Assembly (NCBI GenBank): GCA_020073005.1
Contig: JAIQFX010000009.1
Coordinates: forward strand, 1-64,000
Reading direction: 5' to 3'
Origin: Terriglobia bacterium
GTDB lineage: Bacteria; Acidobacteriota; Vicinamibacteria; Vicinamibacterales; CAVVIG01
DNA: 64,000 nt
Shown here: positions 1 through 64,000 of the stretch, piece by piece
How positions within the stretch are numbered: position 1 is the first letter of the stretch
Layout: each line of letters begins with the position of its first letter
Notes under the pieces: generated by a model
The model's database searches: none
What the model saw: only the letters and a program-made list of their open reading frames with translations
Told to the model about the DNA's origin: nothing
Position numbers and translations under genes: made by a program

Positions 1-1084
1 GTTCGTGAACTGCTGGCCGTCGCCGAGCGGAATCGTGAAGCGCGTGACGACCGGCGTCGATGGCGACGGACGGACGCTCCACCCGATGGCGCCCGCGACG
101 GCGGCGGCGACCGCGGCCGTGATCGCGAACGGCAGCGCGTTTCCACAGCGGCCGCGACGTGGCCATCGGCGGCGCGCTCGCGGCGGTCGCGGAGCGCGGC
201 TCGTTCAGCAGAAACAGCGCGACCGAAATGTCGGGAAGCCGCTGCGCGCGATCCTTCTCGAGGCAGCGCTTCACGATCGTGCGCGCGTCGGGCGGCAGAT
301 CCGCCGGCAGCGCATTCCAGTCCGGCTCGCCTCGCACGACGGCCGCCATCGTGTCGGTGAGATCTTCGCCGCCGAACGCGCGCTTGCCCGTGAGCATTTC
401 GTAGAGCACACAACCGAACGCCCAGACGTCGGTGCGCTTGTCGGCGATGCGCCCCTTCGCCTGCTCGGGGCTCATGTACGCGGCCGTGCCGAGCATCACG
501 CCCGCCTGCGTCGCGGCGAACGTCAGCGTGGGTGATTGCGTTTCCCTACCCGCCCCACCTGGCCCGCCAGCCTTACCCGCCTCGACTTTCGCCAGCCCGA
601 AGTCCAGGACCTTCACGCGACCGTCCGCGGTCAGCATGATGTTGGCCGGCTTCAGATCGCGATGGACGATCCCTTTGTCGTGCGCCGCCTGGAGCGCTCC
701 GGCGATCTGTCGCGCGATGGCGAGAGCGTCGTCAAGGGGGACGGGTCTCGGTGATCCTTGCCGTCCGGGACCCGTGCCCCCAATCCGCTCCGCCAGCGAC
801 TCCCCGTCGACCAGCTCCATCGCGAGGAACCGCGTGGCGCCGGTCTCTTCGAGGCCGTAGATCGCCGCGATGTTCGGATGGTTGAGCGCGGCGAGCGCCT
901 GCGCTTCGCGCTGAAACCGCGCGACGCGTTCGGGATCGTTGACGAACAGATCGGGCAGGACCTTGATCGCGACGTCGCGGCCGAGCTTCGTATCGCGTGC
1001 GCGATACACCTCGCCCATGCCGCCGGCGCCGAGCGGCGCGATGATCTCGTAGCCGCCGAGTGTCGTGCCGACGGGAAGCGTCAC
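1..1084 (-). CDS. Membrane-anchored Ser/Thr protein kinase (PknB type) with start of a TolB-like propeller; cut by the window edge
   Basis: Phosphorylates Ser/Thr residues of unknown partners, probably at the inner face of the membrane. The reverse-strand frame starts at GTG 1084 (VTLPVGTTLGGYEI) and stays open to base 1, so the C-terminus is missing. Visible motifs are the glycine loop LGAGGMGEVYRAR, the VAIK lysine, the catalytic loop GIVHRDLKPAN, DFGLAK and AAYMSPEQAKG. A single hydrophobic helix (ALPFAITAAVAAAVAGAIGW) follows the kinase domain, then RFTIPLGDGQQF, the usual opening of the extracytoplasmic TolB/WD40 part in acidobacterial kinases. The GTG is preferred because the family normally begins MTL-P-G-T-L-G-Y and GGAG lies 10 bases upstream; ATG 1102 is an in-frame alternative. 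Two repeat-derived insertions disturb the kinase domain, at 736-781 and 544-586. The gene sits just downstream of the thiolase. Confidence 0.9.
   Translation of the reverse strand, partial: MTLPVGTTLGGYEIIAPLGAGGMGEVYRARDTKLGRDVAIKVLPDLFVNDPERVARFQREAQALAALNHPNIAAIYGLEETGATRFLAMELVDGESLAERIGGTGPGRQGSPRPVPLDDALAIARQIAGALQAAHDKGIVHRDLKPANIMLTADGRVKVLDFGLAKVEAGKAGGPGGAGRETQSPTLTFAATQAGVMLGTAAYMSPEQAKGRIADKRTDVWAFGCVLYEMLTGKRAFGGEDLTDTMAAVVRGEPDWNALPADLPPDARTIVKRCLEKDRAQRLPDISVALFLLNEPRSATAASAPPMATSRPLWKRAAVRDHGRGRRRRRGRHRVERPSVAIDAGRHALHDSARRRPAVHE
544..586. repeat. Degenerate heptamer repeat inside the kinase gene
   Basis: Six 7-base units of the form CCTACCC / GCCCCAC / CTGGCCC / GCCAGCC / TTACCCG / CCTCGAC follow one another. 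On the coding strand they give the Gly/Ala-rich stretch EAGKAGGPGGAG between DFG and the SPE motif, which is the activation segment of the kinase. This segment is naturally variable in the family, so the repeat may be tolerated. Confidence 0.5.
736..781. repeat. GGGGACGG-type inverted repeat inside the kinase gene
   Basis: The left arm GGGGGACGGGTCTCGG (736-751) faces the imperfect right arm CCGGGACCCGTGCCCCC (765-781). The left arm is nearly identical to the element at 60292-60335. It encodes GGTGPGRQGSPRPV between the hinge and the alphaD/E region of the kinase, where relatives normally have only a few residues. The reading frame is kept. Confidence 0.65.
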
Positions 1085-1088
1085 ACCG

Positions 1089-1116
1089 TCCGCACTCCGC
1101 ATTCCTCAATCCGCAC
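1089..1116. repeat. Heptamer repeat between thiolase and kinase
   Basis: On the minus strand the 28 bases after the thiolase stop read GTGCGGA, TTGAGGA, ATGCGGA, GTGCGGA, four degenerate 7-base units. They fill the gap to the kinase and contain its ribosome-binding-like GGAG. Confidence 0.55.
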
Positions 1117-2295
1117 TTACACCACCTCGAAAAGTCCCGCGGCTCCCATCCCGCCGCCGATGCACATCGTCACGACGACTCTCTTCGCGCCGCGGCGCTT
1201 GCCTTCGATCAGCGCATGGCCGACGAGCCGCGCGCCCGACATCCCGTACGGATGACCGACGGCAATCGCGCCGCCGTCCACGTTCAATCGATCGTCGGGA
1301 ATGCCCAGCCGATCGCGGCAGTAGATCACCTGCACGGCGAACGCCTCGTTCAATTCCCAGAGATCGATGTCGCCGACCTTGAGCCCCATGTGCTTGAGCA
1401 GCTTCGGCACGGCAAACACCGGACCGATGCCCATCTCGTTCGGCTCGCAGCCGGCGACCGCGAATCCGCGGAACACGCCGAGCGGCGTCAGGCCGCGCTT
1501 CGCGGCCATCTTGTCGCTCATGACGATCGCGACCGACGCGCCGTCGGAAAACTGGCTCGCGTTCCCGGCGGCGATCACGCCGCCTTCGATCGCGGGTTTG
1601 ATCTTCGCCACGCCCTCGTACGTCGTGTCCGGCCGGATGCCTTCGTCCTGCGCCGCGTGCACCTCCTTGATCGACTCGACGCCGCTCGCCTTGTCGACGA
1701 CTTTCATCCTCGTCGCCATCGGCACGATCTCGTCCGTGAACCTGCCGGCGATGCGCGCGGCCGACGCGCGCTCCTGGCTCTGGACGCCGTACAGGTCCTG
1801 CGCCTCGCGCGCGATGCCGTACTTCTTCGCGACGTACTCGGCGGTCTGCAGCATCGGCCAGTAGAGCGCCGGCTTGTTCGCGACGATCCAGTCGTCGTTG
1901 ATCATGTGCGTGTTGGCTTCGTTCTGGACGCACGAGATCGATTCGACGCCGCCGGCCGCGTAAATCTCGCCCTCGCCGGTCATCACGCGCTGCGACGCAA
2001 TCGCGATCGTCTGCAGGCCTGACGAGCAGAAGCGATTCACGGTCATGCCCGAGGTCGTGACGGGACAGCCGGCGCGGATCGCGATCTGCCGCGCGATGTT
2101 GCGCCCGGTCGCGCCTTCCGGATTCGCGCAGCCCATGAGGACGTCGTCGACGTCGCCGGGCTCGAGTTTCGCGCGCTCGATCGCGTGGCGCAGGGCGTGA
2201 CCGCCGAGCGACGCGCCGTGGGTCATGTTGAACGCCCCGCGCCAGCTCTTGCAGAGCGGCGTGCGCGCGGTGGAGACGATGACGGCTTCATGCAT
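1117..2295 (-). CDS. Thiolase (acetyl-CoA C-acyltransferase)
   Basis: Catalyses the last step of beta-oxidation (3-ketoacyl-CoA + CoA to acetyl-CoA + shortened acyl-CoA) or its reverse. The 392-residue protein has normal thiolase length. The nucleophile is Cys90 in NRFCSSGLQ, His348 lies in GHPYGMSG and the second Cys is 378 in [14 protein letters not shown] 2295 ([13 protein letters not shown]) is the start because the family begins right at this motif; ATG 2304 would add three residues. It is divergent from the CaiB-type gene and is followed by the kinase. Together with the acyl-CoA dehydrogenase at 13386 and the FadB-like protein at 18196 it completes a beta-oxidation set. Substrate chain length cannot be told from sequence. 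Confidence 0.93.
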
Positions 2296-2343
2296 GCCCG
2301 GCATTTTACAAGCAGTCCACGTTTCCCGCAGAATGTCCGCCGC

Positions 2344-3537
2344 ATGACGCTGGCGCTCGACGATGTCACCATCCTGGATCTCTCGCACGCCCTGGCCGGA
2401 CCGTTCGCCTCGACGCTGCTCGCCGACTACGGCGCCGAGGTCATCAAGATTGAACCGCTCGAAGGCGAGATCGCGCGATCGTGGGGCCCGCCGTTCTACG
2501 GCGGCGAGACGTCGTACTTCATCAACCTCAACCGGAACAAGAAAAGCGTCGCGATCGATCTGAAACATCCCGACGGCAAGGCGATCTTCTTCCGGCTGCT
2601 CGACCGCGCGGACGTCGTGCTGGAGAACCTGCGCATCGGCGCCGTCGCGAAGCTCGGGATCGATTACGACCGCGCCCGCGAGCGCCGGCCGGACATCATT
2701 TATTGTTCGGTCTCCGGCTTCGGTCAGGACGGGCCGTATCGCGATCGCGCCGCGCTCGATCTCGTCGCGCAGGCCGAGAGCGGCATGATGAGCATCACGG
2801 GCGAGCCCGGCGGGCGCGGCGTCCGCTGCGGCGTGTCGATCGCGGACATCACCGCCGGCATGTACTCCGCGTTCGGCATCCTGACGGCGCTGCACGCGCG
2901 CGAGCGGACCGGCAAGGGCCAGTTCATCGACGTCTCGATGTTCGACGGCCAGCTCGGCCTGCTCTCGGGGATGATCGGCAACTACCTCGCCGATCGCGTC
3001 GTGCCGAGGCCGATGGGGACCGCGTACGGCGCGGTGCTGCCGTATCAGACGTTTCAGACGAAGACGCGCGACATCGCCGTCGGCGTCGGCAGCGACAAAG
3101 TGTGGCGCACGCTCTGTCCGCTGCTTGGCGTCGCGGACATGGCCGCGGATCCGCGCTACATCACCAACGCCGCGCGCCACGCGAATCGGCCGTCGCTCGT
3201 CGAGCGTCTGCAGGCGGCGTTCCTGACGAAGACGTACGAGGAGTGGGAGGCGACCTTGATGCCGGCGGGCGTGCCGATCGGCGCGATCAACACGATCGAT
3301 CAGGTCGTCGCGCATCCCCAGGTGGCCGCGCGGCGATCCCTCGTCGAGAGCACGCATCCGGTCGCGGGCACGATCAAAGTCGTCGCGCCTCCGGTGCGGA
3401 TGTCGGAGACGCCGGGATCTGTGCGCACGCCGGCGCCGTTGCTCGGGGAGCATACGGAGGAAGTGCTGGGCGATCGGCTCGGCATGAGCGCGAAGGAGAT
3501 CGCGCGCCTGCGAGAGGCGCGTGTCATTGGAGGATAA
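2344..3537 (+). CDS. CaiB/BaiF family (class III) CoA transferase
   Basis: Moves CoA from one acyl-CoA to another acid through an aspartyl-CoA anhydride. The protein has 397 residues, which is normal for the family. It begins [20 protein letters not shown] and contains [26 protein letters not shown] and [16 protein letters not shown], the last carrying the catalytic Asp. An upstream in-frame extension to 2185 is only the antisense shadow of the thiolase, so ATG 2344 is used. A CAGAAT box lies 8 bases before the ATG, which hints at a very short leader. The next gene starts at base 3539 and a quinone oxidoreductase follows, suggesting one acyl-CoA operon. The acid substrate is unknown. Confidence 0.92.
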
Positions 3538-3538
3538 C

Positions 3539-4321
3539 GTGGGACTGCTCACCGATCGCGTGGCGATCGTCACCGGCGCGAGTAGAGGCATCGGCCGCGT
3601 CATGAGCCAGCTGTTCGCGAAGGAAGGCGCGAAGGTCATCTGCGCCGCGCGCTCAGCGGCGTTGGTGAACGAGAGCGTCACATTAATAAAGGATGCCGGC
3701 GGCCAGGCGGTCGCCGTCACGGCCGACGCGTCCACCGAAGCCGGCGCTCGCGCGATTGTCGATGCGGGCGTGAAGGCGTTCGGCCGCGTGGACACGCTCG
3801 TCAACAATGCCGGCGACGGCGGGCCGACCACACCGATCCAGGACTACACGGTCGACGACTGGTTCTACACCGTCAACTCGTGCCTGACGAGCGCGTATCT
3901 GTGCGCGCGCTTCGCCGTGCCCGCGATGATCGCGGCGGGACGCGGATCGATCGTGAACATCGCGTCGATGGCGGGACGACGGGGGCTTGCGTACCGCGTC
4001 GGCTACTGCTCGGCAAAGGCCGGACAGATCGGGATGACGTACGGTCTCGCGCTCGAGCTCGGCCGCCACAACATCACGGTCAATGCGATCGCGCCGGGCG
4101 CGGTCGCCGGCGATCGCATCGATCGGGTGATCAAGGGGCAGGCCGACGTCCGCGGCGTCGACGTCGAGAAGATGCGGCAGTCCTTCGTCGAGCGATCGCC
4201 GCTGCGGCGGATGTCGACCGCCGAAGACATCGCGTCGCTCGCCGCGTTCCTCTGCAGCGACCATGCGAGAAACATTTCCGGCCAGTGCATTCCCGTCACC
4301 GCGGGCGAACCCGCTTCGTAA
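3539..4321 (+). CDS. Short-chain dehydrogenase/reductase
   Basis: A classical NAD(P)-dependent SDR oxidoreductase of 260 residues. It shows GASRGIG for cofactor binding, NNAG ([10 protein letters not shown]), the catalytic Ser in IASMAGRRG and YCSAK as the YxxxK motif, and ends in [12 protein letters not shown]. The start is GTG 3539, placed 6 bases after GGAGG; a GTG at 3521 would overlap the CoA transferase by 17 bases without a better ribosome site. It follows the CoA transferase with one base between them, so it is probably co-transcribed and acts on an acyl-CoA or alcohol intermediate. The substrate is not known. Confidence 0.9.
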
Positions 4322-4325
4322 TGCC

Positions 4326-4360
4326 ATTACCCACTTACCCAATTACCCAACTACTCAATT
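4326..4360. repeat. Octamer repeat (TTACCCAA family)
   Basis: The gap between the SDR and the quinone oxidoreductase is filled by four degenerate 8-base units: TTACCCAC, TTACCCAA, TTACCCAA, CTACTCAA. The same unit recurs as an inverted pair at 21514-21598. Confidence 0.7.
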
Positions 4361-4361
4361 C

Positions 4362-5336
4362 ATGAAAGCCATACTCTGCAAGTCTTACGGGCCGCCCGAA
4401 TCGCTCGTCTTCGAAGACGTCGCGTCGCCGGCGCCAGGCGCCGGCGAGATCGTCGTCTCCGTCAAGGCCGCGAGCGTCAACTTCCCTGACGTTCTCATCA
4501 TCCAGAACAAGTACCAGGTGAAGCCGCCGCTGCCGTTCTCGCCGGGCAGCGAGCTGGCCGGCATCGTGACATCCGTCGGCGCGGGCGTGACGAACGTGAA
4601 GCCAGGTGACGCCGTCATGGGCTGCACGGGATACGGCGCGTTCGCCGAAGAGATCGTGGCGACCTCGGATCGCTTCTTTCCGATTCCGGCGGGCATGGAC
4701 GTCACGACCGCCGCATCGTTCGTGCTGACCTACGGGACGGCCGATCACGCGCTGCGCGATCGCGGGCAGCTGCAGCCCGGCGAAACCCTGCTCGTGCTCG
4801 GCGCGGCGGGCGGCGTCGGCATCGCCGCGATCGAGATCGGAAAGATCCTCGGCGCCCGCGTGATCGCCTGCGCCTCGAGCGGCGACAAGCTCGGAGTGTG
4901 CCGCGCGCACGGCGCCGACGAGACGATCAACTACACGACGGAAGATCTGCGCGAGCGCATCAAGCAGCTCACCGCCGGCCACGGCGCCGACGTCGTCTAC
5001 GATCCCGTCGGCGGCGCGTACGCGGAGCCGGCGCTGCGCGCGGTCAAGTGGCGAGGGCGCTTTCTGGTGATCGGATTCGCCGCGGGCGAGATCCCGAAGA
5101 TGCCGCTGAACCTGCCGCTCATCAAGGGATCGTCGATCGTCGGCGTCTACTGGGGCGACTTTTCGCGCCGCGAGCCCGCGCGCTTCGCGGATTCGATGCG
5201 CCAGCTTGCCGCCTGGTGGACCGCCGGCACATTGAAACCGCACGTGTCCGCCACGTTCCCGCTCGCGCGCGCGTCTGAAGCGCTGACGCTGATGGCCAAC
5301 CGTCAGGTCACAGGGAAGGTCGTCCTGACGGTATGA
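4362..5336 (+). CDS. NADPH:quinone oxidoreductase (zinc-free MDR family)
   Basis: A medium-chain reductase of 324 residues that uses NADPH to reduce quinones or enoyl substrates. It begins MKAILCKSYGPPESLVFEDV, has the nucleotide-binding LVLGAAGGVGIAAIEIGK and the family stretch GADVVYDPVGG, and ends with the typical ASEALTLMANRQVTGKVVL. No zinc-binding Cys cluster is present. ATG 4362 is chosen because the longer in-frame start at 4263 lies inside the SDR gene and translates the octamer repeat. It is the third gene of the CaiB-SDR block and could serve 2-enoyl-CoA reduction, but this is inference. Confidence 0.9.
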   Translation: MKAILCKSYGPPESLVFEDVASPAPGAGEIVVSVKAASVNFPDVLIIQNKYQVKPPLPFSPGSELAGIVTSVGAGVTNVKPGDAVMGCTGYGAFAEEIVATSDRFFPIPAGMDVTTAASFVLTYGTADHALRDRGQLQPGETLLVLGAAGGVGIAAIEIGKILGARVIACASSGDKLGVCRAHGADETINYTTEDLRERIKQLTAGHGADVVYDPVGGAYAEPALRAVKWRGRFLVIGFAAGEIPKMPLNLPLIKGSSIVGVYWGDFSRREPARFADSMRQLAAWWTAGTLKPHVSATFPLARASEALTLMANRQVTGKVVLTV

Positions 5337-5421
5337 ACATCGCCTCGTCTTACTGGCTCGTCGTCGTCCGGTGCGCCCTCAGGACGTCGCGCGCGTTCTG
5401 TGCCGTCCACGCCTCCTTCAC

Positions 5422-5449
5422 TGACTCGACAACCAGATGACTCGATGAA
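5422..5449. repeat. TGACTCG heptamer repeat, copy 1
   Basis: Heptads TGACTCG, ACAACCA, GATGACT, CGATGAA lie in the 184-base gap before the tannase-family gene. A close relative is at 8716-8741. Confidence 0.5.
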
Positions 5450-5490
5450 CAAATTCGGCAGCGCGCGCGGATTCTACGCGCGCCCTTGCG

Positions 5491-5496
5491 TATAAT
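5491..5496 (+). promoter_or_regulatory. TATAAT -10 box upstream of the tannase-family gene
   Basis: A perfect TATAAT lies 24 bases before the ATG at 5521, with a GGAGGG ribosome site between them. No good -35 was seen. Confidence 0.5.
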
Positions 5497-5520
5497 CACG
5501 CCCAACGGAGGGCTCTCTCA

Positions 5521-7122
5521 ATGACGCGTCGCCTGCTTGCCGGTCTCGTCCTCGCGCTGATCCCGGCGGTTGCCGAGGTCGCACTGTCGGCCACGGGGGC
5601 CGCGGCCGGCGGCACCGCGTGCGCGAACCTCGCCGCCCTGACGATTCCCACGGTCACGATCAAATCCGCGACCGCCGTCCCGGCCGGCCCCTTCACGCCG
5701 CCCGGCGGCACGGGCGCCAACACGATGACACTGCCCGCGTTCTGCCGCGTCGAAGCGACCGCGCGGCCGACGAGCGACTCCGACATCAAGTTCGAAGTCT
5801 GGATTCCGCCGGCCGACGCGTGGAACGGCAAACTGGAAGGCGTCGGCAACGGCGGTTACTCCGGCGCGATCGGTTACGTGGCGATGGCCGCGGGCCTGCG
5901 GCGCGGCTACGCCGTCGCGAGCACCGACACGGGCCACGCCGGCGACGACATGAAGTTCGGCCAGGGGCATCCGGAGAAGATCGTCGACTGGGCGTACCGC
6001 GCGATTCACGTGACGGCGGAAGCGTCGAAGCTCATCGTCCACAACAACGCCGGCCGCTTTCCCGAGCACGCGTACTTCAACGGCTGCTCGAGCGGCGGCC
6101 ATCAGGCGCTCTCCGAAGCGCAGCGGTTCCCGGACGACTACGACGGCATCATCGCCGGCGATCCCGCGAGCAATCGCATCCGCCAGACGTTCGGCTTCCT
6201 CTGGTCGTGGAACGCGTCGCACGCCAGGGACGGCTCGCCGATCCTCTCGCAGAGCAAGCTGTCGCTTCTCACGAAGGCCGTCGTCGAGTCGTGCGACGGG
6301 CTCGACGGATTGAAGGACGGCATCATCGACGATCCGCGCCGCTGCCATTTCGATCCGGGCAAGCTGCTCTGCAAGAACGGGGGCGACGAGGCGAGCTGTT
6401 TGTCGACCGCGCAAGTGGACGCCGTCCGGAAGATCTACGAGGGCGCGAAGAACCCGCGGACCGGCGAACAGATCTTCACCGGCTGGCCGCGCGGCAGCGA
6501 AGGCTTCGGCGACAACCCGATCCAGAGCTGGCGCCAATACATCATGGACCCGCCGGAGCCGAGCCGCGTCGGCTTCTTCAAGTACTTCCTCTTCCACGAT
6601 CCGAACTGGGATCCGCGGACGATCGACTACGACCGCGACCTCGCGTACGCGGAGCGGAAGATGCCGTGGATGAGCGCGGTCGAAAAGGATCTGACGCCGT
6701 TCAAGAAGCACGGCGGCAAGCTGCTGATGTACACGGGCTGGGCCGATCCGGTCGTGCCGCCGCAGGACACCGTCGCCTACTACGATGGCGTCGTCAAGAC
6801 GATGGGCGGGCTCGAGAAGACGCGCGAGTTCTACCGCTTCTTCATCGCGCCGGGCATGGGCCACTGCAGCGGCGGGCCGGGCCCGAATCAGTTCGACACG
6901 CTGGCGGCGCTCGAGCAGTGGGTCGAAAAAGGCGTCGCGCCGGAAAAACTGATCGCGTCGCACTCGACCGGCGGCAAGGTCGATCGCACGCGGCCGCTCT
7001 GTCTGTATCCGCAGGTCGCGCGCTGGAAGGGCACCGGCAACACGGAGGACGCCGCGAACTTCATGTGCGTCACCGAAGCGCCGGCGACGCCGGTGCGCAA
7101 GACCGCAGCCGGCGGGCGATGA
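5521..7122 (+). CDS. Tannase/feruloyl esterase family, exported
   Basis: Hydrolyses ester bonds of phenolic acids such as tannins, feruloyl esters or related diesters. The 533-residue protein opens with a hydrophobic signal (RRLLAGLVLALIPAVAEVAL). The family's CS-D-HC arrangement is complete: nucleophile Ser190 in GCSSGG, Asp in GWADPVVPPQD and His in GMGHCSGG, with a Cys beside both the Ser and the His ready to form the known disulfide. GGAGGG lies 8 bases ahead of the start and TATAAT further up. It converges on a second exported esterase. It could release aromatic acids, which would fit the benzoyl-CoA island at 38.7 kb, but that link is only inference. Confidence 0.9.
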   Translation: MTRRLLAGLVLALIPAVAEVALSATGAAAGGTACANLAALTIPTVTIKSATAVPAGPFTPPGGTGANTMTLPAFCRVEATARPTSDSDIKFEVWIPPADAWNGKLEGVGNGGYSGAIGYVAMAAGLRRGYAVASTDTGHAGDDMKFGQGHPEKIVDWAYRAIHVTAEASKLIVHNNAGRFPEHAYFNGCSSGGHQALSEAQRFPDDYDGIIAGDPASNRIRQTFGFLWSWNASHARDGSPILSQSKLSLLTKAVVESCDGLDGLKDGIIDDPRRCHFDPGKLLCKNGGDEASCLSTAQVDAVRKIYEGAKNPRTGEQIFTGWPRGSEGFGDNPIQSWRQYIMDPPEPSRVGFFKYFLFHDPNWDPRTIDYDRDLAYAERKMPWMSAVEKDLTPFKKHGGKLLMYTGWADPVVPPQDTVAYYDGVVKTMGGLEKTREFYRFFIAPGMGHCSGGPGPNQFDTLAALEQWVEKGVAPEKLIASHSTGGKVDRTRPLCLYPQVARWKGTGNTEDAANFMCVTEAPATPVRKTAAGGR

Positions 7123-7147
7123 CGCTCGGCTGAAAGCCCCGCGCTAC
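7123..7147 (-). repeat. TAGCGCG hairpin element (inverted orientation)
   Basis: The minus strand reads TAGCGCG followed by GGGCTTTCAGCCGAGCG. This is the GGC-TTTCA-GCC variant of the element found at 58389. It lies between the two converging esterase genes and may end transcription. Confidence 0.6.
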
Positions 7148-7155
7148 AACCGCGA

Positions 7156-8694
7156 CTACCGCGCCCCGCCCGCCCGCGCCTGTTGCGCGTGCTCGAGGAA
7201 ATCGAGCTGCGCCTTGAGCAGATGGCGCTTCAGCTGCACGGTGTCGCCGAGATCGATGTACGGCTCGCCGTCGGCGTCGTACGCCGTCCATGCCGGCAGG
7301 CCCTTGCCGTTGGGATCGCCGGTCTTCGCGAAGTTCACCCAGTAGCTCGACATCGCATCGGAGAGCTTCCGGTCCGCATCGGTGTACATGAAACCGGGAT
7401 TTCTGAGGTTGCCGAAGACGTAGCCGATCTCGGATGCGTGATACGCGCCCCATTCCTTCGCGCGCGGACCCGGCGGCACGTGCGTGAACTGATAGAGAAA
7501 CGCCTTCCGCCCGCCCGCCGTCACCATCCGCGCCCACGTCCGCATCTCGAGCGTGAACGTCGTGTCGCGGCCGAGACCGAGCATCGCGGCCGCGATGTCC
7601 GCCTCGCTCGTCACCGGATAGACCTCGTCGAACTCCTTCGAGAGTCCCGGGAATTGCGACTCGATCCGCTGATGGAACGCGTCCAGCGTTTTCGGGAACG
7701 TCGCCGGACTGCTGAGCGTCGTCCACTCGTTCGCATTCGATCCGACGAGCACCGGCACGTCGCTGTGCTTCTTCTGCGCGAAGAGCGTCCGCACGTCCGC
7801 CGGCAAGACCCAGCCGTCGACATCAATAGATGTCCGGAACGACGGCGCGGCGACGAGCTTCTCAGCCGGAACCGCGCGCAGCGCCTTGAGTGAATCGGCG
7901 CCGACGGCCTTCGCCAGCGCCACGCCGCCCTGTTCCGCCTGGCTCAGCGTCGGCGTGCGCGCGAACTGCGCGCCGCTCTCGCCGATCGCCTTGTGGAAGA
8001 GGCCGTGCGCGAGCGGCGTCGCGTGCGTCGCGTTCACGCTCCACGATCCAGCGGACTCGCCGAAGATCGTCACGTTCGACGGATCGCCGCCGAATGACGC
8101 GATGTTCTTCCGCACCCATTTCAGCGCGGCGATGTGATCGAGGATCGCGTAGTTGCCAGACGAGTGCTGCGGCGATTCGGCGGTCAGCTCGGGATGCGCG
8201 AGAAACCCGAGCGGTCCCAGCCGATAGTTCGTCGTCACGACGACCACACCTCGTTTCGCGAGCGCCCAGCCGTTGTAGCCGGGCAGCGATCCCGAACCGC
8301 GCGTCCACGCGCCACCGTGAATCCAGACCATCACGGGACGTTTGTCGTTGGCACCCGCCGTCGTCCAGACGTTGAGGTACAGGCAGTCCTCGCTCATCGG
8401 CGCCGGTTCCATCGCGTACGGCGATCCGTCGGCATACGGCGTCTGCGGACACTGCGGCCCGAACGTGTCGGCGCGCTTGACGCCCATCCACGCGACGACG
8501 GGCTGCGGCGGTCTCCAGCGGAGATCGCCGACGGGTGGGGCCGCGAACGGAATGCCCTTGAAGACGCGCACGCCCTCGACGGTCACGCCGGCGATCTGCC
8601 CGCCGTCGACGTTGATCGTGTCACTCGCGGCCAGCATGCGAAGCGAACCGGCCGCAGCGATGGCGGCAAGAGCGAACAGGATGCGACGGGACAT
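7156..8694 (-). CDS. Carboxylesterase type B, exported
   Basis: An alpha/beta-hydrolase esterase acting on carboxylic esters outside the cytoplasm. The 512-residue protein starts MSRRILFALAAIAAAGSL, a signal peptide. EDCLYLNVW and IHGGAW (oxyanion hole) are followed by the nucleophile Ser214 in FGESAGSWS, an acidic residue near GSNANEWT and His in GAYHASEIGYVFG. ATG 8694 has GAGGAGG 6 bases upstream; the longer start at 8715 lacks such support. It converges with the tannase-family gene and lies downstream of the alcohol dehydrogenase on the same strand. Natural substrate unknown. Confidence 0.92.
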   Translation of the reverse strand: MSRRILFALAAIAAAGSLRMLAASDTINVDGGQIAGVTVEGVRVFKGIPFAAPPVGDLRWRPPQPVVAWMGVKRADTFGPQCPQTPYADGSPYAMEPAPMSEDCLYLNVWTTAGANDKRPVMVWIHGGAWTRGSGSLPGYNGWALAKRGVVVVTTNYRLGPLGFLAHPELTAESPQHSSGNYAILDHIAALKWVRKNIASFGGDPSNVTIFGESAGSWSVNATHATPLAHGLFHKAIGESGAQFARTPTLSQAEQGGVALAKAVGADSLKALRAVPAEKLVAAPSFRTSIDVDGWVLPADVRTLFAQKKHSDVPVLVGSNANEWTTLSSPATFPKTLDAFHQRIESQFPGLSKEFDEVYPVTSEADIAAAMLGLGRDTTFTLEMRTWARMVTAGGRKAFLYQFTHVPPGPRAKEWGAYHASEIGYVFGNLRNPGFMYTDADRKLSDAMSSYWVNFAKTGDPNGKGLPAWTAYDADGEPYIDLGDTVQLKRHLLKAQLDFLEHAQQARAGGAR

Positions 8695-8715
8695 CGGCAG
8701 CCTCCTCAATCCCAA

Positions 8716-8741
8716 TGACTCGATAACCAGGTGACCCAGTG
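8716..8741. repeat. TGACTCG heptamer repeat, copy 2
   Basis: Heptads TGACTCG, ATAACCA, GGTGACC, CAGTGCT lie between the esterase and the alcohol dehydrogenase and match copy 1 at 5422-5449 unit by unit. Confidence 0.5.
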
Positions 8742-8753
8742 CTTGAATTCAAC

Positions 8754-9917
8754 TCACCACCGGATGACGCCCCTGGCACCATCGCTGGCGGCGAGCGCGG
8801 CCAGCGCATCGTTCACCTTGTCGAGCGGGTACGTCCGCGACACGAGCTCGTCCAGCTTCAGCCGTCCCGCCTGATAGAGCGACACGAGGCGCGGAATGTC
8901 CTTCAGCGGCTGCCCCGAGCCGTACACCGATCCGATGAGCCGCTTCTCCTGCATGACGAACGGAAACATCGGAATCGATCCCTGGGCGTCCTGCCGCGAC
9001 AAGCCAGTCAGCACGACGGCGCCGCCCTTGCGCGTGCAGGCGATCGCGGTGGCGAGCGTCGCGGGGCTGCCGACCGTGTCGAACACGAAATCCGCGCCGC
9101 GGCCGCCGGTCAACTCGCGAATCGCGGCCGGAACGTCGTGTACCGGGGACGGGAGTCGCTGATTAGTACTAAGACCAGTACTAGTACCTGTACTAGCGAC
9201 TCCCGTCCCCTCTATACAGTGCGTCGCGCCGAACTGCTTCGCGAGCGCGAGCGGAGCCGGCCGGAGATCGAGAGCGATGATCTGCTCGCACTTCTCGATC
9301 GCCGCGCCCTGAATGACGTTGAGTCCGATTCCGCCGGCGCCGATCACCAGGACGCGCGATCCGGCCGGCACGCGGGCGGCGTTGGTGACCGCGCCGACGC
9401 CGGTCAGCACCGCGCAGCCGATGGTCGCGAGCGCGTCGAGCCGGAGATCGCGCGGTACGGGCACCGCGGCTTCTTCCGGCACGACGACGAAATCGGAGAA
9501 GCACGCGGTCCCGAGAAACGGCGCGACGTCTTTCCCGCGCGCGTGCAGACGCGCCGCGCCCGACGGCAGCTTGTTGCGATACGTGACCTTCTCGAGGCGA
9601 TCGCACAGAACCGCGCGACCTTCCTTGCACGGCGGGCAGACGCCGCACGCGGGCGCCCAGCACAGCACGACGTGATCGTCCTTGCGGACGCGCGTCACGT
9701 TCGGTCCCACGTCGCGCACGATGCCCGCGCCCTCGTGCCCGAGGACGACCGGCACTTTCATCGCCCAGTCGCCGCGCGCGGGATGGAGATCGCTGTGGCA
9801 CACGCCGGCGGCTTTGATTTCGACGAGCAGCTCGCCCGGGCCTGGACCGTCGAGCTCGGCGGCTTCGACCGACAGCGGCTGGCCTTGTTCCCAGAGAATC
9901 GCGGCGTGAATGTGCAT
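8754..9917 (-). CDS. Zinc-dependent alcohol dehydrogenase (class III/AdhE1-like MDR)
   Basis: Oxidises an alcohol or hydroxymethyl adduct with NAD and zinc. The protein has 387 residues. The catalytic zinc ligands are Cys40 in GVCHSDLH and His61-Glu62 in GHEGAG; structural zinc is held by Cys91, 94, 97 and 105 (CGVCPPC...C). The Rossmann motif is VIGAGGIGLNV. ATG 9917 (MHIHAAILW) is preferred over an upstream start at 9938. Residues about 236-260 (GTGVASTGTSTG and onward) are an insertion encoded by a perfect inverted repeat, 9145-9210, in the loop before LTGGRGADFVFDTVG. Relatives have a few residues here. The rest of the protein is intact, so activity is likely kept. Confidence 0.9.
   Translation of the reverse strand: MHIHAAILWEQGQPLSVEAAELDGPGPGELLVEIKAAGVCHSDLHPARGDWAMKVPVVLGHEGAGIVRDVGPNVTRVRKDDHVVLCWAPACGVCPPCKEGRAVLCDRLEKVTYRNKLPSGAARLHARGKDVAPFLGTACFSDFVVVPEEAAVPVPRDLRLDALATIGCAVLTGVGAVTNAARVPAGSRVLVIGAGGIGLNVIQGAAIEKCEQIIALDLRPAPLALAKQFGATHCIEGTGVASTGTSTGLSTNQRLPSPVHDVPAAIRELTGGRGADFVFDTVGSPATLATAIACTRKGGAVVLTGLSRQDAQGSIPMFPFVMQEKRLIGSVYGSGQPLKDIPRLVSLYQAGRLKLDELVSRTYPLDKVNDALAALAASDGARGVIRW
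9145..9210. repeat. Perfect 16-bp inverted repeat inside the alcohol dehydrogenase gene
   Basis: GGGGACGGGAGTCGCT (9145-9160) and its exact reverse complement AGCGACTCCCGTCCCC (9195-9210) flank a 34-base centre with several AGTACT/GTACT words. The outer GGGGACGGG matches the elements at 736 and 60292. The insert length keeps the frame. Confidence 0.85.
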
Positions 9918-9953
9918 GGGCGTCGCATATACTGCCACGAAAATTTGTTGTCA

Positions 9954-10004
9954 GGTGGCTGGTGGCTGGTGGCTGGTGGCTGGTGGCTGGTGGCTGGTGG
10001 CTGG
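9954..10004. repeat. (GGTGGCT)7 heptamer repeat
   Basis: Seven exact copies of GGTGGCT stand in the divergent gap between the alcohol dehydrogenase and the DUF1272 gene, directly upstream of the latter's -10 box. The same unit is found in frame in the acyl-CoA dehydrogenase gene at 13807-13858. Confidence 0.9.
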
Positions 10005-10006
10005 AA

Positions 10007-10012
10007 GATAAT
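10007..10012 (+). promoter_or_regulatory. GATAAT -10 box, probable leaderless start
   Basis: GATAAT ends 5 bases before the ATG of the DUF1272 gene, so transcription would begin at or next to the start codon. The heptamer repeat occupies the -35 region. Confidence 0.45.
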
Positions 10013-10017
10013 TTCAC

Positions 10018-10275
10018 ATGCTCCAACTGCGACCGAACTGCGAGTGCTGTGACGTCGATCTGCCGCCGGATTCTGCGGACGCGATGATCTGTTCGTTCGA
10101 ATGCACGTTCTGCGCGACGTGTGCGCGAACGAAGCTGAAGGGCCGCTGCCCGAACTGTGGCGGCGATCTCGTCCGCCGGCCCACGCGCGTCGGCGCCGCG
10201 CTGGCCAGGAATCCTGCGTCGAAGGAGCGAGTGTTCAAACCGACAGGCTGCGAACGCGTGAAGGCCGAAGCGTGA
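10018..10275 (+). CDS. DUF1272 small zinc-ribbon-like protein
   Basis: An 85-residue protein that matches the DUF1272 pattern from its first residue: MLQLRPNCECCDVDLPP, then CSFECTFCATCA and CPNCGGDLVRRP. The nine Cys in the first 60 residues suggest one or two metal sites. Function is unknown for the family. The residues after RRPTR are a family-specific tail. There is no Shine-Dalgarno; the -10 box almost touches the start. Confidence 0.9.
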   Translation: MLQLRPNCECCDVDLPPDSADAMICSFECTFCATCARTKLKGRCPNCGGDLVRRPTRVGAALARNPASKERVFKPTGCERVKAEA

Positions 10276-10325
10276 CCGCTGCCGTCTGAAGGCTGAAGAC
10301 GAGCGATGTGCAAGGAGTGCTGATC

Positions 10326-11117
10326 ATGCAAAGCGCCAGACCTCCGGCGTTGCCGCTTTTCCTGCTCTTCCTGACGTCCGCCGGCTTAGCCCAGGCGCCT
10401 GCATCGTCCCCGCCGGCAGGCCCGACGTTCGACGTCGTGTCGATCGAGCGAAACACGGATCAACCACGTGTTTCGGGCGTGACCGACCGTCCCGACGGAG
10501 GCATTCGGGCCACGAACGTTCGCGCGGGCCAACTCATCGCACGGGCATATCCTCCCGCGATTCCGGCCGACATCGCCGGACTGCCCGACTGGGCGACGAC
10601 GGAACGCTATGACGTCATCGCGACCTCGACGTTGACTCGCGCGACGCCAGAGGATCGCGCGGCGATGATGCGTGCCATGCTCGCCGAGCGCTTCAACCTG
10701 ATCGCACACGTCGAGCATCCGGAACTGCCCGTGTACGACCTCGTCCTCGCGCGGAGCGACGGCAAGCTTGGACGAGGGCTCACGCCGACGGAAGTTGACT
10801 GCGAGGCGCAACTCGCCGCCGAGCGCGTCGTCGACGACCTGATGGAAGGGGACACGACGCTGGCCAACCTGGCCGGAGCCTTGCGGACGTACACCGGCCG
10901 GAGCGTCGTGGACAAGACGGGGCTGACCGGCTTCTATCGAGTCAAGATGACCGTTGACCTCATGGCGAGTCGCCGGCCGGAGGCCGCGGCGCTGCGGCCA
11001 GACGCTCCGTCCGTATTCACCGCCGTGCAGGATGATCTCGGATTGAAGCTTCAATCGTCGCGCGCGACGGGACTCAGACTGGTGGTCGACCGCATCGAGC
11101 GGCCGACGCCGAACTAG
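10326..11117 (+). CDS. TIGR03435 family exported protein
   Basis: A 263-residue protein of the TIGR03435 family, which is strongly expanded in soil Acidobacteriota and has no known function. It has a signal peptide (PPALPLFLLFLTSAGLAQA), then the family landmarks FDVVSIERN, RPDGGIRATNV, RFNLIAHVEHPELPVYDLVLAR and the closing LGLKLQSSRATGLRLVVDRIERP. ATG 10326 lies 9 bases after AAGGAG; an in-frame GTG at 10308 has no such site. Its end overlaps the converging SDR gene by four bases. It is the best single phylum marker in the window. Confidence 0.92.
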   Translation: MQSARPPALPLFLLFLTSAGLAQAPASSPPAGPTFDVVSIERNTDQPRVSGVTDRPDGGIRATNVRAGQLIARAYPPAIPADIAGLPDWATTERYDVIATSTLTRATPEDRAAMMRAMLAERFNLIAHVEHPELPVYDLVLARSDGKLGRGLTPTEVDCEAQLAAERVVDDLMEGDTTLANLAGALRTYTGRSVVDKTGLTGFYRVKMTVDLMASRRPEAAALRPDAPSVFTAVQDDLGLKLQSSRATGLRLVVDRIERPTPN

Positions 11118-11899
11118 CCCTGCCCTTCGGTCTTCCGCAGACGCCGCATTCCCTTCAGCCAGCGGTCGTAGTCGCCGGCCTTGCGCCGGAAGTACTCGGC
11201 GACCTCAGGATGCGGCAGGATCAGAAAGCGCTCGTCGCCGATTCCCTTCACGACTTCGTCAGCGACCTGCTCCGGCTCGAGCGCGCCGTCGAGCAGGAAC
11301 GCGCGCTTCGCGTTCTTCAAGCCGTCTTCGGATCTGAAGAGCATGTCGGTCTTCACGCCCTGCGGACAGAGCGCGGAGACTTTGATGCCGCGATCGCCGT
11401 ACGCGACCGACAGCCACTCCGCGAACGCGAGCGAGGCGTGCTTGGTGACGGCGTAGGTCGCCGACTGCATGTGCGTCAGCAGGCCCGCGGCCGAGACGGT
11501 CTGCAGCAGATACCCTTCGCCGCGCGCGAACATCGAAGGAAGAACGGCGCGCGCCGCGTAAACGTGCGCCATCACGTTGACGTCCCAGCAGCGCATCCAG
11601 TCGTCGATCGAGGTCTGCTCGTCGCCGGTGATCGCGATGCCCGCGTTCGAGCAGAAGAGATCGATGGCCCCGTGCCGCTCGATCGTCTGCGCGACGAGGC
11701 GCTTCACCTCGTCCTCGCGCGAGACATCGGTCGCCATCGCCTCGCCGCGAATCTCGTCCGCGACCTGGCGCGCGGCGGCAGCGTCGATGTCGGCGACGAC
11801 GATCGCCTTGGCGCCTTCGGCGGCAAACCGCCGGCACAGCGCGCGGCCGATGCCGTTGCCGCCGCCGGTGACGATGATGACTTTGTCGGCTAGCTGCAC
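11114..11899 (-). CDS. Short-chain dehydrogenase/reductase
   Basis: A 261-residue classical SDR. GGGNGIGR binds the cofactor, with Asp in VVADID favouring NAD(H). SNAG replaces the common NNAG. YAVTKHASL gives the YxxxK pair and SALCPQGVKTDM follows. The tail EYFRRKAGDYDRWLKGMRRL is basic and resembles SDRs next to acyl-CoA enzymes. It is downstream of the MFS and acyl-CoA dehydrogenase genes on the same strand, separated by an inverted nonamer repeat. Substrate unknown. Confidence 0.9.
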   Translation of the reverse strand: MQLADKVIIVTGGGNGIGRALCRRFAAEGAKAIVVADIDAAAARQVADEIRGEAMATDVSREDEVKRLVAQTIERHGAIDLFCSNAGIAITGDEQTSIDDWMRCWDVNVMAHVYAARAVLPSMFARGEGYLLQTVSAAGLLTHMQSATYAVTKHASLAFAEWLSVAYGDRGIKVSALCPQGVKTDMLFRSEDGLKNAKRAFLLDGALEPEQVADEVVKGIGDERFLILPHPEVAEYFRRKAGDYDRWLKGMRRLRKTEGQG

Positions 11900-11908
11900 T
11901 GCGAAATG

Positions 11909-11990
11909 GAACGCAGAGAGCGCGGAGACCGCAGAGCGAAACGTAGCGCTACCATTTCTTCACTCTGCGCTCTCAGCGGTCTCTGCGTTC
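11909..11990. repeat. Inverted pair of nonamer repeats (CGCAGAGAN)
   Basis: A left arm of three 9-base units (11909-11936, beginning GAACGCAGAGAGCGC) faces a right arm (11963-11990, ending CGGTCTCTGCGTTC). About 24 of 28 positions pair. It lies between the MFS and SDR genes and could fold into a long hairpin. Related units occur at 25008-25074 and 28618-28644. Confidence 0.7.
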
Positions 11991-11997
11991 ATTGTCT

Positions 11998-13386
11998 TTA
12001 TGACGCTTTCTCGACAGGCTGCCGCATCCACGACCGCAACCGCTCGACGTCCTTCGTCACGGTGCGGGATGCCGCGAAGAGCACGAGCGCGAGGATCGCC
12101 GCGAGGATCGGCACGATGTACATCGCCGTGTGCAGGCCCTCCGCGCGGAACGGCTCGAGCGCGCGCAGATTGAAACCCTTCGACTCGCCGACGAGGCTGC
12201 GCAGCTCGGCCAGCATCAGCGCGCCGAACGGCAGCGGCTCGACCGCGCCGGCCGCGCTCGCCGCCTGGAACGTGAAGTAGTCGCTCGCGAGACCGGTGCC
12301 GACCGGGCCGAGCGACGCGCCGAGCAGGTACATCGCGCAGAAGTACAGCGCCATCGCCGTGCCGCGCAGCGCCGGCTCGACGACGTCGTGAATCGTCGAG
12401 TACACGGTCGAGTAGTACGCGTACATCACGCCGCAGCCGGTGCCCATCAGCAGCGCGAACGACCAGACGTCGCCGCCCGCCTGCATGAGCCCGAGGAACA
12501 TCAGCGGCGCGCAGATCGCGATCGCCGTCGTGCCGACAATCAACCGGCCGTCGACGCGCCGCTTGTACAGACGATCCGCGAGCGTGCCGCCCGCGACGAG
12601 GCCGACGATGCCTGAGAAGCCGTACACGGCCGCGGCCGTCCACCCGGCGTTCGAGAAACTCATGTGATGGAAGCGGACCAGGAACGGCGAGACGAACGCG
12701 CCGAGCGCGTACATGTTGAAGTTGTGCAGGGCGCCCGACGCGATGATCCACCACATCGTCGGAATCGACAGGACGAGCAGGAACGGATTGCCGTCGCGCC
12801 GCCGCTCGCCGACCGCGTGCTCTTCGACCGTGCCGCGCTTCGGCTCGCGAATTCTCAGCGCGGCGATCGCGCACAGCACTCCAGGCACGGCCGCGATGTA
12901 GAACGCGTTGCGCCAGCCCCAGTTCTGCAGAATCCATCCGCCCGCGCCGTTCGCCAGACCGAGACCCAGCGGGAGTCCCAGCATCCAGATCGCCATCGCG
13001 CGCCCGCGCGACGTCGTCGGAAACAGATCGCCGATGAGCGACGTCGTGGCCGGCGAGCACGTCGCTTCGCCGATGCCGACGCCGAGCCGCGCGACGACCA
13101 TCTGCGAGAAGCTCCGCGCGATGCCGGACGCGGCCGTCAGCAGGCTCCAGAAGAAGACGCCGCCCGCGAGAATCTTGCGGCGCTCGTTGCGATCCGACAG
13201 CCGTCCGAGCGGCAGGCCGACGACCGCGTACAGCAGCGTGAAGACGGTGCCGAGCAGACCGAGCGCCGTGTCGCTGAGACCCCATTCGCGCCGGATGCCT
13301 TCCCCGACGCCGCCGATGATCTGGCGGTCGAAGAAGTTCATCAGGTTGATCGCGAACAGGACGACGAGCGCGTAGGCGGAGCCCAT
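11998..13386 (-). CDS. MFS transporter, Spinster-like
   Basis: An inner-membrane secondary carrier of 462 residues with about twelve hydrophobic helices. It begins YALVVLFAINLMNFFDRQIIGG, the usual opening of Spinster-type MFS proteins, and has motif A in GRLSDRNERRK. The loop VEEHAVGERRRDG separates the two halves. Its ATG overlaps the stop of the acyl-CoA dehydrogenase gene (TGATG), so the two are translationally coupled. It could import the substrate of that enzyme, such as a carboxylic acid. Substrate cannot be read from sequence. Confidence 0.92.
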   Translation of the reverse strand: MGSAYALVVLFAINLMNFFDRQIIGGVGEGIRREWGLSDTALGLLGTVFTLLYAVVGLPLGRLSDRNERRKILAGGVFFWSLLTAASGIARSFSQMVVARLGVGIGEATCSPATTSLIGDLFPTTSRGRAMAIWMLGLPLGLGLANGAGGWILQNWGWRNAFYIAAVPGVLCAIAALRIREPKRGTVEEHAVGERRRDGNPFLLVLSIPTMWWIIASGALHNFNMYALGAFVSPFLVRFHHMSFSNAGWTAAAVYGFSGIVGLVAGGTLADRLYKRRVDGRLIVGTTAIAICAPLMFLGLMQAGGDVWSFALLMGTGCGVMYAYYSTVYSTIHDVVEPALRGTAMALYFCAMYLLGASLGPVGTGLASDYFTFQAASAAGAVEPLPFGALMLAELRSLVGESKGFNLRALEPFRAEGLHTAMYIVPILAAILALVLFAASRTVTKDVERLRSWMRQPVEKAS

Positions 13387-15152
13387 CAGAAGGGATGCTT
13401 CCCCGCCTCGATCACGGCGTCAGCGATTCTGCGGCGAGCCGCGATCACATCGACCCCCGCGTACGTCGTCAGCCGACGAACGCCGGCCGCGAGCGAGCTG
13501 TCTGCGCCGCGCGCCGCCAGCGCCGCCACGACCTGCCGCGCCGCGCGCGCGACACGGTCCGCCGCGTCGCCCGTGTAGGTCTGGGCGGCGTCCGCCGCGA
13601 GACTCGCGCGGCTGTCGTTGCGCGTCGCGAGCTTTTCCGCGCGCGCCAGCCCGCTCTCGATCGCGTACGCCTCGATGATGACGTCGGCGATCTGCGCGAG
13701 CACCTCCTGCTCGCCCTTCAGCGTCTCGCCGTACGTCGCCGACGCGCGACCGAGGAGCCCCACGGCGAGTTTCTTCACGTTGGCCAGAAACTCGCGCTCC
13801 GTCGTCGGTGGCTGGTGGCTGGTGGCTGAAGACTGGTGGCTGGGGGCCGGTGGCTGGGAGAACGCCGCGCGCGCAGAGGCTGCCGTAAAGAGTTCCGGCG
13901 ACTGCTTCAGCAACCGTGTCGGCACGAGCATCCGGTTGATCTCGTTCGTGCCTTCGTAGATGCGGGTGATGCGCGCGTCGCGGTACATCCGCTCGAGCGG
14001 GAACTCGCGCGAGTAGCCGTTGCCGCCGAACACCTGAAGCCCCTCGTCGACCGCCCACGCGAGCGCCTCGCTGGTCCACACCTTGTTGATCGAGCACTCG
14101 ACCGAGAACGACTCGATCGTCTTCATCACGCGCGCGCCGTCGGCGCGATCGCCGGCGTCGATCTGCCGATCGACGTCGCCCAGCGTCCGGTACGACATCG
14201 CGTCGCCGACGAACCCGAGCACCGCCATCCCGGCGAGCTTCTGCTTGATGAGACCAAATTCCGAAATCGCCTTGCCGAACTGACGCCGCTCCTTCGCGTA
14301 CTTCACGGCGTGGCTGAGCGCCAGCTTGACGCCGGACATGTTGCGCGACCCGAGCTTCACGCGCCCGAAGTTCAGCACGTTGAACGCGACCTTGTGTCCC
14401 TGCCCGATCTGGCCGAGGACGTTCTCGACCGGCACCTTCACGTTGTCGAGCATGAGCGCCGTCGTCGACGATCCGTCGAGGCCGAGCTTGATCTCGTCGC
14501 GCCCGTTGGCGACGCCCATCGATCGCTCGACGAGAAACGCCGTGAACTTGTCGCCGTCGACCTTCGCGAAGATCGTGAACAGATCCGCGAAGCCGCCGTT
14601 GGTGATCCACATCTTCGTGCCGTTGAGCACGTAGTGACGGCCATCCGCCGTCAGCGTCGCCGTCGTCTTCGCGGCCAGCGCGTCGGATCCCGACTGCGGT
14701 TCGGTCAGCGCGTACGCCGCGATCAGCTCGCCGCTCGACAGCCGCGGCAGGTAGCGCGCTTTCTGTTCGTCGGTGCCGAAGTACACCAGCGGCAGCGTGC
14801 CGATCGACGTGTGCGCGCCGAGCGATCCGCCGAACGACGGGTTGACCGCGATCTGCTCGCCGACGAACGACGCGCTGATCAAATCCAGGCCGAGGCCGCC
14901 GTATTGCTCCGGAATCTCGAGGCGCAGCAGGTCGAGCGCGCTCGCCTTCTTCAGCAGCTGCCGCGTGAGTTCCCAATCGTGCTTGTAGAGCCGATCGACG
15001 ACGGGCAGCACTTCCTTCTGCATGAACTCCGCCGCCGTCTGCCCGAACAGCCGCTGCTCGTCGGTCAGCTCTTCGCGCACGAACACTTCGTCGGGTCCGA
15101 CCGTCGAGGTGAGAAACTGTCCGCCCATCGTGAGTGATTGTGTCCGTGTCAT
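13386..15152 (-). CDS. Acyl-CoA dehydrogenase, long (VLCAD-like) form
   Basis: A FAD enzyme that makes 2-enoyl-CoA in beta-oxidation. The protein has 588 residues, longer than the usual 380, with an extra C-terminal helical domain as in VLCAD-like bacterial enzymes. Seen are LTEPQSGSDA, MWITNGG, ERRQFGK and the catalytic Glu400 in IYEGTNEINRML. Residues about 432-452 (QPPAPSHQSSATSHQPPTT) are encoded by heptamer repeat 13807-13858 and join the catalytic part to the C-terminal domain. Either ATG 15152 or ATG 15128 (MGGQFL) could be the start. It is divergent from the SDR at 15194 and coupled to the MFS gene. Confidence 0.92.
   Translation of the reverse strand: MTRTQSLTMGGQFLTSTVGPDEVFVREELTDEQRLFGQTAAEFMQKEVLPVVDRLYKHDWELTRQLLKKASALDLLRLEIPEQYGGLGLDLISASFVGEQIAVNPSFGGSLGAHTSIGTLPLVYFGTDEQKARYLPRLSSGELIAAYALTEPQSGSDALAAKTTATLTADGRHYVLNGTKMWITNGGFADLFTIFAKVDGDKFTAFLVERSMGVANGRDEIKLGLDGSSTTALMLDNVKVPVENVLGQIGQGHKVAFNVLNFGRVKLGSRNMSGVKLALSHAVKYAKERRQFGKAISEFGLIKQKLAGMAVLGFVGDAMSYRTLGDVDRQIDAGDRADGARVMKTIESFSVECSINKVWTSEALAWAVDEGLQVFGGNGYSREFPLERMYRDARITRIYEGTNEINRMLVPTRLLKQSPELFTAASARAAFSQPPAPSHQSSATSHQPPTTEREFLANVKKLAVGLLGRASATYGETLKGEQEVLAQIADVIIEAYAIESGLARAEKLATRNDSRASLAADAAQTYTGDAADRVARAARQVVAALAARGADSSLAAGVRRLTTYAGVDVIAARRRIADAVIEAGKHPF
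13807..13858. repeat. In-frame (GGTGGCT) heptamer repeat inside the acyl-CoA dehydrogenase gene
   Basis: Seven units follow one another: GGTGGCT three times, GAAGACT, GGTGGCT, GGGGGCC, GGTGGCT. The unit is identical to the intergenic array at 9954-10004. Three units equal seven codons, so the frame is kept and a Ser-His-Gln-Pro-Pro linker is encoded. Confidence 0.9.
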
Positions 15153-15153
15153 G

Positions 15154-15183
15154 TTGACAGTCCAGTGGGTGCGAAAGTATAAG
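15154..15183 (+). promoter_or_regulatory. Sigma-70-type promoter for the SDR/acyl-CoA ligase operon
   Basis: TTGACA (15154-15159) and TATAAG (15178-15183) are 18 bases apart. The GTG start at 15194 lies 10 bases after the -10, so the leader is only a few bases. It begins inside the last codon region of the divergent gene's start. Confidence 0.7.
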
Positions 15184-15193
15184 CCTGAACAAC

Positions 15194-15967
15194 GTGCCCA
15201 CCATCAACGAATTGTTCGATCTGACCGGACGGGTCGCGGTCGTCACCGGCGGCTCGCGCGGCCTGGGCGAGGAAATCGCCGAGGGCCTCGCCGAAGCCGG
15301 CGCGTCGCTCATGCTCTGCGCCCGGCGCGACGAATGGCTGACGCCCACCGTGACGGCGATGCGCAAGCGCGGGTTCAAAGCCGAAGGCGCGCTCTGCGAC
15401 GTCGCGAAACAGGCCGACGTGCGGCGCGTCGTCGACCAGACGATCGCCACGTACGGCAAGGTCGACATCCTGATCAACAACGCGGGCGTGACGTGGGCCG
15501 CCGAGCCGGAGGACATGCCCCTCGACAAGTGGCAGAAGGTCGTCGACATCAACCTGACCGGCGCGTTTCTCTTCTCGCAGGCCGCGGGCCGCGACATGCT
15601 GAAGCGCCAGTGGGGACGCATCATCAACATCGCGTCGATCTCCGGCCTGCATGCGTCGGTGCACGGCCCGCATTACGCGCCTTACGCCGCGACGAAGGCC
15701 GGGCTGATGGGCCTGACGCGCGAGCTCGCCGCGTCGTGGGGACGCCAGGGCATCCGCGTCAACGCGATCGCGCCGGGCTTCTTCCACTCGCGGCTCGCGG
15801 ACGCCGCGATCGAAATGACGGAGCCGTCGATCAAAGAGTCGAATCCGATTCCGCGCGTCGGCGCGGCCGGCGAGCTGAAAGGCGTCGCCGTGTTTCTCGC
15901 CGCCGACGCGTCCAACTACATCACCGGCCAGACGATCGTCGTCGACGGCGGGCGCACGATCGCGTAA
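15194..15967 (+). CDS. Short-chain dehydrogenase/reductase (FabG-like)
   Basis: A 257-residue SDR oxidoreductase. TGGSRGLGEE binds NAD(P), NNAG is present (ILINNAGVTWAAEPE), the Ser is in NIASISGLH and YAPYAATKAG holds the Tyr/Lys pair. The end SNYITGQTIVVDGGRTIA is typical of FabG/3-oxoacyl reductases. The GTG start is set by the promoter just upstream and by the first conserved residues FDLTGRVAVVTGG. The next gene begins 9 bases later. A role as a 3-hydroxyacyl-CoA dehydrogenase in the same pathway is likely but unproven. Confidence 0.9.
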   Translation: MPTINELFDLTGRVAVVTGGSRGLGEEIAEGLAEAGASLMLCARRDEWLTPTVTAMRKRGFKAEGALCDVAKQADVRRVVDQTIATYGKVDILINNAGVTWAAEPEDMPLDKWQKVVDINLTGAFLFSQAAGRDMLKRQWGRIINIASISGLHASVHGPHYAPYAATKAGLMGLTRELAASWGRQGIRVNAIAPGFFHSRLADAAIEMTEPSIKESNPIPRVGAAGELKGVAVFLAADASNYITGQTIVVDGGRTIA

Positions 15968-15976
15968 CCCGCGGAC

Positions 15977-17680
15977 ATGCCTGACAACATGCGCGAATCA
16001 CCCTACGCGGCGCGGCCCTGGCTGCGGCACTACGACTATTGGGTCCGGCCCCACCTGACGTACCCGGGCCGGCCGCTGTCCGACATCCTGAGCATCAGCG
16101 CCGTCGAGAACGGCGATCGCACCGCGACGTGGTTCCTCGGCGCCGAGCTCTCGTTCGTCGAGATCAAGCGGCGGTCGGACGCGGTCGCGCGCGCGCTCGC
16201 CGATCTGGGCATCGTCAAGGGCGATCGCGTCGGCATCATGCTGCCGAACTGCCCGCAGTACATCATCGCGGCGTTCGCGATCCTGCGGCTCGGGGCCGTC
16301 GTCGTCAACATCAACCCGAGCTATACGGCGCGCGAAGTGTTGACGGTGGTCGGCGACTCGACGCCGCGCCTCGCGATCACGCTCGATGCGCTCGCGCCGA
16401 TGATTCTCGGGGCCGGGGCCGACCTCGAACACGTCATCGTCACGTCGCTCGCGGAGTACTCGGCGGCCGCGGCGGCGCCGCCGCGCCTCGACGGCGCGCT
16501 GACGTTCGCGGATCTCGTCGCGACGCCGCCGGCCCCGCTGCCGAAGGTCGACATCGCGCCGGACGATCTCGCGGTCCTGCAGTACACGGGCGGCACGACC
16601 GGCACGCCGAAAGGCGCGATGCTGACGCACGGCAACATCTTCGCGAACGTCGTGCAGACGGAGTGCTGGACCAATCCGGTCTACGTCTACGGCCGGACCG
16701 AGCGCTACCTCGTCGTCATCCCGTACTTCCACATCTACGCGTTCAGCGTCTGCATGATGGTGGGCCTCCGCGTCGGCGCGCTGCAGATCATCCATCCCAA
16801 GTACGATCCCGAGCAGGTGCTCGCGTCGATTCGCGATCTCCGGCCGACGTACTTCCCCGCCGTGCCGACGGTGTTCGTCTCGCTGTTGCATCACCCGCGC
16901 GTGCTCGAATACGGGCTCCAGCAGGTGCGCCTCTTCAACAGCGGCGGCGCGCCGTGCCCCGTCGAAGTGATCGAAGAATTCGAGCGCCGCATCGGCCGGC
17001 CGCTGAACGAAGGCTACGGGCTCTCGGAGACGTCGCCGGTCACGCACTCGACGCCGCAGCTCGCCTGTCGCAAGGCCGGCACGATCGGCCTGCCCGTGCC
17101 CGACACGGACCAGAAGATCGTCGACGTCGAGACCGGCACGCGCGAAGTCGCGCTCGGCGAGGCCGGCGAGCTCTGCCTCTGCGGGCCGCAGGTGATGAAG
17201 GGCTACTGGAACAAGCCGGAGGAAACCGCGCGCGCGCTGCGGCGCGGCGCCGACGGCCGCGTCTGGTTCCACACCGGCGACATCGCGACGATGGACGAGG
17301 ACGGCTACACGTCGATCGTCCAGCGCAAGAAAGACATGATCATCGTCGACGGTTTCAACGTGTATCCGTCGGAGGTGGAGACGGTTCTCTACACGCATCC
17401 CGCCGTGCGGCTCGCGGCCGTCATCGGCATTCCCGACGCGTACCACGGCGAAGTCGTCAAGGCGTGCATCGCGCTCAAGCCGGGATCAGCGGCGAGCGCG
17501 GAGGACATCGTCGCCTATTGCCGCACGAGCCTCACGGAGTACAAGGTGCCGCGCCGCGTCGAGGTCCGCGACACGCTGCCGATGAGCGCGGTCGGCAAGA
17601 TCCTGTATCGCGTGCTGCGTGACGAGCACGCCGCGACCCTGAGCGGCGTGAATCGCCTGCAGGCCGACACCAAGCCATGA
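15977..17680 (+). CDS. AMP-forming acyl-CoA synthetase (long-chain fatty acid-CoA ligase type)
   Basis: Activates a carboxylic acid with ATP and CoA. The 567-residue protein has the P-loop YTGGTTGTPKGAML, the A5 motif GYGLSETSPVTHS, the hinge YTSIVQRKKDMIIVDGFNVYPSEVE and the catalytic Lys near LPMSAVGKILYRVLRDE. The opening RPWLRHYDYWVRPHLTYP is that of fatty-acid ligases rather than benzoate-CoA ligases. It is followed by a thioesterase overlapping by 4 bases, then the FadB-like protein and a MaoC hydratase, giving a compact acyl-CoA operon. Confidence 0.93.
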   Translation: MPDNMRESPYAARPWLRHYDYWVRPHLTYPGRPLSDILSISAVENGDRTATWFLGAELSFVEIKRRSDAVARALADLGIVKGDRVGIMLPNCPQYIIAAFAILRLGAVVVNINPSYTAREVLTVVGDSTPRLAITLDALAPMILGAGADLEHVIVTSLAEYSAAAAAPPRLDGALTFADLVATPPAPLPKVDIAPDDLAVLQYTGGTTGTPKGAMLTHGNIFANVVQTECWTNPVYVYGRTERYLVVIPYFHIYAFSVCMMVGLRVGALQIIHPKYDPEQVLASIRDLRPTYFPAVPTVFVSLLHHPRVLEYGLQQVRLFNSGGAPCPVEVIEEFERRIGRPLNEGYGLSETSPVTHSTPQLACRKAGTIGLPVPDTDQKIVDVETGTREVALGEAGELCLCGPQVMKGYWNKPEETARALRRGADGRVWFHTGDIATMDEDGYTSIVQRKKDMIIVDGFNVYPSEVETVLYTHPAVRLAAVIGIPDAYHGEVVKACIALKPGSAASAEDIVAYCRTSLTEYKVPRRVEVRDTLPMSAVGKILYRVLRDEHAATLSGVNRLQADTKP

Positions 17681-18144
17681 GCGCGCACATCCGCAGCGGC
17701 CTCAGCGGTCTCGAGTACTTCAGGCGGATGATCGCCGGCGAGTACGAGCCTCCGCCGATGCTGGCGCTGCTGGGCATCCGGATCGTCGAGGCCGAGGAAG
17801 GCCGCGTCGTGTTCGCGGCGACCATCGAGGACAAGCATTACAACGGGATGGGCGTCGCGCACGGCGGCTTCGCGGCGACGATGCTCGACTCGTCGCTCGG
17901 GTGCTGCATCAACACGCTGATGCCGCCCGGCACACGCTTCACCACGCTCGAGCTGAAGGTGAACCTGACGCGGCCGCTCACGAAGGACGTCGGCCCGATC
18001 CGGTGCGAAGCGAAAGTCATTCACGTCGGCGGACGCGTGGCCACGTCGGAAGGCACAATCGTCGACAGCAAGGGCAAGCTCTACGCGCACGGAACCACGA
18101 CATGCATTGTTGTCGAGGACCGACGGGGAAACCTCGAACCATGA
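17677..18144 (+). CDS. PaaI-type hotdog thioesterase
   Basis: Hydrolyses acyl-CoA esters, possibly to relieve CoA trapping in the pathway. The 155-residue protein has the hotdog motif GVAHGGFAATMLDSSLGCCI with the conserved HGG, and KVNLTRPLTKDVGPIRCEA downstream. Length fits the family. Its ATG overlaps the ligase stop codon by 4 bases, so the two are probably coupled. It could act on phenylacetyl-CoA or on fatty acyl-CoA; neither can be excluded. Confidence 0.88.
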   Translation: MSAHIRSGLSGLEYFRRMIAGEYEPPPMLALLGIRIVEAEEGRVVFAATIEDKHYNGMGVAHGGFAATMLDSSLGCCINTLMPPGTRFTTLELKVNLTRPLTKDVGPIRCEAKVIHVGGRVATSEGTIVDSKGKLYAHGTTTCIVVEDRRGNLEP

Positions 18145-18172
18145 AGTTAGAACTGAAACACTGAAGAGTTGG

Positions 18173-18191
18173 AACCCTGAACCCTGAACCC
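18173..18191. repeat. CCCTGAA heptamer repeat
   Basis: AACCCTGAACCCTGAACCC stands 4 bases before the ATG of the FadB-like gene, after looser units (GAACTGAAACACTGAAG). Related words occur at 32444-32469 in front of the BatA-like gene. Confidence 0.55.
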
Positions 18192-18195
18192 ACCT

Positions 18196-20319
18196 ATGGC
18201 TGACCTCGTCCGTTACGAACTCAAAGACCGCGTCGCGGTTCTCACCATCGACAATCCTCCCGTCAACGCGCTGGCGCCGGCGGTGTGGGAGCAGATCGAT
18301 CAGGCGGTCGCGCGCGGCGTCGCCGACGCGGGCGCGGACGCGATGGTCCTCATCGGCGCCGGCACGACGTTCATCGCCGGCGCGGACATCAAGATCTTCG
18401 ACGCGCTGAAGACGCGCGAGGACTCGATGTCGCGGTCGGCGGGCACGCACGCGCTGCTCAAGCGCGTCGAGGACGCGGGCAAGCCGCTCGTCGCCGCGAT
18501 CCACGGCAACGCGCTCGGCGGCGGGCTTGAGGTCGCGCAGGCGTGCCACTTCCGCGTCGCGTCGAAGGACGCGAAGGTCGGCCAGCCCGAAGTGATGCTC
18601 GGCATCATTCCCGGCGCCGGCGGCACGCAGCGGCTGCTGCGGCTGTGCGGCGCGAAGATGGCGCTCGCGATGTGCACGGACGGCAAGCCGGTGGCGGCGC
18701 CGAAAGCGCTCGCCGCCGGGATCATCGATCAAATCGTCGAAGGCGATCTGCTGACCGGCGCGATCGCCTTCGCGACAATGAAGGCCGCCGCCAGACAGAT
18801 TCGCAAGACCCGCGACCTGCAGATCAAGCCTGAGGATGTCAGCGGCGGCATGGCGACGTGCGAGGCCGTACGCGTCGCCCTCGGCAAGACCGCGCGCGGC
18901 GCGCACGCGCCCTTTGTCGCCGTCGACGCGATTCAGGCGGCGCTGACGCATTCGTTCGACGAAGGCTCGATCCGCGAGCGCGAGCTCTTCGCCGGCTGCG
19001 TCGTCTCGATCGAATCGAAGGCGCTGCGGCACATGTTCTTCGCCGAGCGCGAAGTCGCGAAGGTTCCGGACATCCCGAAGGACACGCCGACGCGCGAGAT
19101 CACGCGCGCGGCCGTCGTCGGCGCCGGCACGATGGGCGGCGGCATCGCGATGAACTACGCGAACGCCGGCATCCCGGTCCTGCTGAAGGAAGTCGACCAG
19201 GCCGCGCTCGACCGCGGGATGGCGACGATCCGCAAGAACTACGAAGTGACGATGTCGAAGGGAAAGATGACGGCGGAACAGCTTCAGAGGACGCTCGCGC
19301 TGATCACGCCGCAGATCACGTACGACGGCTTCGATCGGGTGGACATCGTCACCGAGGCCGTGTTCGAGAACATGGACCTGAAGAAGGCGACGTTCAAGGA
19401 GCTCGGCGCGGTGACGCGGCCGGACTGCATCCTCGCGAGCAACTCGTCGACGCTCGACATCGATCAGTTCGCGCAGGCGAGCGGCCGGCCGCCGCAGGTG
19501 CTGGGCCACCACTACTTCAGTCCCGCCAACGTCATGAAGCTGCTCGAAATGGTCCGCGGCCGCGAGACGAGCAAGGAAGTCATCGCGACGTCGCTCAAGC
19601 TGTCGAAGAAGCTGAACAAGGTCGGCGTCGTCGTCGGCAACTGTTTCGGCTTCGTCGCCAATCGCATGCTGGCCTACTACATGCGCGAGGCGTACCTGCT
19701 GCTCGAGGAGGGCGCGAGCGTCCCGCAGATCGACAAGGTGCTGACCGACTTCGGCCTGCCGGTCGGACCGTACGGCATGCAGGACATCGCGGGCATCGAC
19801 GTCGGCGCGCGCATCCGGCAGTACCTCGCGTCGATCGGCAAGACGCGCGCGGAAGGACCGCAGTCCGCGATTCCCGATCGTCTGTTCGCGATGGGGCGCT
19901 ACGGGCAGAAGACCGGCGCCGGCTGGTACAAGTACGCGGCGCCGGGCAGCCGCGATCGCACGCCGGATCCAGTGATCGAGCAGATGGCGGACGAGGAAGC
20001 GGCCAAGCGCGGCGTCAAACGACGGCCGGTTGCCGACGAAGAGATCCTGGCGCGCATCATGACCGCGCTCGCCAACGAAGGCGCGCGCGTGCTCGAGGAG
20101 CACTACGCGACGCGCGCGAGCGACATCGACGTCATCTACTGCTACGGCTTCGGCTATCCGCGTCTTCGCGGCGGACCGATGTTCTACGCGGAAACCGTCG
20201 GCCTCGCGACGGTGCTGTCGCGCGTGAAGGAGTACCGCGCGCGGTTCGGCGACTACTGGGAGCCGGCGCCGCTGCTCGAGAAACTGGTCGCCGCGAACAA
20301 GAGCAGTTTTGAGGGCTGA
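18196..20319 (+). CDS. FadB-like fusion: enoyl-CoA hydratase + 3-hydroxyacyl-CoA dehydrogenase
   Basis: Carries out hydration and NAD-dependent oxidation in beta-oxidation. The 707-residue protein has an N-terminal crotonase domain (HGNALGGGLEVAQACHF and QPEVMLGIIPGAGGTQR, with Glu112 and Glu132 as the acid/base pair) and a dehydrogenase domain from about residue 295 (VVGAGTMGGGIAMNYANAG, ASNSSTLDI, LGHHYFSPANVMKLLEMV). The C-terminal pair of helical domains includes FVANRMLAYYMREAY and YCYGFGYPRLRGGPM. Length matches fused FadB/FadJ relatives. It lies in the ligase-thioesterase operon. It could also oxidise 3-hydroxypimelyl-CoA formed by the benzoyl-CoA island. Confidence 0.94.
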   Translation: MADLVRYELKDRVAVLTIDNPPVNALAPAVWEQIDQAVARGVADAGADAMVLIGAGTTFIAGADIKIFDALKTREDSMSRSAGTHALLKRVEDAGKPLVAAIHGNALGGGLEVAQACHFRVASKDAKVGQPEVMLGIIPGAGGTQRLLRLCGAKMALAMCTDGKPVAAPKALAAGIIDQIVEGDLLTGAIAFATMKAAARQIRKTRDLQIKPEDVSGGMATCEAVRVALGKTARGAHAPFVAVDAIQAALTHSFDEGSIRERELFAGCVVSIESKALRHMFFAEREVAKVPDIPKDTPTREITRAAVVGAGTMGGGIAMNYANAGIPVLLKEVDQAALDRGMATIRKNYEVTMSKGKMTAEQLQRTLALITPQITYDGFDRVDIVTEAVFENMDLKKATFKELGAVTRPDCILASNSSTLDIDQFAQASGRPPQVLGHHYFSPANVMKLLEMVRGRETSKEVIATSLKLSKKLNKVGVVVGNCFGFVANRMLAYYMREAYLLLEEGASVPQIDKVLTDFGLPVGPYGMQDIAGIDVGARIRQYLASIGKTRAEGPQSAIPDRLFAMGRYGQKTGAGWYKYAAPGSRDRTPDPVIEQMADEEAAKRGVKRRPVADEEILARIMTALANEGARVLEEHYATRASDIDVIYCYGFGYPRLRGGPMFYAETVGLATVLSRVKEYRARFGDYWEPAPLLEKLVAANKSSFEG

Positions 20320-20327
20320 GTACCGTC

Positions 20328-20349
20328 GCGTGAGCCTTTCAGGCGAGCG
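20328..20349 (+). repeat. TAGCGCGAG-type hairpin element ahead of the MaoC gene
   Basis: GTGAGCC-TTTCA-GGCGAGC forms the short hairpin. The element ends 5 bases before the ATG at 20355, so its GGCGAGCGAG stretch sits where a ribosome site would be. Confidence 0.65.
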
Positions 20350-20354
20350 AGATC

Positions 20355-20810
20355 ATGATCGACGTTGACGTCACTACGATCCGCGATCGCGTCGGCAAAG
20401 AGCTCGCCGTGAGCGACTGGGTCGAAATCACACAGCAGCGCATCGACGAGTTCGCCAACGCGACCGGCGATCGCCAGTGGATCCACGTCGATCCCGCGCG
20501 CGCAGCCGCGGAGTCGCCGTTCAAGACGACCATCGCGCACGGCTTCCTGACGCTGTCGCTCATCAGCGAGCTGATGCGCAAGGCCGTCCAGTTCACCGGA
20601 CTGCGGATGGCCATCAACTACGGTGTGAACCGGGTCCGCTTCGTCTCGCCCGTGCCCTCCGGCTCGCGCGTGCGCGGGCGTTTCACGCCCGCGGCCGTCG
20701 ACGACGTCACCGGCGGCGTGCAGGTCACCTGGCAGGCGACCGTCGAGCGCGACGGCGGCGACAAACCGAGCTGCGTGGCCGAATGGATCGTCCGGTACTA
20801 TCCGCGCTAA
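20355..20810 (+). CDS. MaoC-family (R)-specific enoyl-CoA hydratase
   Basis: A hotdog-fold hydratase of 151 residues. The catalytic Asp/His pair is in FANATGDRQWIHVD, and PFKTTIAHGFLTLSLIS follows, both family signatures. NYGVNRVRFVSPVPSGSRVRG is the conserved second half. It is the last gene of the acyl-CoA operon. A TAGCGCGAG-type hairpin element lies just ahead of its start. It probably hydrates medium-chain enoyl-CoA. Confidence 0.92.
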   Translation: MIDVDVTTIRDRVGKELAVSDWVEITQQRIDEFANATGDRQWIHVDPARAAAESPFKTTIAHGFLTLSLISELMRKAVQFTGLRMAINYGVNRVRFVSPVPSGSRVRGRFTPAAVDDVTGGVQVTWQATVERDGGDKPSCVAEWIVRYYPR

Positions 20811-20853
20811 AATAGAACTGCCAGCCTCGCCGCCTGAGTGTTCGGGTCGGGTT

Positions 20854-21510
20854 ATGAAGCACTCCAAGCTCACCGCTGTTCTTCTCGCACTACCTGTGTG
20901 CCTCATGTGTCTGGCGGTGTCGGCCGACGACGCGGCCGCGCAGTCACGCGGCGGTGGTCGCGGCGCGCCCAGTGGTGGTCGCGCGCCAGGCGGTCGTGGC
21001 CCAAGCGGATCGGTCGGACGCGCGGTACCGCGCGGTGGTCCCGGCGTGCGGCCGCCGATTTATGGGCGCTACGGGGGCCACGGACCATACCGGCCGTACT
21101 ACTACCCGTACTACCGGCCGGGCATATCGTTCGGCTTCGGCGTCTATGGCGGCTACGGGTACTACCCGTATGGCTATCCTTATTACTATGGGTACCCGTA
21201 CGCGTACCCCTACGGCTACGCCTACCCCGGCTACGGCTACGCGTATCCGCCGCCCGCCGGCTACGACGTCAGCGCCGGCGCCGTCGCGTACGGCGGTCTG
21301 AAGATCCAGGGCGCGCCGCGCGACGCGCAGGTCTTCGTCGACGGCTACTACGCGGGCATCGTCGACGATTTCGACGGCGCGCTGCAGCATCTGAATCTCC
21401 AGGCGGGACCGCACAAGGTCGAGATCCGCGCGCAGGGCCGGCCGCCGGTGCAGTTCGACGTCGACATCCAGCCGGGACAGACGGTCACCTACCACGCCGA
21501 GATGAAGTAG
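20854..21510 (+). CDS. Exported Gly/Tyr-rich PEGA-domain protein
   Basis: A 218-residue secreted or surface protein. Residues 1-30 are a signal peptide (LTAVLLALPVCLMCLAVSADDAAAQ). A Gly/Arg/Pro-rich stretch is followed by a low-complexity Tyr-Gly-Pro segment (YGYPYAYPYGYAYPGYGYAY, about residues 110-128). The C-terminal 70 residues form a PEGA beta-domain: LKIQGAPRDAQVFVDGYYAGIVDDF, then LNLQAGPHKVEIRAQG and PGQTVTYHAEMK. PEGA domains bind or decorate the cell envelope. Function unknown. A TAAAAT box overlaps the end of the preceding gene (20808-20813). Confidence 0.88.
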   Translation: MKHSKLTAVLLALPVCLMCLAVSADDAAAQSRGGGRGAPSGGRAPGGRGPSGSVGRAVPRGGPGVRPPIYGRYGGHGPYRPYYYPYYRPGISFGFGVYGGYGYYPYGYPYYYGYPYAYPYGYAYPGYGYAYPPPAGYDVSAGAVAYGGLKIQGAPRDAQVFVDGYYAGIVDDFDGALQHLNLQAGPHKVEIRAQGRPPVQFDVDIQPGQTVTYHAEMK

Positions 21511-21513
21511 GCC

Positions 21514-21598
21514 GAATTGGGTGAGTGGGTAGTTGGGTGAGCGGGTAATGGCTCCAGCAGCGATTACTCAACGACCCAATTACTCAACCACCCAATTC
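21514..21598. repeat. Inverted pair of octamer repeats (TTACCCAA family)
   Basis: Left arm 21514-21551 begins GAATTGGGTGAGTGGGTAG; right arm 21561-21598 ends CTCAACCACCCAATTC. Each arm is four to five 8-base units and the arms are roughly complementary. The right arm reaches the deaminase stop codon. It lies between converging genes and may act as a two-way terminator. Confidence 0.7.
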
Positions 21599-22043
21599 AC
21601 TTTCCGATATCTTCACACCATAACTGCGGCTGCGCCGCGATGAACTCGCGCATCAATCGGATGCAGCGCTCGTCCTGCCACACGTCGACGCGCACGCCGC
21701 GGCTGCGCAGCCACTGCTCCTCGCCCAGGAAGGTCTGATTCTCGCCGACGATCACGTGCGGGATTCCATAGAGAAGGATGGCGCCGGTGCACATCGCGCA
21801 CGGCGACAGCGTCGTGTAGATGACGCACTCGCGGTAGACGGACGCGGGCTGCCGTCCGGCGCGCTCCAGTGCGTCCATCTCGCCGTGCAGGATCGCGCTC
21901 CCCTGCTGCACGCGGCGGTTGTGGCCGCGGCCGAGGATGGCGCCGCGGTGCACGAGCACCGAGCCGATCGGAATGCCGCCTTCCGCCAGTCCGCGCCCGG
22001 CTTCGTCGATGGCCGCCTGCAGGAACGCGTCGGCGTCGTCCAC
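21597..22043 (-). CDS. Cytosine deaminase, yeast FCY1-like
   Basis: A zinc deaminase converting cytosine to uracil (pyrimidine salvage). The 148-residue protein follows yeast FCY1 rather than bacterial CodA: LHGEMDALERAGR (zinc ligand His53, acid/base Glu55), YTTLSPCAMCTGAIL (Cys82, Cys85), YGIPHVIVGENQTFLG and the tail DERCIRLMREFIAAQPQLWCEDIG, which resembles the yeast C-terminus almost residue by residue. The family recognition is from memory, not a search. It is divergent from the cell-wall amidase gene. Confidence 0.88.
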   Translation of the reverse strand: MDDADAFLQAAIDEAGRGLAEGGIPIGSVLVHRGAILGRGHNRRVQQGSAILHGEMDALERAGRQPASVYRECVIYTTLSPCAMCTGAILLYGIPHVIVGENQTFLGEEQWLRSRGVRVDVWQDERCIRLMREFIAAQPQLWCEDIGK

Positions 22044-22077
22044 AGGCGCGATTGTGCCTCAAGCGCGGGGCTTTCGA

Positions 22078-22083
22078 TACAAT
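22078..22083 (+). promoter_or_regulatory. TACAAT -10 box ahead of the amidase gene
   Basis: TACAAT ends 5 bases before the in-frame ATC codon at 22089, the spacing seen for other apparently leaderless genes here. Confidence 0.35.
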
Positions 22084-22088
22084 GGTTC

Positions 22089-23618
22089 ATCCCGTTCACC
22101 TCTCGCGCCCCTCTCGCCGGATTCATCGTCGCGTTGCTGGTCGCGCGTGCGGCCGTCTTGTCGAGCCAGTCTCCACAAATCTCGCAGGCGCAGCCCTCGC
22201 AGGCGCCCGCGCTCACGCTGCTGGCCAGGGACGGACGGCGGACGCTGCCGCTGACCGTCACCGGCGATCAGGAATTCGTCGCGCTCGACGATCTCGCGAC
22301 GGCGTTCCAGCTCGCCGTGCGCGAGGAGTCGCTCGGCGCGATCACCGTGTCCTCCAAGGGCAAGACGATCGTCGTCCAGCCGGCGCAGGCGCTCGCGTCG
22401 GTGTCGGGCCGGCTGATTGCGCTGCCCGCGCCGCTCACCCGCAGCGGACGGCGATGGCTCGTGCCGGTGGAGTTCATCAGCCGCGCGCTCGCCACGATCT
22501 ACGACGTCAAGCTGGATCTCCGGAAGCCGTCGCGGCTGCTCATCGTCGGCGATCTTCGCGTGCCGCGGATCCAGCTGCGCTACGACGCGGTCGGCACGTC
22601 GGGCCGCCTGACGATCGACGCGACGCCGCGCGCGACGAGCACGATCACGCAGGAGAACGACCGTCTCTCGGTCAAGTTCGACGCTGACGCGCTCGACGTC
22701 CCGAGTCCGGTGCTGCCGGGTCTCGGCGCGCAAGGACTCGTCCTGGCGGTGCACCTGATCGATCCATCCGTGCTCGCGTTCGACGTCGGACCGCGGTTCG
22801 CCGGCTTCAAGGCCAGCACGCAGACGCTGGAATCGACGCTGCGCGTCGTCATCGATCTGGCCGCGCTGGCGGAAACCGCGCCCGCACCCGCGCCGCCGGC
22901 CGGACGCGCGGCGCCGGATCTGCCGGCACTGGGCCAGGCGACGCCGCCCTTCCGCACGCTCGTGATCGATCCGGGCCACGGCGGCGGCGACGATACCGGT
23001 GCCGCCGGCGCGAGCGGCGCGAAGGAAAAGGATCTCGCGCTCGCCATCGCGCGGCGCGCCAAGGCGGCGATCGAAGGCCGGCTCGGCATCCGCGTGCTCC
23101 TCACGCGAGACGACGATCGCCACGTCGGGATCGACGAACGCACGGCGATGGCGAACAACAACAAGGCGGACCTCTTCATCAGCCTCCACGCCAGCGCGTC
23201 GCCGCGGCCCGCGGCGGCGGGCGCGACGATCTTCTATGCCGCGTTCGACACGGGATCCGTGCCGGCGTCGAGCGCGGACCGCGTGCCGGCGTTCAACGGC
23301 GTCATGCGCGAGATCGAGCTCGTGCCGTGGGAGCTCGCGCAGAGCCGGCACCTCGATCAGTCGACGTCGTTCGCCGAGCTGCTCGAGACGCAGCTCCGCG
23401 ATCGGATTCCGCTCGCCGGCGAGGCGGTCGCCAGCGCGCCGCTGCGCGTGCTCGAGTCGGCGAACATGCCGGCCGTCCTCATCGAGCTCGGCTACCTGAC
23501 CAACGGCGATCAGGAAACGCTGCTGACCGGCGACGCGTTCGCGAACACGTTCGTGCAGGCGCTCGCCGACGCGGTCGTCAGATACCGCGACGCGCAGGCC
23601 GCCGGAGGCGCGCGCTGA
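22089..23618 (+). CDS. N-acetylmuramoyl-L-alanine amidase (Amidase_3) with AMIN-like N-terminus
   Basis: Cleaves the bond between MurNAc and L-Ala in peptidoglycan, in the periplasm. The C-terminal catalytic domain has the zinc His in VIDPGHGGGD, Glu in ARRAKAAIEGR, LFISLHASA and the late Glu in VLIELGYLTN. The N-terminal half has copper-amine-oxidase-like and AMIN-like strands (RWLVPVEFISRALATIYDV; LRVVIDL). The start is uncertain: no ATG/GTG lies in frame near the signal peptide TSRAPLAGFIVALLVARAA. The chosen ATC 22089 is not a normal start; TTG 22134 is the nearest canonical one but would cut the signal off. Overlaps the next gene by one base. Confidence 0.85.
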   Translation: MPFTSRAPLAGFIVALLVARAAVLSSQSPQISQAQPSQAPALTLLARDGRRTLPLTVTGDQEFVALDDLATAFQLAVREESLGAITVSSKGKTIVVQPAQALASVSGRLIALPAPLTRSGRRWLVPVEFISRALATIYDVKLDLRKPSRLLIVGDLRVPRIQLRYDAVGTSGRLTIDATPRATSTITQENDRLSVKFDADALDVPSPVLPGLGAQGLVLAVHLIDPSVLAFDVGPRFAGFKASTQTLESTLRVVIDLAALAETAPAPAPPAGRAAPDLPALGQATPPFRTLVIDPGHGGGDDTGAAGASGAKEKDLALAIARRAKAAIEGRLGIRVLLTRDDDRHVGIDERTAMANNNKADLFISLHASASPRPAAAGATIFYAAFDTGSVPASSADRVPAFNGVMREIELVPWELAQSRHLDQSTSFAELLETQLRDRIPLAGEAVASAPLRVLESANMPAVLIELGYLTNGDQETLLTGDAFANTFVQALADAVVRYRDAQAAGGAR

Positions 23619-24187
23619 TGACACAGCGCCACATCGCCATCGCGACGGTCCTGCTGGCCGCGGTCGTTCTGGGCCTCGTGCTCTTCGTCGGCCTGCCGCG
23701 GCTGAAGCGCCGGACGCCGGCCCGGGCCGTCGCCGCCGCTCCCACCGCCTCGGCATCGCAGGGCCGCAAGATCAAAGCGCACCTGTTCTACGTCGCCGAG
23801 GACGGCGCGCACCTGACAAGCGTCGAGCGCGACATCGCGTACGGCGAGACCGCCGGCGACCAGGCGCGCGAGATCATCACCGCGCAGATCGCGCCCGTGC
23901 CCGCGCCGATCGTGTCGGCCGTGCCGGCGGGCACGACGCTGCGCGCCGTGTTCATCGCCGACGGCGGCACCGCGTACGTCGATCTGAGCCGCGAGGTCGC
24001 GTCCGCGCATCCCGGCGGCACGATCGACGAGCTGCTCACCGTCTACACGATCGTCGACGCCCTGACCGTGAATCTGCCCGCCATCACGTCCGTGCAGGTG
24101 CTCGTCGACGGCAAGGAAGTGGACACGCTCGCCGGCCACGTCGATCTGCGCCGCCCGCTGATCAGGAACCTCGGATGGGTACAATGA
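23618..24187 (+). CDS. GerMN-domain membrane-anchored protein
   Basis: A 189-residue protein with an N-terminal membrane helix (IAIATVLLAAVVLGLVLFVG) and one GerMN domain: KAHLFYVAEDGAHL, EIITAQIAPVPAP, LRAVFIADGGTAYVDLSREV and IDELLTVYTIVDALTVNLPAITSVQVLVDG (two pieces of one run). GerMN proteins sit at the outer face of the membrane and are often encoded with cell-wall amidases. The ATG overlaps the amidase stop codon (TGATG), so they are coupled and probably act together in septal or wall remodelling. Confidence 0.88.
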   Translation: MTQRHIAIATVLLAAVVLGLVLFVGLPRLKRRTPARAVAAAPTASASQGRKIKAHLFYVAEDGAHLTSVERDIAYGETAGDQAREIITAQIAPVPAPIVSAVPAGTTLRAVFIADGGTAYVDLSREVASAHPGGTIDELLTVYTIVDALTVNLPAITSVQVLVDGKEVDTLAGHVDLRRPLIRNLGWVQ

Positions 24188-24190
24188 AGA

Positions 24191-24251
24191 GCTGTCGGCT
24201 CTCAGCTTTCAGCTGTCAGCAGCTGAGAGCCGAAAGCTGAGAGCTGACAGC
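24191..24251. repeat. Inverted pair of heptamer repeats (GCTNTCA family)
   Basis: Heptads GCTGTCG, GCTCTCA, GCTTTCA, GCTGTCA (24191-24218) face AGCTGAG, AGCCGAA, AGCTGAG, AGCTGAC (24221-24248). The arms are largely complementary and would form a hairpin of about 28 bp in the GerMN-rph gap. Confidence 0.75.
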
Positions 24252-24267
24252 TACACCAAAGGATTCC

Positions 24268-24999
24268 ATGCGCTCCGATCAACGCCCGGCCGACCAGCTC
24301 CGCGAGACGACTCTGACTGCGAACTACCTGATGCACGCCGAAGGCTCCGTGCTGATCGACGCGGGGCGCACGCGCGTCATCTGCGCGGCCAGCGTCGAAG
24401 ATCGCGTTCCGCCGTTCCTCCGCAACACGGGCAAGGGCTGGGTGACGGCCGAGTACGGCATGCTGCCGCGCGCCACCAGCACGCGGACGCAGCGCGAGGC
24501 GTCGGCGGGAAAAATCGGCGGGCGCACGCAGGAAATCCAGCGCCTCATCGGGCGATCGCTCCGCTCGGTCACGAACCTGGCCGCGCTCGGCGAGCGGACC
24601 ATCTGGATCGACTGCGACGTCCTGCAGGCGGACGGCGGCACGCGAACGGCGTCCATCACGGGCGCGTTCGTCGCGCTCGCGCTCGCGCTCGAGAAGCTGC
24701 GCGCGCGCGACGCCATCAAGAGCATCCCGCTCAGCGACTACGTCGCCGCGACGAGCGTCGGCATCGTCGACGGCGAGCCGCTGCTCGATCTGGCGTACGA
24801 CGATGACAGCCGGGCGGATGTGGACATGAACATCGTGAAGACCGGCGACGGCCGGTTCATCGAAGTGCAGGGCACGGCGGAGGCGATGCCGTTCGGCCGC
24901 GACGCGCTGCTGACGCTGCTCGATCTGGCGGACCAGGGGATCACGCAGCTCGTCGAGAAGCAGCGCGCGATCGTCGGACATCTTGTAAGAGCACGGTGA
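24268..24999 (+). CDS. rph: Ribonuclease PH
   Basis: A phosphorolytic 3' exoribonuclease that trims tRNA precursors. The 243-residue protein is full length: [44 protein letters not shown] (phosphate-binding and active-site stretch), [35 protein letters not shown] and [13 protein letters not shown]. Both long runs are quoted in pieces of the same segment. AAAGGA precedes the ATG. rdgB, its usual partner, is nearby but on the other strand, with ogt between them. Confidence 0.95.
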
Positions 25000-25007
25000 C
25001 GACGATC

Positions 25008-25074
25008 AACGCAGAAACCGCAGAACACGCAGAAACTCAATTGGTTGCTCTGCGAGTTCAGCGGGTTCTGCGTT
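25008..25074. repeat. Inverted pair of nonamer repeats (CGCAGAAAN)
   Basis: Nonamers ACGCAGAAA, CCGCAGAAC, ACGCAGAAA face CTCTGCGAG, TTCAGCGGG, TTCTGCGTT. The arms pair well over 27-30 bases around CAATTGG. It lies between rph and ogt and is related to 11909-11990. Confidence 0.7.
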
Positions 25075-25090
25075 GTACGTCGTGTGGCGT

Positions 25091-25624
25091 ATGAAACTCT
25101 CGAGAGCCATCCTCAAGACGCCGCTCGACGACATGCTCGCGTTGTCGTCGGAGGCGGGCCTCTGCGCGCTGGAATTCACGGGACCGCGCCGGCGGCTGCC
25201 GCGCCTCGACGCGCGCCTCCGCCGCTGGTTCCCGCCGCACGAGATCGTCGACGACGACCCGCCGGTCATCAGGAAGACCCGCGAATGGCTGCGCGCGTAC
25301 TTCGAGGGCACGAACGCCGACATCAGCGGGATCCCCCTCGACATGCGCGGCGCGCCGTTCGAGCTGCGGGTGTGGGAGACGCTGCGGGCGATTCCGCCGG
25401 GCGAGACGACGAGCTACGGCGCGATCGCGAAAGCCGTGGGATCGCCGGACGCGGCGCGCGCCGTGGGCGCGGCCAACGGCGCGAATCCGATCGCGATCAT
25501 CGTGCCCTGCCACCGCGTCATCGGCGCGTCTGGATCGCTGACCGGCTACGGCGGCGGCCTCGACAAGAAGACGTGGCTGATCAACCACGAGCGCCGCTGG
25601 CGGCGGGACTTGTTCAGCCTGTAG
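25091..25624 (+). CDS. ogt: Methylated-DNA-protein-cysteine methyltransferase
   Basis: Repairs O6-methylguanine by moving the methyl group to its own cysteine. The 177-residue protein has the helix-turn-helix and active-site core GETTSYGAIAKAVGSPDAARAVG and IVPCHRVIGASGSLTGYGGG, with acceptor Cys140 and the Asn hinge in GAANGANP. The N-terminal domain is the variable type. ATG 25091 is chosen; a TTG at 25073 lies in the repeat. The stop codon TAG (25622-25624) is the first three bases of a TAGCGCGAG element. Confidence 0.92.
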   Translation: MKLSRAILKTPLDDMLALSSEAGLCALEFTGPRRRLPRLDARLRRWFPPHEIVDDDPPVIRKTREWLRAYFEGTNADISGIPLDMRGAPFELRVWETLRAIPPGETTSYGAIAKAVGSPDAARAVGAANGANPIAIIVPCHRVIGASGSLTGYGGGLDKKTWLINHERRWRRDLFSL

Positions 25625-25645
25625 CGCGAGCCTTTCAGGCGAGCG
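25622..25645 (+). repeat. TAGCGCGAG hairpin element between ogt and rdgB
   Basis: GCGAGCC-TTTCA-GGCGAGC. The element provides the stop codon of ogt (TAG) on the plus strand and, through its TCA, the stop codon of rdgB on the minus strand. Confidence 0.8.
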
Positions 25646-26225
25646 TGGCGAGAAACGCCGCGAGTTTCCGGAACGCCGCGCCGCGATGGCTCACCTCGCC
25701 CTTGCGGTTCCCGACTTCGGCGAGCGTCGCGTTGAACGGCGGATAGAAGAAGATCGGGTCGTAGCCGAACCCGCCCTCGCCCTTCGGCGCCGGCGCAATC
25801 CGTCCTTCGACCGTGCCGCGCGCCTCGAAGAGCACGCGGTCGCCCCTGGCGAGCGCGAGCGCGCACACGAACCGGGCCGGGCTGTCGAGCGCGCGCCGCT
25901 GGCGCAACGCGTCGTAGATCAGGAGGAACTTCTCCGGATACGTGGCATTCGTCCCGCCATACCGCGCCGATTCGACGCCGGGCGCGCCGTCCAGCGCGTC
26001 GATCTCGAGTCCGGAGTCTTCCGCGACCGTCAGCTCGCCCGTGAACGCGGCGTAGGAGAGCGCTTTGGCGCGCGCGTTCTCCTCGAACGTCCGTCCGGTC
26101 TCGTCCGGCGCCGCCAACTGGGGCCACGCGGCCAGCGTCTTAATCTCGTAGGGCACGCCGGCCAGCAGTTCCCGAATCTCGCGTACTTTGTCCGGATTGC
26201 TTGTCGCGACGACGAGCGCGGTCAC
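25635..26225 (-). CDS. rdgB: Non-canonical purine NTP pyrophosphatase (RdgB/HAM1)
   Basis: Hydrolyses dITP, ITP and XTP to the monophosphate and so keeps damaged purines out of DNA. The 196-residue protein has the substrate motif ATSNPDKVREI, catalytic EDSGLEIDALDGAPGVESAR region with ARYGG, and GEGGFGYDPIFFYP, then NRKGEVSHRGAAF. The GTG start follows a TAGACT box by 7 bases and has no ribosome site, consistent with a leaderless message. Its stop codon comes from the repeat element shared with ogt. Confidence 0.94.
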   Translation of the reverse strand: MTALVVATSNPDKVREIRELLAGVPYEIKTLAAWPQLAAPDETGRTFEENARAKALSYAAFTGELTVAEDSGLEIDALDGAPGVESARYGGTNATYPEKFLLIYDALRQRRALDSPARFVCALALARGDRVLFEARGTVEGRIAPAPKGEGGFGYDPIFFYPPFNATLAEVGNRKGEVSHRGAAFRKLAAFLATLA

Positions 26226-26232
26226 GGGCCGT

Positions 26233-26238
26233 AGTCTA
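26233..26238 (-). promoter_or_regulatory. TAGACT -10 box for rdgB
   Basis: On the minus strand TAGACT lies 7 bases before the GTG at 26225, in the divergent gap with the VWA gene, whose own -10 is at 26284. Confidence 0.4.
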
Positions 26239-26283
26239 GCTTATGAAAAAAATGGGCCGGGTACGCGCCGGACGCCTGTCCTA

Positions 26284-26289
26284 TAGAAT
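26284..26289 (+). promoter_or_regulatory. TAGAAT -10 box for the MoxR/VWA operon
   Basis: TAGAAT lies 9 bases before the GTG at 26299. No Shine-Dalgarno is seen, so the message is likely almost leaderless. This may drive the seven-gene operon down to 38190. Confidence 0.45.
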
Positions 26290-26298
26290 GAGCGCCTG

Positions 26299-28602
26299 GT
26301 GCTCGAGAGCCTCTTCCGCTTCCTCTTCAAGTACCCGCCCCTCATGTTCCAGCAGGGCGATTTCACCTGGGGGCTGTCGCGCCCGGTGCTGCTGGCGGTG
26401 GCGGCGGGTCTCGCGGTCGCCGTCGGCGCGCTGCTGACGTACCGCGGTGTGCCGGCCGTCGAGCGGCTGCGCGATCGCGCGGTCCTCATCGGACTGCGCC
26501 TCGGCGCGCTCGCGATCCTGCTCTTCTGTCTGTTCCGGCCGACGCTGATCCTCAAGGCGGCGGTCCCGCAGCAGAATTTTCTCGGCGTCCTCGTCGACGA
26601 CTCGCGCAGCATGATGATCGCGGATCTCGACGGCAAGCCGCGCAGCGCGTTCATCCAGGAACAACTGGCCGGCAAGGACGCGAAGCTGCTGTCGGCGCTC
26701 TCGCAGCGCTTCGTCCTCCGCTTCTTCAGCTTCGCGTCGTCTTCGGGCCGCGTCGCGACGGCCGCCGGCGCGAAGTTCGACGGCACGGCCACCCGGCTCG
26801 CGCCCGCGCTCGAGCGCGCGCGCGACGAGCTGTCGGGCCTGCCGCTCGCCGGGCTCGTGATGGTCACCGACGGCGCGGACACATCCGATGCGGCGATCGA
26901 CGAGACGCTCGCGAGCCTCAAAGCGCGATCGATTCCCGTGTTCACCGTCGGCGTCGGCGCTGAAAAATTCCAGCGCGACATCCAGGTCACACGAGTTGAA
27001 ACGCCGCGGTCCGTCCTGAAGGGTTCCGCGATGGTCGTCGACGTCGTGCTGTCGCAGACCGGCTACGGCGGCCAGAAGGTCCCGATCACCGTTGAAGACG
27101 ATGGCCGGTTGATCAGCACGCAGGAAGTCGCGCTGCCGCCCGACGGCGAGTCCGCGACCGTCAAGGTGCGCTTCACCGCCGCCGAGGCCGGCGCGCGCGT
27201 GTTCCGCTTCAAGGTGCCCGTGCAGACGGGCGAGCAGGTCACGCAGAACAATTCGCGCGACGCGCTGATGCAGGTCAACGATCGCGTCGAGAAGGTCCTC
27301 TACTACGAAGGCGAGCCGCGGTCGGAGATGAAGTTCGTCAGCCGCGCGCTCGAGCAGGACGCCAACCTGAAGCTCGCCGACGACAAGAATCTGCAGGTCG
27401 TCACGCTCGTCCGCACGGCCGAGAACAAGTACTACCGGCAGCACGTCAGCAGCCCGGACGAGGTCGTCGGCGGATTTCCGCGAACGCGCGAAGAGCTGTT
27501 CGCCTACCGCGCGCTCATCCTCGGCAGCGTCGAAGCGGCGTCGTTCACGCCCGAACAGCTGCGGATGATCGCGGACTTCGTCAACAAGCGCGGCGGCGCG
27601 CTCCTGATGCTCGGCGGCCGGCGCTCGTTCGCCGAAGGCGGCTGGGGCGGGACGCCGGTCGGAGACGTGCTTCCGGTCGTCCTCGCCGGTGCGCCGAACA
27701 CGAAGTACTTCACGCCGCTCACGGTCAGGCCGACCCGCGCGGGCGCGACGTTCCCGGTCACGCAACTGATGGCGACCGAAGACGCGTCGGACAAGAAGTG
27801 GGACGCAATGCCGGACTTGTCCGCCGTCAATCCCGTCCGCGAGGCCAAGCCGGGCGCGACGATTCTGCTGACGGGCGCCGACAAGACGCGGCAGGAGCAC
27901 ATCGTCCTCGCGTATCAGCGCTACGGCCGCGGCAAGGCGATCGCCATGCCGGTGCAGGACGTGTGGACGTGGCGCATGGACGCGAAGATGGCGGTCACCG
28001 ACACGACGCACTCGATGTTCTGGCGCCGGATGGTGCGCTGGATGGTGGACGGCGTGCCCGAGCAGGTGAACATCTCGACGACCGCGGATCGCGTCGAGCC
28101 GGGCGAGCCCGTGAAGCTCGCGGCCGAGATTCTCGACGGCGCGTACGTCGAAGTGAACGACAGCCGCGTCGTCGCGCACATCACGTCGCCGTCGGGCAAG
28201 ACGACGGATTTGCCCGTGGACTGGACGGTTTCGCGCGACGGCGACTACCGCACGAGCTTCGTGCCGGATGAACCCGGCGTCTACGGCATCAAGGTGACGG
28301 CCGAGCGAGCGAGCAAGACGCTGGGCACCGCCGACATGCACGTGCGCGTGTCGGCCGGCGACGCCGAGTACTTCGACGCCGCGATGCGCGCGCCGCTGCT
28401 GAAGCGCGTGGCCGAGGAAACCGGCGGGCGTTACTTCACGCCGGCGAACGTGGCGTCGCTGCCGGAAGCCATCAGCTACAGCGGACGCGGCGTGACGGTC
28501 GTCGAAGAGCGCGAGTTGTGGGACATGCCGGCGCTGTTTCTCGCGCTGGTCACGTTCGTGTTCGCGGAATGGGGCTATCGCCGCATGAAGGGCCTCGCGT
28601 GA
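26299..28602 (+). CDS. Membrane protein with VWA and glutamine-amidotransferase-like domains
   Basis: A 767-residue inner-membrane protein. Two N-terminal helices (residues about 29-50 and 61-84) are followed by a von Willebrand A domain with the metal-site motif DDSRSMM and MVTDGADTSD. A GATase1-like domain spans roughly residues 380-590 (YRALILGSVEAASFTPEQ, GGALLMLGGRRSFAEGGW). A final helix (ALFLALVTFVFAEWGY) returns to the membrane. The usual GATase Cys nucleophile is not seen. It heads a seven-gene operon with DUF4159, MoxR, DUF58, BatA-like and DUF4175 genes, and probably works with the MoxR ATPase. GTG start set by the family opening LESLFRFLFKYPPL. Confidence 0.85.
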   Translation: MLESLFRFLFKYPPLMFQQGDFTWGLSRPVLLAVAAGLAVAVGALLTYRGVPAVERLRDRAVLIGLRLGALAILLFCLFRPTLILKAAVPQQNFLGVLVDDSRSMMIADLDGKPRSAFIQEQLAGKDAKLLSALSQRFVLRFFSFASSSGRVATAAGAKFDGTATRLAPALERARDELSGLPLAGLVMVTDGADTSDAAIDETLASLKARSIPVFTVGVGAEKFQRDIQVTRVETPRSVLKGSAMVVDVVLSQTGYGGQKVPITVEDDGRLISTQEVALPPDGESATVKVRFTAAEAGARVFRFKVPVQTGEQVTQNNSRDALMQVNDRVEKVLYYEGEPRSEMKFVSRALEQDANLKLADDKNLQVVTLVRTAENKYYRQHVSSPDEVVGGFPRTREELFAYRALILGSVEAASFTPEQLRMIADFVNKRGGALLMLGGRRSFAEGGWGGTPVGDVLPVVLAGAPNTKYFTPLTVRPTRAGATFPVTQLMATEDASDKKWDAMPDLSAVNPVREAKPGATILLTGADKTRQEHIVLAYQRYGRGKAIAMPVQDVWTWRMDAKMAVTDTTHSMFWRRMVRWMVDGVPEQVNISTTADRVEPGEPVKLAAEILDGAYVEVNDSRVVAHITSPSGKTTDLPVDWTVSRDGDYRTSFVPDEPGVYGIKVTAERASKTLGTADMHVRVSAGDAEYFDAAMRAPLLKRVAEETGGRYFTPANVASLPEAISYSGRGVTVVEERELWDMPALFLALVTFVFAEWGYRRMKGLA

Positions 28603-29579
28603 GTACCAACTTCCTCACTCTGCGCTCTCTGCGATCTCTGCGGTCAAACGTCTGTCTTTTCGTTCTTCTTCTCGGCTTCGTGCCGTCGTACGCGTTCGCG
28701 CAGCAGACGCACGTCCTCGTCGTCGTCGGCGTGCCGGGCGACGAAGAACACGCGGCGAACTTCCAGAAGTGGGCGGCGAGCTTCATCGACGCGGCGAAGA
28801 AGAAAGAAAGCGTTCCCGACGCGAATATCACGCTGCTCGCGGATCGCAAGGCGACGCGCGAAGGCGTCACGCAGGCGTTCGCCGATCTCGCCAGGCGGTC
28901 GAAGCCGAGCGACACCGTGTTCGTGCTGTTGATCGGACACGGCAGCTTCGACGGCACGTCCGCGGCGTTCAATCTGCCGGGGCCCGATCTGACGGCGGCC
29001 GACTACGCGAAGCTGCTCGGCACGCTGACGTCCACGCACGTCGTCTTCGTCGACACGAGCAGCTCGAGCGGCGCGTTTCTCCCGGCCGTGTCGGCGCCGG
29101 GCCGCGTCGTCGTGACGGCGACCAAGACCGGCGGCGAGCGCAACGAGACGATGTTCCCGGAGTTCTTCATCGCGGCGTTCGGCGATGACGCGGCGGATCG
29201 CGATCGCAACGGGCACGTCTCGGTCTTCGAAGCGTTCGAGTACGCCAAGGCCAAGGTGGCGGAGGCGTTTCAGCAGAAGGGCTATATCCTCACCGAGCAC
29301 GCGACGCTCGACGAGGGCGGCCTGCCGAGTCTGGCGGCGCAGGCGTTTCTCGGCACCGGCCGCAGCGATATCACGGCCAAGGTGGACATGAGCGATCCGG
29401 CGATGCGGGCGCTCGTCGAGGAGCGCGACAGGCTCGAGCAGGAGATCGCCGCGCTCAGGCTGCTCAAGGCGTCGATGGATCCGGCGCAGTACGACGCGCA
29501 GATGGAAACGCTGCTGACGGACATGGCGCTGAAGACGAAGGCGATTCGCGATCTGCAGGCGAAGAAGGACAAGCCGTGA
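28599..29579 (+). CDS. Exported caspase/legumain-like (C13-type) protein lacking the catalytic Cys
   Basis: A 326-residue protein with a signal peptide ending SYAFAQQ. The fold pattern is that of caspase-like peptidases: LVVVGVPGDEEHAANFQKWA, PSDTVFVLLIGHGSFDG (His), then THVVFVDTSSSSGAF where active relatives have Cys, and GRVVVTATKTGGERNETMF. No Cys remains in the mature chain. FAAFGDD...DRNGHVSVFEAFEYAK is also typical. The C-terminal 70 residues are a charged coiled coil. GTG 28599 overlaps the stop of the previous gene (GTGA). The signal region LRSLRSLRSN is encoded by a nonamer repeat. Probably a structural or regulatory member of the MoxR operon. Confidence 0.7.
   Translation: MSTNFLTLRSLRSLRSNVCLFVLLLGFVPSYAFAQQTHVLVVVGVPGDEEHAANFQKWAASFIDAAKKKESVPDANITLLADRKATREGVTQAFADLARRSKPSDTVFVLLIGHGSFDGTSAAFNLPGPDLTAADYAKLLGTLTSTHVVFVDTSSSSGAFLPAVSAPGRVVVTATKTGGERNETMFPEFFIAAFGDDAADRDRNGHVSVFEAFEYAKAKVAEAFQQKGYILTEHATLDEGGLPSLAAQAFLGTGRSDITAKVDMSDPAMRALVEERDRLEQEIAALRLLKASMDPAQYDAQMETLLTDMALKTKAIRDLQAKKDKP
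28618..28644. repeat. Nonamer repeat encoding the signal-peptide n-region
   Basis: CTCTGCGCT, CTCTGCGAT, CTCTGCGGT code for the basic LRSLRSLRS start of the caspase-like protein. The unit is the same as in 11963-11990 and 25045-25074. Confidence 0.7.
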
Positions 29580-30376
29580 GACAGACCGGGCTGTTCGCTT
29601 CGCTCGTCGCGATTCTCGTGCTGGCCGGCGTCAGCACGGCCGTGGCGCAACGGCGCGGCGGATTCGGTGGCGGCGGGAATCGCGGGCCGCGGTTCGGCGG
29701 CGGCAGCGGCGCGCCGATCCTGCCGAACATTCCGTACGACGGCAAGTACACGTTCATCCGCCTGCGCTACGGCCCGCCGATCCCGTACCAGACGCAGCGC
29801 GTCGCCTGGTCGCACGACTATCCCGAAGGCGAAGTGCACTTCACGAAGATTCTGAACGAGATCAGTCTGCTCGGTCCGCACATGGAACAGTCGAACGTCA
29901 TGGCGCTCGACGATCCGGATCTGTTCAAGTATCCCGTGTCGTACATGTCCGAACCCGGCCGATGGGTGATGACCGACGGCGAGGCGGCGAACTTCCGCGC
30001 GTACCTGCTGAAGGGCGGGTTCGTGTTCTTCGACGACTATCGCGGGCCGTACGACTGGAGCAACTTCGAGCAGCAGATGCAGCGCATTCTGCCTGAGGGC
30101 CGCTGGAGAGATCTCGATCTCGCCAATCCGATTTTCCACTCGTTCTTCGAGATCAAGACGCTCGACGTGCCGCAGTACTACGACCGCGGCAGGGCGGAGT
30201 TCCGCGCGATCTTCGAGGACAACGATCCGCAGAAGCGGATCGTCGCGCTGGCGAATTTCAACACGGACATTTCGGAATACTGGGAGTTCTCGGATACAGG
30301 GTTCAAGCCGATCGACGAGAACAACGAGGCGTACAAACTCGGCGTCAATTACGTGATATACGGAATCACTCACTGA
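29576..30376 (+). CDS. DUF4159 exported protein
   Basis: A 266-residue protein with signal peptide (GLFASLVAILVLAGVSTAVAQ) and a Gly-rich linker, then the DUF4159 domain: YTFIRLRYGPPI, DYPEGEVHFTKILNEIS, FKYPVSYMSEPGRW, LLKGGFVFFDDYRGPYDW and LANPIFHSFFEIKTL. DUF4159 has a GATase/flavodoxin-like fold and is found beside MoxR/VWA genes; its function is not known. The GTG overlaps the previous stop (GTGA). The C-terminus LGVNYVIYGITH is typical. Confidence 0.88.
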   Translation: MRQTGLFASLVAILVLAGVSTAVAQRRGGFGGGGNRGPRFGGGSGAPILPNIPYDGKYTFIRLRYGPPIPYQTQRVAWSHDYPEGEVHFTKILNEISLLGPHMEQSNVMALDDPDLFKYPVSYMSEPGRWVMTDGEAANFRAYLLKGGFVFFDDYRGPYDWSNFEQQMQRILPEGRWRDLDLANPIFHSFFEIKTLDVPQYYDRGRAEFRAIFEDNDPQKRIVALANFNTDISEYWEFSDTGFKPIDENNEAYKLGVNYVIYGITH

Positions 30377-30378
30377 TG

Positions 30379-30420
30379 GTCGTGAGTCATTCGTCATTGA
30401 CTAACGACCAACGACTACTG
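30379..30420. repeat. Heptamer repeat between DUF4159 and moxR
   Basis: Six heptads: GTCGTGA, GTCATTC, GTCATTG, ACTAACG, ACCAACG, ACTACTG. The first and second halves are roughly complementary. Confidence 0.55.
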
Positions 30421-30435
30421 CCGAAAGGACCAATC

Positions 30436-31473
30436 GTGGAGCTCACCAAGGACAACACAGCGGACTTCCAGTCCGCCGACGACATCGCGCTCGCCGACAA
30501 GATGAAGCTCGGCCGGCAGCAGATCATCGACGAGCTCGCCAAGCGCATCGTCGGCCAGTCCGACGTCATCGAGCTCGTCCTGCTGTCGCTGTTCGTCGGC
30601 GGCAACAGCCTCATCGTCGGCGTGCCCGGACTGGCGAAGACGCTGCTCATCGCCACGCTCGCCAAGGTGCTCGACCTGAAGTTCAACCGCATCCAGTTCA
30701 CGCCGGACCTGATGCCGTCGGACATCACCGGCACCGACATCATCAACGAGGACGTCGCGACGGGCCGCCGCCAGATGGTGTTCGCGCCCGGGCCGATCTT
30801 CGCGAACATCGTCCTCGCCGACGAAATCAACCGCACGCCGCCGAAGACGCAGTCGGCGCTGCTCGAGGCGATGCAGGAGCATCGCGTCACGATTCAGGGA
30901 CGGACGTACGAGCTCGCCGAGCCGTTCTTCGTCTTCGCGACGCAGAACCCGATCGAGCTCGAGGGCACGTATCCCCTGCCCGAGGCGCAGCTCGACCGGT
31001 TCATGTTCCACATCGTCATCGAGCACCCGCCGGAAGACGAGGAGTTCGACGTCGTCCGGACGACGACGGCGATCATCGATCCGCATTTCCAGCGGCCGGT
31101 GAACGGCGACGACCTCGTCGCGTTCCAGCGCCTCGTGCGGCGCGTCCCCGTGGCGGAAGCCGTCATTCGCTACGCGCTGCACCTGGTGCGCACGAGCCGG
31201 CCGAAGGCGAGCCAGGCGCCGGAGTCGGTGAAGAAATACGTCGCGTTCGGCGCGAGCGTCCGCGCGGCGCAGTACCTCGTGCTCGGCGCGAAGGCGCGCG
31301 CGCTGACGCAGGGCCGCTATCACGTGAGCTTCGAGGACATCCGCGCGCTGGCGCATCCCGTGCTGCGGCACCGCGTGCTGACCAACTTCCGCGCCGAATC
31401 GGAAGGCATCACGTCCGACGCGCTGATCGACGATTTGCTCGCGGCCGTTCCAGTTCCGAAATCAGGTATGTAG
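30436..31473 (+). CDS. moxR: MoxR-family AAA+ ATPase
   Basis: A cytoplasmic AAA+ chaperone that remodels partner proteins, usually those with VWA domains. The 345-residue protein has Walker A GVPGLAKT, Walker B IVLADEINRTPP, the sensor FATQNPIELEGTYPLPEAQ and the C-terminal lid RALAHPVLRHRVLTNF. GTG 30436 follows AAAGGA by 6 bases; an upstream ATG at 30376 would overlap the DUF4159 stop and translate the heptamer repeat. The stop TAG (31471-31473) belongs to a TAGCGCGAG element that runs up to the next gene. Confidence 0.94.
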   Translation: MELTKDNTADFQSADDIALADKMKLGRQQIIDELAKRIVGQSDVIELVLLSLFVGGNSLIVGVPGLAKTLLIATLAKVLDLKFNRIQFTPDLMPSDITGTDIINEDVATGRRQMVFAPGPIFANIVLADEINRTPPKTQSALLEAMQEHRVTIQGRTYELAEPFFVFATQNPIELEGTYPLPEAQLDRFMFHIVIEHPPEDEEFDVVRTTTAIIDPHFQRPVNGDDLVAFQRLVRRVPVAEAVIRYALHLVRTSRPKASQAPESVKKYVAFGASVRAAQYLVLGAKARALTQGRYHVSFEDIRALAHPVLRHRVLTNFRAESEGITSDALIDDLLAAVPVPKSGM

Positions 31474-31494
31474 CGCGAGCCTGTCAGGCGAGCG
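31471..31494 (+). repeat. TAGCGCGAG hairpin element between moxR and the DUF58 gene
   Basis: GCGAGCC-TGTCA-GGCGAGC. It gives moxR its TAG stop and ends 6 bases before the ATG of the DUF58 gene, placing GGCGAGCGA in the ribosome-site region. Confidence 0.8.
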
Positions 31495-31500
31495 ATCGTC

Positions 31501-32415
31501 ATGGAACAGCACCACAACATGCCCGGCGCGCGGTTCGTCGATCCGAAGGTCCTCGCGCGGATCGGCAACCTCGAGCTGCTCGCGCGGACCGTCGTGGAGG
31601 GCTTCATCAACGGCCTCCACCGCGCGCCGTTCTTCGGCGCGTCGATCGACTTCGCCGAGCACCGGGGCTACGTGGCCGGCGACGACATCCGCCGCGTCGA
31701 CTGGCGGCTGTACGCGCGCACCGATCGCTATTACGTCAAGCAGTACGAGGCGGACACCAACACGAACGTCTCAATCCTGCTCGACGTCTCGCGGTCCATG
31801 CAGTTCGCGAGCCGGGGCTCGGTCTCGAAGCTGGACTACGCGTGTTACGTCGGCGCCTGCCTGGCCTATCTCGCGCAGCGGCAGCGCGATCGCGTCGGCA
31901 TGATCTCGTTCGACCAGGACATCGTCTCGCACGTGCCGCCCTCGGCGAAGCACTTCAACGTCGTGCTCCACACGCTGGACCGCGCCCGCGCGGAGCGCTC
32001 CGGCAATCTCGCGGTGCCGCTCAACAAGATGGCCGAGCACTTCAAGCGCCGCGGCATCCTCGTCCTGCTCTCGGATTTCTACGAGGAGCCGGAGTCGATC
32101 CTCGAGGCCGTCAAGCCGCTCAAGTTCCTCGGCAACGATCTGATCGTGTTTCACGTCCTGGACGATGCCGAACTCAATTTTGGTTACGAGGACGCGTCCA
32201 GCTTCGAGGATCTGGAGAGCGGCGAGCAGGTGCCCGTCGTGCCCGAGTCGCTCGTGAAGGAATACCGCGCGATGATCAACGCGCACATCGAATCGCTGAC
32301 GACGAAGTTCTCCGAGCATCGCATCGACTACACCGTGCTGAACACGTCCGAGCCGCTCGACCGCGCGCTCTTCAGCTATCTGTCGAGCCGCGAGCGGCTG
32401 ATGAGAGTACGGTGA
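31501..32415 (+). CDS. DUF58 (VWA-like) protein
   Basis: A 304-residue cytoplasmic partner of MoxR. The DUF58 signature is RAPFFGASIDFAEHRGYVAGDDIRRVDWRLYART, quoted as one region at residues 40-75, followed by the VWA metal-site motif LLDVSRSMQF and ILVLLSDFYEEPESI. Length is normal. It has no membrane helix, unlike its neighbours. The start ATG 31501 follows a hairpin element; ATG 31519 (MPGARFV) is a possible alternative. Confidence 0.92.
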   Translation: MEQHHNMPGARFVDPKVLARIGNLELLARTVVEGFINGLHRAPFFGASIDFAEHRGYVAGDDIRRVDWRLYARTDRYYVKQYEADTNTNVSILLDVSRSMQFASRGSVSKLDYACYVGACLAYLAQRQRDRVGMISFDQDIVSHVPPSAKHFNVVLHTLDRARAERSGNLAVPLNKMAEHFKRRGILVLLSDFYEEPESILEAVKPLKFLGNDLIVFHVLDDAELNFGYEDASSFEDLESGEQVPVVPESLVKEYRAMINAHIESLTTKFSEHRIDYTVLNTSEPLDRALFSYLSSRERLMRVR

Positions 32416-32417
32416 CC

Positions 32418-32469
32418 GGTGGCTGGTGAGCGCGCGAACCGAGAACCCTGAACCCGGTACCCTGAACCC
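32418..32469. repeat. Mixed heptamer repeat (GGTGGCT and CCCTGAA) before the BatA-like gene
   Basis: GGTGGCTGGTGAG is followed by two ACCCTGAACCC units that run into the GTG start at 32470. Confidence 0.5.
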
Positions 32470-34542
32470 GTGTCGTTTCTAACTCCACTCTTCTTTGCCG
32501 GTCTCGGATCGCTCGCCATTCCGGTACTGATCCATCTGATCCAGCGCGAGAAGAAGCACGTCGTGCAGTTTCCGTCGCTGATGTTCGTGCGGCGGATTCC
32601 GTACCAGTCCGTGCGGCGGCGGCGCATCCGCCACTGGTTCCTGCTGCTGCTGCGCGCGGCGGCGATCGCGCTCATCGTGGCGGCGTTCGCGCGGCCGTTC
32701 CTGCGCCAGAACGCGGCGGCCCAGGTCATCAGCGGCGGCGCGCGCGAAGTCGTCATCCTGCTCGACCAATCCGCCAGCATGGGCTACGGCGATCACTGGA
32801 CCCGCGCGCAGAGCGCGGCGCACTCGGCCGTCGACGGCCTCGGCGCCGACGACAAGGCGACGCTCGTGCTCTTCGCCAAGAACGCCGAGGAGAACATGCG
32901 GGCGACGTCGGATCGATTCCGGCTGAACGGCGCCATCAACGCCGCCAGGGTCGGCTCCGGCGCGACGCGCTACGGTCCCGCGCTCAAGCTCGCCGACAGC
33001 ATCCTGGCCCGCTCGTCGCTCAAGCGCCGCGAAGTCGTCGTCATCAGCGACTTTCAGAAGACCGGCTGGAGCGGATCCGAGGAAGTCCGCTTCCCCGACG
33101 GCGTCGTCGTGAAGACGGTGTCGGTCGCATCGCCGGACGCGGCGAATCTCGCCGTGCCGTCGGTCTCGTTCGCGCGCGCGTCGTTCTCCGGCCAGGAGCG
33201 CATCACGGTCACGGCCGGGCTGAGCAACAAAGGCGACGCGCCGCTGAAAGACGTCCCGGTCACGCTGACCGTCGACGGGCACGAGATCGAATCCGTGCGC
33301 GCCACCGTGCCGCCGCGCGCCGCGGGATCGGTGACGTTCACGCAGTTCACGCTCGTCGGACCGAACGTCCGCGGCTCGGTGCACGCCGGCTCGGATCCGC
33401 TGCCGGCCGACAACGTGTTCCACTTCGTGCTGTCGCCCGCGGTCCCTGTCTCGCTTCAGATCGTCAACGGCGCCGAAGGCAGCAGCGACGCCAGCCTGTT
33501 CCTGGCGAAGGCACTGTCGATTGGCACGAATCCGCTCTTCCAGATCGACGTGACGACGGCCTCGCGCGCGACGCCGACGTCGTTCGACAAGCGCGCCGTC
33601 ATCATTCTCAACGACACGATGTTTCCGCCGGCCGGCGGCGCCGGCGCGCTGAAGAAGTTCGTCGAGCGCGGCGGCGGATTGCTGGTCGTCAGCGGCGACC
33701 GCACGTCGTGGCCCCAGGGGGCAACGTCCGAGGCGGATCTGTTCCCCGGCAAGCTGGGTCCGGCCGTCGACCGCACGTCGGGCCGCGGCGCGACGCTCGG
33801 CTTTCTTGATTACAGCCACCAGGTCTTCGAGGTTTTCAAGGCGCCGCGCAGCGGCGACTTCTCCGCCGCGCACGTCTTCAAGTACCGCACGCTGCAGCCG
33901 GGCCCGAACGATCGCGTCCTCGCGCGGTACGACGACGGCGCGGTCGCGGCGGCGGAACGCAAGGTCGGCGCGGGCCGCGTGATCGTCTGGACGACGACGC
34001 TCGACGACTCGTGGACCGACATCGCGGTCAAGCCGGTGTACTTGCCGCTCGTGCAGCAGCTCGCGCGCTATCTCGCCAATTACGAGACCCCGACGTCCTG
34101 GATGACGGTCGGCCAGGTGCTCGATCTCGCCGCGCGCGCCAAGACGAAGTCGGACCGCATCGTCGTCACGCCGTCGGGGCAGCGCATGACGCAGCGAGGG
34201 ACGAGCGAGTCCGGCGCGGAAGGCTTGCTCGAGCTGAACGAGCAGGGCGTCTACGAGATCCGTCCCGCGGGCGCGACGAGCGGACGGCCCGAGTCCATCG
34301 CCGTCAACCTCGACCCGCCGGAGTCCGACCTCGCGCCGCTCGATCCAGCCGAGCTGGTCGCCACGGTGACCGGGCACGCGACAGCGGTCGTTTCCGAACC
34401 GGTTGCGGCGCAGGAGATGACGCGCGAGGAGGCCGAGCGGCGCCAGAGCCTGTGGTGGTATCTGCTCCTCGGCGGCCTGTTCCTCCTCGCCGTCGAAACC
34501 ATGATTTCGAACCACCTGTCGCGAAAAGAGAAATTCCTGTAG
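32470..34542 (+). CDS. BatA-like membrane protein with VWA domain
   Basis: A 690-residue inner-membrane protein. The BatA N-terminus MSFLTPLFFAGLGSLAIPVLIHL and a second helix (LLLLRAAAIALIVAAF) precede a VWA domain with LLDQSASMGYGD and VVVISDFQKTGW. A long beta-rich part with GGGLLVVSGDRTSWPQGA (GATase-like) follows and the chain ends in a helix (WWYLLLGGLFLLAVETMI). The architecture parallels the first gene of the operon. The GTG start is set by the conserved opening. The TAG stop is again the start of a hairpin element. Confidence 0.88.
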   Translation: MSFLTPLFFAGLGSLAIPVLIHLIQREKKHVVQFPSLMFVRRIPYQSVRRRRIRHWFLLLLRAAAIALIVAAFARPFLRQNAAAQVISGGAREVVILLDQSASMGYGDHWTRAQSAAHSAVDGLGADDKATLVLFAKNAEENMRATSDRFRLNGAINAARVGSGATRYGPALKLADSILARSSLKRREVVVISDFQKTGWSGSEEVRFPDGVVVKTVSVASPDAANLAVPSVSFARASFSGQERITVTAGLSNKGDAPLKDVPVTLTVDGHEIESVRATVPPRAAGSVTFTQFTLVGPNVRGSVHAGSDPLPADNVFHFVLSPAVPVSLQIVNGAEGSSDASLFLAKALSIGTNPLFQIDVTTASRATPTSFDKRAVIILNDTMFPPAGGAGALKKFVERGGGLLVVSGDRTSWPQGATSEADLFPGKLGPAVDRTSGRGATLGFLDYSHQVFEVFKAPRSGDFSAAHVFKYRTLQPGPNDRVLARYDDGAVAAAERKVGAGRVIVWTTTLDDSWTDIAVKPVYLPLVQQLARYLANYETPTSWMTVGQVLDLAARAKTKSDRIVVTPSGQRMTQRGTSESGAEGLLELNEQGVYEIRPAGATSGRPESIAVNLDPPESDLAPLDPAELVATVTGHATAVVSEPVAAQEMTREEAERRQSLWWYLLLGGLFLLAVETMISNHLSRKEKFL

Positions 34543-34563
34543 CGAGCGCCTTTCAGGTGAGCG
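34540..34563 (+). repeat. TAGCG hairpin element after the BatA-like gene
   Basis: TAGCGAGCGCCTTTCAGGTG, a diverged copy whose TAG is the stop codon of the BatA-like gene. Confidence 0.65.
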
Positions 34564-34611
34564 TTTTCCGGCCGCGAGTGCTACTCTTTCCCTCAAAGGG
34601 AGACCGGCGAA

Positions 34612-37600
34612 ATGGACCATCGCGCTGAGCTCGTCGACGTCATTCGCGGAGTGCGGAATCGCTGGCGGCAGCGGCTCGCCCTGCGGGGCGCGGTCATCGT
34701 CGTCGCGGGCACGGTCGCGGCGCTCCTGCTCTCGGCGCAGGGCCTCGAGTCCTTCCGCTTCAGCCCCGTCTCCATCATTTCGTTCCGGGTGATCGCGCTC
34801 TTCGTCTTCCTCGGGCTCGTCTACTTCGGTCTCGTGGTTCCGCTGCGCCGGCGCGTGTCCGACGGTCAGGTCGCGATGTACCTCGAAGAAGGCGACCCGA
34901 CGCTCGAAGCGGCGATCATCAGCGCCGTCGAAGCCACCGGATTGCACGGCACGCCGTCGGAGTCGCACTCGCCGCGCCTCGTGGAAAAGCTCGTCGAGCA
35001 GGCCGTGGAACAGTGCCGCGCGTACGAGCACGGGCATCAATACGATCGCGCGGCGTTCAAGCGTCACGCGTACACGCTCGCGGGCGTCGCCGCCGCGTTC
35101 GCCATCGTGCTCGCGATCGGACCGGCGTTCCTCCGCCACGGCATCTCGGCGCTGCTCGTCATCTCGCGCAGCATCGAAGCGTCCAGCCCGTACAAGATCG
35201 AGGTCCACCCCGGCAACGCGAAGGTGCCGCGCGGCGCGGATCAGGCGGTCAGCGCGAAGCTGATCGGCTTCACCGCGAAAGACGTCACGGTGATGATGCG
35301 CACGTCGCCCGCCGTGCCGTACGAGCGCGTCTCCCTCGTTGCTTCCGGGGCCGGCGCTCCGGGCGTGTTCGAGGGCATGCTCTTCCACCTCGAGAAGCCG
35401 ACCGACTATTTCCTCGAGTCCAACGGCGTGCGCTCGCCGTCGTTCAAGCTGGACGTCGTCGATCTGCCGACCGTGTCGCAGATGGATCTCGAGTACCGCT
35501 TCCCCGCCTACACGAACCTGCCGCCGCGCAAGCAGGACGGCGGCGGCGACGTCGCGGCGATCCGCGGCACCGACGTGCTGCTGCACATCGTCCCGACGAT
35601 GGCGACGCCGAACGGCAGGATTCTGCTGAACGACGGCGGCGCCGAGCCGCTGACGAAGCAGGGCGACGGCACGCTGACGGGCAGCTTCACGATCAAGGGC
35701 CAGGGCTTCTATCGCATCGAGCTGACCGGCCCGCACGGCGAGAAGGTGGACGCCTCGCAGCAGTACACGATCGACGTCATCGACGATCAGATGCCGGCCG
35801 TGCACTTCACCAAGCCGGGCCGCGACTCGCAGGCGACGCCGGTCGAGGATCTCTTCCTCGAAGCGCGGGCGGACGATGACTACGGCGTCAAGCAGCTGCA
35901 GCTCTTCTACTCGGTCAACGGCGGCGCGCCGAAGTCGGTGAATCTGTTCAGCGGGCCGAAGCCGCTCCCTGAAGTCAGCGCCGGCCACACGATCTATCTC
36001 GAGGAGCTCGGGCTGAAGCCGGGCGACTTCGTGTCGTACTACGCGAAGGCGACCGACACCGACGTCGTGCAGGGCCCGAAGGTCGCGACGAGCGACATCT
36101 ACTTCGTGCAGATTCGCCCGTTCAAGAAGGACTACAAGCCGTCGCAGTCGCAGGCGGGCGGCGGCGGGGGCGGCGGCGGACAGGGCCAGCAGGTCGGCCA
36201 GTTGTCGCAGCAGCAGCGCGAGATCGTCGCGGCGACCTTCAATCAGGTCCGCGACAAGGCGAAGACCAAGCCCGACAAGTTCCGCGAGAACGTCGTCTTC
36301 CTGAACCTCGCGCAGGCGAAGCTGCGCGAGCAGGTGGAAGAGCTCGTCGGCAAGCTGAAGTCGCGGCTCGGATCCGTCGATCCGTCCTACAACAAGATCG
36401 CCGAGATCCTGCCGAAGGCCGTGGACGAGATGAAGTCCGCCGAGACGGATCTGCGCGGGCTGAAAGCCGAGGACGCGCTCTCACCCGAGCAGAAGGCGCT
36501 GAAGATTCTGCAGGAAGCCGAACAGCAGTACGAGCTGCAGGTGCAGATGCAGAACGGCGGAGGCGGCGGCGGGGGCGGCCAGCAGAATCAGCTCGCCGAA
36601 GATCTCGCGGATCTGTTCGAACTGGAGCTCGACAAGCTCGCGAACCAGTACGAGATGCAGCAGCGCGCCGAGCAGCAGCAGAACGATCGGCAGATCGACG
36701 ATCTCGCCGACAAGCTGAAAGAGCTCGCGCGGCGGCAGCAGCAGGAAATCGAGCGGCAGCGCCGGATGGCGCAGGCCGGCCAGCAGTCGCAGGGCGGCGG
36801 CAGCGCCAGCCAGCGCGCGCTCGCCGACGAGCTCGAGAAGGCCGCGCGGCAGCTGCAGCAGCTTTCACGCGAACAGCCGCAGCAGCGGCAGGACCTGCAG
36901 GACGCCGCGAAGCGGATGCAGGACGCGGCCGACGCGATGCGGCGCGCGGCGGCGAGCGGCGCCAAGGACGGCGGCGCGCAGGCGACCGAAGCGCTGAACC
37001 GGCTGAAGGAAGCGCAGGACAAGCTGCAGCGCAATCAAGGCGGGCGCGGCGACCGCGATCTGCAGAACGCGCAGCGTCAGGCGCAGGAGCTCGCGAACGA
37101 ACAGAAGGAAGTCGCCAACGACGTGAACGCGCTCGAAAATGCGGGCGCGGGCCGCGACCAGAAGGCGCAGGCGATCGGCCAGCGCAAGGATCAGATGGAC
37201 GCGAAGGTCGCGGACCTGCAGAACCAGCTCGAGAAGCTGGCGAATCAGATCCGGCCCAGCGAGCGCGACGCCGCGCGCAAGCTCGACGATGCGGCCGGCA
37301 GCATTCGCGACAAGCGGGTGCGCGAGAAAATCCGCTATTCGAAGGGCGCGCTGCAGGGATCGCCGTCGCAGTACGCGCGCGCGATGGAAGAAGACATCGG
37401 CGCGAACCTCGACGCGCTGCAGAAGAAGATCGGCGAAGCGGCGTCGGCGATGGGCAAGTCGGCGAAGCAGGATGCCCAGGCGCGCGCGGCCGACAAGGCG
37501 CGCGATCTCGTGCGCGGCATGGAGTCGATGGATCAGCGCATGCGCGATCGATCGAATCAGCAGGGCAACCAGAGTCAGCGCGGTCAACAGGGTCAACAGG

Positions 37601-38190
37601 GCCAGCAGAACTCGCAGAACCAGCAAGGTCAGCAGGGCCAACAGGGGCAGCAAGGCCAGCAGGGTCAGCAAGGCTCGCAGGGTCAGCAGGGTCAGCAGGG
37701 TTCGCAGGGTCAGCAGGCGCAAGGCGGCCAGCAGGGCGGCGGCGGCAACCGCGGCGACAACAACGGTCCGCGCGGCGGCGGCGCCTACGGCGGCGACGCG
37801 CGCAACTGGGGCGGCGGCTACTGGAACGGCGGCGTCTGGAATCCGGACGACATCCGCCAGTGGCGCGGGCAGTACCGCGAGTGGCTGAACGACGCGCAGG
37901 CGCTGCGGCAGCAGCTGCAGCAGACCGGCGTCGACCCGCGTCCGCTCGACGACATCATCCGCGACCTGCAGCGGTTCGACAATGACAAGGTCTACGCGGA
38001 TCCGCGCGGGCTCGAGCAGCTCCAGGCGCAGGCGCTGGAGAAGATGAAGAAGTTCGAGTTCAACCTGCGGCGCAGCGTCGAGCAGAGCAACGAGTCGCTG
38101 TCGCTGTCAGGATCCGATCAGGTGCCGGAAGGCTTCCGGCAGGCGATCGAAGAGTACTACCGGTCGCTCGCGAAAAAACCGCAGCGCTGA
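34612..38190 (+). CDS. DUF4175-family giant coiled-coil membrane protein
   Basis: A 1192-residue protein. Helices at about residues 23-44, 56-78 and 150-172 anchor it; the region to residue 520 is beta-rich and periplasmic (YRFPAYTNLPPRKQ, LEARADDDYGVKQLQLFYSV). From about 530 to 980 there are long Gln/Glu/Lys/Arg coiled coils with polyglycine interruptions. Residues about 980-1045 are the GQQ repeat, and the last 140 residues contain WNPDDIRQWRGQYREWLNDA, a conserved C-terminal motif. DUF4175 genes commonly end MoxR/VWA operons. AAGGGAG precedes the ATG. Function unknown; a scaffold for the VWA proteins is plausible. Confidence 0.85.
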   Translation: MDHRAELVDVIRGVRNRWRQRLALRGAVIVVAGTVAALLLSAQGLESFRFSPVSIISFRVIALFVFLGLVYFGLVVPLRRRVSDGQVAMYLEEGDPTLEAAIISAVEATGLHGTPSESHSPRLVEKLVEQAVEQCRAYEHGHQYDRAAFKRHAYTLAGVAAAFAIVLAIGPAFLRHGISALLVISRSIEASSPYKIEVHPGNAKVPRGADQAVSAKLIGFTAKDVTVMMRTSPAVPYERVSLVASGAGAPGVFEGMLFHLEKPTDYFLESNGVRSPSFKLDVVDLPTVSQMDLEYRFPAYTNLPPRKQDGGGDVAAIRGTDVLLHIVPTMATPNGRILLNDGGAEPLTKQGDGTLTGSFTIKGQGFYRIELTGPHGEKVDASQQYTIDVIDDQMPAVHFTKPGRDSQATPVEDLFLEARADDDYGVKQLQLFYSVNGGAPKSVNLFSGPKPLPEVSAGHTIYLEELGLKPGDFVSYYAKATDTDVVQGPKVATSDIYFVQIRPFKKDYKPSQSQAGGGGGGGGQGQQVGQLSQQQREIVAATFNQVRDKAKTKPDKFRENVVFLNLAQAKLREQVEELVGKLKSRLGSVDPSYNKIAEILPKAVDEMKSAETDLRGLKAEDALSPEQKALKILQEAEQQYELQVQMQNGGGGGGGGQQNQLAEDLADLFELELDKLANQYEMQQRAEQQQNDRQIDDLADKLKELARRQQQEIERQRRMAQAGQQSQGGGSASQRALADELEKAARQLQQLSREQPQQRQDLQDAAKRMQDAADAMRRAAASGAKDGGAQATEALNRLKEAQDKLQRNQGGRGDRDLQNAQRQAQELANEQKEVANDVNALENAGAGRDQKAQAIGQRKDQMDAKVADLQNQLEKLANQIRPSERDAARKLDDAAGSIRDKRVREKIRYSKGALQGSPSQYARAMEEDIGANLDALQKKIGEAASAMGKSAKQDAQARAADKARDLVRGMESMDQRMRDRSNQQGNQSQRGQQGQQGQQNSQNQQGQQGQQGQQGQQGQQGSQGQQGQQGSQGQQAQGGQQGGGGNRGDNNGPRGGGAYGGDARNWGGGYWNGGVWNPDDIRQWRGQYREWLNDAQALRQQLQQTGVDPRPLDDIIRDLQRFDNDKVYADPRGLEQLQAQALEKMKKFEFNLRRSVEQSNESLSLSGSDQVPEGFRQAIEEYYRSLAKKPQR
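37555..37739 (+). repeat. Coding 9-base repeat (GGTCAGCAG) giving Gly-Gln-Gln
   Basis: About twenty 9-base units with synonymous and GSQ variants encode a flexible GQQ tract near the C-terminus of the DUF4175 protein. It is an ordinary low-complexity coding repeat. Confidence 0.85.
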
Positions 38191-38202
38191 AGAATCTATC
38201 AC

Positions 38203-38669
38203 TCACTGGATCGGAATCCGGTACAGGTTTCTTTGGGCTGCCCTGACGGAGAACGTATAGGTGCCGTCCACCGGCCCAGGATTCACGTCTGCGTAGTTGA
38301 TGACGCGCACTCCTGCGACCGCAGCGATCTCGGCCTCCGAGGAAATCGGTGATCGGTTGCGGCCAGCCACAGGTGCGTCAGGGCCTTCTCATCGACGGCT
38401 GCAAAGACCACGCGACGACCGTCTTCGGAGATGTCGTAGCCGGTGACGGCGAATCCCCGCAGCAGAAGTTCGCTGCGCCCGCTTTCGAGATCCGCCACCC
38501 ACAGCTCGCTCTTCTCCAGGAACGGCGTCTGTCCTCCACCCTTGGGGCGGCGCGATGTGTCGGCAATATCGCCGGATAGCGGCTGAGTGCCGGAAATCCG
38601 GCGACGCGGCGCCGCCTCGGCGGCAGCGGCCCCCATGCCTCGCGCGCGTCCACTGAAACGCCACGGCAT
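38203..38669 (-). pseudogene. Decayed C-terminal remnant of a TolB-like/kinase propeller gene
   Basis: The reverse strand has ELWVADLESGRSELLL, GYDISEDGRRVVFAAV and LWLAATDHRF, which is the WD40/TolB pattern of acidobacterial receptor kinases. Near 38345 the frame breaks; in another frame SSEAEIAAVAGVRVINYAD, then YTFSVRAAQRNLYRIPIQ and a TGA at 38205-38203, continues as the normal C-terminus of that family. The section that should lie between is missing. This is therefore a deleted and frameshifted remnant without a start domain. It fills the 540-base gap between the MoxR operon and the benzoyl-CoA island and may mark a past rearrangement. Confidence 0.7.
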
Positions 38670-38684
38670 TTGAACCTGCGTTCA
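38669..38684. promoter_or_regulatory. Possible operator palindrome upstream of had
   Basis: TTGAACCTGCGTTCAA is a 6-bp perfect palindrome with a 4-base centre, about 50 bases before the had start. It could be a regulator site for the benzoyl-CoA cluster. No regulator gene is near. Confidence 0.3.
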
Positions 38685-38732
38685 AACGCGCCGGGCGCCC
38701 TCGACGGTACGCGCCTTGCCTCACGCCGTCCC

Positions 38733-39794
38733 ATGCAGACACGCGGACTGGTGCTGACTTCACCGCGCGAGCTGGCGCTCCACACCTTCGAGCTGCCGGC
38801 CCTCGGTCCCGGTGACGCCCGCGTCCGCGTGGCCGGCTGCGGCCTCTGCCACACCGACATCAGCTTCTACACGGGACAGGTCCGGACCCGCCACGCCCTC
38901 CCCCTGGTCCTGGGCCACGAAATCGCCGGCACGGTCGTCGACGCGGCCCCGGCGCATCGGACGCTGATCGGCCGGGACGTGATCGTGCCCGCCGTGCTGC
39001 CCTGCGGCGACTGCGTGCTCTGCCGCTCCGGCCACGACAACGCCTGCCTGAACCAGATCATGCCGGGCAATCACGTCCACGGCGGCTTCGCGGACGAGAT
39101 CGTCGTGCCGGCGCGCCATCTCGTGACGCTCGGCGCCGATCGCGGCGGCTACGCGCTCGCCGAGCTCGCGGTGGTCGCCGACGCCGTGACGACGCCCTAT
39201 CAGGCGATCCTGCGGGCGGGCGTGAGCCGCGACGATCTCGCGATCATCGTCGGCGCCGGCGGCATCGGGACGTACGCGGTGCAGATCGCGCGGGCGCGCG
39301 GCGCGCGGGTCGCCGTCATCGACATCGACGCGGCGAAGCTCGAGCGGCTCGCGCCATTCGGCGTCGAGTGGCGGTTCAACGCGCGCGAGACCGACGGCGC
39401 CGCGATCAAGAAGCGCCTCGTCTCCGAAAGCGGCACGCCCACGAGCTGGAAGATCTTCGAGATGAGCGGAACGCTTCCCGGACAGGAGCTGGCCTGGAGC
39501 CTGCTCGTGCCGGCGGCGACGCTGGGCATCATCGGCTTCACGATGGACAAGCCGCAGGTGCGCCTGTCCAATCTGATGGCGCTCGACGCGCAGGCGTTCG
39601 GCAGCTGGGGTTGCAGTCCCTCGCTCTATGCCGACGCGATCGCGCTTGTGACGTCGGGACAAGTGACGCTGCGCCCGTTCATCGAGCGGCGGCCGATCGC
39701 CGACGGCCCGGCGCTGTTCGCGCAGCTGGCGGACTCGCACGCGGGCGCGGATCGCCGCGCGATTCTCATCCCCGAGAAGACGGAGGCGCTGTGA
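38733..39794 (+). CDS. had: 6-hydroxycyclohex-1-ene-1-carbonyl-CoA dehydrogenase
   Basis: An NAD-dependent zinc MDR enzyme that oxidises 6-hydroxycyclohexenecarbonyl-CoA to the 6-oxo compound, the second step after benzoyl-CoA dearomatisation. The 353-residue protein has catalytic zinc ligands in GCGLCHTDI and GHEIAG, structural zinc in CGDCVLCRSGHDNAC and the Rossmann motif IVGAGGIGTYAVQ. The family-like stretch GNHVHGGFADEIVVPARHL and the genes behind it (oah, dch, bzdN) fix the assignment. ATG 38733 is used because the upstream extension has no homology. The next gene's GTG overlaps its stop. Confidence 0.88.
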   Translation: MQTRGLVLTSPRELALHTFELPALGPGDARVRVAGCGLCHTDISFYTGQVRTRHALPLVLGHEIAGTVVDAAPAHRTLIGRDVIVPAVLPCGDCVLCRSGHDNACLNQIMPGNHVHGGFADEIVVPARHLVTLGADRGGYALAELAVVADAVTTPYQAILRAGVSRDDLAIIVGAGGIGTYAVQIARARGARVAVIDIDAAKLERLAPFGVEWRFNARETDGAAIKKRLVSESGTPTSWKIFEMSGTLPGQELAWSLLVPAATLGIIGFTMDKPQVRLSNLMALDAQAFGSWGCSPSLYADAIALVTSGQVTLRPFIERRPIADGPALFAQLADSHAGADRRAILIPEKTEAL

Positions 39795-40918
39795 GCACTA
39801 CCAATAGTGGGAACACGCTCAAGGATCACCGCCTGGTCCCCGACACGCGATTCGAGCACATCCTGTACGAACGCCGTCCGGCGCGCGATCTGGACGGCCG
39901 CCTCGTGCCCGATCTTCACGACGTCTGGATCTGGATCAACAATCCGGCGCAGCTGAACAGCTACACGACGGCGGCGCTGCGGGAGCTGATCCTCGCGTTT
40001 CGCGAAGCGTCGACGGACCGCAGCGCGGTGAGCGTCGTGCTGACGGCGGTCGGCGATCGCGCCTTCTGCTCGGGCGGCAACACGAAGGAGTACGCCGAGT
40101 ACTACGGCGGCAAGCCGGGCGAATACAAGCAGTACATGCGGCTCTTCAACGACATCGTCACCGGCATCCTGATGTGCGACAAGCCGGTCATCAACCGTGT
40201 GAACGGCCTGCGCGTGGGCGGCGGACAGGAGATCGGCATGGCGTGCGATTTCTCGATCGCCTCCGACCTCGCGCGCTTCGGCCAGGCCGGCCCGCGCCAC
40301 GGATCGGCGCCCGACGGCGGGTCGACCGACTTCCTGCATCTCTACGTCGGCTTCGCGCAGGCGATCGAGAGCTGCACGCTGTGCGAGCCGTGGTCCGCGC
40401 ACAAGGCGATGCGGCTCGGGCTGCTCAACCAGATCGTCCCGGCGCTCGTGCACGACGGCGCGTTCATTCCCAATCCGCTCGTCGTGACCGACCGCTGGAT
40501 CGACGAGCACGGCGCGATCGTGTACGGCGAGCCGGTGCCGGCCGAGCGCGCGAAGGCGGCGAAGGCGCTGATGGCCGCGTCGAAGATCGACCTGAGCCGG
40601 CTCGACGCCGCGATCGCGGCGTGGTCGGCGAAACTGCTGCTCACCTTCCCCGATTGCCTGCACAAGACGATCGAGAGCCTGCGCAAGAAGAAGCTCGAGC
40701 ACTGGCAGCAGAACTGCGAGACCAATCGCAGCTGGCTCGCGCTGAACATGATGACCGAGGGCCGCGCGGGATTCCGCGCGTTCAACGACGGCCCGCCCGG
40801 ACGCCGCGAGGTGGACTTCGCGGAGCTGCGGCGGCGGCTGGCCCGCGGCGACGGCTGGACGGACGAGCTGTGCGACGCGATTCAACCGAAGTCGGAGGCC
40901 CTGCATGGTGAACACTGA
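39791..40918 (+). CDS. oah: 6-oxocyclohex-1-ene-1-carbonyl-CoA hydrolase (BamA/Oah)
   Basis: A crotonase-family enzyme that hydrates and opens the ring of 6-oxocyclohexenecarbonyl-CoA to 3-hydroxypimelyl-CoA. The 375-residue length is that of BamA, longer than ordinary crotonases. It begins LVPDTRFEHILYE, has NNPAQLNSYTT, GDRAFCSGGNTKEYAEYY, GGGQEIGMACDFSIASD and GPRHGSAPDGGSTDFL, all of the BamA type. BamA is the accepted marker for anaerobic aromatic degradation. GTG 39791 overlaps the had stop (GTGA); the 3' end overlaps dch by 14 bases. Confidence 0.94.
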   Translation: MSTTNSGNTLKDHRLVPDTRFEHILYERRPARDLDGRLVPDLHDVWIWINNPAQLNSYTTAALRELILAFREASTDRSAVSVVLTAVGDRAFCSGGNTKEYAEYYGGKPGEYKQYMRLFNDIVTGILMCDKPVINRVNGLRVGGGQEIGMACDFSIASDLARFGQAGPRHGSAPDGGSTDFLHLYVGFAQAIESCTLCEPWSAHKAMRLGLLNQIVPALVHDGAFIPNPLVVTDRWIDEHGAIVYGEPVPAERAKAAKALMAASKIDLSRLDAAIAAWSAKLLLTFPDCLHKTIESLRKKKLEHWQQNCETNRSWLALNMMTEGRAGFRAFNDGPPGRREVDFAELRRRLARGDGWTDELCDAIQPKSEALHGEH

Positions 40919-41669
40919 GCTCCGTCACGGCGGCGGTCACCTGCGGCTCGTCATCGACGAGCCGAAGGCGAACCTCGTCTCGATCGCGGTCATGCGCGAG
41001 TTGCGGCGCGCGCTGGCGGGCGTGCACGGCATGCCCGCTCTCAAACTCGTGACCATCGAAGGCGCCGGCGATCACTTCAGCTTCGGCGCGAGCGTCGAAG
41101 AGCACCGGCCCGGCGTCATTCACACGGCGCTCACCGAGCTGCACGGATTGATCGGCGAGCTGCTCGCCACGCCCGCGCCGACGGCGGCGATCGTCCGCGG
41201 CCGCTGCCTCGGCGGCGGCTTCGAGCTGGCGCTGGCGTGCGACCTCGTGTTCGCCGGCACGACCGCGATGCTCGGCGTGCCCGAGATCACGCTCGGCGTC
41301 TTTCCGCCCGCCGCGGCGGCGCTGCTGCCGCTGCGTGTCGGCGCCTCGCGCGCCGCAAGCGCGGTGCTGACCGGCCGGACCGCGCCGGTCGAGGCGTGGA
41401 CGGCCGCCGGCTTGATCGAAGTGACGGCGCCCCCGCAGGAGCTCGGCGCGGCCGTCGATCACTGGTTCGAGGCGCACCTGGCGCCCCGTTCGTCGGCGGC
41501 GCTGCGCTTCGCGGCGCTCGCCAGCCGGGCGACGCTGCGGCGTCAGGTGAGCATGGTGCTCCCGGATCTCGAGCGCCTGTATCTCGACGCCCTGATGCAC
41601 ACGCACGACGCCATCGAGGGCATCGAGGCGTTTCTCGAAAAGCGCGCGCCCGTCTGGAGCAACGCATGA
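40905..41669 (+). CDS. dch: Cyclohexa-1,5-dienecarbonyl-CoA hydratase
   Basis: Adds water to the dienoyl-CoA made by benzoyl-CoA reductase, giving 6-hydroxycyclohex-1-ene-1-carbonyl-CoA. The 254-residue crotonase has [19 protein letters not shown] and [18 protein letters not shown], then [28 protein letters not shown] is typical of Dch. Residue context and position between oah and the reductase genes support the call. Overlaps oah by 14 bases and bzdN by 4, so the genes are translationally coupled. Confidence 0.9.
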
Positions 41670-42835
41670 GCGCGCCAGGCGCGCTGGGCAACGTCGCGCT
41701 CGAGCCGCTCGATGCGGCGCTGGCCTCGCTGCGCGATCTGCTCGAAGACACCGAGTATCCGACCGTGAAGCGATGGCGCGCGGACGGCGGCAAGGTCGTC
41801 GGACACTTCCAGGTGTACTTCCCCGAGGAGATCGCGCACGCCGCCGGGCTCCTGCCGCTGAAGATTCACGGCGCGCCGATCGAGCCGCGGCAAGCCGAGG
41901 CGCGGTTCGGGTCGTATCTCTGTTCGATCGTCAAGACGTCGCTCGAGCTCGCGTTGAGCGGGCACGTCGAGCTCGACTTGTTCGTCACGCATCCGATCTG
42001 CGACGCGGCGCGCAACCTCGCCGCCGTCTGGGGGCGCAACGTCGACTATCCCTGCGAAATCCTGTACCTGCCGCAGAACGCCAATTCCCCGCAGGCCGTG
42101 GACTACCTGCGCCACGAGTACGACCGGCTGCGGCGCGTGATCGAGACGATCGCGGGCCGCGCCGTGACCGACGACGACCTGCAGCGATCGATCGGCGTCT
42201 TCAACGAAAACCGGCGGCTGCTGCGCGAGCTCTACGCGATCAGGCGCGATCGGCCGTGGCTGCTCGCGGCGGATGAGGCCTATGTCCTCATGGCGATCGG
42301 CGGCGCGATTCCGCGCGAGGAACACAACGCGCTGCTGCAGACGCTGCTGCCGCAGGTTGAGCAGCGCACGGCGCGGCCGCAGGATCGCCTCCGCGTCGTG
42401 TTCGAAGGCGGCTTCTGCGAACAGCCGCCGCTCGATCTGCTGCGGACGATCGCGCAGTCCTGCTACGTCGTCGACGATGACCTGCTGATCGGCCTGCGAT
42501 GGATCACGACCGACGTCAGCGCGATGGGCGACCCGCTGCACAACCTGGCGAACGCGTATCTCGAGCATTCCTCCTACAGCCCGGTCCAGCACGACCTGCG
42601 CAAACCGAAGGAGCGGATGCTGCTCGAGCGGATTCGGTCATCCGGCGCCGGCGCCGCGATCGTCACCGCCGCGAAGATGTGCGAGCCGGGCCTCGACGAG
42701 CAGGTGGCGTACGCCCGCGCCCTCGACGAGGCGCACGTGCCGTACTTCGTCAGCGAATTCGAGGAGAACATGACGAGTTTCGAGCATCTGCAGATTCAGC
42801 TGGAGACGTTCGTCGAGAACGTGCTCTTCACATGA
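41666..42835 (+). CDS. bzdN: Benzoyl-CoA reductase, subunit C type (BcrC/BzdN)
   Basis: One of the two substrate- and FeS-binding subunits of ATP-dependent benzoyl-CoA reductase, which reduces the aromatic ring at the expense of ATP and reduced ferredoxin. The 389-residue protein belongs to the 2-hydroxyglutaryl-CoA dehydratase D-component family: [63 protein letters not shown] and [13 protein letters not shown] supply the conserved Cys. The start ATG overlaps the dch stop. Relation to benzoyl-CoA rather than 2-hydroxyacyl-CoA dehydratase rests on the neighbours as well as the motifs. Confidence 0.9.
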
Positions 42836-44118
42836 CGCCCCATTCCCCGAACGGCATCGTCGGACGCGGTGTGACCGCCGGCGCGTCCTTGTTCCGCGAC
42901 TGGTTCGATCGCCTGACCGCGGCCGGGCACGCGAACCATCCGACGGCGTACGTCTTCGTGATGGGCAGCCTCGCGGAGCTCCTGCGCGTGTTCGACTTCG
43001 AGCTCAGCTTTCCCGAAATCAACTCGCTGCAGACGGCCGTCCGCCGCGTGGCGCACGAATACCTGAACGAAGCCGAGGACTACGGCTACTCGCCCGACAT
43101 CTGCGGCTACGTCAAGGCGGACGTCGCGGTGCAACTGCGCAAGGGCGCGCATCCGATGGGCACGCTGCCGCCGCCGTCGCTGGCCGTCGCGACCAACGCC
43201 TGCAACACGTACGTGAAGTGGGCCGAGATCTGGGAGCGGCTCTACCACATCCCGGTGTTCACGCTCGACGTGCCGGGCACGCGGCGCGCCGGCGGGCAGA
43301 CGTGGCCGGGCAACCCGGACTTCTCCGCCGACTGCGCGTACGTCGCCGCGCAGCTGCAGGAGCTCATCGCGCTGTGCGAGCACGTGACGGACAAGCACTT
43401 CGATATCGATCGCCTGCGCGAGGTGCTCGGGCACGCCAACGCGATGACGGCGGCCTGGCGCCGCGTGATCGCGCTCAACCGGCACGAGCCGGCCGTGTTC
43501 GGCGCGCTCACCGACGGCACGGTGTACCTCGGCGTCGCGAACGGCCTGCGCGGCACGCCGGAGGGCCGGCGCTACTTCGACGATCTCGTCGAGGAGATGG
43601 AGCACAAGGCCGCGCACGGGCTCGGCACGATCGACGCCGAGAAGCACCGGCTCGTGTTCGTCGGCGTGCCCTGCTATCCGATCTTCCGGCGGTTCAACGA
43701 AATGTTTTCCGAATGGGGCGGCGTGTTCGTCAACTCGACGTACTTGTGGTTCGCTTCCGGCGGCGCGGATCTCGGCTTCGAGTACGACCTCTCGCGCCCG
43801 CTCGAGAGTCTCGCCGAAGGCGTTCTGATCTCGGTGCGCCACGCGATGGACAGCATGTTCCATCAGGATCGCGCCATCGCCGAGATCCTCGAGCCGTTTC
43901 ACGTCGACGGCGTCGTGTACCACCCGATCAAAAGCTGCCGCACGGTGTCGACAGGCCTCGCCGACAGCCGGCGCGCGCTGATGGCCCGCACCGACATCCC
44001 CAGCCTGTTCATCGAGTCCGACATGATGGACAAACGCGTCGTGTCGGAAGCGCAGTTGAAGAACCGGATCGACGCGTTTTTCGAAGGACTGGACTCTCGA
44101 AACGCGAGGCGCGTATAG
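42832..44118 (+). CDS. bzdO: Benzoyl-CoA reductase, subunit B type (BcrB/BzdO)
   Basis: The second catalytic subunit of class I benzoyl-CoA reductase, in complex with BzdN. The 428-residue protein has [82 protein letters not shown] and [11 protein letters not shown]. Cys in ICGY, NACN, VPCYP and KSCR are candidate cluster ligands. The ATG overlaps the bzdN stop by 4 bases. Its TAG stop is the first unit of a tandem TAGCGCGAG element that separates it from the ATPase subunits. Confidence 0.92.
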
Positions 44119-44177
44119 CGCGAGGCAAGAGTTGTAGCGCGAGGCAAGAGTTGTAGCGCGAGCCTTTCAGGCGAGCG
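44116..44177 (+). repeat. Tandem TAGCGCGAG element between bzdO and bzdP
   Basis: Two exact 19-base units starting TAGCGCGAGGCAAGAGTTG (44116 and 44135) precede a full hairpin copy, GCGAGCC-TTTCA-GGCGAGC (44154-44177). The first TAG is the bzdO stop; the last copy ends 8 bases before the bzdP start. Confidence 0.85.
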
Positions 44178-44185
44178 AGGCATCA

Positions 44186-45025
44186 ATGGCGTACGCAGCC
44201 GGAGTAGACGTCGGATCGACGCAAACCAAGGCCGTCATCGTCGACGCGCACGGTGCCGTCGTCGGCCGCGCCCTCATCGACACCGGCGCGAACGTCGTCG
44301 TCGCCGCCGAGAACGCCTACGTGCAGGCGCTGGCCGACGCGCACATCCAGGAAGAGGAAGTCGGCTACGTCGTCGGCACCGGCTACGGACGGTATCGCGT
44401 GACGTTCGGCAACACGCAGGTGACCGAGATCAGCTGCCACGGCCGCGGCGCCGTGCATCTGTTTCCGGGCACGCGGACCGTCGTGGACATGGGCGGTCAG
44501 GACACGAAAGCGATTCGGATCGCGCCGACGGGCGAAATCGTCGATTTCTGCATGAACGACAAGTGCGCCGCCGGCACGGGCCGCTTCCTCGGCGCGGTGG
44601 CATCGGCGCTCGACATCCCGCTGCAGGATCTCGGCGGGATCGCGCTGCAGTCCGAGAAGCCCGTGAAGATCACGACGACGTGCACGGTGTTCGCCGAATC
44701 TGAAGTGCTGTCATGGCTCGGCCGCGGCAAGAAAGTGGAAGACATCCTGCTCGGCATTCACCGCTCGATGGTGTCGCGTTCGGTCGGTCTCATGCGCCGC
44801 GTCGGCATCGAGCGCGAGGTGACGTTCACCGGCGGCGTGACCAGGAACATCGGCATGGTGCGCGGACTGAACGAAGCCCTCGGCTTCGAGGTGAACGTCA
44901 GCAGCGAGGCGCATTTCATGGGCGCGATTGGCGCCGCGCTGTTCGCGCTCGATCACATCGTCGGCAATCGTGAGAGTTCAGATTTCAGAGTGAAGAATTC
45001 AGATTTGAGAGCGCGGAGCATATGA
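44186..45025 (+). CDS. bzdP: Benzoyl-CoA reductase ATPase/activator subunit (BzdP type)
   Basis: One half of the ATPase that drives electrons into the reductase. The 279-residue protein has the ASKHA phosphate motif [50 protein letters not shown] and [16 protein letters not shown]; Cys in NDKCA and TTTCT bind the shared 4Fe-4S cluster. [14 protein letters not shown] and [14 protein letters not shown] complete the fold. The short length fits the Azoarcus-type BzdP rather than the longer Thauera BcrA. The last 20 residues ([17 protein letters not shown]) are encoded by a heptamer repeat and look foreign to the family. Overlaps bzdQ by 4 bases. Confidence 0.9.
44978..45018. repeat. Heptamer repeat encoding the BzdP C-terminus
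   Basis: Units GAGAGTT, CAGATTT, CAGAGTG, AAGAATT, CAGATTT, GAGAGCG run up to the ATG of bzdQ. CAGATTT is repeated exactly. Confidence 0.6.
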
Positions 45026-45852
45026 CGTTCACGGCGGGCATCGACGTCGGCTCGACGTACACCAAGGCCGCGATTCTCGGCGACGAAGGGCGCATCGCCG
45101 GCCGCGCGCTGATGAAGACGGGATTCAAGCTGGCCGACGCGGCGCGACGCGCGTACGACGCCGCGCTCGCCGACGCCGGGATCCCCGAAACGGACATCGC
45201 GTATCTCATCGCCACCGGCTACGGCCGCCACCAGGTGACGTTCGCCGACGTGTACGTCACCGATCTGACGGCCGCGGCGCGCGGGGCCACGCTCCTGTAT
45301 CCCGGCACGCGCACGATCCTCGACGTCGGCGGCCAGACGATGAAGGCGACGCGCGTCGACGCGGCGTCCAAGGTCCGATCGTTCCGGCTGAACGACAAGT
45401 GCGCGGCGGGCACGGGCGCGTTCCTCGAGAAGACCGCGCGCTACATGGGCTACGGCACCGATGAGATCGGCCCGCTGGCGGCGACGTCGAAATCGCCGGC
45501 GGCGATCTCCGGCGTCTGCGCGGTGTTCGCGGAATCGGAGGTCATCAACCACCTGTCGCAGGGCACGTCGCCGTCCGACATCATGCAGGGCGCGATTGAG
45601 TCGCTCGTGGAGCGCTCGATTCAGTTGATGCGGCGCGTGCAGCTCGAGCCCGAGTACACGCTCGTCGGCGGGATTCTCCGCTTCGAATCGATGGGGCGTC
45701 TGCTGGCCAGGCGTCTCGGCGCCGCCGTCAATCTGCCGAATTCGGATCTCGTGCAGTTCGTGGGCGCGCTGGGCGCGGCGCGGCTCGGTCAGCTCAGGGC
45801 AGCGTCACACGAACGCCCGCCCGCCACGTCCGCGGCCACCCGATCTTCGTGA
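45022..45852 (+). CDS. bzdQ: Benzoyl-CoA reductase ATPase/activator subunit (BzdQ type)
   Basis: The partner ATPase subunit of BzdP. The 276-residue protein has [56 protein letters not shown] and [19 protein letters not shown]. Cys in NDKCA and GVCAV would hold the 4Fe-4S cluster. [20 protein letters not shown] is typical of this subunit. The last 18 residues (about 45795-45849) overlap the 3' end of the converging TonB receptor gene and are probably not conserved. The four reductase subunits are thus all present. Confidence 0.9.
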
Positions 45853-48037
45853 GCGGCGGGTTGCCGGTCTTGCCCGTCTGATATTCCGCGTCGAACACGT
45901 TCTCGCACGCCGCGAACGCGTCCAGCCCTTTCGTGATCGCGCGGCTCGCGTACACGTCGAGCACGGCGTACCCGGCGAGCGGCAGCGTATTCAGATCGTC
46001 CTCGAACTGACGGTTCGATCCGCGCCATTGCGCGGAGAGCGTCAGCGTGCGCGGGCCGGTCCACGTGACGGCCCCGTTGAACTGCACTGACGGGATCTGC
46101 GGCACCTGCAGCCCCTCGAGCGCCGGGTTCGCCACTTCGTTGCGGAAGCGCGACGACGTGAAGACGAGGCCGGCGTTCAGCTTCAGCGCCTGGAACGGCC
46201 GGACGTCGGCGTCGAGCTCGAGGCCCTGCGCGCGCACGTTGTCCGCGTTCTGCTTCTGCCGCGTGACCTGCGTCGGCGTCGTCCCGATGGTGATGTTCGT
46301 GATCGCCTGCGTGAGATCGTTCCAGAACCACGTCGCGCGCATCGAGGTCCGCGTGTGCATGAGCGTCGCGCCTGCTTCGAGGCCGGTCAGACGCTCGGGA
46401 TCGAGCAGCGAGTTGGCCAGCTGAAGCGTGTTGCCGATGCGGGAACTGCGATGCAGCTCGTCGAGCGTCGGCGTGCGCGAGGCTCTCGTGGCCGACGCGC
46501 GGACGGCGATCGATTCGCTCGCCTGCCAGGACGCAGACACGCGCGGGCTGAAGAAATTCACTGCATGCGCAGGCGCGCCGGTTTCTTCAGGCGTCGACGT
46601 CCAGAAGTCTGCGCGCGCGCCGGCGATCACCGTCACACGCGGCGCCGCCAGGATTGCCGCGCGTCCGTACACTGATTCCACGTGCTCGACGCCGCCGGCG
46701 ACAACCGTCGGTCCCGCGACGCCCGCGGTCGAGAACGGCGTGTCGTTCACCGTGCCCTCCGTGCGCTTCGCCTCGGCGCCCATCAGGAACACATGAGACT
46801 TCCACGGCTTCACCCACTGCGCGACGCCGGTCGCGAACGACGAAGGGACGCGCTGCTCGCTTGTCAGGCGCTCCGTGAGACGGTTGGCCGGGATCGACGA
46901 GAAGTTGTTGAAGTAATGCTGGCGTCCGCCGCTGCCCTGCATCGACCACATGCCGCCGGCCAGATTGCCCGACGCCGTGCCGGCGAACTGGCGCCAGTTC
47001 GTGTCGTTCGTGATCAGCTGCGTCCCGTTGCCGCGCCCCTCTTGGTACGACGAGATGCGGCCGCTCGCGCGCCAGCCGCCGCTGTCGTACCCGAGGGTGA
47101 CGAGCCCGCCTCGATAGTTGCTGTACGCCGGCACGTCGACCGGACCGCGCTCCGCTGCAGCGACCACGGGCTCACCGTCGGTGTGGACCCATTCGCCCGC
47201 GATCGACGCGCTCCACGCGTCCCGCCGTCCGCCGCCGAACAACGACGCGCGCTGCGTGCTGGCCGAACCGGCATCCAGCGTCGCGCGCACGCGCGGCTTC
47301 GATGGCGAGAACGTCAGAAGTTGGATCACGCCGCTGATCGCGTCGCCGCCGTACAGATCGCCGGCGGCGCCGCGTACGACTTCGATCCGATCGATGGCCG
47401 CCTCCGGAATCCGATTCCAGTACACCCATCCGCCAAACGGATCGTTGAGCGGCAGGCCGTCGGCGAGCACCAGTGTCCGGCTGCCGGCGTTTCCGGTAAG
47501 ACCGCGGATCGACACGCCTTGCGACGATGGATTCGCGACGCGCGAGGACGATCGGCGCGTCAGCCCGAATCCCGGCGTGTTGCGCAGCGCATCATCGACG
47601 GGCCCCGCGGCGGTGCTCGTCAATTCCACCGACGTCAGCACCGTCGTCGCGGCCGGAGTCGCGAGACGCTCATCGCTGCGCGACGCCGTCACCGTCACCG
47701 TTTCGAACAGGCCCGCCGGCTGCAGCACGACCTGGAGCGACTCGCCGTGCAGAGCTGGCTCGTCGACGGCGAGGACCGCGTCCGCGAAACCCGTCGCCGT
47801 CACGCGAAGGACGAGGATGCCGGCCGGCGGCTGCGGAATGGTGAAGCGGCCGTCGACCGATGTGCGCACGGTCACCGTGCGTCCGCCGTCACCTTCGACG
47901 ACGACAGTCGCGGCGACAATGACCGCGGCGGACGGATCGACGACGACGCCGGTAATCGGACCGCGGCGCTCCTGCCCGGCGACGGGCACGGCGCAGCCAA
48001 CGGCGATCAGGAGCAGGAGTGCGGCTCGGCGGACCAT
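45794..48037 (-). CDS. TonB-dependent outer-membrane receptor with CarboxypepD_reg N-domain
   Basis: Imports a scarce ligand (metal chelate, vitamin or oligomer) through the outer membrane with TonB energy. The 747-residue protein has a signal peptide (RRAALLLLIAVGCAVPVAGQ), a carboxypeptidase-regulatory-like domain (ITGVVVDPSAAVIVAATVVV), a plug (ETVTVTASRSDERLA, GVSIRGLTGNAGSRTLVL, DRIEVVRGAAGDLYGG) and a beta-barrel ending in [15 protein letters not shown] with a terminal aromatic-poor strand. Its 3' end overlaps bzdQ by 59 bases in the opposite direction. The ligand is not known. Confidence 0.93.
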   Translation of the reverse strand: MVRRAALLLLIAVGCAVPVAGQERRGPITGVVVDPSAAVIVAATVVVEGDGGRTVTVRTSVDGRFTIPQPPAGILVLRVTATGFADAVLAVDEPALHGESLQVVLQPAGLFETVTVTASRSDERLATPAATTVLTSVELTSTAAGPVDDALRNTPGFGLTRRSSSRVANPSSQGVSIRGLTGNAGSRTLVLADGLPLNDPFGGWVYWNRIPEAAIDRIEVVRGAAGDLYGGDAISGVIQLLTFSPSKPRVRATLDAGSASTQRASLFGGGRRDAWSASIAGEWVHTDGEPVVAAAERGPVDVPAYSNYRGGLVTLGYDSGGWRASGRISSYQEGRGNGTQLITNDTNWRQFAGTASGNLAGGMWSMQGSGGRQHYFNNFSSIPANRLTERLTSEQRVPSSFATGVAQWVKPWKSHVFLMGAEAKRTEGTVNDTPFSTAGVAGPTVVAGGVEHVESVYGRAAILAAPRVTVIAGARADFWTSTPEETGAPAHAVNFFSPRVSASWQASESIAVRASATRASRTPTLDELHRSSRIGNTLQLANSLLDPERLTGLEAGATLMHTRTSMRATWFWNDLTQAITNITIGTTPTQVTRQKQNADNVRAQGLELDADVRPFQALKLNAGLVFTSSRFRNEVANPALEGLQVPQIPSVQFNGAVTWTGPRTLTLSAQWRGSNRQFEDDLNTLPLAGYAVLDVYASRAITKGLDAFAACENVFDAEYQTGKTGNPPLTKIGWPRTWRAGVRVTLP

Positions 48038-48126
48038 GGTCGTCCTGTCGGGAAGGCGACGAGAATTACGAAATCATGGAGTGTGGGGCAATTCGGATGC
48101 CGCGTCGGACCCGTCCGGACGCGTCG

Positions 48127-48528
48127 TTATTTCGTGTGGATTCGGTGGACGACGAGCTGCGCGACGCGGTCGCGGAACATCACACCGGCTGCTCCCGCGC
48201 CGGCAGCCAATCCAAGGACCGTCACGAGCAGGACGACGACTGTCGGCACGCGCCCCGACCGAGGCGTGTACGAATGGCGATGCTGCTGCTCGTGGTATTC
48301 GGGCTCGAGGGCGCGTTCGAGCGCAGCGTGCGCGCGGCGCTGCGCGGCTTCGTCGAATCCGGGATCCGCCGCGTCCGCAGGCCGGCGCGAGACGTCTTCG
48401 ATCGCCTCCAGCTGGGCGTCAGTGATTGGCTTTTCCTCAATGTCGCACTTCGGCAGCCGCTCGAAGCGCTCGAGCTCCGCGAGGAAGCCCGCATCGTCGA
48501 GCAATGAGGGAAGATCGGACGTCGGCAT
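48127..48528 (-). CDS. Small single-pass membrane protein, paralogue of the next gene
   Basis: I do not recognise this family. The 133-residue protein has an acidic N-terminus (DDAGFLAELERFERL), a charged helical middle (AAQRRAHAALERALE) and one C-terminal helix (VVVLLVTVLGLAAGAGAAGV) followed by RDRVAQLVVHRI. The start ATG 48528 is chosen because MPTSDLPSLLDDAGFLAELERF lines up with the start of the paralogue at 49123; GTG 48582 and ATG 48555 are in-frame alternatives. The cytoplasmic part is probably N-terminal. Confidence 0.7.
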   Translation of the reverse strand: MPTSDLPSLLDDAGFLAELERFERLPKCDIEEKPITDAQLEAIEDVSRRPADAADPGFDEAAQRRAHAALERALEPEYHEQQHRHSYTPRSGRVPTVVVLLVTVLGLAAGAGAAGVMFRDRVAQLVVHRIHTK

Positions 48529-48706
48529 TCCGGTTGGACCATAAGCGGCTTTCATGCCGCCTGTTGACGCGCCGGAATTCACGGCGGTGTGCCTCGTTCA
48601 CTGCCGGAAACGCGGCGCTGGCCGTGCCCGCACAAACGCACACACGCTGTCTGCGAGGCACGCGCACGCGAGGGCGTCGAAGATGGTCGGGATGCTGTTG
48701 GTCCGA

Positions 48707-49123
48707 TTACGGCTGCGGCGCAGTCCAGGCGGCGACGATCTGGGCGGCGCGATCGTAGAACACGATGGCCGCCGCGCTCGCGCCGGCCGCGAGGCCCATC
48801 ACGAACACGAGGACGACAGCAAGCGCGGGCGCGTCGTTATGTCGCGCGGCGCGGCGCGGTGCGTCGTGCGAGGCCTCGGGCACGCTGGACTCGGCGCGCG
48901 CGATCGCGCCGTTCACGTCATCGAACACCCGCAAGGCGCCGAACGCGTGATACGGCTGCGAGACGACGGCATCGTTCCTCGTGAACGCGAACGCCTTGTC
49001 GAGCAGGTCGATGCGTTCCGGCTGCCTGGCGCTGGTCACGGCCTCCCCCAGCGAGCCGTCGAAATTCTCGAGCTCGGCCAGAAAAGCCGCGTCGTCGATC
49101 GTGTCGTGCGGCGTGTTGGGCAT
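48707..49123 (-). CDS. Small single-pass membrane protein, paralogue of the previous gene
   Basis: Family not recognised. The 138-residue protein shares with the 48127 gene the N-terminal DDAAFLAELENFDG and the C-terminal helix VVLVFVMGLAAGASAAAIVF followed by YDRAAQIVAAW. The central parts differ. ATG 49123 (MPNTPHD) is set by that alignment. The pair is transcribed in the same direction 178 bases apart, ending upstream of the TonB receptor gene. The similarity at both ends with a divergent middle suggests an old tandem duplication. Confidence 0.7.
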   Translation of the reverse strand: MPNTPHDTIDDAAFLAELENFDGSLGEAVTSARQPERIDLLDKAFAFTRNDAVVSQPYHAFGALRVFDDVNGAIARAESSVPEASHDAPRRAARHNDAPALAVVLVFVMGLAAGASAAAIVFYDRAAQIVAAWTAPQP

Positions 49124-49295
49124 GGCCCACCCGCTGTTGCCGATTCCATGCCGCCCGCGCGGACCGCGAACTGGCGCGAATCTGCGGGCATTCCGCCGTC
49201 CCGGGTTCACGGAACCGTATCCGAGCCGGGCGGCCGCGCTTCATTCCTGAACACGCGCCGACAGTTCTGTCACCAAGGGGCGCGCCGGGCCGGGG

Positions 49296-49301
49296 TATGA
49301 T
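49296..49301 (+). promoter_or_regulatory. TATGAT -10 box of the tRNA gene
   Basis: TATGAT lies 9 bases before the tRNA 5' end. No clear -35 hexamer was found. Confidence 0.4.
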
Positions 49302-49310
49302 CGAATCAGT

Positions 49311-49387
49311 CGGGGCGTAGCGCAGCCTGGTAGCGCACCTGCCTTGGGCGCAGGGGGTCGCTGGTTCGAATCCAGTCGCCCCGACCA
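49311..49387 (+). tRNA. tRNA-Pro (anticodon UGG)
   Basis: A 77-base cloverleaf with encoded CCA. Acceptor CGGGGCG pairs with CGCCCCG; D-arm GCGCAGCCTGGTAGCGC; anticodon stem CCTGC/GCAGG with loop CTTGGGC (anticodon TGG); T-arm CTGG-TTCGAAT-CCAG. The UGG anticodon reads CCA and, by wobble, other Pro codons. The gene stands alone. Confidence 0.96.
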
Positions 49388-49436
49388 CACTCAGATCCAC
49401 CGCGCGGTCGCGTCAGCATTAGCCGGGGGAACCGCC

Positions 49437-50237
49437 ATGCGGTTGTCGTTGTCGCTGATCATTTGCGCCGCGTTTTCCCTGCAGTCCGCTGCGCCCGCCA
49501 GTTCCAAGATCTGGATCGGACGCTACGCGGAGTTCGAGGCGTATCTCCGCACGGCCAGGATTGAACGCTTCGAAGGGTTCAAGACCGGCGTCACCGGGCC
49601 GCGACACGCGTTCTTCACATCCGGCGGTCTCGCGGCCAGCGCCGTCGTCAAGGCGCTGCCGCCCGGCCGGCGCGACGGCTTCTTCGAGAGCTACAAGTCC
49701 GAGATCGCCGCCTACAAGATGGACCGGCTCCTTCAGATGGACATGGTGCCGCCCACGGTCGAGCGGTACATCAGCGGCGAGCCGGTCTCGATACAGCTCT
49801 TCGCGGAACACACACGGATGCTGAGTGAGATCCGCGCGCAGAACGCGCGCGACCCGGATACCGGACGGTGGAACCGGCAGCTGCATCGCGTCGAGGTGTT
49901 CGCGGATCTGGTCGGCGACATCGATCCCAACGCCGGGAACTGGCTCTTTGATCCCGGGTGGAATTTCATCAAAATCGACTGTTCCCGCTGCTTTACCGAC
50001 ACCATGACCGAGCTGTTCGATCCCGCCAAGTCGATCAAGCAGATCGACCGGCCCTTCTTCGATCGTATGAAGGCGCTCGACCGGGCCGCCGTCGCGCGCG
50101 AGATCGGCGATCTGCTGACGGAGAACAACGCCATGAACGCCCTCTTCAGACGCCGCGACTCGATCGTGAAGGCGTTCGAGGATCTGGCCAGAACGAACGG
50201 CGAGTCCCGGGTGTTCGAATCGTGGCCGGCTCAGTAA
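49437..50237 (+). CDS. Exported protein with a possible HipA/PI-kinase-like fold
   Basis: Not a family I can name. The 266-residue protein has a signal peptide (RLSLSLIICAAFSLQSAAPA). YKSEIAAYKMDRLLQMDMVPPTVER (one region, residues about 82-106) and GEPVSIQLFAEH resemble the N-lobe of HipA/PI4K-like kinases. HRVEVFADLVGDIDPNAGNW followed by NFIKIDCSRCF resembles their D-x-x-x-x-N catalytic loop and I-D metal-binding motif. The ribosome site GGGGGA precedes ATG 49437. If the reading is right it would be a kinase-like protein outside the cytoplasm. It is directly downstream of the tRNA. Confidence 0.7.
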   Translation: MRLSLSLIICAAFSLQSAAPASSKIWIGRYAEFEAYLRTARIERFEGFKTGVTGPRHAFFTSGGLAASAVVKALPPGRRDGFFESYKSEIAAYKMDRLLQMDMVPPTVERYISGEPVSIQLFAEHTRMLSEIRAQNARDPDTGRWNRQLHRVEVFADLVGDIDPNAGNWLFDPGWNFIKIDCSRCFTDTMTELFDPAKSIKQIDRPFFDRMKALDRAAVAREIGDLLTENNAMNALFRRRDSIVKAFEDLARTNGESRVFESWPAQ

Positions 50238-50264
50238 GACGCTCGCGGCGCGAGCCCCTTCGGC

Positions 50265-50270
50265 TAGAAT
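50265..50270 (+). promoter_or_regulatory. TAGAAT -10 box of the cupin gene
   Basis: TAGAAT lies 7 bases before ATG 50278 and no Shine-Dalgarno is seen, so the message is probably leaderless. Confidence 0.45.
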
Positions 50271-50277
50271 CCCTCCC

Positions 50278-50736
50278 ATGATCATGTCTCGCCGCGATCT
50301 CGTTGCCTCATTCGCTCTGTTCGCCGAGGTCCTCGCATCTACGCGTCACGCCGACGCGCAGACGCAGACCACACCCGCCGCCGCGCCGCAGGCCCCGCGC
50401 CCGCCGGTGTTCAAACACGACCTGCCGAACGTGAATCTGGACGGCTGGGAAGTCACGGTCAGCTGGGTCGACTATCCGCCGGGACGCGTCGGCGCGCCGC
50501 ATCAGCATGCGGGATTCGTGCTCGCCTACGTGCTGGAAGGCGCCGTCATCGCCAAGATCTCGGGACAGGGCGAGGAGAAGACCTTCAACGCGGGACAGAT
50601 GTTCTACGAGCAGCCCGGCGCGACGCACGAGGTCTCGAAGAACGCGAGCCAGACGCAGCCCGCGCGGCTGCTGGCGATGATCTTCGCGAAGAAGGGCGCG
50701 ACGCTGACGACGCCCGTCACAGGCCGCGGGGCGTAG
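50278..50736 (+). CDS. Exported small cupin-domain protein
   Basis: A 152-residue single-domain cupin. The N-terminus SRRDLVASFALFAEVLAS has a twin-arginine-like signal ending at HADAQ. The metal site is seen in PHQHAGFVLAYVLEGAVIAKI (residues about 78-98) with a later His in PGATHEVSKNAS. Cupins of this size bind a metal and small ligands or act as isomerases; which one is open. The tail overlaps the 3' end of the converging STAS gene by 20 bases. ATG 50278 is preferred for its distance to TAGAAT; ATG 50284 is possible. Confidence 0.85.
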   Translation: MIMSRRDLVASFALFAEVLASTRHADAQTQTTPAAAPQAPRPPVFKHDLPNVNLDGWEVTVSWVDYPPGRVGAPHQHAGFVLAYVLEGAVIAKISGQGEEKTFNAGQMFYEQPGATHEVSKNASQTQPARLLAMIFAKKGATLTTPVTGRGA

Positions 50737-51094
50737 ACGGAGCGGCGGCCGGCTGGTCGAACGCCGCGATCGCGTCGGCCTCGGACGCGTACGTTTCGAA
50801 GATCGATCGCAGCTTCGTGGTCCTCAGCACCTCGTCGAACTTCGCCGAGACGGCGCACAGCTTCAGATTGCCGTGCGCGTTGCGGACGCGGATGAGATAC
50901 CGCGCCAGGAGTCCGAGGCCGCTGCTGTCCATGAAATCGACGCCGCCCATGTGCAGGACGACGCGTGGACAACGCGCGATCGCCTCATCGAGATACTTCT
51001 GCAGCATGCTCGACTCGGCGCCTTCCACGAGGCGGCCGCGGCACGTGAGGATCACGAGATCGCCGGCGCGACGGCTGTCGACTGAGAGCGGCAC
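50717..51094 (-). CDS. STAS-domain anti-sigma-factor antagonist-like protein
   Basis: A 125-residue SpoIIAA/RsbV-like switch protein that binds an anti-sigma factor or kinase and is controlled by Ser phosphorylation. The key motif VDFMDSSGLGLLARYL carries the phosphorylatable Ser57/58. Secondary-structure order matches the STAS fold: VILTCRGRLVEGAESSML, then VVLHMGGVDF and LKLCAVSAKFDEVLRTTKL. No partner kinase or phosphatase gene is adjacent. It starts at GTG 51094 with GGAG about 10 bases upstream. Confidence 0.9.
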   Translation of the reverse strand: MPLSVDSRRAGDLVILTCRGRLVEGAESSMLQKYLDEAIARCPRVVLHMGGVDFMDSSGLGLLARYLIRVRNAHGNLKLCAVSAKFDEVLRTTKLRSIFETYASEADAIAAFDQPAAAPSTPRGL

Positions 51095-51190
51095 TGGCGG
51101 AATTCTCCGTCAGCGCGCCGGGGCGCGCAACCTAATCCGGATTTATACCGTGCAGCCACCGCCACGTCAGGCACGGGGCCTGTGCCTGGT

Positions 51191-52207
51191 TCAGCGCCCG
51201 GGCGTCGTGTAGATGGCCGTGTCGCGGTGAAACTCCGACCAGGCGAACCAGTACTCCGGCTCGAGCACGATCATTTCGAGCCTTGATCCTTTCAGCCGGC
51301 CGGAGACGCACTCGCCGTACGCGTTCCACTGCGAGCCGGTTTCCTTGTCGACGAGCGCCGACGCCTCGGCATTCGACGCGCTGAACGTCAACGTCCGCGA
51401 GCCGGCGCGCGCGACGAACGCCGTCGTCGTGTCGGATGCCGGCTGATGGACGATCAGCACCGGCTTCCCGCCGAGCATGTCGTTGATCACGCGCACGCGT
51501 CGCAGCGCTTCGAGCGGAAACGCTTTGCTCGCTCCGCCCACGTCGACGCCCAGGACCATCGTCTTTGGCTTCAGCCGATCGTCGTGATACGTGACGTCGG
51601 CCGGCGCGCTGCCCAGACCCGACAGCCCTTCGCGAATCATCTTGTTCTTCGCGGCAATCTGATCCACGTAGCCGGGCAGCGGCTTCAGGACGAGCGTGTC
51701 CGGATGCAGCCGGCGCCACTCCTGCCAGCTCGTCAGCAGAAACGGATAGAGATCGAGATGCGTGCCCTGCAGCGGACCGGAGATCGCCTGCAGGCTCGAC
51801 TGCTGCCAGCGGCTGCCGGTCTCGCGATCCTTGAAGACCTCGTTGCCTTCGACGACGCCCGCGTTGTCCAGCACCAGCGGCTGGCCCTTGGCTTCGGCCC
51901 TGAACACGAGGGCCGTGTTGCAGTAGCTTCACCAGGTGATCGCGATCGGTCCTTTCGGTGACTGATCTTCGACGAGGCCGTGCTGCGACAGGATGCCCGC
52001 AGGGTACGCCTTCGCGGTCGTCCCGCTCATCAACCCGATCACGCGATCGTCGTCGGTCATGAACGTCGCGTCGGCGACGCTGATGAACTGCGGATCGTGG
52101 ACGGCCGCGTACGGCAGACGCGGAGGCGCCGCCGTCTGCGCGGCGAGAAGCCGCCCCGCGAGGAGCGCGGCCGCCGCTGCCGACGCCGAAAGTATTCGGT
52201 GACTCAT
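51191..52207 (-). CDS. DUF3179 protein, candidate selenoprotein (in-frame UGA at codon 93)
   Basis: Function of DUF3179 is unknown; the CxxC-like motif suggests redox chemistry. The reading frame is open on both sides of one TGA (51931-51929). Before it: signal peptide, RVIGLMSGTTAKAYPAGIL and GPIAITW; after it: SYCNTALVFRAEAKG, DRETGSRWQQ, ISGPLQGTHLDLYPFL, then the second repeat of the domain (DRLKPKTMVLGVDVGG, DKETGSQWNAYGE, YWFAWSEFHRDT). In the family this position is a Cys of W/Y-C-x-x-C, so UGA replaces the first Cys (Sec93-Ser-Tyr-Cys96). A hairpin lies just downstream. Total length 338 with Sec. ATG overlaps the stop of the hydrolase gene. The alternative is a nonsense mutation or sequencing error. 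Confidence 0.75.
51896..51931 (-). promoter_or_regulatory. Candidate bacterial SECIS hairpin after the UGA
   Basis: On the coding strand, 14 bases after the UGA, GGCCCT-CGTGTTC-AGGGCC forms a perfect 6-bp stem with a 7-base loop whose second base is G. A competing stem AACACG-GCCCT-CGTGTT overlaps it. Both fit the rule that the loop lies about 16-37 bases from the UGA. Confidence 0.55.
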
Positions 52208-53478
52208 CTCGCAACCTCCCGCTTGATCCAGTTCGCGATGTCGTCGAGCACGAAATCCGGGATTCTGCCCGGCCGAGCATACTCCGCCGGGACGCTCTTC
52301 CCTTCGCCGGCGAGAAACACATGGTTGAGCGTGGGGTACGACTTTATCACCACGCCCGCGTGACCGTTGAGCGCCTGGCGCCAGCCGTCGAGATCCTGCA
52401 GCGTGACCTGATAGTCGCGCTCGCCCTGCAGGATGAGCATTGGAACCGTCAGCGTCGCCGCGACCTGCGCGGGATGATACGCATCCAGGTCGGTCCAGTA
52501 CGCCGGCGGCGCGCTGTTCCTCAACCTCTGAAGCGCGGCCTCCTCATTCGCGGCGGCTCCGCCGGGGGCCAGCGACGACAGATACGCGAGTTGCTCCTTC
52601 ACGACGTCAGCAAACGGACGCGTGGCGCCGGCCATGATCACGAGGCCCGCGAGGTCGCGATCCTGCGCGGCAATGCGCGGCGCGAGCGTCCCGCCGAGAC
52701 TGTGACCGAGCACGAACACGCGCCGGCGATCGATGCGGCCGTGCTCGCGCAGGAGCTTCGCCGCGAGCAGCGCATCGTCGATCGCTTCGTCCTGCACGGT
52801 GAGGTTCTTGTTGAGCGCCATCTTCGCGCCGTACTGCCGGGTTCGCTTTTCGTAGCGCACGACGGCGACGCCTCGCTCCGCCAGGCCCCACGCGAGATCG
52901 CGGAACGGCTTGTTCGCCCCGACGGTCTCGTCGCGATCTCCAGGACCGGATCCGTGGACGAGCGCGACCGCCGGCAACCGATCGCCGGGTGGCATGGTCA
53001 GCGTGCCGGGCAGCGCCCACGCGCCGCTTCCGACGACGACGGATTCCTCCGTGAAGCGATTCGATGGTGGCGGAACCGATGGCTCGACGTTCGCCCGTCG
53101 TGGCGGGAAACCCAGTCCGGCGATCTTCCCGGCGGGGTTGAACGCCACCCGGATGTTGATCGCGGCGCGCTCGAACTGGCAGCCGAGCGTCACACCGGTG
53201 ATCGCACCGGTGTTGGCCACGTTTTCGTCGATGAACGACGCGAACGCTCCCACCTGGCCACGCACTGCTGACCACATATCGCCGAGCTGCTTCACGGAAA
53301 ACGCCGCCGTCATCTGCGGGCTGAAGTCTTTCGCAACGTCCTCGAACTTTTCCTGCCTGAGCAGCTCGACGACGTGTTTGGCGCTGGCGATCGCCGCGGC
53401 TTCGTCCTGCGCGCGCGGCGACTGGACTGCGGCGACGCAGCACAACGCGACGAGGACGAACCGCTGGAGCGCGTGCAT
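52204..53478 (-). CDS. Exported alpha/beta hydrolase with DUF3887-like N-domain
   Basis: A 424-residue serine hydrolase. Signal peptide LQRFVLVALCCVAAVQSPRAQ; residues about 28-125 form a DUF3887-like domain (VVELLRQEKFEDVAKDFSP, TLGCQFERAAINIRVAF); the hydrolase domain has LVHGSGPGDRDET (oxyanion region), nucleophile Ser in VLGHSLGGTLAPR, Asp in LQGERDYQVT and His in TLNHVFLAG. ATG 53478 is the start because the upstream frame is antisense to the next gene. The gene overlaps the DUF3179 start by 4 bases, so they are probably coupled. Confidence 0.9.
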   Translation of the reverse strand: MHALQRFVLVALCCVAAVQSPRAQDEAAAIASAKHVVELLRQEKFEDVAKDFSPQMTAAFSVKQLGDMWSAVRGQVGAFASFIDENVANTGAITGVTLGCQFERAAINIRVAFNPAGKIAGLGFPPRRANVEPSVPPPSNRFTEESVVVGSGAWALPGTLTMPPGDRLPAVALVHGSGPGDRDETVGANKPFRDLAWGLAERGVAVVRYEKRTRQYGAKMALNKNLTVQDEAIDDALLAAKLLREHGRIDRRRVFVLGHSLGGTLAPRIAAQDRDLAGLVIMAGATRPFADVVKEQLAYLSSLAPGGAAANEEAALQRLRNSAPPAYWTDLDAYHPAQVAATLTVPMLILQGERDYQVTLQDLDGWRQALNGHAGVVIKSYPTLNHVFLAGEGKSVPAEYARPGRIPDFVLDDIANWIKREVAR

Positions 53479-53489
53479 CGGGAAACTCT

Positions 53490-54809
53490 CTACTTCCCTG
53501 CGTAGCTCACCCGCCAGATCGACATCGATCCGTCGTCGGTGACGAGCAAGGAACCATCGTTCGCGGTGACGACCGCGACCGGCCGGCCCCAGACGTTGCC
53601 GTCCGGCGTCACGAATCCCGTCACGAAATCCTGGAACTCGCCCGACGCCTTGCCGTTGACGAGCGGCACGCGGATGATCTCGTAGCCGGTGCGATTCGAT
53701 CGATTCCACGATCCGTGTTCCGCGGCGAACAGGTCGCCCTTGTACGCCGCGGGAAACATCGCGCCGTCGTAGAACGTCAGGCCGAGCGACGCGTTGTGCG
53801 GCGACAGCAGCACGTCGGGCACGATCACTTTCCCCGTCAACTCCGGATGCGTGTCGCCGAGACGGGGATCGACGTTGTCGCCCATGTAGTACCACGGCCA
53901 GCCGTAGAAGCCGCCCTCGCGCACGTGCGTCACGTAGTCGGGCACGAGGTCGTCGCCGAGCGCGTCGCGCTCGTTCACCGAGCACCACAGCTCTCCCGTC
54001 GTTGGATTCACGCCGAGACCGACCGGATTGCGGACGCCGGACGCGTAGATCTTCACGAACGTGCCGTCAGGTTTGAACTCGAGAATGTTCGCGCGATGGA
54101 ATTCGCGCGGGTGCGTATCGGGATCATCGATGTTCGATCCCGATCCGACCGCCACCCACATCCGCTGGCCGGTCGGCGAGAACACGATGTCGCGCGTCCA
54201 GTGGCCGCCGCCCGCCGGCAACTCGGCGACGATTGTTTCAGCCGGTCCCGTCGCTTTCAGATCGCCCGCCTTGTACGGGAAGCGCACGATGGATCCCGTG
54301 TTGCCGACGTAGACCCACTGTGGATTCGGACCGGGAGGATAGAACGCGATGCCGAACGGCTGCCGCAATCCGGCCGCGAAGACCGACGTCAGCTCAGGCT
54401 TGCCGTCCTTGTCGCGACCGCGCAGCACGCTCAACTGATTGCCAGCGCTCTCGGCGACGAAGACGTCGCCGTTCGGCGCCAGGCGGATCTGTCGCGGCCC
54501 TTTGAGGCCGCTCGCGTAGAGATCGACGTTGAATCCCGCGGGCGCCTGCGGCCAGGCGTCGGCCGGCCTCGCGACGACGCGCGGAAAATTGCCGGACGAC
54601 TGCGTATCGAACGGCTTCGGCAGATCCGCGACCGTGATCTTCCGGAACGTCCCAGGCTTCATCGTCCGGTAGTCGACGAACGCCGCCTGCCCCGTCAGCA
54701 CGTTCTTCGCGTCGACCTTCGGCGCCTGGGCGTGCACCGACATCAACATCATCCAAGCGCCCGCCGCCACGCAGAATCCGGCGGCGATCGCCCGGCGCAA
54801 CTTGCTCAT
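53490..54809 (-). CDS. Exported sorbosone/glucose dehydrogenase-like beta-propeller
   Basis: A 439-residue secreted propeller of the L-sorbosone dehydrogenase family, often PQQ-dependent. Signal peptide AIAAGFCVAAGAWMMLMSVHAQA; then GFNVDLYASGLKGPRQIRLAPNGDVFVAES, quoted as one region at residues 117-146, RQPFGIAFYPPG, GGGHWTRDIVFSPTGQRMWV, GVRNPVGLGVNPTTGELWCS and HGSWNRSNRTGYEIIRVPL. ATG 54809 is preceded by GGAGGGG. It lies upstream of the hydrolase and divergent from the sulfite dehydrogenase. Sugar specificity unknown; cofactor binding is inferred from the family. Confidence 0.9.
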   Translation of the reverse strand: MSKLRRAIAAGFCVAAGAWMMLMSVHAQAPKVDAKNVLTGQAAFVDYRTMKPGTFRKITVADLPKPFDTQSSGNFPRVVARPADAWPQAPAGFNVDLYASGLKGPRQIRLAPNGDVFVAESAGNQLSVLRGRDKDGKPELTSVFAAGLRQPFGIAFYPPGPNPQWVYVGNTGSIVRFPYKAGDLKATGPAETIVAELPAGGGHWTRDIVFSPTGQRMWVAVGSGSNIDDPDTHPREFHRANILEFKPDGTFVKIYASGVRNPVGLGVNPTTGELWCSVNERDALGDDLVPDYVTHVREGGFYGWPWYYMGDNVDPRLGDTHPELTGKVIVPDVLLSPHNASLGLTFYDGAMFPAAYKGDLFAAEHGSWNRSNRTGYEIIRVPLVNGKASGEFQDFVTGFVTPDGNVWGRPVAVVTANDGSLLVTDDGSMSIWRVSYAGK

Positions 54810-54838
54810 ATCCCCTCCGACAGTGGAGTTTACAGGAG

Positions 54839-54844
54839 TAGAAT
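54839..54844 (+). promoter_or_regulatory. TAGAAT -10 box of the soxC-like gene
   Basis: TAGAAT lies 6 bases before ATG 54851, with CCGACA (54817-54822) 16 bases further up. Probably a leaderless transcript. Confidence 0.5.
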
Positions 54845-54850
54845 CCCCGC

Positions 54851-56056
54851 ATGAAAGTGACACGACGCGACCTTCTCGTCGGCGCCGCCGGCGCTGTCGC
54901 CCTGGGGAAAACTTCAAAGGCCGCCGCGGCGCAAGCGCCTGCCGCACCCGCCGATCCGACCAAGGTCCGCGGCAAACCGAGCAAGGCGCTCGGCACGCGC
55001 GCGGCGTTCGAGAAGCCGCAGCGCCAGCCGCGCGGCGCGACGTCGTCCGGCACGCCGCACCAGGATCTGATGGGCATCATCACGCCGTCGGATCTTCACT
55101 TCGAGCGGCATCACGGCGGCGTGCCCGAGATCGATCCGAAGAACTACTCGCTGGTCGTCCACGGCATGGTCGAGCGCCCGATCGTCTTCACGCTCGCCGA
55201 TCTGAAACGCTTTCCGCAGGTCAGCCGCGTGTGCTTCCTCGAGTGCTCCGGCAATCTCGGCCGGACGGCGCCGCCCGAGACGACGCCGCAGCAGCTCGCG
55301 GGACTGACGAGCACGAGCGAGTGGACCGGCGTGATGCTGTCGACGATCTTCAAAGAGGTCGGCGTGTCGCCGAAGGCGACGTGGTTTCTCGCCGAAGGAT
55401 CCGACGCCGCCGTCCTCACGCGAAGCGTGCCGGTCTCCAAGGCGCATGACGATGCGATGATCGCGTACGGGCAGAACGGTGAAGCGATTCGTCCCGAGCA
55501 GGGCTATCCGGCGCGCCTGCTGTTGCCCGGCTGGGAAGGCAATACCAATGTGAAGTGGCTGCGCCGCATCGAGCTGTCGGACAAGCCGTTCATGACGCGC
55601 GAGGAAACGTCCAAGTACACCGATCCGCTGACGAACGACACGGCGCGCATCTTCAGCTTCGTGATGGACGCGCGATCGCTGATCACGTATCCCACCTATC
55701 CGGTCGGCGTGCAGCGCGGCTGGGTCGAGATCCAGGGCATCGCGTGGACCGGCTACGGCAAGATCACGCGCGTCGACATCAGCACTGATGGCGGCAAGAC
55801 GTGGACCGCCGCGAAGCTGCAGCAACCCGTGCTGTCGAAGGCGCACACGCGCTTCCGTCATCTCTGGAAGTGGGACGGCGGCGAAGCGGTCATCATGTCG
55901 CGTGCGGTCGACGAGACGGGCTACAGGCAGCCGACGCGCGCCGAGTTGTTCGAGAAGCGCGGACCGGGCGCGGCCGGCTATCACATGAATCCGATCACGG
56001 GCTGGGTCGTGAAGACGGACGGCACGGTCGTCTACAAGCAGGAGGCGTGGGGATGA
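54851..56056 (+). CDS. soxC: Sulfite dehydrogenase molybdopterin subunit (SoxC/SorA-like)
   Basis: Oxidises sulfite (or a related sulfur oxyanion) to sulfate in the periplasm with electrons passed to a cytochrome c. The 401-residue protein has a twin-arginine signal (VTRRDLLVGAAGAVALG), the Moco domain with the ligand Cys in CFLECSGNLGR, LPGWEGNTNVKWLRRIEL, and the C-terminal dimerisation domain with VQRGWVEIQGIAWTGYGKI and VDISTDGGKTW. Length fits SoxC. The following cytochrome overlaps by 4 bases. No soxXYZAB genes are visible, so this is an orphan pair. Confidence 0.9.
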   Translation: MKVTRRDLLVGAAGAVALGKTSKAAAAQAPAAPADPTKVRGKPSKALGTRAAFEKPQRQPRGATSSGTPHQDLMGIITPSDLHFERHHGGVPEIDPKNYSLVVHGMVERPIVFTLADLKRFPQVSRVCFLECSGNLGRTAPPETTPQQLAGLTSTSEWTGVMLSTIFKEVGVSPKATWFLAEGSDAAVLTRSVPVSKAHDDAMIAYGQNGEAIRPEQGYPARLLLPGWEGNTNVKWLRRIELSDKPFMTREETSKYTDPLTNDTARIFSFVMDARSLITYPTYPVGVQRGWVEIQGIAWTGYGKITRVDISTDGGKTWTAAKLQQPVLSKAHTRFRHLWKWDGGEAVIMSRAVDETGYRQPTRAELFEKRGPGAAGYHMNPITGWVVKTDGTVVYKQEAWG

Positions 56057-56688
56057 TCGCTACACGCGCGCTCATGCTCGTCGCGACGCTCGGGTTGATC
56101 GGCGCTGCCGCCAGCGTCCCAGCGCAGACAGCGACGTCGAAAGCGCCAGCCGCCGCCAAAGCGCCCTCGACGTTCGGCATCGGACGGCCGGCGACGGCGG
56201 AAGACATCGCCAGGGTGAACATCGACATACATCCGGATGGGACGGGACTGCCAGCGGGCAGCGCGACGTCCGCCGACGGCGCGCCGATCTACGCGGCGAA
56301 ATGCGCGTCGTGCCACGGCAAGACGGGCAAGGAAGGTCCGAACGATAGGCTCGTCGGCCGCGTGCCTGGCGACGGCTTCCCGTTCGCGCGCGACCCGCGG
56401 ATCCCGCACACGATCGGCAGCTACTGGCCGTACGCGACGACGGTATTCGACTACATCCGGCGCGCGATGCCGCCGACCGAACCCGGATCGCTGAGGGACA
56501 CCGACGTCTACGCGCTCACGGCGTACCTGCTCTTCCTCAACGATCTGATTCCCGCCGACGCCGCGATCGACGCGACGTCGCTGCCGAAGGTGAAGATGCC
56601 GTCGCGCGATCGTTTCGTCCCGGATCCGCGCGGCGGGCCGACGCCCGCCACGCCAAAAGGATCGCGCGGTGGCGGCGCCGGACGCTGA
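56053..56688 (+). CDS. soxD: c-type cytochrome, SoxD/SorB-like
   Basis: Accepts electrons from the molybdopterin subunit. The 211-residue exported protein has a signal peptide (RALMLVATLGLIGAAASVPAQ), one heme site CASCHGKTG and an axial Met in RAMPPTEPGSL, followed by DTDVYALTAYLLFLNDLI, the usual SoxD helix. ATG 56053 overlaps the soxC stop. Its C-terminal Gly/Arg tail overlaps the sigma factor start by 20 bases. A single heme is normal for this cytochrome type; some SoxD proteins have two. Confidence 0.88.
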   Translation: MIATRALMLVATLGLIGAAASVPAQTATSKAPAAAKAPSTFGIGRPATAEDIARVNIDIHPDGTGLPAGSATSADGAPIYAAKCASCHGKTGKEGPNDRLVGRVPGDGFPFARDPRIPHTIGSYWPYATTVFDYIRRAMPPTEPGSLRDTDVYALTAYLLFLNDLIPADAAIDATSLPKVKMPSRDRFVPDPRGGPTPATPKGSRGGGAGR

Positions 56689-57229
56689 CCTCCATCCGCA
56701 CCGTCCAGCCATCGCGCGGTACGTCCGCCGGCTGGTGCGCGACCGGGCCGAGGCCGAGGACCTCACGCAGGAGACGTTCGTCCGGGCGATCCGCGACCGC
56801 GCGACGCTGCGGGACGACGCCGCGCTCCTCAGCTGGCTCTACCAGATCGCCACGCACGTCTGCCTGGATCGCCTGCGCCAGCGCGCACGGATCCTGAGCC
56901 ACAACAGCGACGAGCGACTGGAAGATCTGCGCGTCGCCGACACGCGGACGCCCTCGGCCTTGCGCGTCGTTCAGCAACTGGAGATGAGCGCGTGCGTGCA
57001 GCAGTACGTCGCCCGCCTGTCCGACACCTATCGAGCCGTTCTGCTGCTGCACGACGTCGACGGGTTGACCGACGGCGAGATCTCAGGGCTGTTGGGCGTG
57101 CCGCTGACGACCGTCAAGATGCGCCTGCACCGTGCACGACAGAAGCTCCAGGTCATGCTCGATGAAGCGTGCGCCGTCAGTCAGGACGACCGGGGCGTCG
57201 TCGTCTGCGAGCCGAAACCAAATCACTGA
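56669..57229 (+). CDS. ECF-type RNA polymerase sigma factor
   Basis: A 186-residue sigma-70 family factor with region 2 (DRAEAEDLTQETFVRAIRD, LLSWLYQIATHVCLDRLRQ) and region 4 (LSDTYRAVLLLHDVDGLTDG, LLGVPLTTVKMRLHRARQKL). No classical anti-sigma gene follows; the next product is a 40-residue membrane peptide. The GTG lies within the cytochrome gene, so it is probably co-transcribed with soxCD. Cys residues at the C-terminus (EACAVSQ, VVVCEPKP) could be redox-active, but this is speculation. Confidence 0.9.
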   Translation: MAAPDADLHPHRPAIARYVRRLVRDRAEAEDLTQETFVRAIRDRATLRDDAALLSWLYQIATHVCLDRLRQRARILSHNSDERLEDLRVADTRTPSALRVVQQLEMSACVQQYVARLSDTYRAVLLLHDVDGLTDGEISGLLGVPLTTVKMRLHRARQKLQVMLDEACAVSQDDRGVVVCEPKPNH

Positions 57230-57286
57230 TCTTGGTCCTGTATCTCTCTGTGGGCCGCGTTCGTCCGATCCTCCAGGAGGTGCTGA

Positions 57287-57409
57287 ATGTGGCCATGGTT
57301 CGGCTCGTGGTGGATCGGCCTCGTCTTCGTGGCGATCATGATGGCGATGTGCCTGCTGTGCTGCTGGCGGATGTGCGGCGGTTGCTGGGGTGACCGGGCG
57401 CGACGCTGA
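57287..57409 (+). CDS. Small Trp/Cys-rich membrane protein (40 residues)
   Basis: Too short for usual gene calling but with a strong ribosome site: AGGAGG lies 6 bases before the ATG. The product MWPWFGSWWIGLVFVAIMMA then MCLLCCWRMCGGCWGDRARR has one hydrophobic helix and a cytoplasmic-side cluster of six Cys. Its place 57 bases after the sigma factor suggests a membrane partner or a metal-binding peptide. No family is known to me. Confidence 0.7.
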   Translation: MWPWFGSWWIGLVFVAIMMAMCLLCCWRMCGGCWGDRARR

Positions 57410-57569
57410 TCGCACGGTTGTGAACCGGCCGGCGGCGTAGTGCCGGGCGGAAGCCATCGAGCTTCCCCTCGATCGTCGTCTGGTCGACGGTCGAACCGGG
57501 CAGGCCGCCTCCGATTCGAGAGCCAACGCGGGATCGGCGTCTCCCGTCTAACTGGCCGGAGGAACACCG

Positions 57570-58379
57570 ATGCTCCGGACAGTATTCATCACCGCCACTC
57601 TCGCGACCGCCTTTGTCGTCGCCGGAACCGCGCAAACCCGCTCTTCGCGCGCCGGCTTCTCCGGGTGCGACGGCGACTGGAATTCCCGCCGCGCGTCGTT
57701 CTGCGAGGTGCGCGACACCACGATTCCCGGCGTCAACCCGATCGATATCGACGCGGGCCGCAACGGCGGCATCCGTGTCCGCGGATGGGATCGCGCCGAG
57801 GCGCTCGTCCACGCGGTCATCCGGGCCCAGGCCGACACCGACGCGCAGGCCCGCGCCACGGTCGCCGGCGTGCGCATCGAGGCCGCCGGCGGCAGCATCA
57901 AGGCGGCGGGCCCGGGCACCGGTGACGATGCGAACTGGAGCGTCAGCTTCGAGGTCAACGTGCCGCGCAACGCGATCCTGACGCTCAACACGCAGAACGG
58001 CGGCATCTCGATCGACGACTTCAGCGGCTCGGCGCAGTTCCACGCGCGCAACGGCGGGCTCTCGCTGACCAACGTCGGCGGCGATCTGCGCGGCGAGACG
58101 ACCAACGGCGGCGTCACCGTCGATCTGACCGGCGATCACTGGGACGGCCAGGGCCTCGACGTCGAGACGAAGAACGGCGGGCTGCGGCTCAACGTGCCGC
58201 AGGGCTACTCGGCGCAGCTCGAGACCGGCACGACCAACGGCGGCCTGAACATCGACTTTCCGATCAACGTGGAGGGCAACTTCAGGCGCGGCGGCCACAT
58301 CACGACGACGCTCGGCGCGGGTGGTCCGAAGATCCGCGCCGTCACGACCAACGGCGGCGTGACGATTCGCCAGCGCTGA
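57570..58379 (+). CDS. Exported DUF4097-type beta-helix protein
   Basis: A 269-residue protein with signal peptide (LRTVFITATLATAFVVAGTAQ) and the repeating beta-helix motif of DUF4097 putative adhesins: DIDAGRNGGIRVRGWDR, LTLNTQNGGISIDDFSG, FHARNGGLSLTNVGG, RGETTNGGVTVDLTG, DVETKNGGLRLNVPQ and AVTTNGGVTIRQR. GGAGGA precedes the ATG. The family is often under ECF or kinase control. It follows the sigma factor and the 40-residue peptide. The 160 bases between the peptide and this gene hold nothing I can name. Confidence 0.9.
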   Translation: MLRTVFITATLATAFVVAGTAQTRSSRAGFSGCDGDWNSRRASFCEVRDTTIPGVNPIDIDAGRNGGIRVRGWDRAEALVHAVIRAQADTDAQARATVAGVRIEAAGGSIKAAGPGTGDDANWSVSFEVNVPRNAILTLNTQNGGISIDDFSGSAQFHARNGGLSLTNVGGDLRGETTNGGVTVDLTGDHWDGQGLDVETKNGGLRLNVPQGYSAQLETGTTNGGLNIDFPINVEGNFRRGGHITTTLGAGGPKIRAVTTNGGVTIRQR

Positions 58380-58388
58380 TGCAACGTG

Positions 58389-58441
58389 TAGCGCGAGGCT
58401 TTCAGCCGAGCGACCGGCTCGGCTGAAAGGCTCGCCCTACA
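58389..58441. repeat. TAGCGCGAG hairpin element, facing pair
   Basis: Two copies face each other: GCGAGGC-TTTCA-GCCGAGC and its near-complement GCTCGGC-TGAAA-GGCTCGC, joined by GACCG. The arms can form an almost perfect 18-bp hairpin. It stands between the DUF4097 gene and the amidase. Confidence 0.85.
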
Positions 58442-58508
58442 TCATTTCGCTCCCATCAGGTTTCGATCTGACCGATACTGTGCGGGCTCACGCACAGGAG
58501 ATCGAGAC

Positions 58509-60287
58509 ATGCCAGCGATTCACGAAACGCGACGCCGGTTCATGACCCACTTCGCGAGCATCGGCCTCGGGTCGACGCTCGTGCCCGGCATCGTCTGGGC
58601 GCGGATGCAGGACGCCGGCGCGCAGAAGGTCACGCTCGAGATGGTGACCGACGCGATGAAGCTGTCCGGCCTGCCGTTCACCGACGACGAGCTCAAGGCG
58701 ATGGTCGACAGCGCGAACACGAACCTCACGCGCTACGAAGAGATCCGCGCGATCCACATCCCGAACGACGTCTCGCCGCCGTTCCATTTCAGCGCGATCG
58801 TTCCCGGCATCGAGGTCAACAAGACGAAGCTGCCGTTCAAGCTCAGCGCGCCGCCGGCGGTGAAACGTCCTGCGAATCTCGAGGACGTCGCGTTCTGGCC
58901 GGTGCGCCATCTCGCGGAGCTCGTCAAGACGAAGCAGGTCACGTCGTCCGAACTGACCGAGATGTATCTGGGGCGGCTCCATCGCTATAACTCCACACTG
59001 AACTACGCCGTCACGTTTCTCGACGATGTCGCGCGCGCGCAGGCGACGCAGGCCGACGCGGAGATCGCGGCGGGCAAGTACAGAGGTCCGCTGCACGGCA
59101 TTCCGTGGGGCTGCAAGGACATCATCTCGGTCAAGGGCTTCAAGACGACGTGGGGATCGCCCGCGTTCAAGGATCAATCGTTCGACTACGACGCGAGCGT
59201 CGTCGAAATGCTGCGCGACGCGGGCGCCGTCCTGCTCGCGAAGCTCGCCACGGGCGAACTGGCGAGCGGCGATCAGTGGTTCGGCGGCCAGACGAAGAGC
59301 CCATGGGATCCCACACAGGGATCGAGCGGATCGTCGGCTGGACCCTCGTCTGCGACCGCGGCGGGCTGCTGCGGATTCGCGATCGGCACCGAGACCGCGG
59401 GATCGATTCTGAGTCCGGCCGCGCGATGCGGTCTCGCGGGCCTGCGCCCGACGTTCGGCCGCGTCAGCCGCTACGGCGTGATGGCGCTCTCGTGGACGCA
59501 GGATCGGCTGGGCCCGATCTGCCGCTACGCCGAGGACTGCGCGATCGTCATGCAGGCGATCGCCAAGCCGGACGGCCGCGACATGAGCGTGTCGGACGTG
59601 CCGTTCAACTGGAACGCGCAGCTCGACGTCAGGAAGCTGCGCGTCGGCTACATCAAGGAATCGTTCGACGAGCTGACGAACGCGACGGTGAAACAGAATG
59701 CGGCCAAGACGCTCGACACGTTGAAGTCGATCGGCGTGTCGACGTTCATTCCGCTGCAGATTCCCGAGACGCTGACGAATCTCGGCGGGCTCGGCGTCGA
59801 ATCCACGGTCTTCTTCGACGAGCACGCGCGCGCCGGACGGATGAAGGAGGCGCGCGGCGGCGGCCGCGCGAACGGCCGGCTGATTCCCGCCGTCGAGTAC
59901 CTGCAGTCGCAGCGCGTGCGGATGATGATGATGGTGAAGCTCGCCGAGGCGACAAAGAACGTGGACGTCTACGTCGTCGCGTCGAATCTCAGCGCGGGCG
60001 GCCCTGGAAGAAATGGTCGCGAGGGACGAGGCTCCGGTGAAGGACGCGGGCGCGGCAACGCCAATCAGCCGCCGCGGCCGCAGTCGCCGGCGCAGCGGCA
60101 TTCGAACATGGCGAACCTCGCCTGCTATCCCGCGATCAACATTCCGAACGGCTTCAGCGACGGCGGCACGCCGACCAATGTGACGTTCTTCGCGCGCCCG
60201 TTCGGCGAAATGGAATTGCTCGCGCTGGCAAAGGCGTACCAGGACGCCGCTGGATTCCACGAGGTACAGCCCAAACTCGACGCATGA
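58509..60287 (+). CDS. Amidase-signature family hydrolase, probably exported
   Basis: A 592-residue amidase of the Ser-Ser-Lys type. Catalytic Lys in IPWGCKDIISVKG and the Ser pair in TQGSSGSSAGPSSATAAG; the AS signature GTETAGSILSPAARCGLAGLRPTFG (residues about 295-319) follows. The N-terminus ETRRRFMTHFASIGLGSTL looks like a twin-arginine signal. Residues about 497-530 are a Gly/Arg/Pro-rich loop (GGPGRNGREGRGSGEGRG), longer than in relatives, before the C-terminal HSNMANLACYPAINIPNGF. Natural substrate unknown. Confidence 0.9.
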   Translation: MPAIHETRRRFMTHFASIGLGSTLVPGIVWARMQDAGAQKVTLEMVTDAMKLSGLPFTDDELKAMVDSANTNLTRYEEIRAIHIPNDVSPPFHFSAIVPGIEVNKTKLPFKLSAPPAVKRPANLEDVAFWPVRHLAELVKTKQVTSSELTEMYLGRLHRYNSTLNYAVTFLDDVARAQATQADAEIAAGKYRGPLHGIPWGCKDIISVKGFKTTWGSPAFKDQSFDYDASVVEMLRDAGAVLLAKLATGELASGDQWFGGQTKSPWDPTQGSSGSSAGPSSATAAGCCGFAIGTETAGSILSPAARCGLAGLRPTFGRVSRYGVMALSWTQDRLGPICRYAEDCAIVMQAIAKPDGRDMSVSDVPFNWNAQLDVRKLRVGYIKESFDELTNATVKQNAAKTLDTLKSIGVSTFIPLQIPETLTNLGGLGVESTVFFDEHARAGRMKEARGGGRANGRLIPAVEYLQSQRVRMMMMVKLAEATKNVDVYVVASNLSAGGPGRNGREGRGSGEGRGRGNANQPPRPQSPAQRHSNMANLACYPAINIPNGFSDGGTPTNVTFFARPFGEMELLALAKAYQDAAGFHEVQPKLDA

Positions 60288-60291
60288 CGGA

Positions 60292-60335
60292 GGGGGACGG
60301 ATCTCGGCGTCATCACCCTCCGAGACCCGTCCCCC
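60292..60335. repeat. GGGGACGG-type inverted repeat between converging genes
   Basis: GGGGGACGGATCTCGG (60292-60307) faces CCGAGACCCGTCCCCC (60320-60335) with one mismatch and a 12-base loop. It fills the gap between the amidase and the histidine kinase and touches the kinase stop codon. A two-way terminator is likely. Confidence 0.8.
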
Positions 60336-62605
60336 TAATTCGCGTCGAGCGCGCGGCGGACGCGCGCGAGGAGTTCCGTCGGCGAGAACGGCTTGTGGAG
60401 GAGCGCCGCGAAGTCCGTGCGCATGCCTCGCTGCGTCAGCGCCTCGTTCGAGTAGCCTGACATGTAGAGGACCGGCAGCCGCCCCGTCCGCTGCGACTGG
60501 AGCGTGACGCCGAGCTCCAGGCCCGACATCCGCGGCATGACGACGTCGGTCACCACCAGATCGATCGGCACCTCCGGCTGGCCGGCGATCCCCAGCGCTT
60601 CGTCCGGCCCGGCGGCCTCGCGCACCCGATAGCCGTACCGTCTCAACACCTGCGCCACGAACACGCGCGCGAGCGCGTCGTCTTCGACGACGAGCACCGA
60701 CTCGGTGCCGACGAGCCCGACCGATCCGAACGGGTTCGCCTCCGTGCGCGACGGTTCGTTCGTCCACGGCAGGTAGACGCGGAAGATCGATCCACGATCC
60801 GGCTGGCTGTCGACGTCAATCTGTCCGCCGCACTGCTGCACGATGCCGTACACGAGCGCGAGGCCGAGGCCCGTGCCCCGCTCGGTTTCCTTCGTCGTGA
60901 AGAACGGCTCGAACGCGCGCGCCTGCGTCACGGTGTCCATGCCGCAGCCGTTGTCCTCCACCTCGACGACGACGTAGGACCCGGGCCGCATGAACGACAG
61001 CCGCGCCGGCGTCTCGCCGAGGAATTCCTCGCGTCGCGTGCGGATCCAGATGCGCCCGCCCGGCGCGCGCACGGCGTCGCGCGCGTTGACGACGAGATTC
61101 ATCAGCATCTGTTCGAACTGCGATCCGTCCGCCTTGATCTGCAGGTGACCGACGCCGGGCACGACCTCGATCTCGATGTCCTCGGCGATGATGCGCCGCA
61201 TCACCTGGCCGAGGCGCGCCACCACCGCGTTGACGTCGATCACCGTGACGTCCAGACGCTGCCGGCGGCTGAACGCGAGCAGCTGCTGCGTCAGCGCCGC
61301 GGCGCGAATGGCGGCCGTGTGAATTTCGTGGAGGTCCGCCGTCATCGGCTTGTCGGGCCCCATCTGCGCGAGCAGCAGCTCGCTGTAGCCCTGAATCGAC
61401 GTCAGCAGATTGTTGAAGTCGTGGGCGATGCCGCCCGCCAGCTGCGCGACGGCGTCCATCTTCTGCGAATGCCGCACGCGCTCCTCGAGCGCGCGCCGTT
61501 CGGTCACGTCGGTGATGAGCGTCAGGCGCGCCGTGCGTCCGCCCCACGGCACCGGATTCGATTCGACTTCGACGTCGAGCAGCCGGCCGTCCTTCGCGCG
61601 ATGCCGCCACGCCGTGCGTTCGCCGCTGTCGTTGGCCGCGTGCCGGTCGACGTCGGCCCAGTCTTCCTGCAGGTAGAGATCGTGGATCGACAGCGCGAGG
61701 AATTCCGTCTGCGTGTAGCCGTAGCGCGCGACCGCCGTGCGATTGACGGCGAGGAAGCGGCCGGTCTCGGGCTCGTGGACCCACATCGCCTCCGGGCTCG
61801 CGTGGAAGATACGCCGGTAGTGATCCTCCGACGCGCGCAGCGCCTCCTCGGCCTGGCGCCGCTCGGTGACGTCCTCGAGGACCATCAGCGCGCCCGTCGT
61901 GCCGCCTCGCTCCGCGCCAGCGCCGATGGCGGAGATCGTGACGCGGCACCAGATCGACGCGCCGTCCGCGCGGCGGAACACCTGCTCGCGCTGCGACCAC
62001 TCCTCCGCGCCCTCCATCAGCGCGGTGAATCGCGCGCGCTCCTCGCTCGGATCCGCGGACGGGCAGAAGTAGGAGAACGGCACGCCGGCCCACGCCGCGC
62101 TCGGGTAGCCGAGCGTGCGCTCCATCGCCGGATTGATGCGCGCGATCAGGCCGGTCGGCGTGAGCAGGGCCGCGCCGAACGCCGCGTTGTCCCAGGCCGC
62201 GCGGAATTGCCCTTCGCTTTCGCGCAGCGCCGCTTCGGTCCGGTTCCGCCCGACGACGAAGCGATTCATGACGAGGGAGGCGCCGACGAAGGTGAGAAGC
62301 GCGGGGGTGTCGAACGCCGGAGGCGCGCCCGGCGGCGCCATCAGCCCGGCACCGACCGCGCCGAGAAAGATCGAGAGGACCGACGCGGTCTCCGTGCACC
62401 ACCGTGAGGCGACAAATGCCGCGCCGAACAACAGGACGAAGGGCGTGCGGTCGAAGTACGGCCAGGTCAGCCGGCTGAGGGCGATGGCCGCGGCCACTCC
62501 GCCCAGCGCCAGGAGGTAGCTCCAGGCGTCCTCACGGGACCACGCGGGACGACCGGTGTGACCATCGCGCGGCGGGGGAGCCTCGGTGGTCCACGTCAAC
62601 GGCAC
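60335..62605 (-). CDS. Hybrid sensor histidine kinase with two PAS domains and receiver
   Basis: Senses an unknown signal and passes phosphate His to Asp. The 756-residue protein has a membrane N-terminus (helices about 28-110, [20 protein letters not shown]), two PAS domains (about 125-250 and 260-375, each with a PAC-like ending DVTERR), HisKA with the His in [20 protein letters not shown], HATPase motifs [19 protein letters not shown] and [12 protein letters not shown], and a C-terminal receiver with [11 protein letters not shown], phospho-Asp in [13 protein letters not shown] and Lys in [14 protein letters not shown] 62605 has a TATGAT box 5 bases upstream. A separate output regulator is not adjacent. 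Confidence 0.93.
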
Positions 62606-62610
62606 ACCGG

Positions 62611-62616
62611 ATCATA
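62611..62616 (-). promoter_or_regulatory. TATGAT -10 box of the histidine kinase gene
   Basis: On the minus strand TATGAT ends 5 bases before GTG 62605, consistent with a leaderless message. Confidence 0.4.
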
Positions 62617-62705
62617 GGGAGGGAGGGTCGACCGGCGTCCTCAATTCTTCTTAGAGAATCCCTCAATAATCCTCAGCCGGCGTGCACGAACCCGGGCTTT
62701 GTTCC

Positions 62706-62734
62706 TTGACAGTGCCGTGGCCGGCGCTGACAAT
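62706..62734 (+). promoter_or_regulatory. Promoter of the gamma-glutamyltransferase gene
   Basis: TTGACA (62706-62711), 17-base spacer, GACAAT (62729-62734), then 6 bases to ATG 62741. The spacing places the transcript start at the start codon. Confidence 0.65.
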
Positions 62735-62740
62735 CGCGCG

Positions 62741-64000
62741 ATGAAAACCGCGATCGCCCTCGCCTCTCTTCTGCTGATCCCTGTCACGGCCGCTCCGCAA
62801 CTGGAACCGACGCGCGTCGCGCCGCGGCGCGAAGCCACGATGCGCCCCGAGATCGTCGGGCAGCACGGCATCGTCGCCGGCGGCCGCCATTATTCGGTGC
62901 ACGCCGGCACCCGGATCCTCGAGCAGGGCGGCAACGCGATCGACGCCGGCGTCGCGACCGTGTTCGCGGCGTCCGTGGTCGAGATCTCCCACTTCGGCTT
63001 CGGCGGCGAAGTGCCGACGATGATCTACGACGCGAAGACGAAGCAGGTCGTCGTCATCAACGGCCAGGGCACGGCGCCGAAGGCGGCGACGCCCGCGACG
63101 TTCAAGGCCAAGGGCAAGGTCGACGCGAACGGCCCGCTGGGCGCGACGCTGCCGGCCGTGATGGACGCCATGGCGATCGCGCTCGAGAACTACGGCACGA
63201 TGCGGCTCGAGCAGGTGATGGCGCCCGCGATCGAGCTGGCCGACGGCTTCCCGATGTACGCGTTCCTGCGCGACTTCCTTATAAGCAATAAAGCGAACAC
63301 GATGGCCTACAAGTGGGGCCACCTCTACTATCCCAACGACCGCGTGCCCGAGGTCGGCGAGATCTTCCGGTCGCCGAATCTCGCGAAGACGTTCCGGACG
63401 ATCGTCGCGGCCGAGCACGACGCGTTCGAGAAGACGAAGGATCGCAAGGCCGCGATTCGCGCCGGGCGCGACGCCTTCTACAAGGGCGACATCGCCCGCC
63501 GCATCGCCGACGCCGATCACGCTGAAGGCGGCCTGTTCACGTACGAGGACCTCGCGAACTTCCACGGGTCGATCGAAAAGCCGACGACGACGAACTATCG
63601 CGGATACGACGTCTACAAGGCCGGCACCTGGAATCAGGGCCCGGTGCTCCTCGAGACGCTGAACATTCTCGAAGGCACCGATCTGAAGTCGATGGGCCGC
63701 GGGTCCGCCGACTTCATCCACACCGTCCACGAAGCGATCAAGCTCGCGTACGACGACCGCAACGCGTACCTCGGCGATCCGGCGTTCGCGTCGGTGCCGA
63801 TCGCGGGCCTGCTCTCGAAGCCGTACGCCGCGACGCGCCGCGCGCTGATCGGGCCGAAGGCGTTCCTCGCGCATCGTCCCGGCGATCCGTACGCCTTCGA
63901 CTCGAGCGTGAAACCGCCGGCGCAGCGCTACACGCCGCACTCGCAGGGCCAGAAAGGATCGAGCACCAACGGCGACACGACCTGCGTCGACGTCGTCGAC
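62741..64000 (+). CDS. Gamma-glutamyltransferase family protein, exported; cut by the window edge
   Basis: Cleaves or transfers gamma-glutamyl groups of glutathione-like peptides in the periplasm after self-processing. The visible 420 residues begin with a signal peptide (KTAIALASLLLIPVTAAPQ) and contain HYSVHAGTRILEQGGNAIDAG, EISHFGFGGEVPTMIYD, PGAT-like GPLGATLPAVMDAM, and GDTTCVDVVD at the very end, which carries the autocatalytic Thr that becomes the N-terminus of the small subunit. The remainder lies beyond base 64000. The common GGxGGGG of typical enzymes is altered to FGGEVP, so this is a divergent subfamily. Confidence 0.9.
   Translation, partial: MKTAIALASLLLIPVTAAPQLEPTRVAPRREATMRPEIVGQHGIVAGGRHYSVHAGTRILEQGGNAIDAGVATVFAASVVEISHFGFGGEVPTMIYDAKTKQVVVINGQGTAPKAATPATFKAKGKVDANGPLGATLPAVMDAMAIALENYGTMRLEQVMAPAIELADGFPMYAFLRDFLISNKANTMAYKWGHLYYPNDRVPEVGEIFRSPNLAKTFRTIVAAEHDAFEKTKDRKAAIRAGRDAFYKGDIARRIADADHAEGGLFTYEDLANFHGSIEKPTTTNYRGYDVYKAGTWNQGPVLLETLNILEGTDLKSMGRGSADFIHTVHEAIKLAYDDRNAYLGDPAFASVPIAGLLSKPYAATRRALIGPKAFLAHRPGDPYAFDSSVKPPAQRYTPHSQGQKGSSTNGDTTCVDVVD

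Follow-up and report, generated by a model that had tools for sequence, protein, structure and literature searches.

A single TGA interrupts a frame of the DUF3179 family in the genome of a Terriglobia bacterium, and this locus raises the question of whether that codon ends the protein or is read as selenocysteine (Sec). The window analysed here is the whole stretch of 64,000 nucleotides from contig JAIQFX010000009.1 (assembly GCA_020073005.1). A preliminary description of this DNA had placed the frame at 51191-52207 and proposed a selenoprotein; its coordinates proved right, and the gene is encoded on the minus strand (Table 1). The interruption of the frame by one TGA, at codon 93, was likewise borne out. 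Once read through, the product matches PF11376 with 220.8 bits against a cut-off of 27, where residues 35-330 cover profile positions 6-292 of 292. This match lies above the gathering cut-off and runs across essentially the whole profile, which places the protein in DUF3179. An NCBIfam search with the protein gave no match. A genome-wide search returned this gene as the single DUF3179 gene of the source genome, with one TGA within it, and the residue context of the predicted Sec93 is ITW-U-S-Y-C-N-T-A.

Table 1. Features of the DUF3179 locus, in window coordinates.
Feature	Position	Strand	Remarks
DUF3179 gene, putative selenoprotein gene	51191..52207	minus	ATG at 52207; 338 codons + terminal TGA (51193-51191); codon 93 = TGA; PF11376 match
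In-frame UGA, predicted to be read as selenocysteine (Sec93)	51929..51931	minus	U/Cys column in relatives
Cys96, second residue of UxxC	51920..51922	minus	possible resolving Cys; not conserved family-wide
SECIS-type hairpin CGGCCCU-CGUGUUC-AGGGCCG	51895..51915	minus	apical loop 20 nt after UGA
Probable export signal, residues 1-24	52136..52207	minus	predicted from sequence; residues 1-20 low-confidence in model
N-terminal repeat, residues 30-178	51674..52120	minus	carries Sec93, His76, Asp81, Asp127; Rieske-like in model
C-terminal repeat, residues 206-338	51194..51592	minus	homologous to first repeat; without Sec/Cys and His
Cupin gene (Cupin_2)	50278..50736	plus	neighbour conserved in window clade only; not assigned to the same system

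Relatives of the gene were inspected for the residue that occupies the position of the TGA. PF11376 matches were obtained from 133 of 396 genomes sampled across Acidobacteriota, and many of these matches contain exactly one internal TGA. An alignment was built from 106 DUF3179 genes, nearly all from Acidobacteriota, where fetched loci were translated with TGA as U. The column of Sec93 holds UGA in 68 of the 106 genes, Cys (TGC or TGT) in 38 and any other residue in none, and no recurrent TGA occurs at any other column of this alignment. The preliminary description had located the TGA at the Cys position of relatives, giving Sec-Ser-Tyr-Cys, and had named an alignment of homologues as the check; with Cys or UGA only at the column, its placement stands. 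The clade of the window gene (tree support 100) is composed of metagenome-assembled genomes of gp2, gp3, gp6 and other Acidobacteria and carries UGA in 17/17 genes, such that the same TGA recurs in 16 relatives, which stem from several independent metagenome projects. The Sec/Cys label changes six times on the tree compared with 31 times when labels are shuffled, which indicates that Sec and Cys were swapped several times, in a direction that the tree does not fix. One natural Sec/Cys pair consists of sister groups to which the search tool gives one family code (f19): locus L115 (genome G084, with SelA and tRNA-Sec present) reads Y-U-T-L-C, and its sister group, including L092, L101, L103 and L109, reads Y-C-T-L-C. 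Neither SelA nor tRNA-Sec gave a match in any of the four genomes carrying these Cys sisters (G094, G171, G359 and G370).

The conserved column bears directly on the simplest alternative, namely that the UGA is a true stop in a pseudogene, a split gene or a sequencing error, with the downstream part dead or restarted at GTG 51907. Open reading frames of 92 and 238 amino acids can indeed be called on either side of the UGA, and the terminal codon of the gene is likewise UGA. Yet UGA stands at the same codon in all 17 clade genes from independent assemblies, and this is the sole column of recurrent UGA, in alternation with Cys. A split would place the break at a strand end within one domain of the structural model. 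Downstream of the UGA, dN/dS is 0.09-0.23 against eight orthologues (in three of the upstream comparisons, dS was saturated). Purifying selection thus extends past the UGA, so that the gene is not a pseudogene. We rejected the pseudogene and the downstream restart on the strength of the conserved UGA, the low downstream dN/dS and the alternation with Cys, and consider this group of explanations very improbable.

That UGA instead codes for a different amino acid such as Trp, whether genome-wide or via a tRNA, is more improbable still. The open frame alone is in its favour, but the DUF3179 gene and five of seven checked neighbours (encoding a STAS protein, a hydrolase, a molybdenum enzyme, a cytochrome and a TonB receptor) end in UGA, the column alternates with Cys and not with Trp, and the genome contains selenocysteine machinery. 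With UGA serving as a normal stop nearby and Cys rather than Trp at the column, a change of code was also rejected.

Inspection of the source genome for this machinery reveals SelA, a SelB of 645 amino acids, a tRNA-Sec (60.4 bits, anticodon UCA) and a SelD whose GUASK motif likewise contains an in-frame UGA. The SelB comprises a GTPase, a beta-barrel and two SelB winged-helix domains (SelB-wing_2 and SelB-wing_3; SECIS-binding). All four components that the preliminary description had listed for a check, selA, selB, selC and selD, are therefore found in the genome. The SelD at L020:1492-2430 (genome C133), with UGA in GUASK, is a selenoprotein candidate in its own right. Among scanned genomes with a UGA-type DUF3179 gene, the SelA match is full or substantial in 43 of 46, a fragment in one (G080) and absent in two (G317 and G046), where all three of these exceptions have a tRNA-Sec above the cut-off; scores near 50 bits possibly represent other long-armed tRNAs. 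SelA or tRNA-Sec is present in 46/46 genomes with UGA genes versus 25/34 genomes with only Cys genes among the matches listed. The chance of such a split, calculated by hand and with relatedness ignored, is C(34,9)/C(80,9) = 2e-4.

Decoding of UGA as Sec also calls attention to the RNA downstream of the codon. The preliminary description had reported a GGCCCU/AGGGCC hairpin with a 7-nt loop, CGUGUUC, after 14 spacer bases; this hairpin was recovered, and an extra C-G pair extends its stem to 7 bp. The 21-mer has an MFE of -12.1 kcal/mol. Passages of a recent review that set out rules for bacterial SECIS elements (bSECIS) give a loop of 3-9 nt with a G within its first two positions, a stem of 4-16 bp, a UGA-to-loop distance of 16-37 nt and an MFE of -7.5 or lower. 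The window hairpin falls within each of these ranges (7-nt loop beginning CG, 7 bp, 20 nt and the MFE above), in line with its earlier description as a hairpin of the kind expected for a bacterial SECIS. When compared with synonymous-codon shuffles, the hairpin is not unusual (z -0.72, p 0.26), so that on its own it proves nothing and support comes from relatives.

Among these relatives, the fold downstream of the codon has a mean z against the synonymous null of -0.95 in the 68 UGA genes versus +0.06 in the 38 Cys genes (Mann-Whitney p 6e-7, relatedness ignored). The hairpin of the sister clade with the motif W-U-P-L (29 genes) covaries strongly. Its left arm lies at the same position as that of the window hairpin, with a 5-nt loop (CGUGU, GGUCU, AGUUU and others), and 94.6% of its cells are paired. 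Five pairs are changed on both sides, where 21 doubly changed cells compare with 3.7 under shuffling and a maximum of 7 in slid registers; pairing in that register amounts to 47% for Cys genes. In the Y-U-T-L-C clade, the hairpin lies five bases nearer the UGA and is typically CCACACC-GGUCU-GGUGUGG. DUF3179 genes hence display two SECIS-type registers, with the loop after 20 nt in the window and W-U-P-L clades or after 15 nt in the Y-U-T-L-C clade, the latter being just below the published range. Both resemble E. coli-type bSECIS elements in having a short hairpin right after the UGA, in whose loop an early G precedes U or G.

Within the window clade itself, a second hairpin, CUGcAACACG/CGUGUUCAG, competes with the proposed one. 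Across the 17 genes, the proposed stem keeps 117/119 pair cells and the rival stem AACACG/CGUGUU keeps 100/102, and the two are inseparable there because the stretch is nearly invariant. Taken by itself, the proposed stem is more stable (-12.1 versus -8.4) than its rival, which could also be the SECIS of the window gene.

Because the UGA/Cys column is conserved, constraint persists downstream, the machinery is present and the hairpin covaries in relatives, the DUF3179 gene is very probably a selenoprotein gene. Codon 93 would be decoded as Sec by SelB and tRNA-Sec, with SelB directed by the hairpin that begins 14 nt downstream of the UGA.

To what kind of protein this residue would belong was addressed with profile comparison and structural modelling. 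The N and C halves are homologous to one another (hhalign probability 99.8%, E 4e-30), and Sec/Cys, His76 and most invariant residues are located in the N half. The AlphaFold2 model has a pLDDT of 92.9 for the whole protein and 95.6 for the N half alone; in the N-half model, the UPLC/CPLC motif occupies a turn that joins two strands. Both halves have Rieske-domain proteins as the listed matches of the structural aligner (including 2qpz, 2de7, 5cxm and 1rie; rmsd 2.4-3.3), with best Z scores of 9.0 for the C half and 8.9 for the N half over ~90 residues, where a best Z of 7-8 is also reached by models with no clear match. Foldseek E-values for the halves exceed 0.03 for the models compared, and profile comparison with the genome's own Rieske proteins is weak (probability 16% for the C half and none for the N half). 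Given a Z near the model background, such E-values and weak profiles, we term the fold Rieske-like and make no claim of membership; the model suggests that each DUF3179 repeat adopts it.

Rieske proteins carry Cys-x-His ... Cys-x-x-His ligands, whereas no such conserved motif exists in DUF3179, in which the only conserved residues in question are His76, Sec/Cys93 and, in part, Cys96. A weak profile alignment sets D127-x-x-T130-G-S-x-W134 over the Rieske CPxHGSxF. In the model, Sec93 would thus be positioned on the turn before the first Rieske ligand motif and not on the motif itself. Neither the protein nor its profile retrieved a relative in a sequence search of the PDB, and the structure searches returned no thioredoxin-fold protein among the matches listed, the model being mostly beta. 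The N-terminus predicts that the protein is probably exported to the periplasm.

Conservation in the 106 genes bears on the possible chemistry. Asp127 is found in 106/106, and His76 and Asp81 each in 101/106. Position 96 is considerably more variable: 82 genes have Cys, 14 have Ala, 7 have Thr and one each has Val, Asp or Ser, where Cys96 is absent from 21 of 68 Sec genes versus 3 of 38 Cys genes. Sec forms lacking the second Cys (UxxA, UxxT, UxxV, UxxS and UxxD) account for about a third of Sec genes and include L116, L118-L123, L125, L034, L043, L045, L049, L053, L070, L081-L083 and others. A simple mechanism of the UxxC dithiol type does not explain the 21 Sec genes without this Cys, and a nucleophilic selenol that uses but does not need the neighbouring Cys would fit positions 93 and 96 best. 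The product probably consists of two homologous Rieske-like domains with no iron-sulphur site, the first of which carries the Sec-Ser-Tyr-Cys turn along with His76, Asp81 and Asp127, all of them invariant or almost so. Under a selenol mechanism, Sec93 would attack a substrate in oxidised form, for instance a disulphide or peroxide, and Cys96, where present, would help to resolve the intermediate.

The same set of residues lends itself to a second interpretation, in which the protein is a selenoprotein whose Sec/Cys93, together with His76 and either Asp81 or Asp127, makes up a mononuclear metal site instead of acting as a redox catalyst. Resemblance of the fold to Rieske proteins, a CPxCG-like motif on an inter-strand turn, the conservation of His76, Asp81 and Asp127 and the dispensability of Cys96 are all consistent with a metal site, but Sec is known as a metal ligand mainly in hydrogenases and molybdenum/tungsten enzymes. 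Most prokaryotic selenoproteins are, moreover, thought to act in redox reactions, as stated in a passage of PMC9312934. We regard the metal site as unlikely and a selenol redox enzyme as the reasonably probable identity of the DUF3179 product.

Genomic context was examined for partners of this putative enzyme. A small cupin gene adjoins or is near the DUF3179 gene in 16 of the 17 window-clade loci, which span several Acidobacteriota groups, usually in convergent orientation, and other neighbours differ. In the window, the two are separated by a STAS-domain gene (50717-51094, minus). For 34 further DUF3179 loci, the surrounding 7.5 to 13 kb revealed no recurrent partner gene other than DUF3179 shadow frames. 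At 52204-52207, the DUF3179 start overlaps the stop codon of the hydrolase gene upstream, so that translation of the two genes may be coupled here. Elsewhere in the window, a gene for a sulphite-oxidase-like molybdenum enzyme and the cytochrome c gene directly after it overlap by 4 bases (54851-56688, plus). Only 4 of the 193 genomes in the window's class have an orthologue above threshold, and further orthologues stem from gp2 and gp3 bins. This rarity within its own class, together with the gp2 and gp3 orthologues, suggests transfer of the window-clade gene between Acidobacteriota classes. A tentative synthesis, which we offer as possible though somewhat doubtful in its entirety, is that DUF3179 represents a class of selenoenzymes whose scaffold is a duplicated Rieske-like fold lacking the cluster, with Sec on an inter-strand turn and functional even where no Cys is nearby (UxxA, UxxT and the like), and that the window-clade gene spread between classes with the cupin gene.

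The selenoprotein status of DUF3179 is already known as a prediction, and the window gene adds a member. PF11376 is tabulated as a predicted selenoprotein family with the motif UxxC/T in PMC9312934 (see also PMC13188914), with both articles citing an earlier study at that point, so that the family's description as selenoproteins, mentioned in the preliminary description, was right. The gene studied here shares with those tabulated entries the Pfam family, the Sec-x-x-Cys motif and the placement of Sec at the family's Cys column. The tabulated motif is UxxC/T only, whereas UxxA, UxxV, UxxS and UxxD are found here as well. A word search of the two articles returned no mention of Acidobacteria, and their passages on DUF3179 do not give the fold, the duplication or the SECIS registers. 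Relative to these two articles, the present analysis adds the Acidobacteriota distribution, the extra Sec motifs, the two SECIS registers, the duplication, the Rieske-like model and the cupin neighbour in the window clade. Judged by its genes, the Sec form appears widespread in Acidobacteriota, where DUF3179 may be under-annotated since gene callers that treat UGA as a stop split such genes in two. Natural Sec/Cys replacements, combined with Sec forms that have or lack the second Cys, offer a direct route to the contribution of selenium in a family without an assigned function. Relative to the UxxC selenoproteins of the thioredoxin, DsbA-like, DsbG-like and glutaredoxin types, DUF3179 has in common the Sec-x-x-Cys motif, probable export and probable redox chemistry. 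In contrast to these thioredoxin-type proteins, its model depicts an all-beta, duplicated domain with no thioredoxin-like alternation, in which the second Cys is optional.
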